Source of the DNA: Acholeplasmataceae bacterium
GTDB lineage: Bacteria > Bacillota_I > Bacilli_A > Acholeplasmatales > Acholeplasmataceae
Reading direction: 5' to 3'
Assembly: GCA_018400755.1 (NCBI GenBank)
Contig: JAGYLU010000018.1
Coordinates: forward strand, 1-35,183
DNA length: 35,183 bases
Part shown: positions 1 through 35,183 of the stretch, in pieces
How positions within the stretch are numbered: the stretch's first letter is position 1
How the letters are laid out: the number at the start of each line of letters is the position of its first letter
Made by a program: the position numbers and the translations under genes
Notes under the pieces: generated by a model
The model's input: only the letters and a program-made list of their open reading frames with translations
What the model was told of the DNA's origin: nothing
The model's database searches: none

Positions 1-775
1 CATCATCATTTACGAGATTGGCCGTGGTGAGGAGAATAAAATCAGATTGACCATTCAGGCGATGAATGAGGTCCGCAAGATGATCAGTGCGATTGACCCT
101 GAGACCATCATCATGATCTCCCCGCACAAGCAAGGCTTAGCTGATGCGTTTTTGATGTCTGAAGGTCCTTCTGTCGCAGGTCATTTTGGGCGATTCGGTT
201 GTCCAGAAGTTGCATATCGGATCAGGATTGACCAAGAACTGACCAAAACCATTATTCGTGAAGCCGCCAGTCACGGCATCAATGCCTCTATTGATGCTCG
301 TGATCTTGATCATGGCGTGCTCGTTCCATTGAGTTTTATCATCCAAAGCACCCCTAAGGCGTCTTTTGTGATTTCGTCACTTAGCGGATCCGATCCGGTG
401 ACTCATTTCAATTTTGGGCATGTCATCAGGAAAGCCATCGAAAAACTTGGCCGAAACGTCTTGGTCATTGCCAGCGGTGATCTGTCGCACAAACTCAAAG
501 AAGACGGTCCTTACGGATTTAGCCCTAGTGGTGTGATTTTTGACCGCGAAGTGACCTCAATCATGAGACACGGACCCCTTAGTGATCTGATCGCCATTGA
601 TGAGACACTGACCAGAAAAGCGGCCCAATGTGGACTAGACGCATTCAGAATCTTGGCGGGTATTTTGGATCACTTGACGCTAACGCATCAGTTTTTGTCT
701 TATGAGGCACCTTTTGGGGTTGGCTACGCGGTTGCCACTTACATCCCAAAAACGGAGAACGAACATGAGTCATGA
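1..775 (+). CDS. AmmeMemoRadiSam system protein B (Memo/class III extradiol dioxygenase-like), 5' partial
   Basis: The reading frame is open through the left edge of the window, so the true start lies upstream; an internal TTG at 47 is not a convincing start. The visible part has the LigB/Memo fold signature: an SPH motif near the visible N-terminus, a DLDHG motif mid-protein and the conserved SGDLSH motif. In the family these His/Asp residues sit around a metal site. The next gene, AMMECR1, overlaps its 3' end by 11 bases, and this pair plus a radical SAM protein defines the widespread AmmeMemoRadiSam set, whose reaction is not settled. The missing radical SAM gene may lie just upstream. No membrane segments are visible, so it is probably cytoplasmic. 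Family assignment is good; the substrate is unknown. Confidence 0.85.
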   Translation, partial: IIIYEIGRGEENKIRLTIQAMNEVRKMISAIDPETIIMISPHKQGLADAFLMSEGPSVAGHFGRFGCPEVAYRIRIDQELTKTIIREAASHGINASIDARDLDHGVLVPLSFIIQSTPKASFVISSLSGSDPVTHFNFGHVIRKAIEKLGRNVLVIASGDLSHKLKEDGPYGFSPSGVIFDREVTSIMRHGPLSDLIAIDETLTRKAAQCGLDAFRILAGILDHLTLTHQFLSYEAPFGVGYAVATYIPKTENEHES

Positions 776-1280
776 TCCCTACGTCTGGCTTGCCAGAAAA
801 GCGATTGAGACGTATGTGAGACATCACCAGGAAATTCCAAGGCCCAAAGACCTTCCAGAAGAGATGACACAGACACAAGCTGGGGTCTTTGTCTCAATTA
901 AGATGAACCATGAGCTTCGGGGATGTATCGGAACCATCATGCCGACTAGAGCTTCAATCGCCGATGAGATCATCAAAAACGCCATCAGTGCCGCGACCCG
1001 TGATCCTAGATTCGATCCTGTCAGGCCAGATGAGCTTGATGCCCTCGTTTTGAGTGTTGATGTGCTTTCTGATTTCGAATCAGTCCACTCCATCGATGAT
1101 CTAAACCCCTCGATCTTTGGCATCATCGTCAGAAAACACATTCACACAGGGGTTCTCCTACCCCACCTTGAAGGTGTTGAAAGTGCTTCACAGCAACTTC
1201 GTATTGCGCTTCATAAGGCCGGAATCAAGGAGAATGAAGATTATAGCATCGAACGTTTCAAAGTCATCAGACATCATTAG
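765..1280 (+). CDS. AmmeMemoRadiSam system protein A (AMMECR1 domain)
   Basis: This 171-residue protein has the AMMECR1 domain over nearly its whole length, including the conserved LRGCIGT motif (about residues 51-57) and the RDPRF motif (about 84-88). I chose the ATG at 765 because a GGAG lies 7-8 bases upstream. An earlier ATG at 702 would extend the protein deep into the preceding gene with an unrelated N-terminus. The gene overlaps the Memo-like gene by 11 bases, so the two are translationally coupled. AMMECR1 is a small, near-universal protein of unknown biochemical role; its repeated linkage to Memo and a radical SAM enzyme implies a shared modification or repair reaction. That role is inference. 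A strong terminator follows directly. Confidence 0.92.
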   Translation: MSHDPYVWLARKAIETYVRHHQEIPRPKDLPEEMTQTQAGVFVSIKMNHELRGCIGTIMPTRASIADEIIKNAISAATRDPRFDPVRPDELDALVLSVDVLSDFESVHSIDDLNPSIFGIIVRKHIHTGVLLPHLEGVESASQQLRIALHKAGIKENEDYSIERFKVIRHH

Positions 1281-1312
1281 AAAACGCGTATGCCAAGGCA
1301 TCCGCGTTTTTT
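1281..1312. terminator. Bidirectional intrinsic terminator between AMMECR1 and phnE
   Basis: AAAACGCG pairs with CGCGTTTT around an inner TGCC/GGCA stem with an AA turn. A T-run follows on the plus strand and the A-run gives one on the minus strand. It lies between two convergent stop codons and can serve both operons. Confidence 0.85.
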
Positions 1313-1314
1313 CA

Positions 1315-2118
1315 TCAAACCAGTTTTTTTCTGATCCTACCCGAGATGAAGTCTATGATTGTGACCGTGATGATCAAAGCGATCACAATGGTGAAAGCCC
1401 GTTCCCATGACCGGGTTCTAATCGCGAAGATCAGGGGTGCTCCGATCCCGCCTGCACCAACCAAACCAAGGGTTGAGGCGGCTCTCATATTGATCTCAAA
1501 ACGGAAGAGTGTATAACTCATGAATTCCGGTAAGACTTGCGGAATGACCGCTCTGAAGAGAACTTCCATGCGGTTTCCCCCACAAGATTCAAGTGCTTCC
1601 TTGACACCGATGTCCATACTCTCGATGGCCTCACTGTAAAGCTTGGCGAGCATCCCGATGGAATGGATTCCGAGAGCGAGAATGCCGGCGGGTGCGCCCG
1701 GACCAACAACACTAATGAAGATCAGGGCAAGGATCAGTTCCGGAAATGTCCTGATCATCGTGATGATGAATTTTCCAATTTTCGCGCGTTTCTCACCGAC
1801 AATGTTGCCTGATGCCAACAAGGCGAAGGGAATGGCCAGAATCCCTGAGACAAACGTCCCACTGATCGCGATCGCGACCGTCTCAAGAAGGGCATTGGGC
1901 AAGCCATCAACGGTCATGTCCTTGATGTAGGCGATGTCAGGATTGGTCAGACCCCGGATCATCCCCCGGATCGTCCCAGCCGCTGTCGACATGACGCCTT
2001 GGTATTGAATGCCGCTGAAAGCCCAGATGACCAAAGCCAGAAATAACGTGATGCTGATCAGTCTGAGCCACAGATGTGCCTTCGGTTTCGAAGGAAGGGG
2101 TTTTGTCATGGATGTCAT
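1315..2118 (-). CDS. phnE: Phosphonate/phosphite-type ABC transporter permease PhnE (second, intact copy)
   Basis: This 267-residue membrane protein has about six hydrophobic segments and a PhnE-type binding-protein-dependent permease domain. The coupling motif EALESCGGNR sits in the last third, followed by IPQVLPEF, both typical of PhnE. I place the start at the ATG at 2118 because AAGGAGG lies at 2129-2135, about ten bases upstream; the longer frame begins inside the preceding gene. It is the last gene of phnD-phnC-phnE-phnE. Two permease genes side by side are common in this importer family and probably form a heterodimer. The start follows the stop of the upstream permease by one base, so translation is probably coupled. 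Because that neighbour is frameshifted, this copy may be the only full-length permease. No C-P lyase genes are visible, so the substrate is open. Confidence 0.93.
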   Translation of the reverse strand: MTSMTKPLPSKPKAHLWLRLISITLFLALVIWAFSGIQYQGVMSTAAGTIRGMIRGLTNPDIAYIKDMTVDGLPNALLETVAIAISGTFVSGILAIPFALLASGNIVGEKRAKIGKFIITMIRTFPELILALIFISVVGPGAPAGILALGIHSIGMLAKLYSEAIESMDIGVKEALESCGGNRMEVLFRAVIPQVLPEFMSYTLFRFEINMRAASTLGLVGAGGIGAPLIFAIRTRSWERAFTIVIALIITVTIIDFISGRIRKKLV

Positions 2119-2119
2119 A

Positions 2120-2912
2120 TCACACCAACCTCCTTCTGAGTGCCGAAGAAACAAGGTCAATGATCAGGACGGCTCCAAAGGAAATGATGACAATCATCCC
2201 AACGCGGTCGAATCGTCGCCAAGACAGTGCGACTTCATAAATCTGACCGACACCACCGGCACCGACATAGCCAAGGACGGCGGCAGCACGGACATTGACC
2301 TCAAACGCATAAAGCGCATATGACATGAACTGCGGCATGATTTGGGGAATAATGGCGTATCTGAGTATTTCCATACGGTTCGCACCCAAAGACATCATCG
2401 CCTCAATGGGTCCATCGTCGATCGTCTCAACGGTTTCATAGGTCAACTTGGAGATTGAATAAAAATAAAGTGCGGACACCCCCCCCGGCAAACGCTCCGG
2501 AACTGAAGACAGCGACAAAAAGCGAGGCGAGTACCAAGGCGGGAATCGTTCTGAAGACATTCAAAATCACTCTGACCGGGGTGTTGACCCATTTGGTCCG
2601 AATGAAGTTCGATGAGGCCATCAAGGCCACTGGAAAGGCGACAATCGCACCTAAGAACGAGCCGACGATTGCCATTTGGATGGTCTCAAGCAAAGGCCCA
2701 ATGATGTTTGGTGTGTAGTCCCAAGCTGGTGGCAAAAACATGCGATCCAAGAGGCGCGAGCCCTTATAGAAATTGATCAGGACCTCAATCACTGAAAACT
2801 CAGCAAAAACAGCACTCCCAACGATCAGAAATGCGACAATGAATGACGTCAACCAAAACTTCAGACGAGGAGGCCTTTTGACCTCAATCGGCTCACTAGA
2901 TGACAAAAACAT
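2120..2912 (-). pseudogene. phnE: PhnE-type permease (first copy), frameshifted
   Basis: Two overlapping frames together make one PhnE-like permease. The first begins at the ATG at 2912, overlapping the phnC stop (TGATG), and carries the N-terminal membrane segments up to GAFAGG. It then ends about 14 residues later. The second frame resumes with ISKLTYETVE and carries the coupling motif (EAMMSLGANR) and the C-terminus. The switch lies at or just after a run of eight G on the coding strand (2479-2486); seven G would restore one frame. Even with that repair the junction is two to three residues shorter than the sibling PhnE, so a small deletion is also possible. It could be a real pseudogene, a slippage-controlled gene or a sequencing error. 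The two halves show no other decay, which favours a recent event or an error. Confidence 0.85.
2479..2486. repeat. Homopolymer C8 (G8 on the coding strand) at the phnE frameshift
   Basis: Eight consecutive C on the plus strand, inside the first phnE at the exact point where the reading frame breaks. Runs of this length are prone to polymerase slippage and to sequencing errors. Confidence 0.95.
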
Positions 2913-3799
2913 CACTCGTCACCCACGAAGTCCTGATTGCTGATGGGACGGCCATAGACTTTCTCAAGGTCATCGATGATCTTGGCATGCTGTTTCTGGA
3001 CGACCGGAACATCATAGACAATCTCGCCATCCCTGACACCGACAATCCTGGTGGCGTAGCGAAGGGCAAGATCGACGTGATGCAGGTTCGCGATGGTGGT
3101 GATCCCGTCCTCGACGTTGATTTTCTTGATGTATTCCATCACTTCGAAGGTGGTGATCGGATCAAGGCTCGCCACCGGCTCATCGGCCAGAAGGATCTTG
3201 GCTTGCTGGGCAAGACTTCTGGCAATCGCGACGCGTTGCATCTGACCTCCGGACAGCTGGCTGGCCCGGCTATAGGTTTTTTCTAGGATATCGACTTTCT
3301 CCAAAGCACGGAAAGCGATTTGGCGATCATGCTCCGGAAATAGCCCGATCAAGGTTCGCCATGTCGGATTATACGCAACCCGTCCGGAAAGGACATTTTG
3401 GAGGACTGACATCCGCTTGATGATATTGAAACTTTGAAAAATCATCCCGACTTGGCTGCGCATCATCCTGAGCTTTTTGCCTTTCAAGGTCGTGATGTCG
3501 ACATCGGCAAGATCCAGGTCCGCTTCATTGATTTCCCGACCTGCCGCTTTCATCGCTTCGATTGTTTTATCCGGATGATCCCCATAGAGTTCATGGGTGT
3601 TCAAATCAACGTTCTCGAAGATGATGTGGCCTTCGGTGACCGGTATGATTTGGTTGATCGTTCTCAAAAGCGTTGACTTCCCGGCACCTGACAAACCCAG
3701 GATGGCGACAAACTCGCCTTCCTTGATCTCGAGACTGACGTTTTTCAGTGCTTTGGTACCATTGTCATACGTCTTGGACACATTGATGATTTTGATCAT
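2912..3799 (-). CDS. phnC: Phosphonate/phosphite-type ABC transporter ATP-binding protein PhnC
   Basis: A 295-residue ABC ATPase with Walker A GLSGAGKST at 35-43, Q-loop FQSF at 121-124, signature LSGGQMQR at 182-189, Walker B ILLADE at 202-207 and an H-loop in NLHHVD. The PhnC-specific ILLADEPVASLDP context and the C-terminal part fit the family closely. It is longer than the usual 250-262 residues because about 30 extra, acidic residues (roughly 66-105, rich in Asp, Glu and Lys) sit between Walker A and the Q-loop. The ATG at 3799 has AAAGGAGCG about nine bases upstream. It follows phnD and overlaps the first phnE. It powers uptake of a phosphonate, phosphite or related oxyanion; which one cannot be told from sequence. 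Confidence 0.94.
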   Translation of the reverse strand: MIKIINVSKTYDNGTKALKNVSLEIKEGEFVAILGLSGAGKSTLLRTINQIIPVTEGHIIFENVDLNTHELYGDHPDKTIEAMKAAGREINEADLDLADVDITTLKGKKLRMMRSQVGMIFQSFNIIKRMSVLQNVLSGRVAYNPTWRTLIGLFPEHDRQIAFRALEKVDILEKTYSRASQLSGGQMQRVAIARSLAQQAKILLADEPVASLDPITTFEVMEYIKKINVEDGITTIANLHHVDLALRYATRIVGVRDGEIVYDVPVVQKQHAKIIDDLEKVYGRPISNQDFVGDE

Positions 3800-3820
3800 T
3801 GGCGTCGCTCCTTTAGAAGA

Positions 3821-3842
3821 ATAGCCACCTCGCGGTGGCTAT
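3821..3842 (-). other. Perfect intercistronic hairpin between phnD and phnC
   Basis: ATAGCCACC and GGTGGCTAT form a perfect nine-base-pair stem closed by four bases. It lacks a U-run on the minus-strand transcript, so it is probably a processing or stability element, or a weak attenuator, that lets phnD be expressed above the membrane genes. Confidence 0.7.
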
Positions 3843-3873
3843 CGACACGTTGTGTTTGAAGTGTAAGCTGATC

Positions 3874-4806
3874 TTATGAACCGAAGTCCCAGTCTTCTTG
3901 TCTCTGCAAATAAGTTCTCACGATATCATATTCCTCATCGGTTGCGGCCGCATATCCCTTATGGGAATAGATCGCATCGACGATGGCGATATGGTCAGGA
4001 TTCAAAGAGAAATCCAAGAATGCCTGGGTGATGCGTCCAACAAGGTATCTGTCTAGTCTTGGAATGACAGAAATGGTGTCATTCGGGATGATTGTGGTAT
4101 CGGTGATGAAAACGACATCATCATTGATGTTCGGGTATTCATCACGTAACAAGTTTCTCGCATCCTTGAATGTGAAAGCAGCGTCTGCTGTGCCGTTCAT
4201 GATGGCCAAAATAGCATTGTCATGACCACCCGCGTTATGCCATGTGACGTCTGTTTCAGGGTCAAGGCCGTTATCGGCCAAGAGGTTGGCTGGCCATACA
4301 AAGCCAGAGGTGGAGGTAAATGAGGAAATTGCGATGGTCTTACCGGCCAGGTCGGCAATCGTTTCAATTCCAGAATCAGCGCCGACAACGAGTTGTGATT
4401 TATAACCATCAACAAGCGGTTGGTCTCTCAGTTCGGTTCCGGCATCATCAACATCATATCTGAGTGATTTCAAGATGACGTTTGCAGCACCTTCATCATG
4501 GGCAAGGACATAGGCTGTCGTGGCAAGAAGGCCAACATGGATCTGTTCGGATGCCATACCTTCAATCAGGGCGTTGTAATCGGTCGCGATGGTGACATTC
4601 ACTTCCATGCCCAAGTATTGCTCAAGCAGTTCTTCAAATGGGGCTCTTTGTGCATTCAGGACAGTCGCGTCCCGAGAAGGAATCAACTGAACTTCAAGAA
4701 CATCGGGGAACAGATACTGCGTTGTGTCGCATTCTGATTCCTCACACGCGGTAATCCCAAAAAACAGTGCGAAAACAATCAATGCCAAAAACAGTTTTTT
4801 CATCAT
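3874..4806 (-). CDS. phnD: Phosphonate/phosphite-type ABC transporter substrate-binding lipoprotein PhnD
   Basis: This 310-residue protein begins with a lipoprotein signal: a Lys pair, a hydrophobic stretch and the lipobox ITAC, with the lipidated Cys at about residue 21. The mature part matches the PhnD/PtxB periplasmic-binding-protein family: a SRDATV-type first strand, ISSFTSTSGFVWP near the middle (the conserved phosphonate-binding STSG region), and NGTADAAFTFKDA. It is the first gene of the phn operon and would capture the substrate outside the membrane for the PhnC/PhnE transporter. GGGAG precedes the tandem ATG codons at 4806 and 4803. Its upstream region holds inverted repeats that overlap the likely promoter. 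Substrate specificity (phosphonate, phosphite, methylphosphonate or other) is not readable here. Confidence 0.93.
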   Translation of the reverse strand: MMKKLFLALIVFALFFGITACEESECDTTQYLFPDVLEVQLIPSRDATVLNAQRAPFEELLEQYLGMEVNVTIATDYNALIEGMASEQIHVGLLATTAYVLAHDEGAANVILKSLRYDVDDAGTELRDQPLVDGYKSQLVVGADSGIETIADLAGKTIAISSFTSTSGFVWPANLLADNGLDPETDVTWHNAGGHDNAILAIMNGTADAAFTFKDARNLLRDEYPNINDDVVFITDTTIIPNDTISVIPRLDRYLVGRITQAFLDFSLNPDHIAIVDAIYSHKGYAAATDEEYDIVRTYLQRQEDWDFGS

Positions 4807-4838
4807 TTCTCTCCCTTTTTTGGTTTTCTTACGTGTCC

Positions 4839-4867
4839 ATTTTACATGAACTGCGATTGAAAAGAAA
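4839..4867 (-). promoter_or_regulatory. Likely phnD promoter
   Basis: On the minus strand TAAAAT (4844-4839) is preceded, 17 bases upstream, by a weak -35 TTTCTT (4867-4862). The -35 overlaps the inverted repeat at 4865-4884. Confidence 0.5.
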
Positions 4868-4928
4868 GTCTATCATGTGACTTTTTTGAAAATAATTCAT
4901 GACGATACAAAGTCCTATCGTGACTTTG
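4865..4928. promoter_or_regulatory. Tandem inverted repeats AAAGTC-N7/8-GACTTT, candidate operators
   Basis: Two near-identical dyads lie between divergent phnD and the gene at 4994. The first, 4865-4884, is AAAGTC, eight bases, GACTTT. The second, 4908-4928, is CAAAGTC, seven bases, GACTTTG. Their spacers are also alike (TATCATGT and CTATCGT). A further half-site, GACTTTG, is at 4959-4965. The dyad centres are about 43-44 bases apart, near four helical turns. The first overlaps the phnD -35 and the second abuts the -35 of the plus-strand gene. Confidence 0.7.
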
Positions 4929-4929
4929 C

Positions 4930-4958
4930 TTGCAACATCAAAGAAATCATAGTAAAAT
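4930..4958 (+). promoter_or_regulatory. Promoter of the His-rich small protein gene
   Basis: TTGCAA (4930-4935), a 17-base spacer and TAAAAT (4953-4958). It is bracketed by the second inverted repeat upstream and a GACTTTG half-site immediately downstream. Confidence 0.6.
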
Positions 4959-4993
4959 GACTTTGTGGGCACGCGAGAGAGAGAGTGAGACAT

Positions 4994-5287
4994 ATGGATA
5001 AACAACGTCGAATTGAAAAATTCATCAAGAATGAGGAACCATCGGATCAAAGACATCATGGTCGTCATGATCACCGCCCCGGAGGCCCCAGGGAATTCAA
5101 GAGATTTCGCCATGACCGGGAAAACACGGTTCGTTTGTTTACTGACAAAGAAGCCATGGTGCTCTATGTCAACACCCTTGAAAATATCGAAAATGTCGAT
5201 GTTTACAAGATCGAAGATCATCTCTACAAGGTTCTTGTTACCCGTTTGAAACCACACGTGACAACAAAAGATCCCAATCAAGAATAG
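4994..5287 (+). CDS. Small His-rich protein of unknown function
   Basis: I do not recognise this 97-residue protein. The N-terminal half is very basic and polar with a His/Arg-rich stretch (HHGRHDHRPGG, about residues 21-31), which could bind metal or nucleic acid. The C-terminal half (about 46-90) looks like a compact alpha/beta domain with a TVRLFTDKEAMVLYVN segment. There is no signal peptide or membrane segment. I chose the ATG at 4994; an in-frame GTG at 4985 lies inside the purine-rich stretch that must serve as the ribosome site. It is a single-gene unit with its own promoter and terminator, divergent from phnD and sharing its repeat-rich control region. A link to the transporter or to metal handling is only a guess. 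Confidence 0.75.
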   Translation: MDKQRRIEKFIKNEEPSDQRHHGRHDHRPGGPREFKRFRHDRENTVRLFTDKEAMVLYVNTLENIENVDVYKIEDHLYKVLVTRLKPHVTTKDPNQE

Positions 5288-5321
5288 TCACCTATCCACA
5301 TAAACCATTCGCACCCACAGG

Positions 5322-5348
5322 CATGGAAGGATCTTCCTTCCATGTTTT
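5322..5348 (+). terminator. Intrinsic terminator after the His-rich gene
   Basis: A ten-base-pair stem (CATGGAAGGA with TCCTTCCATG) with a three-base loop, followed by TTTT. Confidence 0.7.
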
Positions 5349-5368
5349 CATAAACCAAAGGAGAACAT

Positions 5369-6004
5369 ATGAAAAAATTAGTCATCATCGACTTCGATGG
5401 GACCATCGCTGACTCATCATCTTATGCTTATGACATCTATGTTGACCTGATGACACACATGTCACGTCCGGCCCTTGACCAAGATCAATTTGAACTCATG
5501 AGAAAAAAGCCACTCAAAGAGCGGATCAGACAAGCAGGGATTCCCTTATATAAGATTGGCCGCTTGGTGCGACTGACAAAAGAACTTCAAAAAAAGCATG
5601 TGCTAAAAACAACCTTGTACCCTGGAATCAAGGATCTGTTGATGATGCTCAAGGATGATTATGCACTCGCTATCGTGTCTTCGAACACTGTGGCCAACAT
5701 CAAGACGTTTCTTCTGACCCATGAGATGGATCTGTTTGACTCAGTCATCGGAAATCAAGGCATTCACGGAAAAGCCAAAGCACTTAAGAAGACCCTCAGA
5801 GTCCTCGATGTGACCAAAGAAAACGCACTTTACGTCGGAGACGAGACCAGGGATATTCACGCCGCCAGAAAAGCCCATGTCCCAATTGTCTCGGTTGCTT
5901 GGGGTTTTGACCATCATGATCTTCTTGAGGCACACAATCCTGGGTTGGTCGCAACCTCCAACCAGGACCTCAAACAGATGATTGACCGATTGCTAAAAGC
6001 ATAG
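5369..6004 (+). CDS. HAD-superfamily hydrolase, phosphoglycolate phosphatase-like
   Basis: This 211-residue protein shows the four HAD motifs. Motif I is DFDGT at residues 8-12 with the nucleophile Asp8 and acid/base Asp10. Motif II is SSNT (about 104-107), the conserved Lys is in KAKALK, and motif IV is GDETRD (about 156-161). The helical cap between motifs I and II places it in subfamily IA with phosphoglycolate phosphatase and PpaX-like enzymes. AAAGGAG lies at good spacing before the ATG. It is cytoplasmic and stands alone: a terminator precedes it and a hairpin shared with the convergent GGDEF gene follows. The substrate, some small phosphate ester, is unknown. Confidence 0.88.
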   Translation: MKKLVIIDFDGTIADSSSYAYDIYVDLMTHMSRPALDQDQFELMRKKPLKERIRQAGIPLYKIGRLVRLTKELQKKHVLKTTLYPGIKDLLMMLKDDYALAIVSSNTVANIKTFLLTHEMDLFDSVIGNQGIHGKAKALKKTLRVLDVTKENALYVGDETRDIHAARKAHVPIVSVAWGFDHHDLLEAHNPGLVATSNQDLKQMIDRLLKA

Positions 6005-6023
6005 CGCCGGCATAGCCGACGCT
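6003..6023. other. Hairpin spanning the gap between two convergent stop codons
   Basis: AGCG-C-CGGC and GCCG-A-CGCT pair with one mismatch and an ATA loop. It reaches from the HAD stop codon to the stop of the GGDEF gene. Neither side has a strong T-run, so termination would be weak. Confidence 0.55.
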
Positions 6024-7075
6024 TATATGTGTTTGGATACCACTTGGTTACGGCCTTGGTTCTTAGCTTGATAGAGCACATCATCAGCTTGACTGATGAC
6101 ATCTCTGGTCAACGCTGTCTGACCAGATGGTTTGTATAATAATCCGATTGAGACCGTCAATTTGATCACGCGATCTTCAAAGACGAATCCATATGCCATC
6201 ACATCCTGGCGAATGGCTTCGGCTTTTTGAAAGATGGCATCATAGTCATCATGGAAGATGACCATCGTGAATTCCTCACCGCCATATCGTACAAACAAGT
6301 CATTTGGGGCCATGGTCTTAGAAAGCAGTCTTGAAAATTGCCTGATCATCTCATCACCACACAGATGCCCATAAGTGTCATTGATGTCCTTGAAGTGGTC
6401 AATATCCAGCATCAGAACCCCCATGCTGCCCAGATAAGGGGCTGCCACGGGATTGATCTCTATCATTTTCTTGTTGAAAGTCACCCTGTTCATCAGTTTT
6501 GACAAATCATCGGTGGTCGCCATCACGCGAAGCGCTTGATTGGCACTTCTGGCAATGTTCATATGAAAAGCCGATGAGTTCACAATCCCAAATAGATTCA
6601 ATCCGACATTGATGACAAACATCGTTGTCAAGAGTCCGGTCGGAATAATCGCGATTGGCGTGATCAAAAGGGTATGAACATATGCCCCAATAAAGAGAAA
6701 CGCTTCGATTCCGATGCCAATCATCCGTTCTCTGATTGGCCAATTCGTAAAAATGATCAACACTGACATGTTGAAAAAATAGAACTGGAAGCCCGCCCGT
6801 TCGCCATATATGACAACGCCGGCGAAGGACGCGATACTGATGGACGTGATGAACAACAAAGAGGCCAGACCATAACGATGTCGGTTGTTCATCCTGATCA
6901 CAAACAGCGTCACGACGAAAACCATCATGTTCAAGGCGAGAACAATCATGCTGCCCATGATATAGTACAAGGGAAGCAAAAACATCAAAGCACCGATGGT
7001 CCCGTAATAGACAAGATTGGCTTGCTGCAAATATTGCCTGGTTTCATAGTCTGTTTGTTCAGTCCTGGTTTTCAT
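6023..7075 (-). CDS. Membrane-bound GGDEF diguanylate cyclase
   Basis: A 350-residue protein with about six hydrophobic segments in residues 20-170, then a GGDEF domain to the C-terminus. The active site reads GGEEF at 265-269, and the metal/substrate-binding segment DIDHFKDIND is near 224-233, so it should make cyclic di-GMP from GTP. The allosteric product site RxxD is absent: the four residues at that position are APND, so product inhibition of the usual kind is unlikely. I chose the ATG at 7075, with AAGAAGGTG eight bases upstream; a GTG at 7084 lies inside that ribosome site. The membrane part probably senses something but matches no sensor family I can name. An HD-GYP protein at 32788 could remove the signal. 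Confidence 0.92.
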   Translation of the reverse strand: MKTRTEQTDYETRQYLQQANLVYYGTIGALMFLLPLYYIMGSMIVLALNMMVFVVTLFVIRMNNRHRYGLASLLFITSISIASFAGVVIYGERAGFQFYFFNMSVLIIFTNWPIRERMIGIGIEAFLFIGAYVHTLLITPIAIIPTGLLTTMFVINVGLNLFGIVNSSAFHMNIARSANQALRVMATTDDLSKLMNRVTFNKKMIEINPVAAPYLGSMGVLMLDIDHFKDINDTYGHLCGDEMIRQFSRLLSKTMAPNDLFVRYGGEEFTMVIFHDDYDAIFQKAEAIRQDVMAYGFVFEDRVIKLTVSIGLLYKPSGQTALTRDVISQADDVLYQAKNQGRNQVVSKHI

Positions 7076-7102
7076 GAAGCACACCTTCTTTTGGTTCTTT
7101 GA

Positions 7103-7123
7103 TCACATGTGACCATCATACCA
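7103..7123 (-). promoter_or_regulatory. Extended -10 promoter of the GGDEF gene with a TCACATGTGA palindrome
   Basis: On the minus strand TGG precedes TATGAT (7120-7115), an extended -10. The perfect ten-base palindrome TCACATGTGA (7103-7112) lies just downstream, about where transcription should start, and could be an operator. Confidence 0.5.
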
Positions 7124-7172
7124 TAATGAAAACCCAAGCCTATGAACGTAACAATTTCGTCAGGATTGAGAC

Positions 7173-7679
7173 CTAAAAATCATCATCGTCGTCGTCAATC
7201 ACGATAAACCTTGACATTTTTTCCCTAAGCGATCCATGATCAAAAACAGATCGTCTTGTGTTTCTTGGGAAGAAAATCATGTTCGTGATCGGGATCAGAA
7301 AAAGCACAATCCAGACTTTGTCCCACTCTTCTGTCAAAAAACCAAGCATGACAAACAAACCGATGATGACCATGGTGACAATCCGTCTAGGTGTCACCCG
7401 TTTTTCAGAAATCATGCTGACAATGGGAACCAACAAGAACACAACCCATGCGTACTCCCACCATCCAAAACCAGCTCCAAGCCATATGAAGACCAACAGC
7501 GCCAGCAACATCATGATGTCGTTTAGGCGTTTGAGCGGTTTGGATGAATATAAGATCCAGCTGATGGGAACCAGTAAAAAGAACGATAATCCCAAGAGCC
7601 AATCCTCCCAAAACAATCCCGCCCCCAAAAAGAGTGTCAGACTGATCAGTGGCGTGGCTTTCATGATCCGTTGTTTCAT
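7173..7679 (-). CDS. Small integral membrane protein with a poly-Asp C-terminus
   Basis: A 168-residue protein with about six short hydrophobic segments arranged in pairs, rich in Trp and Leu, followed by a cytoplasmic-looking tail. It ends in six consecutive Asp residues and a Phe. I do not recognise the family. I chose the ATG at 7679 because AAGGAGGAA precedes it directly; the longer open frame runs back through the tRNA-Leu gene and is not real. It lies downstream of the two tRNA genes and their terminator, and no separate promoter is obvious, so it may depend on read-through. The acidic tail could bind metal ions or a basic partner, but that is a guess. Confidence 0.75.
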   Translation of the reverse strand: MKQRIMKATPLISLTLFLGAGLFWEDWLLGLSFFLLVPISWILYSSKPLKRLNDIMMLLALLVFIWLGAGFGWWEYAWVVFLLVPIVSMISEKRVTPRRIVTMVIIGLFVMLGFLTEEWDKVWIVLFLIPITNMIFFPRNTRRSVFDHGSLREKMSRFIVIDDDDDDF

Positions 7680-7716
7680 GTGATTCCTCCTTGTTCTCCT
7701 GTGATTTCGAGTGACG

Positions 7717-7737
7717 AAAAAGCCCGGCAGCGCCGGG
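7717..7737 (-). terminator. Intrinsic terminator of the tRNA operon
   Basis: CCCGGC and GCCGGG form a GC-rich stem with a three-base loop, followed on the minus strand by a run of five T. It sits about 15 bases after the CCA end of tRNA-Leu. Confidence 0.85.
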
Positions 7738-7750
7738 ACTTTAGTTCGTT

Positions 7751-7835
7751 TGGTGCGGCTGATGGGATTCGAACCCACACACCCTCGAGTACTACCGCCT
7801 GAAGATAGCGCGTCTGCCAATTCCGCCACAGCCGC
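7751..7835 (-). tRNA. tRNA-Leu (anticodon CAG)
   Basis: All arms fold on the minus strand. The acceptor GCGGCTG pairs with CAGCCGC, the anticodon stem CTATC pairs with GGTAG (one T-G wobble), and the loop TTCAGGC gives anticodon CAG. A long variable arm, typical of leucine tRNAs, and a T-loop TTCGAAT follow. The 3' CCA is encoded. It follows tRNA-Ala in the same transcript. Confidence 0.95.
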
Positions 7836-7896
7836 AATCATGGATGATTCATCCATGTGGCAGAGAAAGTCGGTCAAGATGTCTTGTTAAAAAAAT

Positions 7897-7972
7897 TGGT
7901 GGAGATGACGAGGCTCGAACTCGCGACCTCTAGCATGCCATGCTAGCGCTCTCCCAGCTGAGCTACACCCCC
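7897..7972 (-). tRNA. tRNA-Ala (anticodon GGC)
   Basis: A 76-base tRNA on the minus strand. The acceptor GGGGGTG pairs with CATCTCC and includes the G3-U70 wobble that marks alanine tRNAs. The anticodon stem CTAGC/GCTAG encloses ATGGCAT, anticodon GGC. The 3' CCA is encoded. It is the first gene of a two-tRNA unit with tRNA-Leu. Confidence 0.95.
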
Positions 7973-7989
7973 AACCGACTTTCTTATAA

Positions 7990-8018
7990 ATTATAACATA
8001 TGTTTTTGATGATGACAC
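7990..8018 (-). promoter_or_regulatory. Promoter of the tRNA-Ala/tRNA-Leu operon
   Basis: On the minus strand a perfect TATAAT (7995-7990) is preceded by TG one base upstream (extended -10) and, 17 bases further up, by GTGTCA (8018-8013) as a -35. Transcription would begin about ten bases before tRNA-Ala. Confidence 0.75.
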
Positions 8019-8036
8019 GCAAAATGTCATTTTTTT
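8012..8036 (+). other. Hairpin plus T-run with no evident upstream gene
   Basis: ATGACA (8012-8017) and TGTCAT (8025-8030) flank a seven-base loop and are followed by seven T on the plus strand, so it looks like a weak terminator. It overlaps the -35 of the divergent tRNA promoter and may instead be a protein site. Confidence 0.4.
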
Positions 8037-8170
8037 CTCACAATCTGATGGTCGTTGCCCAAATCATCAAAGTCCGCTTGGAAATCTAAACAGAAAAGGC
8101 GTGTCACTTGACTTTTTGCCCGTTTTTTAGTGAGATAAAGGTAGATATGTGATGGATAGGAGGCCTAGTG

Positions 8171-8395
8171 ATGAAGAAAGAAACATATGACGTCCCGGAT
8201 ATGCACTGTATCGGATGCCAGATGGGTGTTCAAAGACTTCTCAAGAAAACCGATGGCGTCAAAAAGGTCGACATCCTCTTTGGCGAATCCAGGCTCGTCG
8301 TGACCTACGATGAGACGATTCTCGGTCAGTCTGAGATCATCGATGTTGTCAAACGTTTCGGCTATAGAGCTTTGCCCGGGACAGATCAAGAATGA
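8171..8395 (+). CDS. Heavy-metal-associated (HMA) domain protein, CopZ-like
   Basis: A 74-residue single HMA domain with the ferredoxin-like beta-alpha-beta-beta-alpha-beta pattern. The metal-binding loop is MHCIGC (residues 11-16), so Cys13 and Cys16 should bind Cu(I) or another soft metal; the usual loop is MTCxxC, and the His before Cys13 is a less common variant. AGGAGG lies seven bases before the ATG at 8171; the GTG at 8168 is too close. It is cytoplasmic and would act as a metallochaperone or scavenger. No copper ATPase or CsoR-type regulator is adjacent. A terminator follows. Confidence 0.88.
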   Translation: MKKETYDVPDMHCIGCQMGVQRLLKKTDGVKKVDILFGESRLVVTYDETILGQSEIIDVVKRFGYRALPGTDQE

Positions 8396-8397
8396 AC

Positions 8398-8430
8398 AAA
8401 AATGGCGGTCTTCTGACCACCATTTTTTTT
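8398..8430. terminator. Bidirectional terminator between the HMA gene and the antiporter
   Basis: AAAAATGG-C-GGTC pairs with GACC-A-CCATTTTT around a TTCT loop, with an eight-base T-run on the plus strand and an A-run for the minus strand. Confidence 0.85.
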
Positions 8431-8432
8431 GA

Positions 8433-9698
8433 TTAGATGATCTCTGTGACCATCTCTTGGGTCGGTCTATCACTGGGTCTTTGAAGATCGATAGACAAAC
8501 GCGATTCACCGGCGTTCTCAAGCGCTCGTTTGAACACATAGGGTCCAATCAGCTCAAAGAACAGAATCGATGAGAGCACAACGGCTTGGAGTAACACCGT
8601 TTCTGCCTTGGGAAGCTGGGTTGACAATGAGATCAGCATCCCAATGCTGACCCCGGCTTGTGGCAGCAAGCTCACGCCCAAATGCTTTTTGATGACCTTT
8701 GGTGAATCGGTCACAGTCGCACCAAGATAAGCGCCACCGGTTTTGCCTATGATTCTTAATAAAATGTAGACGGCAGCGATGATGCCAGCCTGACTGAGGA
8801 CACCGACTGACAGCTCCAGACCGGCAATTGTGAAGAACAAAATGATGAAGGGGCCGCCAAAATTGTTCAATGCCGCTGTCTGGATCTTAAACGACTCCTT
8901 GCCGATGATGTTCGTGAATGTCATCCCCATGGTGATGGGAATCAGGATTGTTGACAAATGATATGTGTGGGCAATCCAAACCGATGACATGATAAAGGAC
9001 ATGATGAGTGTCAGATAAGCGATGTAGCGGTCTTTCTTATGTAACTTGGTAATAAACAAAGACGATGAGAGCCCCAAAATCAGACCAAGCAACAGTCCGA
9101 TTCCAATCGAGGCAACCACTTCAACCACAGAATGGAGAAACGCACTCATAAGTGAAATGGATTCTGCGCCTAGGCTGTTGACGGCGATGCTGGAAAGAAG
9201 ACCGAATATGATGACACCAAAAATATCATCGAGACCGACAATCGGAATGACATGGTCAGTCAGCGGTCCTTTTGACTTGAGCTTGCGAACGATCGCCATG
9301 ATTGGCGCTGGAGCAGTGGCGACAGCGATGGCAGCCAAGGAAAGTGACAACCATAACTTGCCAAAGAGCAAGTGAATCCCGACAAACGTGATCACTGCTG
9401 TCACAGCCGCCTGAACAAACGTGATAATGACGATGTTGCGGCCACTTTTTCTGAGTTTGGGAATCCATAACTCCGTACCAATCTGATACGCGATAATCCC
9501 AAGCACGATATTTGATATGACTGAAAGACTTTCCTGGGCCTCATGACTGATCAGTCCCAACGCATTGGGACCAATCAACAAACCCGCCAAAATATATCCG
9601 GTGATGTCAGGAATATTGAAACGTTCAGCAATTTTGCCGAAAATAAAGCCGATAAATAAAACAAGCGATAGGTAAAGCAATAATAGGTATGCATCCAT
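8433..9698 (-). CDS. CPA2-family cation:proton antiporter (KefB/NapA-like membrane domain)
   Basis: A 421-residue protein made almost wholly of about 12 membrane segments. Family signatures include GYILAGLLIGPNALG near the N-terminus, the discontinuous-helix region ATAPAPIMAIVR, and GLDDIFGVIIFG with the paired Asp residues (LDD) that carry ions in CPA2 exchangers. It would exchange Na+ or K+ for protons at the cell membrane. No TrkA-N (RCK) domain follows the membrane part, so it is of the short NapA type rather than full KefB/C. I chose the ATG at 9698: GGAG lies 12 bases upstream and the transcript should start just before it. A consensus promoter precedes it and a shared terminator follows. 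Confidence 0.9.
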   Translation of the reverse strand: MDAYLLLLYLSLVLFIGFIFGKIAERFNIPDITGYILAGLLIGPNALGLISHEAQESLSVISNIVLGIIAYQIGTELWIPKLRKSGRNIVIITFVQAAVTAVITFVGIHLLFGKLWLSLSLAAIAVATAPAPIMAIVRKLKSKGPLTDHVIPIVGLDDIFGVIIFGLLSSIAVNSLGAESISLMSAFLHSVVEVVASIGIGLLLGLILGLSSSLFITKLHKKDRYIAYLTLIMSFIMSSVWIAHTYHLSTILIPITMGMTFTNIIGKESFKIQTAALNNFGGPFIILFFTIAGLELSVGVLSQAGIIAAVYILLRIIGKTGGAYLGATVTDSPKVIKKHLGVSLLPQAGVSIGMLISLSTQLPKAETVLLQAVVLSSILFFELIGPYVFKRALENAGESRLSIDLQRPSDRPTQEMVTEII

Positions 9699-9722
9699 AA
9701 TCGTTATCATCTCCGAAGATGA

Positions 9723-9750
9723 ATTATACACCTAAGAATGAGGATGTCAA
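9723..9750 (-). promoter_or_regulatory. Consensus sigma-A promoter of the antiporter gene
   Basis: On the minus strand TTGACA (9750-9745), a 16-base spacer and TATAAT (9728-9723): both hexamers match the consensus perfectly. The leader would be very short. Confidence 0.85.
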
Positions 9751-9810
9751 CAATCTCAAGGTGAAAAACGTTTTCATCGGTAATGATTAACGATTAACAC
9801 TCGTAGCATG

Positions 9811-9837
9811 AAAAAAGCCTCAATGAAGAGGCCTTTT
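9811..9837 (-). terminator. Terminator of the gpx-ohrR operon
   Basis: On the minus strand GCCTC and GAGGC form the stem core with a six-base loop, followed by a run of six T. Confidence 0.75.
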
Positions 9838-9850
9838 CATATCATGTCGA

Positions 9851-10279
9851 TCAAGTATCGTCTCTAGGTCTCAGTTTTACAAGGATCGACCTGAGAGACT
9901 TGATTTCATGTTCCGTGATTTTTAGTTCATCACTGATGTCTGAAGGCACATGAAGTGCAACTTTAGCCATCTCCATACCTGCCAGAGTCAAACTGACAAT
10001 GACTTTGCGCTCATCGGTCGGATTTCTACGTCTTTCAACCAACCCTTCCTTCTCAAGTTTCTTCAACAAGGGTGTCAACGTTCCGGAATCAAGGTCCAAC
10101 CGCCGTCCGAGATCTGTCACCGTTTGATTGTCATTCTCCCATAGGGCGATCATCGTGACGTATTGCGTATACGTCAAATGGAGCGGATCAAGAAGTGGTT
10201 TATATGCCCTGGCAATCAATCTGGATGCCTTATATAACATAAAGCAAATCTGATCATCTAAGCGCCATTGGTCCTTCAT
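9851..10279 (-). CDS. ohrR: MarR-family organic-peroxide sensor, OhrR-like
   Basis: A 142-residue winged-helix repressor. The N-terminal segment LDDQICFMLY, with Cys12, and the following YKPLLDPLHLTYTQY correspond closely to Bacillus OhrR, where the equivalent Cys is oxidised by organic hydroperoxides and releases DNA. The recognition region LDLDSGTLTPLLKKLE and the wing RNPTDERKV also match. Its ATG overlaps the gpx stop by four bases (ATGA), so the two genes are co-translated and it probably represses its own operon. It lacks a second resolving Cys near the C-terminus, so it is the one-cysteine type that relies on a cellular thiol. The OhrR assignment is strong; direct control of gpx is inference. 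Confidence 0.9.
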   Translation of the reverse strand: MKDQWRLDDQICFMLYKASRLIARAYKPLLDPLHLTYTQYVTMIALWENDNQTVTDLGRRLDLDSGTLTPLLKKLEKEGLVERRRNPTDERKVIVSLTLAGMEMAKVALHVPSDISDELKITEHEIKSLRSILVKLRPRDDT

Positions 10280-10788
10280 AGCAATTTCTCGATGTAGGGA
10301 ATGATTTTATCCGGGGTATAGGATGGGGCGAACCGTTTGACAACGTTTCCCTCTCGGTCAACTAGAAACTTCGTGAAGTTCCACTTGATTTTATCTGATC
10401 TCATGATTTTTGACATGAATGAGACTTTGTCGCCTGTCTGATCCTTCGGTTGGGCTTTCCGTAAGAAAACGTATAATGGATCAGCCTCCGGTCCATTGAC
10501 ATCAATCTTGGAGAACGTCGGAAACTGCGTCCCATAATTAAGGGTGCAAAACGCCTTGATTTCCTCATCAGTGCCAGGGGCTTGATTCATAAACTGATTA
10601 CATGGAAAATCAAGAACCTCAAATCCCTGATCCTTATATGTCTCATAAAGCGATTCAAGACCTTCATACTGTGGTGCAAACCCACACTTTGGCGCGGTAT
10701 TGACAATCAATAACACTTTCCCTGCGTATGCTGACATGGACAAAGCATTTCCATCCATCGTCTTGATGGTGTGATCATAGATAGACAT
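10276..10788 (-). CDS. gpx: Glutathione/thioredoxin peroxidase family protein (Cys-type Gpx)
   Basis: A 170-residue peroxidase with the family's catalytic tetrad context. The peroxidatic Cys is in APKCGFAPQY (about residue 35), Gln is in FPCNQF, and Trp and Asn are in KWNFTKFL. The Cys in FPCNQF is the candidate resolving residue, so thioredoxin rather than glutathione is the likely reductant, as for most bacterial non-seleno Gpx enzymes. It reduces hydroperoxides in the cytoplasm. GGAGG lies about eight bases before the ATG. It is the first gene of a two-gene operon with ohrR. In most bacteria OhrR controls ohr, not gpx, so this pairing is slightly unusual. Confidence 0.93.
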   Translation of the reverse strand: MSIYDHTIKTMDGNALSMSAYAGKVLLIVNTAPKCGFAPQYEGLESLYETYKDQGFEVLDFPCNQFMNQAPGTDEEIKAFCTLNYGTQFPTFSKIDVNGPEADPLYVFLRKAQPKDQTGDKVSFMSKIMRSDKIKWNFTKFLVDREGNVVKRFAPSYTPDKIIPYIEKLL

Positions 10789-10824
10789 GATATAACCTCC
10801 TCTGTTTTTATTGTATCCAATTTT

Positions 10825-10853
10825 ATTTTACCAAATTTAAATGCATTCGACAA
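10825..10853 (-). promoter_or_regulatory. gpx-ohrR promoter with an ATTTAAAT palindrome in the spacer
   Basis: On the minus strand TTGTCG (10853-10848), a 17-base spacer and TAAAAT (10830-10825). The perfect palindrome ATTTAAAT (10842-10835) lies between them; OhrR operators of Bacillus have a similar AT-rich AATTTAAATT core, so this is the likely OhrR site. Confidence 0.6.
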
Positions 10854-10923
10854 TCAATACACCTCAATTGATCAAAGAAATGCCCTTATATAAACCTTCC
10901 GTTGTCATTCGTGTATCTGTTTG

Positions 10924-10937
10924 TGAAAGCGTTTGTA
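10924..10937 (+). promoter_or_regulatory. CcpA-like cre site upstream of the sugar transporter
   Basis: TGAAAGCGTTTGTA agrees with the cre consensus TGWAARCGYTWNCW at 13 of 14 positions. It is centred about 25 bases upstream of the -35, where CcpA could repress or activate. Confidence 0.65.
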
Positions 10938-10955
10938 AAAATGTCTTGAAAAGAT

Positions 10956-10984
10956 TTGACAGTCACTCAAATATTTGTTAAAAT
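10956..10984 (+). promoter_or_regulatory. Promoter of the sugar ABC transporter operon
   Basis: Perfect TTGACA (10956-10961), a 17-base spacer and TAAAAT (10979-10984), with TG one base before the -10. The expected leader is about 75 bases. Confidence 0.8.
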
Positions 10985-11066
10985 ATAATGTGAAAACCTT
11001 TTCCTATTTTCCATGACGATTCATGGCAATCATCTCACATTCCCATAAAGACAGGAGTTGCTCGAC

Positions 11067-12041
11067 TTGACATCATCCACAGCTTCCCCACCAGTGCGAC
11101 ATGAACGAACCGTCAAACGGCTTTTCAAGAAAAAAACACAAGATAAGATCTGGTTCGTCATCTTTCTGATCCCGGCGCTGGTCCCATTCGTTCTGATGGT
11201 CATCGTGCCGTTTGTCAATGGGATTTATTTCTCCTTCACCAACTGGTCAGGAGGACTACGTGAAACCGAATGGATTGGTTTGACCAATTATGGTGCATTG
11301 CTCTCCAATGTCGACTTCATCTATTCGTTCTACAGAACCGCCATCTATGCGTTTCTGAATGTCATCTTCATCAATGTGGTCGCCTTTGGACTGGCACTGC
11401 TGGTGACCCAAAAGCTCAAATTGACCAATTTCTACCGTGCTGGGTTCTTTCTGCCCAATTTGATCGGGGGACTGATCATCGGTTATCTTTGGAACTTCGT
11501 CTACACGGTCGTCTTGGGTGCCGAAGGTTTGGGATTGTTCCAAGCATCACCTTTGAACAATCAAAATGCCATGGGCGCATTGATTGCGGTTGTCACGTGG
11601 CAATACGCCGGATATATCATGATGATCTATATCGCTGCTCTCCAAAATGTCCCTGAGGACCTGATTGAGGCCAGCAAGATCGATGGTGCGAACGCCCTTC
11701 AAAGGCTAAGAGCCGTCACACTCCCTTTGATTGCCCAAGCATTCACTGTCGCATTGTTTCTGACGCTTGTCACCGCCTTCAAACAGTTTGACACCGTCTT
11801 TAGCCTCACCAAAGGCGGTCCCTCCGGACAACTGCCTGACTTCATCAAGAGTCTGATGGGCCTAGAAGGGACACAATTCATCAATACCACAAGACTGGTC
11901 GCCTATAACATCTATAACTGGGGTTATTCCCGTGGGAATTACGCCGAGGCGCAAGCTCAGGCGGTCACCTTCTTCATCCTATTGTCCTTTGTCTCGCTCG
12001 GACAAGTCTACTATAACAAGAAGAAGGAGGTTGAACTTTGA
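11067..12041 (+). CDS. CUT1-type carbohydrate ABC transporter permease (MalF/UgpA-like)
   Basis: A 324-residue inner-membrane permease with six main hydrophobic segments after a basic N-terminus. The coupling motif EASKIDGANALQRLRAVTLP lies near residues 209-228, and FYRAGFFLPNL is typical of the first-permease subfamily. There is no ATG in the right place. CAGGAG at 11052-11057 fits a TTG start at 11067, nine bases away, better than the TTG at 11058 that abuts it. The second permease overlaps by one base (TGATG). The pair would move a mono- or oligosaccharide or sugar-phosphate ester. No ATPase is encoded in the operon, so a shared MsmX-like ATPase elsewhere must power it. Substrate unknown. 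Confidence 0.9.
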   Translation: MTSSTASPPVRHERTVKRLFKKKTQDKIWFVIFLIPALVPFVLMVIVPFVNGIYFSFTNWSGGLRETEWIGLTNYGALLSNVDFIYSFYRTAIYAFLNVIFINVVAFGLALLVTQKLKLTNFYRAGFFLPNLIGGLIIGYLWNFVYTVVLGAEGLGLFQASPLNNQNAMGALIAVVTWQYAGYIMMIYIAALQNVPEDLIEASKIDGANALQRLRAVTLPLIAQAFTVALFLTLVTAFKQFDTVFSLTKGGPSGQLPDFIKSLMGLEGTQFINTTRLVAYNIYNWGYSRGNYAEAQAQAVTFFILLSFVSLGQVYYNKKKEVEL

Positions 12042-12925
12042 TGAATACCTCCAAATTCAAACGCTTCACCAAGACACTCTTTAGCGTCCCGGTTGTCCGG
12101 GAAATCTTGGCCATTGCCTTGGTCATCATCTTCTTGTTTCCATTCTATATCGTCTTGATCAACACCTCAAAGCTCAACATCGATATCACCGACACGCCAC
12201 TTAGACTACCTGAAACGCTTGCCAAACTGATTGAGAATTTGCGGGCCATCTTCACCGATCGACGGATGGAATACTTCTCATCCCTGTTCAATTCCGCGAT
12301 CATCACCACTTTGTCGCTGATGTTGATTGGTGTGTCAAGTGCGATGGCGGCGTGGGTTCTGGTCAGAACCAAGTCAAAACTCTCAACGTTTCTGTTCTTC
12401 TTCTTCATTGCCGGACTCGTCATCCCTTTCCAGGTCGTCATGCTGCCTTTGGTCACCTGGCTTGAGGATCTCAGGGCCTTCACGGGCATCCCATGGAAGG
12501 ATACCCATCACGCAGTCATCATCTCTTATATGGGATTTGGCGCACCATTATCGGTCTTTCTCTTCCACGGCTTCATCAAATCGATTCCCATGGACATCGA
12601 AGAGGCCGCAATCATCGATGGTTGCAGCCGTCCCCAGGTCTTCTTCAAGATTGTCTTACCCATTCTGAAGCCGATTTTCATGACACTCCTCGTCTTGAAC
12701 GGACTCTGGATCTGGAATGACTTCCTGCTTCCGCTGCTCGTCATCGGTCGTGGCGGTGACACCCAGACGCTTCCGCTTGCGGTCGCAAACCTTGCTGGCG
12801 CATATGTCCAGCAGTGGGATCTGATGTTGACGGCTCTCGTCCTCTCAGCCATCCCGATCATCATTTTGTTCCTGTTTGCCCAGAAACACATCATCAAGGG
12901 CATGACCTCAGGAGCCATCAAATAA
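12041..12925 (+). CDS. CUT1-type carbohydrate ABC transporter permease (MalG/UgpE-like)
   Basis: A 294-residue permease with six hydrophobic segments. The coupling motif is EEAAIIDGCSRPQVFFKIVL (about residues 187-206), which contacts the ATPase, and the C-terminus ends KGMTSGAIK, the standard end of MalG-type proteins (KGLTAGAVK). AAGGAGG lies ten bases before the ATG at 12041, which overlaps the stop of the first permease. The TTG at 12038 is not needed. It pairs with the preceding permease to form the channel and works with the lipoprotein encoded downstream. The binding protein is last here, whereas it is usually first. Confidence 0.92.
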   Translation: MNTSKFKRFTKTLFSVPVVREILAIALVIIFLFPFYIVLINTSKLNIDITDTPLRLPETLAKLIENLRAIFTDRRMEYFSSLFNSAIITTLSLMLIGVSSAMAAWVLVRTKSKLSTFLFFFFIAGLVIPFQVVMLPLVTWLEDLRAFTGIPWKDTHHAVIISYMGFGAPLSVFLFHGFIKSIPMDIEEAAIIDGCSRPQVFFKIVLPILKPIFMTLLVLNGLWIWNDFLLPLLVIGRGGDTQTLPLAVANLAGAYVQQWDLMLTALVLSAIPIIILFLFAQKHIIKGMTSGAIK

Positions 12926-12934
12926 CGCTTATTG

Positions 12935-12953
12935 GTCACATCAGTGACTGATG
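12935..12953 (+). other. Two mutually exclusive hairpins before the binding-protein gene
   Basis: GTCAC/GTGAC (12935-12948) and CATCAG/CTGATG (12939-12953) share bases, so only one can form at a time. They lie just before the ribosome site of the binding-protein gene and may protect or process that part of the transcript. Confidence 0.45.
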
Positions 12954-12974
12954 ATAAAAAATTAGGAGGAACGT

Positions 12975-14228
12975 ATGAAGAAACTTATTTTGATTGCAGC
13001 AGTATTGTCTTTCGCTTTTGGCCTCTTCGCTTGCGAAGAAGGCGAAGATCTTCCCGAACTCATCCTCTACCAGAACAAGGTGGAAATCGATGACGTGCTC
13101 TCAGCTTACGCTGACGCATGGGGCGTAGAAAACGATGTCAAAGTCACTGTCAAGACTTGCGGTGGGGACTCATGTGGCTATGCCGACCAGATCATCACTG
13201 AATTCCAGGCTGCCCAGCAACCTGACATCTTCGTCATTGAAGGCCTCGGTCAGTACAATGAATACCAGAACAAGATTCTTGATCTGACTGGCGAAGCTTG
13301 GATCACTGACACTGACGTTGAATTGATCGTTGATGGCACCGTCTATGGCTTCCCGATCAACCTCGAAGCTTGGGGCATGGCTTACAACAAGGACATCCTT
13401 GATGCCGCTGGTGTCGATCCTGACACATTGGTCAATGTCGCAGCCTATCAGGCCGCTTTCCAGACCATTCAGGATGCAGAGATCGATGGTCTTGAATCAG
13501 TTGTTTCTTGGACAGCCGCAGCTGGCATGTACTGGACAACCGGTCTTCATAACTTCAACGGCTATCTCTCAAGCGGTCTCGATTATGACGACAGAACCGT
13601 CATCGACAACCTCTTGAATGGCGTCGCTGATGAAGCCCGTCTCAATGCCCTCGCTGACTGGGTTGAAGTCCTCATGAACTTCACTGATCAGACACTTCTG
13701 ACTGAAGGCACATACAACGACCAGATCAATGAGTTCAAGCTCGGACGCGCAGCATTCCTGCATCAGGGCAACTGGGTAGACCCGAACCTGCTCCAGGATG
13801 GCGGCATCGACTTTGAAGTCGGTTATGCACCTCACGCATCAGGACTTGGCGATGTTGACTCAATCTTCATCGGCGCACCGTCCTACTATGTCATCAACAA
13901 GGATGGCGACAATGTTGATCTTGCCAAACAGTTCCTAAATGATATGGCATCAACACCAGAAGGTCATAACTACATGGTCAATGAAGCCAATTTTGTCCCA
14001 GCGTTCAACAGCGTGACACTCGTTCCATCATCACCACTCTCAGCTGTCGTCGTTGAATGGGCAAAAGCCGGTAAGCTCTACGCTTGGTTCCAAAACGATA
14101 TGCCACCCGGATTCGGCATGGATGAACTTGGACCGATCTATGAACAGTTCGCTCAAGGTGCATTGACAAAAGCAGAATTTGTTGCCGCACTGAAAGCGGA
14201 AATCGAAACACTCGCACCCGCAGAATAA
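12975..14228 (+). CDS. Carbohydrate ABC transporter substrate-binding lipoprotein (family 1)
   Basis: A 417-residue secreted lipoprotein. The N-terminus has two Lys, a hydrophobic core and lipobox LFAC, with the lipidated Cys at residue 20 followed by EEGED. The mature protein follows the bacterial extracellular solute-binding family 1 plan: a QPDIFVIEG segment near residue 80, VYGFPINLEAWGMAYNKDIL (about 119-138), FKLGRAAFLHQGNW and a conserved C-terminal region. Many aromatic residues (Trp, Tyr) in the cleft suit sugar binding. AGGAGG precedes the ATG. It is the third gene of the operon and ends at a strong terminator. Its codon choice looks more uniform than its neighbours, which fits high expression. 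The sugar is unknown. Confidence 0.92.
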   Translation: MKKLILIAAVLSFAFGLFACEEGEDLPELILYQNKVEIDDVLSAYADAWGVENDVKVTVKTCGGDSCGYADQIITEFQAAQQPDIFVIEGLGQYNEYQNKILDLTGEAWITDTDVELIVDGTVYGFPINLEAWGMAYNKDILDAAGVDPDTLVNVAAYQAAFQTIQDAEIDGLESVVSWTAAAGMYWTTGLHNFNGYLSSGLDYDDRTVIDNLLNGVADEARLNALADWVEVLMNFTDQTLLTEGTYNDQINEFKLGRAAFLHQGNWVDPNLLQDGGIDFEVGYAPHASGLGDVDSIFIGAPSYYVINKDGDNVDLAKQFLNDMASTPEGHNYMVNEANFVPAFNSVTLVPSSPLSAVVVEWAKAGKLYAWFQNDMPPGFGMDELGPIYEQFAQGALTKAEFVAALKAEIETLAPAE

Positions 14229-14238
14229 CATCTTTGTC

Positions 14239-14269
14239 AAGGCAGAGCTCAAGGCTCTGCCTTTTTTTT
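14239..14269 (+). terminator. Terminator of the sugar transporter operon
   Basis: AAGGCAGAGC and GCTCTGCCTT form a ten-base-pair stem followed by eight T. Confidence 0.92.
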
Positions 14270-14308
14270 GCACTGAGTTAAAATCCCCGTTCTTTTTACC
14301 GATTGACC

Positions 14309-14337
14309 TTTACTTTTTGAGCCTCATCGGCTAAAAT
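14309..14337 (+). promoter_or_regulatory. Ferredoxin promoter
   Basis: TTTACT (14309-14314), a 17-base spacer and TAAAAT (14332-14337). Confidence 0.55.
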
Positions 14338-14368
14338 GAATGTAGACCATAACGATGGAGGAATCAAT

Positions 14369-14536
14369 ATGCCAAGAAGAATCACAGATGCTTGTACTGC
14401 TGAAGGCTTATGCATGGCTGAATGTCCTGTTGACTGCATCACCGAAGGTGACATCTACGTTATCGATGAAGATGCATGTATCGACTGCGGTATGTGTCAG
14501 GCGGTTTGTCCAAGCGACGCAATCATCGAAGTCTAA
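14369..14536 (+). CDS. Small ferredoxin with an altered first cluster motif
   Basis: A 55-residue clostridial-type ferredoxin made of two halves. The second half has a canonical motif: Cys37, Cys40, Cys43, then Cys47-Pro48. The first half has Cys9, Cys15 and Cys19-Pro20, but the second cysteine of the usual CxxCxxC is Glu12. An extra cysteine, Cys23, replaces the Ala of the usual PVDAI. Canonical pairing would use Cys9, -12, -15 and -47 for one cluster, so this one is a [3Fe-4S] cluster, a cluster with Glu or Cys23 as fourth ligand, or absent. GGAGG lies eight bases before the ATG at 14369. It is a monocistronic gene with its own promoter and terminator, consistent with a general electron carrier in the cytoplasm. 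Confidence 0.9.
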   Translation: MPRRITDACTAEGLCMAECPVDCITEGDIYVIDEDACIDCGMCQAVCPSDAIIEV

Positions 14537-14555
14537 ACCTGATTTCATGGGAATC

Positions 14556-14577
14556 AAAGGGCAACTGCCCTTTTTTT
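14556..14577 (+). terminator. Ferredoxin terminator
   Basis: AAAGGGC and GCCCTTT form the stem, with an AACT loop and seven T. Confidence 0.9.
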
Positions 14578-14609
14578 CTTTGTCTTGATGACAAATCTGT
14601 CAGAGATCA

Positions 14610-14638
14610 TTGTGATTTTTCATTGATTGTGATTTAAT
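14610..14638 (+). promoter_or_regulatory. azlCD promoter
   Basis: TTGTGA (14610-14615), a 17-base spacer and TTTAAT (14633-14638). The -10 overlaps the ATG at 14637, which rules that codon out as the azlC start. Confidence 0.6.
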
Positions 14639-14660
14639 GGTCATCAAAGGCGGTGATTCG

Positions 14661-15353
14661 GTGAGCAATGAACAACACCCCATCAAAGATGCATTCATCT
14701 CATCAATACCGGTCCTTCTTGGCTATGGCATTCTTGGCATGACCTATGGGGTTCTGATGGCGCAAGCTGGGTTTGGCGTGGCTTTCACCACATTGACAAG
14801 CCTCTTTCTATTCGCTGGGGCAGCGCAGTACCTGTTAATCCCGTTGTTGGTCTCAAACACGGCCATCTTGACGGTCTTTTTACTGGTTTTATCCGTCAAT
14901 GCCCGTCATCTCTTCTATGGACTTTCGATGTTGACCCCCTACAAGGGTCTTGGTCTGATCAGACCTTATCTGATATTCGGGTTGACTGATGAGACATTTG
15001 CGATTCTCTCATCCAAACAAGTTGGGTCTTTTAAAACAAACAAGACATATATGCTTTCCGTCACATTGCTCAATCATATCTACTGGGTCAGCGCATCTTT
15101 GATCGGGGGTCTTTTGGCCTCTTTGCGAAGTGTCTCGCTCCAACATCTGGCGTTCATTCTTGCCGCGATGTTTGTTGTGATGTTCCTAGACAGGCTCTCT
15201 TCCAAGACAAGTCGGATGTCCGCACTGCTCGGACTGATCACCGGACTTATAAGCCTCATCGTTTTTGGCAAAGATTCTTTTCTTCTTGTCTCATTGCCAG
15301 TCGTGATTTTGATCTCTTTGATCTCTAAACGGGGAGGTCATGCGCATGCCTGA
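14661..15353 (+). CDS. azlC: AzlC-family branched-chain amino acid exporter, large subunit
   Basis: A 230-residue membrane protein of the AzlC/YgaZ family with about seven hydrophobic segments. Family motifs include GYGILGMTYGVL near the N-terminus, LFLFAGAAQYLL, and the conserved NARHLFYGLS. With AzlD it forms a two-subunit exporter of branched-chain amino acids or their analogues. I chose the GTG at 14661, preceded by the purine-rich AAAGGCGGTGA, because the ATG at 14637 overlaps the promoter. azlD overlaps its end by eight bases. No Lrp-type regulator lies beside it. Confidence 0.9.
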   Translation: MSNEQHPIKDAFISSIPVLLGYGILGMTYGVLMAQAGFGVAFTTLTSLFLFAGAAQYLLIPLLVSNTAILTVFLLVLSVNARHLFYGLSMLTPYKGLGLIRPYLIFGLTDETFAILSSKQVGSFKTNKTYMLSVTLLNHIYWVSASLIGGLLASLRSVSLQHLAFILAAMFVVMFLDRLSSKTSRMSALLGLITGLISLIVFGKDSFLLVSLPVVILISLISKRGGHAHA

Positions 15354-15666
15354 AGAGATTTGGATTGTCATTTCGGCGATTGCCGCAACCCTTCTTTTGA
15401 GATTCGCACCTTTCGTCCTGTTCAAAGATGACAACATCGAGCACCCCACCATCAAACGTCTTGGAGAGACTTTGCCAGGCGCGTCCATCGGACTGCTCGT
15501 TGTCTACGTTTTCGCAGACGTTTCCTTCGAACAGGGATCCTCTTTTGTTTCTGAGATGATCGCGGTCATTGCGATTGTCCTCGTTCACCAACGCTTCAAA
15601 TCACCGATTCTTTCAATGATGGTGGGAACCAGTCTCTATATCATCTTTAAAACAGTGATTTTCTAG
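15346..15666 (+). CDS. azlD: AzlD-family branched-chain amino acid exporter, small subunit
   Basis: A 106-residue membrane protein with three or four hydrophobic segments. LLRFAPFVLF and the ETLPGASIGLLVVY region (the usual LPPAVMAILVVY position) identify the AzlD/YgaH family, which partners AzlC. GGGAGG at 15332-15337 is eight bases before the ATG at 15346; the ATG at 15340 is too close. The overlap with azlC ensures coupled translation and subunit balance. Confidence 0.9.
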   Translation: MPEEIWIVISAIAATLLLRFAPFVLFKDDNIEHPTIKRLGETLPGASIGLLVVYVFADVSFEQGSSFVSEMIAVIAIVLVHQRFKSPILSMMVGTSLYIIFKTVIF

Positions 15667-15701
15667 TATGAAAAAGGCCCTTTCAATTTTCATGTGGGCT
15701 C

Positions 15702-15747
15702 CACACAAGAATGGAAAGGCACTTCAAACACACACAAGAATGGAAAG
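15702..15747 (+). repeat. 17-bp direct repeat, two copies 29 bp apart
   Basis: CACACAAGAATGGAAAG occurs at 15702-15718 and again at 15731-15747, in the noncoding stretch between azlD and the convergent membrane-protein gene. It looks like a short tandem duplication; the 12 bases between the copies differ from the flanks. Confidence 0.85.
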
Positions 15748-15754
15748 ACTCATG

Positions 15755-15786
15755 AAAAACAGGTCTTCGAGAGAAGGCCTGTTTTT
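15755..15786. terminator. Strong bidirectional terminator with a GAGA loop
   Basis: A 14-base-pair stem (15755-15768 with 15773-15786, one T-G wobble) capped by the GNRA-type loop GAGA, with five T on either strand. It serves azlCD and the convergent gene. Confidence 0.9.
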
Positions 15787-15796
15787 CGTTCAGGAT

Positions 15797-16135
15797 TCAG
15801 TTGACGATGACATGGATGATCATCAACAAAAGTGTCAATGGTCCGACAATCCGATGAATCATCAAAATGCGCTTATTCTTAAGCTTATAGACAGCCGTCC
15901 CAAGCGCACCGGTCGCCACGACCCCAAGCAAAGCGAACAACCCACTGACACGAAGATTGCCACCGGCAACAGCAACAATCATATGAATCAGTGCCACCCC
16001 TGCAGCAAGCATACCAAAGAGCCGGTGATTCTTGGCAAGAGCCCTGATTGCGGGATGCTTGACATACCGTTTCAATCCATTTGTTGCCGCAAGCAAGAAC
16101 AAAACGAAAGTTGTGATACCTAGAAAAGCAAGCAT
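15797..16135 (-). CDS. Small four-helix membrane protein with paired His, possibly heme b-binding
   Basis: A 112-residue protein of four hydrophobic segments. Histidines occur in pairs near helix ends: the NHRLFG segment and the IHM at the other end of helix 2, and IHRIVGP and IHV in helix 4. This spacing recalls cytochrome b561 or ferric-reductase-like proteins that bind heme b through bis-His ligation, but I cannot assign a named family with certainty. I chose the ATG at 16135, with AAGGAGG about 11 bases upstream; an extended -10 (TGA then TAAAAT, 16196-16188) overlaps the stop of the upstream histidine kinase gene, so it may have its own promoter. Confidence 0.7.
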   Translation of the reverse strand: MLAFLGITTFVLFLLAATNGLKRYVKHPAIRALAKNHRLFGMLAAGVALIHMIVAVAGGNLRVSGLFALLGVVATGALGTAVYKLKNKRILMIHRIVGPLTLLLMIIHVIVN

Positions 16136-16193
16136 AACGATGTCATCCTCCTTATGTCTGATGACGACCACGATGGCGTCTTCATCTATTTTA

Positions 16194-18014
16194 TCACGTT
16201 TGCTTCTGATCGGTCAAAACTGAGAGAACGATACGTCTTGTCCGCTCCAAAGACAAAGGTTTGATCATAATCGCATCCGGTATGAACCCCTCGTCCCAAT
16301 CCTCGTCATAGATCGAACTGTCACCCGTCATCAAGATAATCGGGATAGGGTTTTGGTCTTCGAGGGTTCTTTTGATTTTGTTGATGTATGTCTTGAAATC
16401 CATATCGCTTAGATGGACATCGGTCATGAGCAGGTCGATATCCGCATGTTCTCTCATGAGCTGGATCGCCTCTTCTCCACTTAAGGCAATTCTGGTGCGT
16501 GCCCCCAGCACACTTAAAAACGATTCAATAATTCTGATATTCATCCGATTGTCATCCACCACCAGCACATTGATGTCACCGATCTGTTTGTTCAATGCTG
16601 CCATAGATGTCCTGAACATGGTTTCTTTCGGCGCATAAAGACCTTTGTCAAGACGATACTTGAGTTCGCCGATGACGGCTTCATCAACCTGTTTTGAAGG
16701 GATTTGAACAACAAATGATGAGCCTTTGCCGTAGGTGCTCTCCATCGTGATTGTCCCTTCCATCATGTCAACATATCGTTTGGTAATCGCCAGTCCGAGT
16801 CCAAGACCTTCAATGGCTTTTCTTCGAAGATCCATCCGCGTATAGACATCAAAGACATATGGCTGCAACTCTTTTTTGATTCCAATGCCGGTATCACTGA
16901 CAATCATCGAGAGGTGGCCGCGCCTGTCAACCAAAGCATAACTGACTTGAAATGACACAGAGCCTTCAAATGTGTATTTAAAGGCATTATCCAAAAGGTT
17001 GACAAGGACTTGCCTGAGTTTCAGGGGATCACCAACCAGATGGGCCGGTGTCATGGGATCGATATCAACGATGACATCAATGATTTTTGCCCGATGTTTG
17101 GTTGTCGTCAGCAAAATCACGTCTTTCAAGACATCATAAAGCTGATATTGAATCATCGCAGCTGTGCTTTCTCCTGAGTCGCTTTTGGAAAACTCCAACA
17201 GATCATCGATGATCGAGGCCATGACCATGGACGCGTCATATATGGTTTTGATGTCTTTTGTGTCATCCGTCGCCGCTTTGGCTTCAAGCATCATCTCAGT
17301 TATCCCGGAGATACCATTGAGTGGGGTCCGCAACTCATGGGCCATGGTTGCTAAAAAGCGGGCTCTGATTTCCGCCAATCTGAGGGTCTCAAGATTTCTG
17401 AGTTTTGTTTCTTTCAGACTCATCTCAATCCAACTGTAGAAATATAGGAAGACAAAGAAAAAGGCAACATTCACCAATGAATAATTGAAAGAGTGAAAGA
17501 AATCCATTGTCGATTCCGAGAGAGCGTAAATGCCTTTAACACCCTCGAAAAGCTCACTGACGACAATCAGAACCGAAACACTCGAAAGTGAACCAATCAA
17601 TCGAAACTTAAATGATGATCTGGTTCCAATAATCAAAAGGGCCGCGGCAAGCACAATATATGACTGAAATTGCGGCCTCAGACCAAAGAGATGCACATAT
17701 CCGACTTGCTGGGAAACGATGACAAAGACAGTGATTTCTGTCATCAGTGAGATTCGGGTTTCATTGACTCGCCTAAGAAAGCACATCATCACAAGATGAA
17801 AGATCGCGATCATGACACTCATAGACGCGACAAGTAAAAAGCCTTCGATGGTGAAAATGATCGCACCGAGAACCCCGATACTGACACCAATCATCAATCC
17901 GACCATCAAAGCCGCGTAAGGCATGCGTGATTCATCGGATATGCGCTCGGGTATGAACGGACGGATCAATGACTGGAAATAGTCGAAGAAATGATACGCT
18001 TTTTGTGTTTTCAT
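16194..18014 (-). CDS. Hybrid sensor histidine kinase with C-terminal receiver
   Basis: A 606-residue protein. Residues 30-200 hold about six membrane segments with no recognisable sensor domain. A dimerisation/phosphoacceptor domain follows with MAHELRTPLNG (His226), then the ATPase domain with N-box NLLDNAFKY, G1 DTGIGI and G2 GLGLGLAI. A receiver domain fills roughly 485-600, with VVDDN at its start, the phospho-acceptor Asp in LLMTDVHL and Lys in MIKPLS. All catalytic residues are present. There is no adjacent DNA-binding regulator, so output probably passes to a phosphotransfer protein or to protein partners. I chose the ATG at 18014, preceded by AGAGGTG and by an extended -10 promoter; the longer open frame runs through that promoter. 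Confidence 0.93.
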   Translation of the reverse strand: MKTQKAYHFFDYFQSLIRPFIPERISDESRMPYAALMVGLMIGVSIGVLGAIIFTIEGFLLVASMSVMIAIFHLVMMCFLRRVNETRISLMTEITVFVIVSQQVGYVHLFGLRPQFQSYIVLAAALLIIGTRSSFKFRLIGSLSSVSVLIVVSELFEGVKGIYALSESTMDFFHSFNYSLVNVAFFFVFLYFYSWIEMSLKETKLRNLETLRLAEIRARFLATMAHELRTPLNGISGITEMMLEAKAATDDTKDIKTIYDASMVMASIIDDLLEFSKSDSGESTAAMIQYQLYDVLKDVILLTTTKHRAKIIDVIVDIDPMTPAHLVGDPLKLRQVLVNLLDNAFKYTFEGSVSFQVSYALVDRRGHLSMIVSDTGIGIKKELQPYVFDVYTRMDLRRKAIEGLGLGLAITKRYVDMMEGTITMESTYGKGSSFVVQIPSKQVDEAVIGELKYRLDKGLYAPKETMFRTSMAALNKQIGDINVLVVDDNRMNIRIIESFLSVLGARTRIALSGEEAIQLMREHADIDLLMTDVHLSDMDFKTYINKIKRTLEDQNPIPIILMTGDSSIYDEDWDEGFIPDAIMIKPLSLERTRRIVLSVLTDQKQT

Positions 18015-18031
18015 GGTCACACCTCTGCTCC

Positions 18032-18040
18032 ATTTTATCA
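18032..18040 (-). promoter_or_regulatory. Extended -10 promoter of the histidine kinase gene
   Basis: On the minus strand TGA directly precedes TAAAAT (18037-18032), giving a leader of only about ten bases before the ATG. Confidence 0.5.
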
Positions 18041-18091
18041 ACTTAATGATGGCTTGTGGTCGTGAAGAAGACTTTGTAATGTGATTGTAAG

Positions 18092-18113
18092 AAAAAAAGT
18101 CCAATAAGGGACT
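18092..18113 (-). terminator. Minus-strand terminator in the kinase/GGT divergent region
   Basis: On the minus strand AGTCC and GGACT form a five-base-pair stem followed by seven T. No minus-strand gene lies immediately upstream, so it may block antisense transcription or act as an attenuator if the kinase gene has a second, upstream promoter. Confidence 0.55.
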
Positions 18114-18144
18114 CATACTTGAAACATCTGATTGTTTTGTCTCA

Positions 18145-18153
18145 TGATATACT
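18145..18153 (+). promoter_or_regulatory. Extended -10 promoter of the gamma-glutamyltransferase gene
   Basis: TGA directly precedes TATACT (18148-18153). No good -35 lies at normal spacing, which the extended element may compensate. Confidence 0.5.
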
Positions 18154-18186
18154 AAAGAAGACATTAAAGAAAGCCGTGGTGATTTG

Positions 18187-19773
18187 ATGATCAGTTCCCA
18201 TAGTCATGATACCCATGCCAGACATGCCATGGCCGCGACAACTCATCCTGAGGCGGCCCAAGCCGGCATTGACATCATGCGGGCTGGTGGTAACGCGGTC
18301 GATGCCGCGATTGCCATGGCCGCGATGATGACCGTTGTCGAACCAACATCCAATGGACTTGGTGGCGATTGTTTTGCCATTGTCAAAACGCCTAAAGGTA
18401 TTTTCGGCCTCAACAGCAGCGGACCTGCGCCATCACTCTTGACGCTTGATGGCCTAAATCAAAAGGGGCATCAAAAGATGCCGCGCTTCGGTTTTGATCC
18501 GGTGACTGTCCCAGGGGCGGTCAAAGGCTGGCAAGCCCTCCACAAGCGCTTTGGCGATATCCCTTTTGGAGATGTCATCAAACCCGCCATTGAGGCCGCC
18601 AGAAAAGGGTTCGTGGTCAGTCCAGTGATCGCAAAAAACTGGGATAACGCACTTAAGATCTATCAAAAGCATCTACAAGGTCCGATGTTCAACGCTTGGT
18701 TTGAAACCTTTGCCAAGCATGGTGAGGTACCTTCTCCAGGTGAGATCATGACCTTGGTTGATCACGCTTCGACTTTGGAAAAGATTGCTGACACATACGG
18801 TGATGCCTTTTACCATGGTGATCTCGCCGATCAGATCGACTCATTTTCCAAAACATATGGGGGATGGATCAGGAAAGAGGACTTGCTTGCTTACGAACCA
18901 GAATGGGTCACACCTTTGTCAATCACCTACCGTGGCGTGAAAGTCTATGAGTTGCCTCCAAACGGACAAGGAATTGTGGCACTGTCCGCTTTGAGGATGC
19001 TGGAGAATTATGACATTGCCACAGTCTCGGAAGACCACCGCATCCATCTTCAGATCGAAGCGTTGAAACTGGCCTTTGCAGACGCTTTTGAATACGTGAC
19101 CGATCCTGCTTTTGAGAATGTGCCAGTGACATCCATGCTCAATCATGACTACCTTTCTAAACGGTCAAAGCACATCAAAGACAATGCCAACACCTATACA
19201 TCAGGGCGTCTAGATGATCACGGAACCGTTTATCTTGCGACCGGAGACCCTAAGGGGATGATGGTCTCATTCATTCAAAGCAACTACATGGGATTCGGTT
19301 CTGGTCTGGTGGTTCCCAATACTGGAATTTCCTTGAATAACCGTGGGATGAACTTCTCGATGGACGTTGATCAGAAGAACGCATTGAAACCAGGAAAAAG
19401 GCCTTACCATACGATCATTCCGGGGTTTATAGAACACTATGGCACATCTCTTGGACCTTTTGGGATCATGGGCGGATTCATGCAACCACAGGCCCATGTC
19501 CAAGTGTTATCACACCTGATCGATGGACGTTTGAGTCTTCAGGAAGCACTTGACGCCTACCGTTTCCAATGGCTCAAAGGATTCGAGGTCCAAATAGAAG
19601 CCGCATGTCCTCAAAACGTGATCAAACACCTAGAAAAGCGCGGTCACAAGATGTTTCCAACCACTGATGTCTCACCATTTGGGCGTGGTCAAATCATTCT
19701 TAGGGATACCTTGACAAAAACCTATCGTGGGGCAACCGAACGGCGCGCAGACGGCCACATCGCCCTCTGGTGA
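18187..19773 (+). CDS. Gamma-glutamyltransferase (Ntn-hydrolase) family protein, cytoplasmic
   Basis: A 528-residue member of the gamma-glutamyltransferase/cephalosporin acylase family. The N-terminal part has the AGGNAVDAAIAMAAM signature near residues 33-47 and GLGGDCF. The likely self-cleavage and catalytic threonine is Thr347, in HGTVYLA, where family members cut into large and small subunits. The following IQSNYMGFGSG and a Gly-Gly segment (GIMGGFMQPQ) match. It has no signal peptide, unlike secreted Ggt, and resembles the YwrD-type cytoplasmic branch. It would cleave gamma-glutamyl amides or similar acyl amides, perhaps in glutathione or peptide salvage. I chose the ATG at 18187 over the in-frame TTG just before it. 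Substrate is uncertain. Confidence 0.9.
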   Translation: MISSHSHDTHARHAMAATTHPEAAQAGIDIMRAGGNAVDAAIAMAAMMTVVEPTSNGLGGDCFAIVKTPKGIFGLNSSGPAPSLLTLDGLNQKGHQKMPRFGFDPVTVPGAVKGWQALHKRFGDIPFGDVIKPAIEAARKGFVVSPVIAKNWDNALKIYQKHLQGPMFNAWFETFAKHGEVPSPGEIMTLVDHASTLEKIADTYGDAFYHGDLADQIDSFSKTYGGWIRKEDLLAYEPEWVTPLSITYRGVKVYELPPNGQGIVALSALRMLENYDIATVSEDHRIHLQIEALKLAFADAFEYVTDPAFENVPVTSMLNHDYLSKRSKHIKDNANTYTSGRLDDHGTVYLATGDPKGMMVSFIQSNYMGFGSGLVVPNTGISLNNRGMNFSMDVDQKNALKPGKRPYHTIIPGFIEHYGTSLGPFGIMGGFMQPQAHVQVLSHLIDGRLSLQEALDAYRFQWLKGFEVQIEAACPQNVIKHLEKRGHKMFPTTDVSPFGRGQIILRDTLTKTYRGATERRADGHIALW

Positions 19774-19779
19774 AACCTT

Positions 19780-19832
19780 GACAAACCTGTCTTGAAGCAT
19801 TCGACTCGAATGGCGTCTTTGATCACCAAGAC
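19780..19832 (+). other. Three consecutive short hairpins downstream of the GGT gene
   Basis: GACA/TGTC (19780-19791), CATTCG/CGAATG around ACT (19798-19812) and GTCTT/AAGAC (19815-19832) follow one another right after the stop codon. None has a T-run. They could stabilise the mRNA 3' end or belong to a small structured RNA ended by the terminator at 19928-19953. Confidence 0.4.
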
Positions 19833-19927
19833 AAGGGCTCAACCTGATTTGGATTCATTTGACAGATCCTTAACGCCTATTATTTTGCTAAGTCCGTCTT
19901 CCTCTGATTTATAACGTTTTCATTAAG

Positions 19928-19953
19928 AAACCTCGATGAATATTGAGGTTTTT
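19928..19953 (+). terminator. Terminator upstream of the VTT-family gene
   Basis: AAACCTCGAT and ATTGAGGTTT form a ten-base-pair stem (one G-T wobble) with a GAAT loop and five T. It ends transcription from the GGT side. Confidence 0.8.
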
Positions 19954-19957
19954 CATG

Positions 19958-19963
19958 TATAAT
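19958..19963 (+). promoter_or_regulatory. Likely -10 of the VTT-family gene
   Basis: A perfect TATAAT follows the terminator directly; a -35 would fall inside the terminator hairpin and is poor. It is 28 bases before the start codon. Confidence 0.5.
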
Positions 19964-19991
19964 AAGACTAGAACCAATCAAGGAGATTTCC

Positions 19992-20666
19992 ATGCCAACA
20001 CGTCACAGACCGCCCCGCTACATTTCTAAAAGACGACAACTAGAGAGGACCATCACCGTCAGGGAAGAGTCACTTTACAAACCTTTTTTAGTGACGTTTT
20101 CCTTGTTTATGATTGTGATGATCATCATCTTCCCAACCTCAATCTTCGACCAGACCATTCCTGGTGTGATGATCGTTCTAAGAAAGCTGGTCGGATGGAT
20201 GAGCCTATCCGCGGTCGCAACCCTCCTTGTCCTTCCTGTCTCAGTTTTTGATATCGAACTGATCAGAACATTCTCAGATACTCAGACTTACTCAAACCTC
20301 TTGGTCATCGGCGTCGTCATCTTTGCCGTCTTTGCCGATACACTGTTTGCCTACATTGGATACCGGTTTACGAAAACACTGAGACATCTCTTCATGCGCA
20401 AAGTGAAAAACAGGAACGTCGAGATCTCAAATGTCCGGCTACAAAAGTATGGCAACATCGGCATGTTCCTCTTTGCCGTCACTCCACTGCCATTCACGGC
20501 GGCGATTTACACCGCTGGCGCACTCAGGCTCAACAAATGGGGGTTTCTCCTTGCTGTCTCTTCCGCTCGTTTCATCAAGTATTCGGCATTCGCTTTGTTC
20601 ATCAGGATCTTTCAAATCAACCTTGTCGAGTGGGGACAAAATCTGTTGACGGTCCTATTCGGATAG
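19992..20666 (+). CDS. VTT/DedA-like (SNARE-associated Golgi) membrane protein
   Basis: A 224-residue membrane protein with a very basic N-terminus (12 Arg/Lys in the first 30 residues) and about five hydrophobic segments. The C-terminal half carries the VTT signature region: a Gly-rich loop in KYGNIGMFLFAVTPLP, then a second segment, AGALRLNKWGFLLAVSSARF, typical of DedA/TVP38-like proteins. These act in lipid flipping or membrane homeostasis; the exact role of this subgroup is unknown. AAGGAG lies before the ATG. It stands alone between two terminators. Confidence 0.8.
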   Translation: MPTRHRPPRYISKRRQLERTITVREESLYKPFLVTFSLFMIVMIIIFPTSIFDQTIPGVMIVLRKLVGWMSLSAVATLLVLPVSVFDIELIRTFSDTQTYSNLLVIGVVIFAVFADTLFAYIGYRFTKTLRHLFMRKVKNRNVEISNVRLQKYGNIGMFLFAVTPLPFTAAIYTAGALRLNKWGFLLAVSSARFIKYSAFALFIRIFQINLVEWGQNLLTVLFG

Positions 20667-20687
20667 CAATCTGATCCATGACGATTT

Positions 20688-20716
20688 GGGCAGAATCATC
20701 TGATTCGCCCTTTTTT
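20688..20716 (+). terminator. Terminator of the VTT-family gene
   Basis: GGGC-A-GAATC pairs with GATTC-GCCC (one bulged A) around an ATCT loop, followed by six T. Confidence 0.88.
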
Positions 20717-20829
20717 CATGACATTTTGTCATAAAACACTCAAAAGCGACAATACAGCATGTCCAACAATGTCAACTCGTCCTCTCTAATATTTCTTTTT
20801 TATTTCGGCTCGATGATTGTAGTATGTCG

Positions 20830-20845
20830 TTTTGGTATTCCAAAA
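20830..20845. repeat. Inverted repeat TTTTGG-N4-CCAAAA
   Basis: Six-base arms around TATT. It lies about 100 bases upstream of the regulator's promoter; an operator or cruciform site is possible. Confidence 0.65.
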
Positions 20846-20883
20846 AGCAATATTTATGTAAGAATTTGTCATTTTTTACATGT

Positions 20884-20916
20884 TACACATTGTGTGTATT
20901 TATCATACACATTGTG
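20884..20916. repeat. TACACATTGTG direct repeat with 22-bp period, plus an overlapping inverted repeat
   Basis: TACACATTGTG occurs at 20884-20894 and 20906-20916, exactly 22 bp apart, about two helical turns. The first copy is also part of TACACA-TTG-TGTGTA (20884-20898). The set ends about 10 bp upstream of the -35. Tandem repeats on one DNA face are typical targets of OmpR-family dimers. Confidence 0.8.
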
Positions 20917-20926
20917 AAGCATGCAC

Positions 20927-20953
20927 TTGTTGTCACCAAAAGAGGGGTACAAT
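20927..20953 (+). promoter_or_regulatory. Promoter of the orphan regulator gene
   Basis: TACAAT (20948-20953) with TTGTTG (20927-20932) at a short 15-base spacing. The weak fit suggests activation through the repeats just upstream. Confidence 0.45.
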
Positions 20954-21021
20954 AGAGACAAGGAAACAGCTTTCGTTTCCCAAACGCACGTTTGTAGAAC
21001 TCATTAAGAAAGGAAGATCAT

Positions 21022-21705
21022 ATGATGACCCTCACATTGTTTGCTGAATCTTTCGACCATTTGGATACTTTTGTCCATGAACTTGAAGCCGGCGGTTTCA
21101 CAGTTAACAAGCAGTCGTCAGAGCATTTGCTTGAAACTAACGACATCTCAGAATCGAATTTTGTTCTTCTCTACCTTGATGGAAGTGACAGCATCAACAA
21201 GGAACGAGTTGCCCAGATCAAGCGTTTGACACCTGCACCCATGTTCGTGATCACATCAGACACATCCGAAATCGTCAGATCCTATTATCTCAATATCGGT
21301 GCTGATGGTGTCATCACCGAACCCATTCCACACATCGAGACGATTTCAAGAATCAACGCCCTGATGAGACGCTTCAGCGACTACCAAAGCCGCACGAACA
21401 ACAAGATTTTCAAGTTGGGACCCCTTGTTGTTTATCTTGATGACTACCGGGTGACCAAAGCCGGCCGTGACGTGAAGCTGACGGCGCGTGAATTCGCCAT
21501 TTTAAAACTGCTTGTGCAACACCCAAACACCATGGTGTCTCGCAAGAAAATCATCGACATGATCTACAAGCTTGATGACTCAACCACCGACAACGCGATC
21601 AATATCCACATCAATCGCCTAAGAAAAAAGCTCTCATTTGATGAGAGCGAGAACTTGATCGAAACCGTTTGGGGCCTTGGCTACAGACTCAAGAACAATC
21701 ATTGA
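21022..21705 (+). CDS. Atypical OmpR-family response regulator (degenerate receiver)
   Basis: A 227-residue protein with an N-terminal receiver-like domain (1-115) and a C-terminal winged helix (about 128-225; motifs LTAREFAILKLL, VSRKKIIDMIY, INIHINRLRKKL, WGLGYRLK). The winged helix is fully canonical. The receiver is not: the acidic pocket (normally Asp-Asp) reads FAE at 7-9, the phospho-acceptor position aligns with Tyr51 (the nearest Asp is 53), and the conserved Lys is Glu100 (VITEPI). It is thus unlikely to be phosphorylated normally. No kinase is adjacent. AAGGAAG precedes the ATG at 21022. It is monocistronic, with repeats in its promoter and a UUCG-capped terminator, which suggests an autoregulated global regulator acting without phosphorylation. 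Confidence 0.88.
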   Translation: MMTLTLFAESFDHLDTFVHELEAGGFTVNKQSSEHLLETNDISESNFVLLYLDGSDSINKERVAQIKRLTPAPMFVITSDTSEIVRSYYLNIGADGVITEPIPHIETISRINALMRRFSDYQSRTNNKIFKLGPLVVYLDDYRVTKAGRDVKLTAREFAILKLLVQHPNTMVSRKKIIDMIYKLDDSTTDNAINIHINRLRKKLSFDESENLIETVWGLGYRLKNNH

Positions 21706-21727
21706 TGCCTTCGGGCATCTTTTTTTA
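21704..21727 (+). terminator. TTCG-tetraloop terminator overlapping the regulator's stop codon
   Basis: GATGCC and GGCATC enclose TTCG and are followed by eight T. The stem begins within the TGA stop codon, and the T-run overlaps the end of the convergent HAD gene. Confidence 0.92.
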
Positions 21728-22513
21728 TGTCAACTCTTCTAGTAGTTCAAGCACAGTGTTGAATACGTGGGTCGGTTTGATTGTTGATGCGTGAAGCATC
21801 GCGGCGGTGGTTTCCCCGGACAACATCAAAACGGTATCAATCCCAGCATTGATCCCAACCTGGATATCGGTGTAGAGCCTGTCACCAACCATCACCGTCT
21901 CATCACTTGAGACCTTGAATCTGTCACATGCGACACGCAAAATCTCAGGATCCGGTTTTCCAAGGACTTTAGGCAACTTCGCAGTCGCTTCATAAAACAT
22001 CGCAATAAACGTCCCAATGTCAGGAAGTGACCCAAATGATGTCGGACAGACCATGTCCGGATGGGTTGCGAGATAGATCACATCGCGTTTCAAAAGTTTG
22101 GTGACATCTTCAATCTTCTGATAGGTCAGATTGGTGTCATATGTCAACAAAACCCCATGGACGTTCTTTTTGAGATCATCTTCAACCCGTATGCCCGCCG
22201 CTTTGATCTCATCCTTGACAGCATTTGTTGCCATCACATAAAAACATTTGTCCTGATGATATCTTTTGATATGGGCAACAGCGGATTGGGTTGAGGTCAC
22301 GACATGATCGGATGTCGTCTTCAACCCGATGCTGTTTAATTTTGATACGTACATCTGTGTGCTTCTTGATGAGTTGTTGGTCAAAAACACAACATGCTTT
22401 CCCTGATCTTCAAGCCGCTTGATCAATTGATTGGTCCCTTTGAAGAGAACACCATCCAAGTAGAGTGTTCCATCAAGATCAAAGATGAACAGCTGTTTGT
22501 CTTTAAGTGACAC
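21725..22513 (-). CDS. HAD-IIA phosphatase, NagD/p-nitrophenylphosphatase-like
   Basis: A 262-residue HAD phosphatase. Motif I is FDLDGTLYLDG (residues 10-20), motif II is FLTNNSSRS (about 43-51), LGKPDP (about 195-200) carries the conserved Lys, and motif IV is VGDRLYTDI. The large cap between motifs II and III is the C2a type of NagD, AraL and PGP enzymes, which act on small sugar phosphates or nucleotides. It starts at GTG 22513; AAGGAG lies ten bases upstream and no in-frame ATG fits. It is divergent from nnrE-nnrD, and a perfect dyad covers its -10. Confidence 0.9.
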   Translation of the reverse strand: MSLKDKQLFIFDLDGTLYLDGVLFKGTNQLIKRLEDQGKHVVFLTNNSSRSTQMYVSKLNSIGLKTTSDHVVTSTQSAVAHIKRYHQDKCFYVMATNAVKDEIKAAGIRVEDDLKKNVHGVLLTYDTNLTYQKIEDVTKLLKRDVIYLATHPDMVCPTSFGSLPDIGTFIAMFYEATAKLPKVLGKPDPEILRVACDRFKVSSDETVMVGDRLYTDIQVGINAGIDTVLMLSGETTAAMLHASTIKPTHVFNTVLELLEELT

Positions 22514-22540
22514 AAACCATCAACTCCTTTATTGAAATCA

Positions 22541-22562
22541 TGACCCATTATATCATGGGTCA
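22541..22562. promoter_or_regulatory. Perfect 22-bp dyad TGACCCAT-N6-ATGGGTCA over the HAD promoter
   Basis: Eight-base arms are fully complementary and enclose TATATC. On the minus strand an extended -10 (TGA then TATAAT, 22555-22547) lies inside the dyad, so a bound repressor would block it. It is about 32 bases from the divergent nnr -10. No T-run follows, so it is not a terminator. Confidence 0.7.
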
Positions 22563-22593
22563 CTTTAGATTACGCCCTTAAAAATGAACCGCA

Positions 22594-22602
22594 TGGTATA
22601 AT
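22594..22602 (+). promoter_or_regulatory. Extended -10 promoter of the nnrE-nnrD fusion
   Basis: TGG directly precedes a perfect TATAAT (22597-22602). No clear -35 is present. Confidence 0.65.
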
Positions 22603-22634
22603 GAAGCCATCAAAAACGATAAGGATGTGGTCCT

Positions 22635-24137
22635 ATGTCTATCCCTCTTCTCACCGTCGATGAGATGCGTCAAGCTGATAAGATGACGTGTCAAGCGAAC
22701 CATATGTCCTCCAAGGATCTCATGAATCAGGCCGGATTGGCAATCTTTGAAACGATCAAAAATGATGTTTCGAAAACCGATGACGTCCATTTTCTGATTC
22801 TTGCCGGTCCGGGTCATAATGGTGGTGACGCCCTTGTTGTTGCCCATCATTTGATCCGGCATGGGTATCGCGTCACTTGTTTCATGCTTGGGAGTGAGAA
22901 CGTCCATCCTGATGTTCTTGACATCCATCAGACCCTAAAGGATCAAGGCGTACCGATGCTCACCCTCACTAAAGCGACACTTTCACGTTTCAAAGAGACG
23001 TTGAATCAGGCAAGCCATCTGGTTGACGGTCTTTATGGGAGCGGATTCAAAGGCATCATCAAAGACGTGGTCGCCGAAGTCATTCTGATGATCAATGAGT
23101 CCGAAATCGACGTCATATCAATAGATGCACCTTCAGGCCTTGATCTTGAAAACGGCTTAACAAAAGGACCTTGCATCATCGCCAATCAGACAATCGCGAT
23201 TGCGGGGCTCAAAGTTGGGCATCTGCTTCAAGATGCCATGGATGTGACCGGATCCATCAAAACAGTCGACATCGGCATCAATGAGGACCTTTTGAACACC
23301 CATCGCAGCCAGTTGGAGAACACCCAGTTCATCCAATGCCTTCACAAACGGAAACATCACTCCCATAAATATACCTACGGACATATCATGGTCGTCGGTG
23401 GGTCTAAGGGCATGATGGGCGCACCGCACATGGCGCTTCACAGCGCACTTAGGACTGGTGCGGGACTCGTTACCGGTGTCTACCGGGAGAGTGATTACGC
23501 GGATCATATCAAGACCGTTCCAGAAATCATGCATGCTGCCTATCAGACAGCCGATCAACTGAAGACCCAACTCAAACGAGCCTCTGTCATCATCTTCGGC
23601 AATGGTCTGGGAAAAGAAACCATCGACAAAGACATCACCCAGATGATTCTAGATCGTCAGACACCTCTCGTGATTGACGCTGATGGCATCCGTCTGATCA
23701 AACCCTATCTTAATGACAATCTTGGCCATGTCGTCATCACGCCCCATGCCAAAGAACTTGCGACACTCCTTGATATGTCTGTTTCAGCATTGGCTGAGAA
23801 CCCAATTCAATCCATCGAAAGACTCTCGAAGCAAACCGGTATGACGGTTCTTCTCAAAGGACCATGTTCGATCGTCACCGACGGCATCCAGACATCATTG
23901 TCCACATTCGGACATCCCGGTCTTGCCAAAGCCGGAAGCGGTGATGTCCTCGCTGGTATCATCGCCGCCAGACTCGCCATGTCCGACCATCCCCTCAAAG
24001 CGGTTGAGGAAGCACTCTATATCCACGGCACAGCCGCATCCATCGCTCTTGTCAAGACATCTGTTCATGCCATGATTGCCACCGATGTCATCGATGCCAT
24101 TCCACAAGCGTTGCGAGATATGGAAGCAAAGCCCTGA
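22635..24137 (+). CDS. nnr: Bifunctional NAD(P)H-hydrate epimerase / ADP-dependent NAD(P)H-hydrate dehydratase
   Basis: A 500-residue fusion. Residues 1-215 are the epimerase (YjeF N) domain, with AGPGHNGGDALVVA near 57-70 and DAPSGLD. Residues about 225-490 are the ribokinase-like dehydratase domain, with VVGGSKGMMGAPHMA, a GNGLG motif and the anion-hole/catalytic KAGSGDVLAG. Together they repair damaged, hydrated NADH and NADPH: one half interconverts the R and S forms, the other dehydrates the S form using ADP. The length and domain order are those of typical bacterial Nnr. AAGGATG lies before the ATG. It forms a single-gene unit in the cytoplasm. Confidence 0.95.
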   Translation: MSIPLLTVDEMRQADKMTCQANHMSSKDLMNQAGLAIFETIKNDVSKTDDVHFLILAGPGHNGGDALVVAHHLIRHGYRVTCFMLGSENVHPDVLDIHQTLKDQGVPMLTLTKATLSRFKETLNQASHLVDGLYGSGFKGIIKDVVAEVILMINESEIDVISIDAPSGLDLENGLTKGPCIIANQTIAIAGLKVGHLLQDAMDVTGSIKTVDIGINEDLLNTHRSQLENTQFIQCLHKRKHHSHKYTYGHIMVVGGSKGMMGAPHMALHSALRTGAGLVTGVYRESDYADHIKTVPEIMHAAYQTADQLKTQLKRASVIIFGNGLGKETIDKDITQMILDRQTPLVIDADGIRLIKPYLNDNLGHVVITPHAKELATLLDMSVSALAENPIQSIERLSKQTGMTVLLKGPCSIVTDGIQTSLSTFGHPGLAKAGSGDVLAGIIAARLAMSDHPLKAVEEALYIHGTAASIALVKTSVHAMIATDVIDAIPQALRDMEAKP

Positions 24138-24205
24138 TGGCCTCTGCCCTCGCATCATCTGTCAACTGATTCTATGGTAAATGACGTCCGTTTTTGACCA
24201 ACCCG

Positions 24206-24214
24206 TGTTAAAAT
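24206..24214 (+). promoter_or_regulatory. Extended -10 promoter of the amidase gene
   Basis: TGT directly precedes TAAAAT (24209-24214). The leader would be about 90 bases and contains GATGTCAA twice, 19 bases apart (24249 and 24268). Confidence 0.45.
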
Positions 24215-24310
24215 ATCATCATCAACGGCTTTTGTCCGCACACATAAAGATGTCAATCCCAAACATTGATGTCAACCAAGCATCATGGCCGGCACGTGAA
24301 AGGATTCCCT

Positions 24311-25708
24311 ATGAAACACGACGCCACTTTGCTCAACTTGATTCATATGCTGCATAACGGTGAGACAACCTCACTTGAACTGGTTCATTATTATCTCGAA
24401 CGCATTCGCCGCTTCAACAAGAAGTTCAATGCGGTCGCCGAAACAAATCCCGATGCCCTCGCGATTGCCGAAGCACTCGACATTGAACGTCTGGCTCATG
24501 GTCCCCGCAGTCTTTTGCATGGGATTCCCATTTTGCTTAAAGATAACATCAACACCAATGATGCCATGAAAACAACCGCTGGAAGTCTTGCCCTTGATGA
24601 TCTCTATGCGCCTTATGAGGCGACAGTGATCACCAAATTGAGAGCAGCTGGCATGGTAATCCTAGGCAAAGCAAATCTTTCTGAATTTGCCTATTTCATG
24701 AGTGATGACGGCATGCCCTCAGGATACAGTTCCCGCAAAGGACAAGTCATCAATCCTTACGGCGAAACCATCGATCCGCTTGGATCCTCGACCGGATCAG
24801 CGGTCGCAGTGGCAGCGAACATGGTGCCTGTCGCTTTAGGCACCGAAACCAACGGATCTTTGATGGCCCCTGCTTACATGACATCGACCGTCGCCATCAA
24901 ACCAACCTTCGGACTCGTTTCCCGATATGGCATCATTCCGATCTCCGAGTTTCAAGATACCGCCGGACCCATGGCAAAAACGGTTGCTGATTGCGCTTAT
25001 CTCCTCTCACACATGATTGGTTATGATGAAAATGACCCTCATACCCGTGCCGCTGAACTCTTTGACGGTGATTTGACGGCCGCCCTTGACGAAGACATCA
25101 CTGGTCTTCGGATCGGCCGGTTACGACTCGGTGGCATCAAAGCATCATCTGAGGATGACCGGGTGACAGATGAGGCTGTCGCTGTCTTGAGACAAAGTGG
25201 TGCGACGGTCGTCGATGTGGCGTTCACGCACATCCCAACCGACAACACGAACACCTTGCTCTATGAGTTCAAGAACAGTTTGAATGCCTATCTCAAGACC
25301 GTCTCAGGATCGACCGCCATCGAATCACTCAAAGACATCATTGACTTCAACCGACGTCATCCAAAGACATGCCTAAAGCATGGACAAACCCTCCTCGAAA
25401 AAGCCGAAGAGACCTCTGGTGACTTAAAAGATTCCGTCTATCTCAGACTGAGAGCTGAGATTCTTGAGAAATCCAAAACGTTTGATCAGCTCTTTTCCGA
25501 TCATCATCTTGATGCCATCATCTCGACTGTTTGGCTCTCTTATGCTCCGATCCATGGAAACCCATCCATTGTCGTACCTGCCAAACCCCTCTTGGATGAT
25601 CACCCGAAATCCATCGTCTTTGTGGGACCCAAGTTCAAAGACCACACCCTGGTCTCCATCGCACATGCTTATGAAACAAAGACAAAGCACCGGATTCCAC
25701 CAAAATAA
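24311..25708 (+). CDS. Amidase signature family hydrolase
   Basis: A 465-residue amidase-signature enzyme. The Ser-cisSer-Lys triad can be placed: Lys77 in LLKDN, the bridging Ser in GSSTGSA (Ser159), and the nucleophile Ser183 in GTETNGSLMAPA. The 24-residue gap between the serines is the family norm. The loop is GSSTGSA rather than the commoner GSSSGGSA. I chose the ATG at 24311, preceded by AAAGGA; the longer frame adds an unrelated 15 residues. It is not GatA: it lacks gatB/gatC neighbours and the GatA-type C-terminus. It hydrolyses some amide or ester; the substrate is unknown. The following convergent gene encodes an amidohydrolase, so both could be used in peptide or amide salvage. Confidence 0.9.
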   Translation: MKHDATLLNLIHMLHNGETTSLELVHYYLERIRRFNKKFNAVAETNPDALAIAEALDIERLAHGPRSLLHGIPILLKDNINTNDAMKTTAGSLALDDLYAPYEATVITKLRAAGMVILGKANLSEFAYFMSDDGMPSGYSSRKGQVINPYGETIDPLGSSTGSAVAVAANMVPVALGTETNGSLMAPAYMTSTVAIKPTFGLVSRYGIIPISEFQDTAGPMAKTVADCAYLLSHMIGYDENDPHTRAAELFDGDLTAALDEDITGLRIGRLRLGGIKASSEDDRVTDEAVAVLRQSGATVVDVAFTHIPTDNTNTLLYEFKNSLNAYLKTVSGSTAIESLKDIIDFNRRHPKTCLKHGQTLLEKAEETSGDLKDSVYLRLRAEILEKSKTFDQLFSDHHLDAIISTVWLSYAPIHGNPSIVVPAKPLLDDHPKSIVFVGPKFKDHTLVSIAHAYETKTKHRIPPK

Positions 25709-25734
25709 AAAACAGTGCGAAGCATCCGCACTGT
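25707..25734 (-). terminator. Terminator of the M20 peptidase gene
   Basis: ACAGTGCG and CGCACTGT form an eight-base-pair stem; on the minus strand a run of six T follows. It abuts the amidase stop codon. Confidence 0.8.
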
Positions 25735-25753
25735 GACATCCTAATCATCATCA

Positions 25754-25779
25754 GGCCGACCAATCATGGATCGGCCTTT
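25754..25779 (+). terminator. Terminator-like hairpin of the amidase gene
   Basis: GGCCGACCA pairs with TGG-A-TCGGCC (one bulged A) around ATCA, followed by three T then GT. The T-run is short. Confidence 0.55.
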
Positions 25780-25785
25780 GTCATA

Positions 25786-26913
25786 TCAAATCATACCGAG
25801 TGCCTGTGCGACCCTCTGGTAATGAAGCACCCCTCGCTCAAGCACATCCTCATCAAAATCAAAGAATGCACTATGAAGCGGGTGGACGAACCCCTTCGAC
25901 TCATCCTTGGTCCCAAGCATTGCGAAAACACCGGGGACAACCTTTTGATAAAAAGCGAAATCCTCCGCGAACATCATCGGTGTCAGATTCTTCTCATCGG
26001 TCGCTTCAAAGGTATCCATGACCAGCTCACTCAGTTTTGGATCATTATAGACAACCGGATAGTAATCCTTGATGTCATTGGTGATGACAACACCATAAGC
26101 GGTCTCAAGACCTTGATCAATCATTGCCATACGGGTTTTGATCAATTGATACACGGAATCGTCAAATGCTCTCATCGTGCCACTGATCCTCACGCTGTTG
26201 GCAATGATGTTGCGCGCTTCACCACCATTGATGGTTCCGATGGTGACAACCGCTTCATGAAGTGGGTTGATGGCTCTGCTCACGATCTGATGATACTGAG
26301 TGATCAAATGACCAGCAACCATGATCGCATCATTTGAAAGATGCGGCATGGCGGCATGCCCTGACCTTCCCTCAATCACAATGTCGTATTCACCATTTCT
26401 GGCGAGCATCGGTCCTTTGCGCAATCCGAGTCGGCCCTGATCAAGACCGGGATAAAGATGCAATCCGAAAATGGCCTTAATCGGATATGCTTCGAAAAGA
26501 CCTTCCTCGATGACCACTTTCGCCCCCCCTGGACCTTCTTCGGCGGGCTGAAAGAGAAAGACAAATGTATCATTGACTTTAGGAAGGGTCATGACATACT
26601 GGGCAAAGCCTAAAAGCATGGCCATGTGTCCATCATGGCCACAAGCGTGCATGCGTCCTAGATGATTCGATTGAAAGGGCTGTCCGGTCAATTCGGTGAC
26701 TGGAAGGGCATCCATATCGGACCTAAACGCATACGCTTTGTTAGATGAACCCTGCCTATAAGCGACCAACCCCGTCTTCGCAACCGTCTTGGTCTCATAG
26801 CCCATCTTGTGTAGAGCCTGTTTGATGTATGCATGGGTCTTTTCAAGATCAAACCCGAGTTCTGGTATCTGATGCAGCTCTCGCCGCCATGTTTTGAGTT
26901 GGTTTCTCATCAT
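25786..26913 (-). CDS. M20-family amidohydrolase (IAA-amino acid/N-acyl amino acid hydrolase-like)
   Basis: A 375-residue M20D metallopeptidase. The metal site includes HACGHDGH (about residues 88-95) and the catalytic Glu pair in QPAEEGPGGA; a further metal His is in PLHSAFFDFDE near the C-terminus. A dimerisation domain (ARNGEYDIVIEGRSGHAAMPH) lies in the middle. The enzyme removes acyl groups from amino acids or cleaves related amides; close relatives include N-acetyldiaminopimelate deacetylase and hippurate hydrolase, and sequence alone does not separate them. No dap genes are adjacent. AAGGAG lies eight bases before the ATG at 26913. An extended -10 (TGA then TAGAAT, 26999-26991 on the minus strand) is upstream. 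Confidence 0.92.
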   Translation of the reverse strand: MMRNQLKTWRRELHQIPELGFDLEKTHAYIKQALHKMGYETKTVAKTGLVAYRQGSSNKAYAFRSDMDALPVTELTGQPFQSNHLGRMHACGHDGHMAMLLGFAQYVMTLPKVNDTFVFLFQPAEEGPGGAKVVIEEGLFEAYPIKAIFGLHLYPGLDQGRLGLRKGPMLARNGEYDIVIEGRSGHAAMPHLSNDAIMVAGHLITQYHQIVSRAINPLHEAVVTIGTINGGEARNIIANSVRISGTMRAFDDSVYQLIKTRMAMIDQGLETAYGVVITNDIKDYYPVVYNDPKLSELVMDTFEATDEKNLTPMMFAEDFAFYQKVVPGVFAMLGTKDESKGFVHPLHSAFFDFDEDVLERGVLHYQRVAQALGMI

Positions 26914-27033
26914 TGGTCATTCTCCTTGTTTCCCACTTGGCATCAGCAGTTGATTGTTTTCTCATCTGTCTGTGAGGGGTTATTGATTCCATTCTATCAT
27001 GATTTCATCCCCTGACGTTTTTGTTAAGTCTCA

Positions 27034-27100
27034 TCAAGTGACTTGACATCCTTTGTCACATCCATTACGATAAGAGCGACGTCATTGCTTGCTGTGACAA
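27034..27100 (+). promoter_or_regulatory. EamA gene promoter with two palindromic elements
   Basis: TTGACA (27043-27048), 17 bases, TACGAT (27066-27071). The perfect 13-bp palindrome TCAAGTGACTTGA (27034-27046) overlaps the -35. A second pair, TTGTCACA (27053-27060) and TGTGACAA (27093-27100), brackets the -10 and start site with arms 40 bp apart. Confidence 0.65.
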
Positions 27101-27107
27101 TCACCTA

Positions 27108-27153
27108 GAAAGGGGTCTTATGCCCACCACTTGATTGGGCATAATCCGTGACC
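27108..27153 (+). promoter_or_regulatory. EamA leader: four-codon ORF and eight-base-pair hairpin before the start
   Basis: AAAGGGG (27109-27115) is followed by ATG CCC ACC ACT TGA at 27120-27134. TATGCCCA (27119-27126) pairs with TGGGCATA (27136-27143). The ribosome site is 38 bases from the EamA ATG at 27154 unless the hairpin folds it closer. This could be translational control by re-initiation or by the hairpin. Confidence 0.5.
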
Positions 27154-28065
27154 ATGAACAAACGCGCATATCTGGCTGGGATTTTGTTTTCATCCATCTT
27201 CGGTTTTTCATTCATGTTTTCCAAAATCGCCATGTCTTATGTCACACCGGTCGGTCTGATTGCCTACCGTTTTTTAGTGGCTGCCATTGCCTTCGAAATC
27301 ATCAGACGTCTGAAGATTTTACGGATCCGTATTCAAAAAAGTGATTTGACATACTTAATCCCTGTCGCGCTCGCCCAGCCCATTATGTATTTTCTCTTTG
27401 AGACCTATGGTCTTAGCCTCACATCCTCTGGTGAGGCCGGTATGATGATTGCCCTGATTCCCGTCTTCGTGACGCTCATGAGTTCTGTCATACTGAAAGA
27501 GCGACCCAAACCAATGCAGGTTGTCTTCATTCTCCTAAGCGTCTTTGGGGTGATCTACATTCAGCTGAACAAGGCCGAGGACGGATTGACCTTTGAAATT
27601 CTTGGCACTATCCTTTTGTTGTTCGCCGTCATGTCAGCTGCTCTTTTCAACATCGTTTCGAGACGGGCTTCGACCATTGTCAGGCCAACCAACATCACCT
27701 ATTTCATGATGATGACGGGGGCGGTCGTTTTCAATTTGATTTACGTGGTTCAACTCCTGATTGAAAAACGTCTGCCCGATTATGTTTTTAACCTGATGCA
27801 CATCGAACTGCTAGGCCCAATCCTCTATCTGGGGCTCGCCGCCTCGATCGGAGGATTCTTCCTGGTGAATTTCTCACTTTCAAAGCTGCCCGCCCACGTG
27901 TCTTCAATCTATGCGAATCTTGCCACCATCGTTGCCATCATCGCAGGCTGGGGTCTCTTGAACGAACCTCTCGAGGGGTATCATATCATCGGGAGCGCGA
28001 TGATTATCCTAGGCGTTTACGGTACCGTCAGATTGAACATCAGGAAAAAGCCAAAAAGCCGGTGA
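27154..28065 (+). CDS. EamA-family (DMT superfamily) transporter
   Basis: A 303-residue membrane protein with ten hydrophobic segments arranged as two EamA repeats (about 6-138 and 148-293). Features include IFGFSFMFSKIA in helix 1, EAGMMIALIPVFVTL in the first repeat and SSIYANLATIVAIIAGWGLLNEPL in the second, the last being the classic EamA region. It exports a small metabolite such as an amino acid or an antimetabolite; no substrate can be named. The ATG at 27154 has no ribosome site close by; the nearest lies beyond a leader hairpin. The membrane protein gene at 28070 starts four bases after its stop. Confidence 0.92.
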   Translation: MNKRAYLAGILFSSIFGFSFMFSKIAMSYVTPVGLIAYRFLVAAIAFEIIRRLKILRIRIQKSDLTYLIPVALAQPIMYFLFETYGLSLTSSGEAGMMIALIPVFVTLMSSVILKERPKPMQVVFILLSVFGVIYIQLNKAEDGLTFEILGTILLLFAVMSAALFNIVSRRASTIVRPTNITYFMMMTGAVVFNLIYVVQLLIEKRLPDYVFNLMHIELLGPILYLGLAASIGGFFLVNFSLSKLPAHVSSIYANLATIVAIIAGWGLLNEPLEGYHIIGSAMIILGVYGTVRLNIRKKPKSR

Positions 28066-28069
28066 CATT

Positions 28070-28558
28070 ATGCTCAAAAGATCAGTCATACGCATCATCA
28101 TTCTTTCTGGTATCTCCTTGATGGTGTGCTTATCAGCCATGTTCATCATGGGTGGTTTCAGACCATTCGCGGCCATGACTCTATGCTTTTATGTCCCGCT
28201 CGTGTGGATCTTGTTCTTTGGAAACATCCGCCACCGGATTGCCAACATCCTCCCCTTGGTCGCGCTCGTGACTTATTTGTTTCTTGGGTTTTATCAGGGA
28301 TTATGGAATGAGGCCTCCATCATATTTCTCTTTGTTCCTTATGTTGGACTGACTTTGAAACCGAAACGGGCACTTCTCTCCTATCTGACCATTCTTTTAT
28401 CGACCATCCTCTTGATTGTCAGGCTTGTGACTGGGTTTCAGTTTCCTATCCTTCCACGGGTGCTGATCATCGTCTTGATCTATGTCATTTTCATGCCGCC
28501 AATGATTCAAAAGAAGTTATCATCACTTAAAACCAAAATGACAAGAGATGATGTCTGA
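28070..28558 (+). CDS. Small membrane protein of unknown function
   Basis: A 162-residue protein with five or six hydrophobic segments and a basic C-terminal tail (KKLSSLKTKMTRDD). I do not recognise a family. It starts four bases after the EamA stop and shares its terminator, so the two form an operon and may act together. The ribosome site is weak (GGTGAC, about seven bases upstream), which suits translational coupling. It may be a topological relative of the 7173-7679 protein, since both have paired hydrophobic segments and a short charged tail, but I see no clear sequence similarity. Confidence 0.8.
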   Translation: MLKRSVIRIIILSGISLMVCLSAMFIMGGFRPFAAMTLCFYVPLVWILFFGNIRHRIANILPLVALVTYLFLGFYQGLWNEASIIFLFVPYVGLTLKPKRALLSYLTILLSTILLIVRLVTGFQFPILPRVLIIVLIYVIFMPPMIQKKLSSLKTKMTRDDV

Positions 28559-28579
28559 CGCGGATTTCCGCGTTTTTTT
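28558..28579 (+). terminator. Terminator of the EamA operon
   Basis: ACGCGG and CCGCGT enclose ATTT and are followed by seven T. The stem starts at the last base of the stop codon. Confidence 0.9.
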
Positions 28580-28599
28580 ATGGCTTGAATTTCAAAATA

Positions 28600-28636
28600 G
28601 GGAAACGTTTACACATGGCCTGCTTTGTTGTATAAT
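28600..28636 (+). promoter_or_regulatory. Promoter of the GH13 gene with a cre site over the -35
   Basis: TTTACA (28608-28613), 17 bases, TATAAT (28631-28636). GGGAAACGTTTACA (28600-28613) matches the cre consensus at 12 of 14 positions, with the palindromic core AAACGTTT. Because it covers the -35, CcpA should repress this gene when preferred sugars are present. Confidence 0.75.
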
Positions 28637-28652
28637 ATAGACAAACAATATC

Positions 28653-28667
28653 AGCGACAACGTCGCT
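28653..28667 (+). other. 5'-leader hairpin before the GH13 ribosome site
   Basis: AGCGAC and GTCGCT form a perfect six-base-pair stem with an AAC loop, three bases before the AAAGGGAG ribosome site. It may stabilise the message or modulate translation. Confidence 0.6.
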
Positions 28668-28688
28668 CAAAAGGGAGTGTCAGTCATC

Positions 28689-30512
28689 GTGAGTCATGAG
28701 GTCATCAAAACGCTCTACACCAAGCTTTACGGTCAAAAGGACACCTTCGATGCCGATTATCAAGCGCTCATCGACATCATGACACGTGCCGTCAAGGCCC
28801 GTAAACCCGCTCTGAAAGCCCTGGACCAAACACGTTCATCCTGGTTTTTCAGCAACCGGGTTGTCGGCATGACGCTTTATGTTGACCTTTTTTCAGGAAA
28901 TCTCAAATCAATGACGTCCAAAATCAACTATTTCAAGGAACTTGGCATCACCTTCATTCACCTGATGCCCTTGCTCAAACCCAGACCTGGTGAGAATGAT
29001 GGCGGATATGCCGTGATGGATTACCGGGAGATCCATGATGTCCTAGGTACCATGGATCAGTTCGTTGCTCTTGTCGATGTCTTCAGGAACCATGGCATCA
29101 ACATCTGTATCGATTATGTCATCAATCATGTCGCCAAAGAACACGCTTGGGCGCAAAAAGCCCTCAAAGGTGATCCCGACATGCAAGACATGTTCATCAT
29201 GTTTGATGACGATGTCATCCCCAAACAATATGACCTGACCGTTCCCGAAGTCCTTCCTGAGAAGTTTCCAGGTAATTTCACCTATGTCGATGAGATCAAG
29301 AAATATGTGTTCACCTCATTTTCTGATTACCAATGGGATCTCGATTTCAAGAATCCCAAAGTCTTCAACGGCATGGTCGACAATCTTTTGTATCTCGCCA
29401 ACCTCGGCGTCAACATGATCCGCCTTGATGCGATTCCCTTCATGTGGAAGACATTGGGGACCACCTGCCGTAATCTTCCTCAAATCCATGACCTGATGCA
29501 TCTCTTTCGCCTCATTGTCAAAGATGTCGCCCCTTCCGTCGCCCTGCTTGGCGAAGCGATTGTCGAACCGGTCGAAATCGTGAAGTACTTCGGAACCGAG
29601 AAGAAACCAGAAGCCGATGTCATGTATAATGCCAACCTCATGGTGGATATCTACCATGCTTTCGCAACCCGTGACGTCAGGCTTTTGACCATCGATGCCA
29701 ATCTTTACCGGATGCCTCAAAAAAGCACTTGGATGAACTATGTCCGCTGTCATGATGACATCGGGTGGGGATTCAACGAGGATGCCATCCGGGCATTTGG
29801 ACTCGATCCCTGGCATCACAAGCAGTTTTTGATCCATTTTTTCAACAATGATCATCCCGGCACGTTTGCAAGCGGTGAGTATTACCAATACAATCCCCGC
29901 ACCCTTGATGCCCGGACCAATGGCACGCTGGCAAGTCTTCTCGGGCTTGAGAAAGCCCACGCCAACAAAGAGGCTTTCAATGTCCGAACCGCCATCGACC
30001 GGATCAACCTCGCCCATGCGCTGATCCTAAGCTACCGGGGCTTTCCTTTGATTTACTCCGGTGATGAGATCGCCACCCTGAATGACCGTACCTATCTAGA
30101 CGATCCCCAAAAACGCTTTGACGGACGTTGGATCCATCGTCCCCGTTTTGACTGGAAACGTGCCCAAAAAAGGGATATCATGGGGACCGATGAATATCAG
30201 GTTTTCCAAACCCTCAAACGGCTGATCAAAATCCGGAAAACCTTGTCTTATCTGGATGGCAGAGCCATCCAATTTGCCCTGGACTTGTCATCCGAACATG
30301 TCTTCTGTCTCGTCAGAAGACATCAGAACAAGACCTTCTTCGCACTTTTCAACATGAGCGAGCATCCTCAAACCATCACGACTTCGGTCCTCCGCCAGCA
30401 CGCGACCGCATCCTCATACAAAGACGTCACCCAAGGACGGATCCTTGATCTCTATGGCGATCAGATACAAATGAGTCCCTATGAGTATCTTTGGTGCGTC
30501 CCTGACCAATAA
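28689..30512 (+). CDS. GH13 glycosyl hydrolase, amylosucrase-like
   Basis: A 607-residue cytoplasmic enzyme. Its N-terminal helical region and the barrel segments GMTLYVDLFSGNL, HLMPLLKPRPGENDGGYAVMDYR and PGNFTYV match the amylosucrase group (GH13_4). Catalytic residues can be placed: nucleophile Asp247 in MIRLDAIPF, acid/base Glu289 in LGEAIVEP, and His355-Asp356 in RCHDDIGW. Amylosucrase moves glucose from sucrose to alpha-glucan, but relatives include sucrose hydrolases and sucrose phosphorylase-like enzymes, so the reaction is uncertain. I chose the GTG at 28689, 11 bases after GGGAG; the GTG at 28677 overlaps that site. There is no signal peptide. A cre site over its promoter suggests catabolite repression. 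No sucrose transporter is adjacent. Confidence 0.9.
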   Translation: MSHEVIKTLYTKLYGQKDTFDADYQALIDIMTRAVKARKPALKALDQTRSSWFFSNRVVGMTLYVDLFSGNLKSMTSKINYFKELGITFIHLMPLLKPRPGENDGGYAVMDYREIHDVLGTMDQFVALVDVFRNHGINICIDYVINHVAKEHAWAQKALKGDPDMQDMFIMFDDDVIPKQYDLTVPEVLPEKFPGNFTYVDEIKKYVFTSFSDYQWDLDFKNPKVFNGMVDNLLYLANLGVNMIRLDAIPFMWKTLGTTCRNLPQIHDLMHLFRLIVKDVAPSVALLGEAIVEPVEIVKYFGTEKKPEADVMYNANLMVDIYHAFATRDVRLLTIDANLYRMPQKSTWMNYVRCHDDIGWGFNEDAIRAFGLDPWHHKQFLIHFFNNDHPGTFASGEYYQYNPRTLDARTNGTLASLLGLEKAHANKEAFNVRTAIDRINLAHALILSYRGFPLIYSGDEIATLNDRTYLDDPQKRFDGRWIHRPRFDWKRAQKRDIMGTDEYQVFQTLKRLIKIRKTLSYLDGRAIQFALDLSSEHVFCLVRRHQNKTFFALFNMSEHPQTITTSVLRQHATASSYKDVTQGRILDLYGDQIQMSPYEYLWCVPDQ

Positions 30513-30543
30513 CATTCATTCCCCTGCAAACAACAGGCAAACG

Positions 30544-30552
30544 TGCTATAAT
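30544..30552 (+). promoter_or_regulatory. Extended -10 promoter of the 30585 gene
   Basis: TGC directly precedes a perfect TATAAT (30547-30552), 33 bases before the ATG. No clear -35. Confidence 0.6.
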
Positions 30553-30584
30553 GGTTTTGACACTTTGCCTGGGATGTGAATATC

Positions 30585-30884
30585 ATGGTTGATCTCTGGA
30601 CGTTCCTATTCATTGAAATGCTTGTTCAAATGACGCTCTTTGGTGTCGCTTTGAGTTTGTTCACTCTCCTTATGTCTTATGTCGCATCAAAATTCTACTA
30701 CCGTCAAAGGATTGCCAATGTCATCCATTATCTGGCGAATTTCCTGGCCATTATCGCCACTATGATCCTTTTCACCGCCGCCTTCTCGGCGTTCATCGAA
30801 GCGATGCTCGGCATCTTCGGTCTTCTGATGCTTCTGACCCTCGGGGCTTTGGTGGTCGCCATCAAAATCGATCATAGCCGCTAA
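30585..30884 (+). CDS. Small two- to three-helix membrane protein, unknown function
   Basis: A 99-residue protein with two long hydrophobic stretches (about 8-33 and 44-94, the latter probably two helices) separated by a basic turn (KFYYRQR). No family is recognised. I chose the ATG at 30585, preceded by GGGATG; the in-frame GTG at 30576 lies within that segment. It has its own extended -10 promoter and a strong terminator, so it is a single-gene unit. Confidence 0.72.
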   Translation: MVDLWTFLFIEMLVQMTLFGVALSLFTLLMSYVASKFYYRQRIANVIHYLANFLAIIATMILFTAAFSAFIEAMLGIFGLLMLLTLGALVVAIKIDHSR

Positions 30885-30918
30885 ACCATCGAAAAATCCA
30901 TTACTGTCACACCTTTTG

Positions 30919-30943
30919 ACACCACCGAAACGGTGGTGTTTTT
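30919..30943 (+). terminator. Terminator after the small membrane protein
   Basis: ACACCACCG and CGGTGGTGT form a nine-base-pair stem with an AAA loop, followed by T. Confidence 0.88.
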
Positions 30944-31117
30944 GATATCCGATTTGATTCATCATTTTTTATAATGAAACCTCAATACCATCATCAATAC
31001 CGTCTGATTGCCTTATCACGGCATTCTTGGGGACAGGGTTTGAATCCTGCAAAATCAATGTAATCATTTTCATTTCAAACAACGTTTTTCACCCTTTCTT
31101 TTTCCCTCTTGGTTGGT

Positions 31118-31123
31118 TATAAT
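31118..31123 (+). promoter_or_regulatory. -10 element of the Y-family polymerase gene
   Basis: A perfect TATAAT; the -35 at 17-base spacing (TTTCTT, 31095-31100) is weak. I see no good LexA box within 150 bases. Confidence 0.5.
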
Positions 31124-31149
31124 TGGACCACAAGAAAGGGGTGAATGCC

Positions 31150-32415
31150 ATGGATCAGTATCGTCTGCACCGTCATATCCTATGTATCGATTTGAAAAGT
31201 TTCTATGCGTCCGTGGAGTGCGCGCTCCTCGATCTTGATCCGTTTGAAACCCCCTTGGTGGTCGCCGACCTCTCCCGCGGGAAAGGCTCGATTGTCCTTG
31301 CTGTCTCCCCTTATCTACGCATGAGAGGCATGCCTGGACGGTGTCGTATTTATGAGCTTCCGACCGATCTTGGCATCCGTTTCCAAAAACCCCGGATGCA
31401 GACCTATCTTGAATACGCAACCAAGATCATCGAGATTTACTTGCGGTTCGTGAGCGAGGAGGACATCCATGTCTATTCCATCGATGAAGTCTTCCTCGAT
31501 GTGACGACGTATCTCAAGTACTACGGCAAAAGCGATGTCGAATTGGCCCAGGAGATTTTAAAGACGGTTCTTTTTGAAACAAAGATCTACGCCACCTGCG
31601 GCATCGGCCCAAACATGCTGATGGCCAAGCTTGCCTTGGACATCGAATCAAAAAAAGCCCCTGACTTCATCGCCAAGTGGACCTATGACGACATCCCCAC
31701 AAAGCTTTGGCCGGTCACACCCCTTTCAAAGATGTGGGGCATCGGCCCCCGGATGGAACGGAATTTGAATGCCCTCGGTCTCTTTCAAGTTGGTGACATT
31801 GCCCATTATGACATCCGTGTTCTCAAAAAGAAATATGGCGTCTTGGGCGCTGAGCTTTATCATCATGCCCACGGCATCGATATGAGTCTGATCCAAGACC
31901 GTCAGAAAGTCAAGAGCAAAGGAAAGAGTTATGGTGTCGGACAAACGTTGTTTCATGATTACTACCCCCCTGATGTCTTCCAGATCATCATGGAAATGGC
32001 CGACGATGTCGCTTCAAGGCTTAGAAAGAGCGGACGGGTCTCCCGTACCGTTGCCTTCGGGATTGCCTACAGCAAGGAAACAGGTGGTGGATTCGCAAGA
32101 CAATGCACCCTTGATCAACCGACCAGCAATGCCTCGGTGATCTATGATAGCTGCCGCCGGCTGTTCTCTGATCATTATGATGGAAGGCCCATCAGACGCG
32201 TCCACGTCGCTGTCACCAACCTAACCGCCCAAGGGCCTTACCAATTCAGCCTGTTTGAAGACCATGAGACTTTGATCAAAGAACATGATCTGTTTGAAGC
32301 GGTCGATGCCATCCGTCATACGTATGGCAAGAACAGCATCACCAGAGCCTCAAGCGAACTCGAAAGTTCGACTTTCAAAGCCCGTAACACAAGGATTGGT
32401 GGTCACAATGCCTGA
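31150..32415 (+). CDS. Y-family DNA polymerase (UvrX/YqjW-type)
   Basis: A 421-residue translesion polymerase. Palm motif I is CIDLKSFYASVEC (about residues 12-24), with the metal-binding Asp; motif III is YSIDEVFLDVT (about 110-120), with the acidic pair DE. A helix-hairpin-helix segment, MWGIGPRMERNLNALG, follows. The C-terminal part holds QFSLF (about 365-369), a good beta-clamp binding motif. It lacks the active-site changes of inactive UmuC relatives. Start: ATG 31150, about eight bases after AAAGGGG; upstream in-frame TTG and GTG codons lie in or before the ribosome site. Its 3' end overlaps a YolD-like gene by eight bases, the arrangement seen with uvrX/yqjW in Bacillus. It copies past DNA lesions. 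Confidence 0.93.
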   Translation: MDQYRLHRHILCIDLKSFYASVECALLDLDPFETPLVVADLSRGKGSIVLAVSPYLRMRGMPGRCRIYELPTDLGIRFQKPRMQTYLEYATKIIEIYLRFVSEEDIHVYSIDEVFLDVTTYLKYYGKSDVELAQEILKTVLFETKIYATCGIGPNMLMAKLALDIESKKAPDFIAKWTYDDIPTKLWPVTPLSKMWGIGPRMERNLNALGLFQVGDIAHYDIRVLKKKYGVLGAELYHHAHGIDMSLIQDRQKVKSKGKSYGVGQTLFHDYYPPDVFQIIMEMADDVASRLRKSGRVSRTVAFGIAYSKETGGGFARQCTLDQPTSNASVIYDSCRRLFSDHYDGRPIRRVHVAVTNLTAQGPYQFSLFEDHETLIKEHDLFEAVDAIRHTYGKNSITRASSELESSTFKARNTRIGGHNA

Positions 32416-32740
32416 GACCTATGTCGATCGCGGGATCATCAAGTGGAATCCCTTTGACGCCCTGGCCGGATACGGCACCATGCTTGAGGAGATGCGGCGA
32501 AGGCGTGGCAAGCGTGATCAGCCAATCTTGTCAGAGGATGCGCTTGCCCAGATGAACATCGTCTTCAACGATGCGCTCCAGCAACAAAAAACTGTTCATG
32601 TCAGCTACTTCAAAAACGGATATGTGCTAGACACCTACGGCACCATCATTAAAATCGATTGGATCAGAAGAACCATCACCTTGTCGACAACCGAAAGAAT
32701 CATCGCCGAGGATATCACGGCCATTGATCTCGATGGTTAG
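32408..32740 (+). CDS. YolD-like protein
   Basis: A 110-residue protein that begins inside the polymerase stop region and is translated with it (GGTGG upstream of the ATG at 32408). RGIIKWNPFDALAGYGTMLEEM near the N-terminus (the usual start of YolD is RG..KWxxaxxLPE) and the C-terminal strand-rich part (KNGYVLDTYGTIIKID... RTITL) match the YolD family. YolD-like proteins accompany UvrX-type polymerases in many Firmicutes, and are proposed to modulate them; the mechanism is not known. An open frame begins further upstream within the polymerase, but only the part from 32408 is plausible. Confidence 0.88.
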   Translation: MPETYVDRGIIKWNPFDALAGYGTMLEEMRRRRGKRDQPILSEDALAQMNIVFNDALQQQKTVHVSYFKNGYVLDTYGTIIKIDWIRRTITLSTTERIIAEDITAIDLDG

Positions 32741-32743
32741 CAA

Positions 32744-32768
32744 AAAAAGACGCCATGCGCGTCTTTTT
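32744..32768. terminator. Bidirectional terminator between yolD and the HD-GYP gene
   Basis: AAAAAGACGC and GCGTCTTTTT enclose a five-base loop. It lies between the convergent yolD and HD-GYP genes. Confidence 0.9.
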
Positions 32769-32787
32769 GAATCAAATATCCATGGTG

Positions 32788-34266
32788 TCAGTCACCAGAA
32801 ATCGTATCGATATGCTTGATGAAAATGTCTGCCAACTCGGGATCGAAGTGTCCGCCCCGTTCCGATTCAATATGTTTCAAGACATCCTCACGCGGCATGG
32901 CCTTTCGGTAGACCCGGTCGTGGGTCATGGCATCAAAAACATCAATGATCGCCATCATGCGGGCACTTCTGGGAATGTCATAGCCGGCAAGTCCATTTGG
33001 ATACCCGGTGCCATCAAATCGTTCATGATGGGCCAAAGCGATGGTTGCCGCACTCGCGAACACCTCGAGATCCGATGCTTGGAGAATGTTATGGCCGATG
33101 ATCGCATGGGTGCGCATCACGTCCATTTCCAGAGGTGTCAGGACACCTGGTTTTTTCAAGATATGTTCCGGGATGCCGATCTTGCCGATGTCATGCATCA
33201 TGCTGGCCAATCTTAGGACCTCAACATCATAAGGTGCATATCCGACCAGTTTGGCAAACTGACTCATCAGGATACTGACGCGACGGACATGCCCGCCGGT
33301 TTCCTCAAACTGGGTCTCGACGACTTTGCCCAACAAATAAAGAATCTCATCCTGGGTTTTTCTGGTGACTGTCTCAAGATGGACATTGTCAAAAACAATC
33401 CCATAGGCAAGCATTGCCAGATGCACATATCCAAAGTCGATTTGGGTAGGATCACAACCAATAAAGATATAACTTGAGGACGCATCCTTACCGATATGTC
33501 TTGCTAGGATACCATGGTCAAGGATGACGATGGTGTCTTTCCACTCGGTGGGTGATTGGCCACTGAAAACATCTGTGAACTCGGGCATCAAGGTGATGTC
33601 CTCACCCACGTGCTGCTCATACTCACCCCGAGCTGTCATCACATTGATGGCGTATCCAGAGGTGACGGCAATGAACCCTGAACGAACGCTCTCAATCTCG
33701 TTCTTGTACCCATCTGATCTAAAATGTCTGACAACTGCCATCAACGTATCAAGAAAATCATCCTGGGACTGATGCCTGAGCATGGCATCACCAGCATCTA
33801 GCAACGCTGCCACCTGTTTTTTTCTCATAGAGACCTTTTTCATCATCTCAAAGGCGGTCAGCGCGGATTGAAAAGCCATCACCAATCGGAAATTGGTATC
33901 GGTCATTGGATTCAAGACATCGGATATGTCTTGCTCAAGAAGGGTCTCAAACGATGGGATCCGGGCCGGTTCAGTGATCAAAAGAATCACTTTTGTCTGT
34001 TTGAGATCCATGATTTCCCTGATCTCTGATATCGATTTTTGATGATCTTCAGGTGCAAAAAAAAGCACCGCCAAGTCATCGTCTGTTGAAAGGCATTCGG
34101 ATAACTGCGATTCATCATAGACACTTAACACGTTAAAACGATCTGTCAAGGCCGCATTCATGGTCAAAGCGTGCCTGATCCGTTTGTGCATGTCGGGATC
34201 ATGGGCAGCAATCACCGCGGTGGCGGTTTGTGCCTTTCTATTCCCTTGCTGTGTCTCTAGGTGCAT
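32788..34266 (-). CDS. DUF3369/HD-GYP cyclic-di-GMP phosphodiesterase-type protein
   Basis: A 492-residue protein in three parts. Residues 1-125 resemble a receiver domain but the phospho-acceptor position reads FFAPED, with no proper Asp. Residues about 150-300 resemble DUF3369 (SGFIAVTSGYAINVMTARGEYE). The C-terminal 190 residues are an HD-GYP domain with MHDIGKIGIPE and HHERFDGTGYPNG (His pair at 413-414), the metal and GYP motifs needed for cyclic-di-GMP hydrolysis. It should degrade cyclic di-GMP, opposing the GGDEF protein at 6023. AGAGGACG precedes the ATG at 34266. An extended -10 (TGG then TATAAT) lies upstream. The receiver probably works without phosphorylation. Confidence 0.92.
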   Translation of the reverse strand: MHLETQQGNRKAQTATAVIAAHDPDMHKRIRHALTMNAALTDRFNVLSVYDESQLSECLSTDDDLAVLFFAPEDHQKSISEIREIMDLKQTKVILLITEPARIPSFETLLEQDISDVLNPMTDTNFRLVMAFQSALTAFEMMKKVSMRKKQVAALLDAGDAMLRHQSQDDFLDTLMAVVRHFRSDGYKNEIESVRSGFIAVTSGYAINVMTARGEYEQHVGEDITLMPEFTDVFSGQSPTEWKDTIVILDHGILARHIGKDASSSYIFIGCDPTQIDFGYVHLAMLAYGIVFDNVHLETVTRKTQDEILYLLGKVVETQFEETGGHVRRVSILMSQFAKLVGYAPYDVEVLRLASMMHDIGKIGIPEHILKKPGVLTPLEMDVMRTHAIIGHNILQASDLEVFASAATIALAHHERFDGTGYPNGLAGYDIPRSARMMAIIDVFDAMTHDRVYRKAMPREDVLKHIESERGGHFDPELADIFIKHIDTISGD

Positions 34267-34298
34267 GACTCACGTCCTCTTCATATTTGTCTCAAAAT

Positions 34299-34307
34299 AT
34301 TATACCA
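34299..34307 (-). promoter_or_regulatory. Extended -10 promoter of the HD-GYP gene
   Basis: On the minus strand TGG directly precedes a perfect TATAAT (34304-34299). Confidence 0.65.
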
Positions 34308-34433
34308 TTGCATGTGTTACAAGTCTCTTACGCACATATGTCGTTTCCCTGACAAAAATGTAGAGAACGGTCATAGAATGGCAATGATGGCGTTTTCATC
34401 CATTGTTCATGACACAAATCCCCGACTATCATC

Positions 34434-34439
34434 TATAAT
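34434..34439 (+). promoter_or_regulatory. -10 element of asnA
   Basis: A perfect TATAAT 28 bases before the asnA start. The -35 is weak. The 200-bp divergent region shows no T-box or other riboswitch I can recognise. Confidence 0.55.
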
Positions 34440-34466
34440 GGACAACAAATGACAGAAGGTGAGCCT

Positions 34467-35183
34467 ATGACCAATCGAATGACCCTTGTTGAAACCGAAC
34501 GGGCAATCAAGACCATCAAGGATGTTTTTGAAGATGCTTTGGCAAAGAAACTGAACCTTCTTCGCGTCTCGGCCCCATTGTTTGTCGAGCAATCAACTGG
34601 CATCAACGACCACTTGAATGGCACCGAACGACCGGTCTCTTTTGACCACAAGGGAATCACTTTGGAAATCGTTCAATCCCTTGCCAAATGGAAAAGACTT
34701 GCCTTGTACCGGTATGCCATCAGTCCCGGTGAAGGTCTTTACACCGACATGAACGCCATTCGAATGGATGAGACCTTGACAGACATCCACTCTCTTTATG
34801 TCGACCAATGGGATTGGGAAAAAGTGATTACCGCTGATGAGCGTCACGAGACCACACTGTTTACGACTGTCAAGACGATCTATGACGTGCTTCTTCTGAC
34901 CCTCAATCACATCCAAGCTACTGTGCCATCACTCACGTTGAGATTGCCCAAAGACATCACGATGATTGACTCGAAGACACTAAGGCATACGTATCCGACC
35001 CTCAGCGTCAAAGCGCGTGAGGACCGGATTGCCCAAGCCCACGGTGCCGTGTTCATCACTGGAATTGGCGATCATGATGATCAGGGATTGATTCATGACA
35101 AACGAAGTCCTGACTATGACGATTGGTCGCTCAATGGGGACATCCTCGTATGGAATCCCGTCTTGAAAAGAGCTTTCGAACTC
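34467..35183 (+). CDS. asnA: Aspartate-ammonia ligase AsnA, 3' partial
   Basis: The frame from the ATG at 34467 is open to the right edge, giving the first 239 residues of a protein usually about 330 long. It matches AsnA throughout: LLRVSAPLFVEQSTGINDHLNGTERPV (the part from RVSAPLF on) near residues 30-56, EIVQSLAKWKRLAL about 70-83, the catalytic-site segment GEGLYTDMNAIRMDE about 89-103, and SVYVDQWDWE-type SLYVDQWDWEK. It makes asparagine from aspartate, ammonia and ATP in the cytoplasm and has a class II tRNA-synthetase fold. GGTGAG lies about eight bases before the start. It has its own -10 element and is divergent from the HD-GYP gene. Confidence 0.95.
   Translation, partial: MTNRMTLVETERAIKTIKDVFEDALAKKLNLLRVSAPLFVEQSTGINDHLNGTERPVSFDHKGITLEIVQSLAKWKRLALYRYAISPGEGLYTDMNAIRMDETLTDIHSLYVDQWDWEKVITADERHETTLFTTVKTIYDVLLLTLNHIQATVPSLTLRLPKDITMIDSKTLRHTYPTLSVKAREDRIAQAHGAVFITGIGDHDDQGLIHDKRSPDYDDWSLNGDILVWNPVLKRAFEL

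Follow-up and report, generated by a model that had tools for sequence, protein, structure and literature searches.

PhnF, a UTRA-domain regulator of the GntR/HutC family, controls phosphonate-importer (phn) genes. Tandem palindromic operators, in which like dyads lie in phase beside -35 regions, are a generic bacterial arrangement between divergent promoters. Locus-limited regulons are common in acholeplasmas, and the regulons of 21 A. laidlawii transcription factors are confined to their own operons (PMC5138195). Inverted repeats with AGTC/GACT cores are also known in Mollicutes, as HsdC sites (PMC5282649). At the level of the message, pairing between the 5'-UTR and the 3'-UTR of one mRNA has been described for B. 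subtilis hbs, which it protects from RNase Y, and for S. aureus icaR, whose ribosome site it blocks (PMC7821165; PMC3868564).

The locus analysed here lies in a stretch of 35,183 nucleotides from an Acholeplasmataceae bacterium, referred to as the window. It contains a phnD-like gene and a divergent small gene encoding a His-rich protein, with two dyads, D1 and D2, between them. Our computational analysis indicates that pairing of the two ends of the small gene's mRNA is better conserved than the dyad pair. The features of the locus are as follows.

3874 to 4806, minus strand: gene for a phnD-like substrate-binding lipoprotein (TIGR01098 above cut-off, PhnD equivalog TIGR03431 below cut-off)
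4839 to 4844, minus strand: predicted phnD -10 box TAAAAT, from promoter reading
4865 to 4884, no strand assigned: dyad D1, AAAGTC-N8-GACTTT, proposed operator (pattern search and chance test)
4909 to 4927, no strand assigned: dyad D2, AAAGTC-N7-GACTTT, proposed second operator (pattern search and chance test)
4930 to 4935, plus strand: -35 box TTGCAA of the small His-rich gene
4953 to 4958, plus strand: -10 box TAAAAT of the small His-rich gene
4959 to 4965, plus strand: GACTTTG, earlier called a third half-site, read here as spacer and RNA start (same layout in 14/14 sequences)
4964 to 4973, plus strand: RNA 5'-end element TGTGGGCACG (TGTAGGTGWG in relatives), the first 6 nt of which pair with 5314-5319
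4994 to 5287, plus strand: small His-rich protein gene, 97 aa from ATG, without Pfam or NCBIfam match
5310 to 5319, plus strand: 3'-UTR element CGCACCCACA, predicted partner of the 5'-end element
5322 to 5348, plus strand: intrinsic terminator CATGGAAGGA-TCT-TCCTTCCATG followed by TTTT (inverted-repeat search)

Elsewhere in the window, the first phnE permease gene (2120-2915, minus strand) is divided between two frames (ORFs 2436-2915 and 2120-2560), suggesting either a frameshift or an error in the assembly.

Pairing of the two ends of the small gene's mRNA

Fourteen credible relatives of the small gene were found, all in one other genus, and 13 of them have the promoter on the contig. These 13 and the window share one layout (14/14 sequences), consisting of a -35 box, 17 bp, a -10 box, exactly 5 nt and then a conserved element. 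In the 13 relatives the predicted RNA 5' end TGTAGGTG begins exactly 5 nt 3' of the -10 box, and in the window, where the promoter is TTGCAA-17-TAAAAT, TGTGGG begins 5 nt after that box. The element reads TGTAGGTGWG in the relatives, with CGTAGGTGTG in L049, and TGTGGGCACG in the window.

This layout bears on the GACTTTG copy at 4959-4965, which the original prediction had described as a third half-site following the small gene's -10 box. The copy is present and directly adjoins TAAAAT. Its letters are the 5-nt spacer GACTT and the first two bases of the element, TG, which account for it, so that it need not be an operator half-site and appears better explained as the -10/start spacer plus the conserved mRNA 5' end. 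The larger value of the analysis lies in this correction, which assigns the supposed half-site to a conserved element for mRNA end pairing; the operator pair considered below is a modest, single-genome prediction.

The 5' end in the relatives pairs with CACCYACA just upstream of the terminator and shows compensatory changes. Both ends could be compared in 12 relatives, each of which has a complement of the 5' element, CACCTACA or CACACCTGCA, immediately upstream of its terminator hairpin; the window has CGCACCCACA (5310-5319) ahead of its terminator (5322-5344). When ten pairs were scored in 13 sequences, with the pairing register chosen by eye, 94.6% of the cells were paired, compared with at most 58% when the partner was slid; two of the ten positions are mismatched in the window pair. 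Both sides had changed in five cells, and neither this number nor the covariation score was reached in any of 500 shuffles.

The window 5' end and its own 3' element gave -15.6 kcal/mol, compared with -8.0 kcal/mol for the best element from a foreign genome, and the helix 4964-4969/5314-5319 was part of the predicted whole-message fold, with a probability near 1 for five of its six pairs. As a control, a shuffled 3' stretch paired as well by energy alone in 33 of 5000 cases, and because this result is less striking, the case for pairing rests on the alignment.

Complementary UTR segments under selection to pair, which define the hbs and icaR kind of system, appear to be present here, and the aligned sequences argue that the 5'/3'-UTR pairing of the small gene's mRNA is conserved and selected for. 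As in hbs and icaR, the segments belong to the 5' UTR and 3' UTR of one small gene. In contrast to those systems, the 5' element coincides with the predicted start to within about a base and its partner immediately precedes the terminator, 13 genomes preserve the pairing and show compensatory changes, and the pairing element of the window is unlike a ribosome-binding site in appearance. An Rfam search of 4700-5500 returned one sub-threshold match. If the pairing works, it would extend the short list of bacterial 5'/3'-UTR pairings by a case with covariation support, from a lineage whose transcriptional control is very reduced.

Sequence, rarity and conservation of the dyads

D1 is AAAGTC-TATCATGT-GACTTT (20 bp, spacer 8) and D2 is AAAGTC-CTATCGT-GACTTT (19 bp, spacer 7), or 21 bp if the 7-bp arms CAAAGTC/GACTTTG are counted. 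The two exact dyads with matching arms that had been reported are thus present at 4865-4884 and 4909-4927, and the reported separation of 43-44 bp agrees with their starts, 44 bp apart, and their centres, 43.5 bp apart (about four helical turns); the 20 and 21 bp given as spacers are total lengths. D1 and D2 also have inner letters in common beyond the exact arms, the minus-strand letters being AAAGTCAC-(AT)-GATA-GACTTT and AAAGTCAC-GATA-G-GACTTT, and a search for inverted and direct repeats identified GTGACTTT as a direct repeat with copies 43 bp apart.

The centre of D1 lies at about -42 relative to the phnD start, start sites being predictions from -10 boxes. D1 had been described as overlapping the phnD -35 box; it does overlap the place expected for that box (4861-4868), but every hexamer at 15-19 bp spacing matched TTGACA in at most two of six positions. 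D2 was correctly described as abutting the divergent -35 box, its end being 2 bp upstream of TTGCAA (4930-4935), a weaker box than the TTGACA found in 10 of the 13 small-gene relatives. In support of the predicted phnD -10 box, TGTAAAAT is also found upstream of some phnD orthologues.

Among the 179 exact 6-bp dyads in the window, D1 and D2 were the only same-arm pair within 80 bp. In a shuffle test devised after the pattern had been seen, such a pair turned up in 3 of 300 whole-window dinucleotide shuffles and, for the intergenic stretch, in 1 of 20,000, figures that are optimistic because of this post hoc choice and, somewhat, because the real window is richer in dyads than the shuffles (179 vs 105). 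Chance alone is not a comfortable explanation for the pair.

Conservation was examined in the 300 bp upstream of nine distinct phnD orthologues (L008, L009, L035, L036=L085, L037=L087, L038=L084, L086, L088 and L089; 66-77% identical). None of the nine carried AAAGTC or GACTTT in this region, even as a single half-site, and the dyads were conserved at none of the 13 small-gene promoters. In the assembly of this genome (2.23 Mb, 239 contigs), degenerate dyads with two mismatches numbered 149 and 98, compared with 152 and 135 in reversed-pattern controls. Exact dyads with spacers 7-8 occurred three times (D1, D2 and one inside a YchF-like gene), and the reversed pattern not at all; with spacers 5-12 there were six, and the four besides D1 and D2 lay inside the YchF-like gene, inside a GltD-like gene, over the end of an atpB-like gene and in a terminator hairpin (gene names are readings of translations). 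The original prediction had looked to conservation upstream of phnD orthologues for support, which the nine orthologues do not give. A multi-target regulon motif was rejected, further promoter copies not exceeding chance in a scan allowing 0-2 mismatches.

The dyad was present in 34 of 88 family genomes, as single matches, with no closely spaced dyads outside the D1/D2 locus among the matches listed; DNA similar to 4840-4993 was limited to the self-match across the 88 genomes. The family genomes span about 0.3-2.3 Mb, and the named phnD relatives are labelled Tenericutes, Bacillales and Izimaplasma. Since the dyad pair was found in one genome only, a phylogenetic footprint is absent.

Candidate regulators and readings of the dyad pair

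No regulator gene is adjacent to D1 and D2. The nearest in the window encode a MarR protein (9851-10279, beside a glutathione-peroxidase-like gene) and an OmpR-type protein (21022-21705), and the proposal of a dedicated importer regulator, linked to phnD, was supported neither by this gene order nor by the nine orthologues. PhnF-type control, which resembles the present case in having phosphonate-importer genes as target, was rejected because no UTRA-domain protein was found in this genome, in an assembly about 95% complete and with a search that was positive in 8 of 14 known genomes. The view that the site is not a PhoP/PhoB box was upheld, as direct TTAACA-like repeats are missing and neither TTAACA nor TGTTAA occurs in 4807-4993. 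GACTTT is absent from the text of the Mollicutes promoter and regulator paper PMC5138195. The TetR protein linked to the small gene in relatives was rejected as a binder of D1 and D2, its own operator TGTGACAAGGTTGTCACA being unlike the dyads.

That D1 and D2 are a tandem operator pair for one dimeric regulator, specific to this locus and lineage, is a reading to which we give about an even chance. One helix-turn-helix dimer would contact each dyad through the AAAGTC/GACTTT arms, and two dimers about four helical turns apart would occupy the same face of the DNA. On the phnD side, the regulator may activate from about -42 or block polymerase, because D1 covers the missing -35; on the other side D2 would act beside the weak -35 of the small gene. 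Protein binding, the sign of control and the response of both genes are the inferred parts of this scheme. The geometry is compatible with one dimeric regulator at two sites, without distinguishing activation from repression, and a single regulator reaching both promoters is plausible. The control of both directions that had been proposed thus agrees with the geometry but not with the nine orthologues, the control frequency of degenerate dyads or the lack of a linked regulator.

The operator reading is favoured by the exact paired arms, the shared inner letters, the rarity of such pairs in shuffles and the positions of the dyads, D1 over a phnD -35 of at most two of six matches and D2 2 bp from the other -35. 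The place of D1 and D2 among only three exact dyads with spacers 7-8 in the genome and the frequency of locus-limited regulons in acholeplasmas also speak for it. Against it are the spacers of 8 and 7, unusual for a rigid dimer, and the missing adjacent regulator gene, because a regulator acting on its own operon alone should be encoded alongside. The lack of conservation at nine phnD orthologues and 13 small-gene promoters, the restriction to one genome and the post hoc statistics also count against it. Compared with generic tandem operators, the likeness is that of like dyads in phase beside -35 regions between divergent promoters; the differences are the 1-bp change in spacer, the occurrence in one genome only and the lack of an identified regulator gene.

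A possible explanation, somewhat short of an even chance, is that the dyads arose by coincidence, or were left over from the rearrangement that brought the small gene beside phnD, such as a partial local duplication of a segment bearing GTGACTTT. The direct repeat of GTGACTTT, 43 bp apart, is in keeping with such an event, the small gene is gone from its place between a membrane protein gene and a TetR gene in a cluster otherwise intact on contig C113, and the dyads are conserved nowhere and have degenerate copies at control frequency. A duplication should, however, bring flanking similarity, and the match is confined to the dyad letters; same-arm pairs were also rare in shuffles.

Within the operator reading, it is rather unlikely that the sites, near -42 and -86, serve phnD alone, with the small gene using its own promoter and being controlled post-transcriptionally by the UTR pairing. 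Such a division would suit a phnD gene without a -35 and a small gene that retains both boxes, and the relatives' small gene lacks the dyad yet retains the RNA pairing, but D2 abuts the small gene's -35, which is weaker than that of most relatives. It is highly improbable that the dyads are the C-box of a restriction-modification controller protein, since, although C.Csp231I-type operators with wide spacing (PMC3115060) and the HsdC sites of Mollicutes (PMC5282649) likewise have two palindromes side by side with AGTC/GACT-like cores in inverted order, the usual GACT-N3-AGTC is replaced here by AGTC-N8-GACT and AGTC-N7-GACT (a reversed AhdI-type site being AGTCC-N2-GGACT), the dyads lack the central GT arrangement, and the window ORFs that were read included no recognisable restriction-modification gene.

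The small gene family and its position

Three relatives were read out in full, and in these the small gene is flanked by genes for a membrane protein and a TetR protein, the latter followed by an ABC transporter. The same cluster is intact in this genome on contig C113 without the small gene, so its place beside phnD is lineage-specific, and any control common to the two genes is therefore probably recent. We propose, tentatively and as a somewhat unlikely whole, that this is a family of small His/Cys-rich genes in Acholeplasmataceae whose mRNA closes on itself, to guard against 5'-end RNases or to gate translation, and that here the gene moved beside phnD, where it and the importer came to share a new operator pair specific to this lineage.

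The TetR gene on contig C113 (L090) has the perfect palindrome TGTGACAAGGTTGTCACA before its start, with close variants in the relatives L039-L052, and this palindrome resembles an operator for autoregulation.

Pfam and PDB searches with the small-protein family returned weak, inconsistent matches only, and the single-sequence structure prediction was unusable (mean pLDDT 52). The small protein of the window is His-rich in its N-terminal half, and the relatives L039, L040, L047, L049 and L052 have acidic tails with Cys-Cys pairs, repeated in some. The Cys-Cys tails and the His-rich N-terminal half suggest metal binding.
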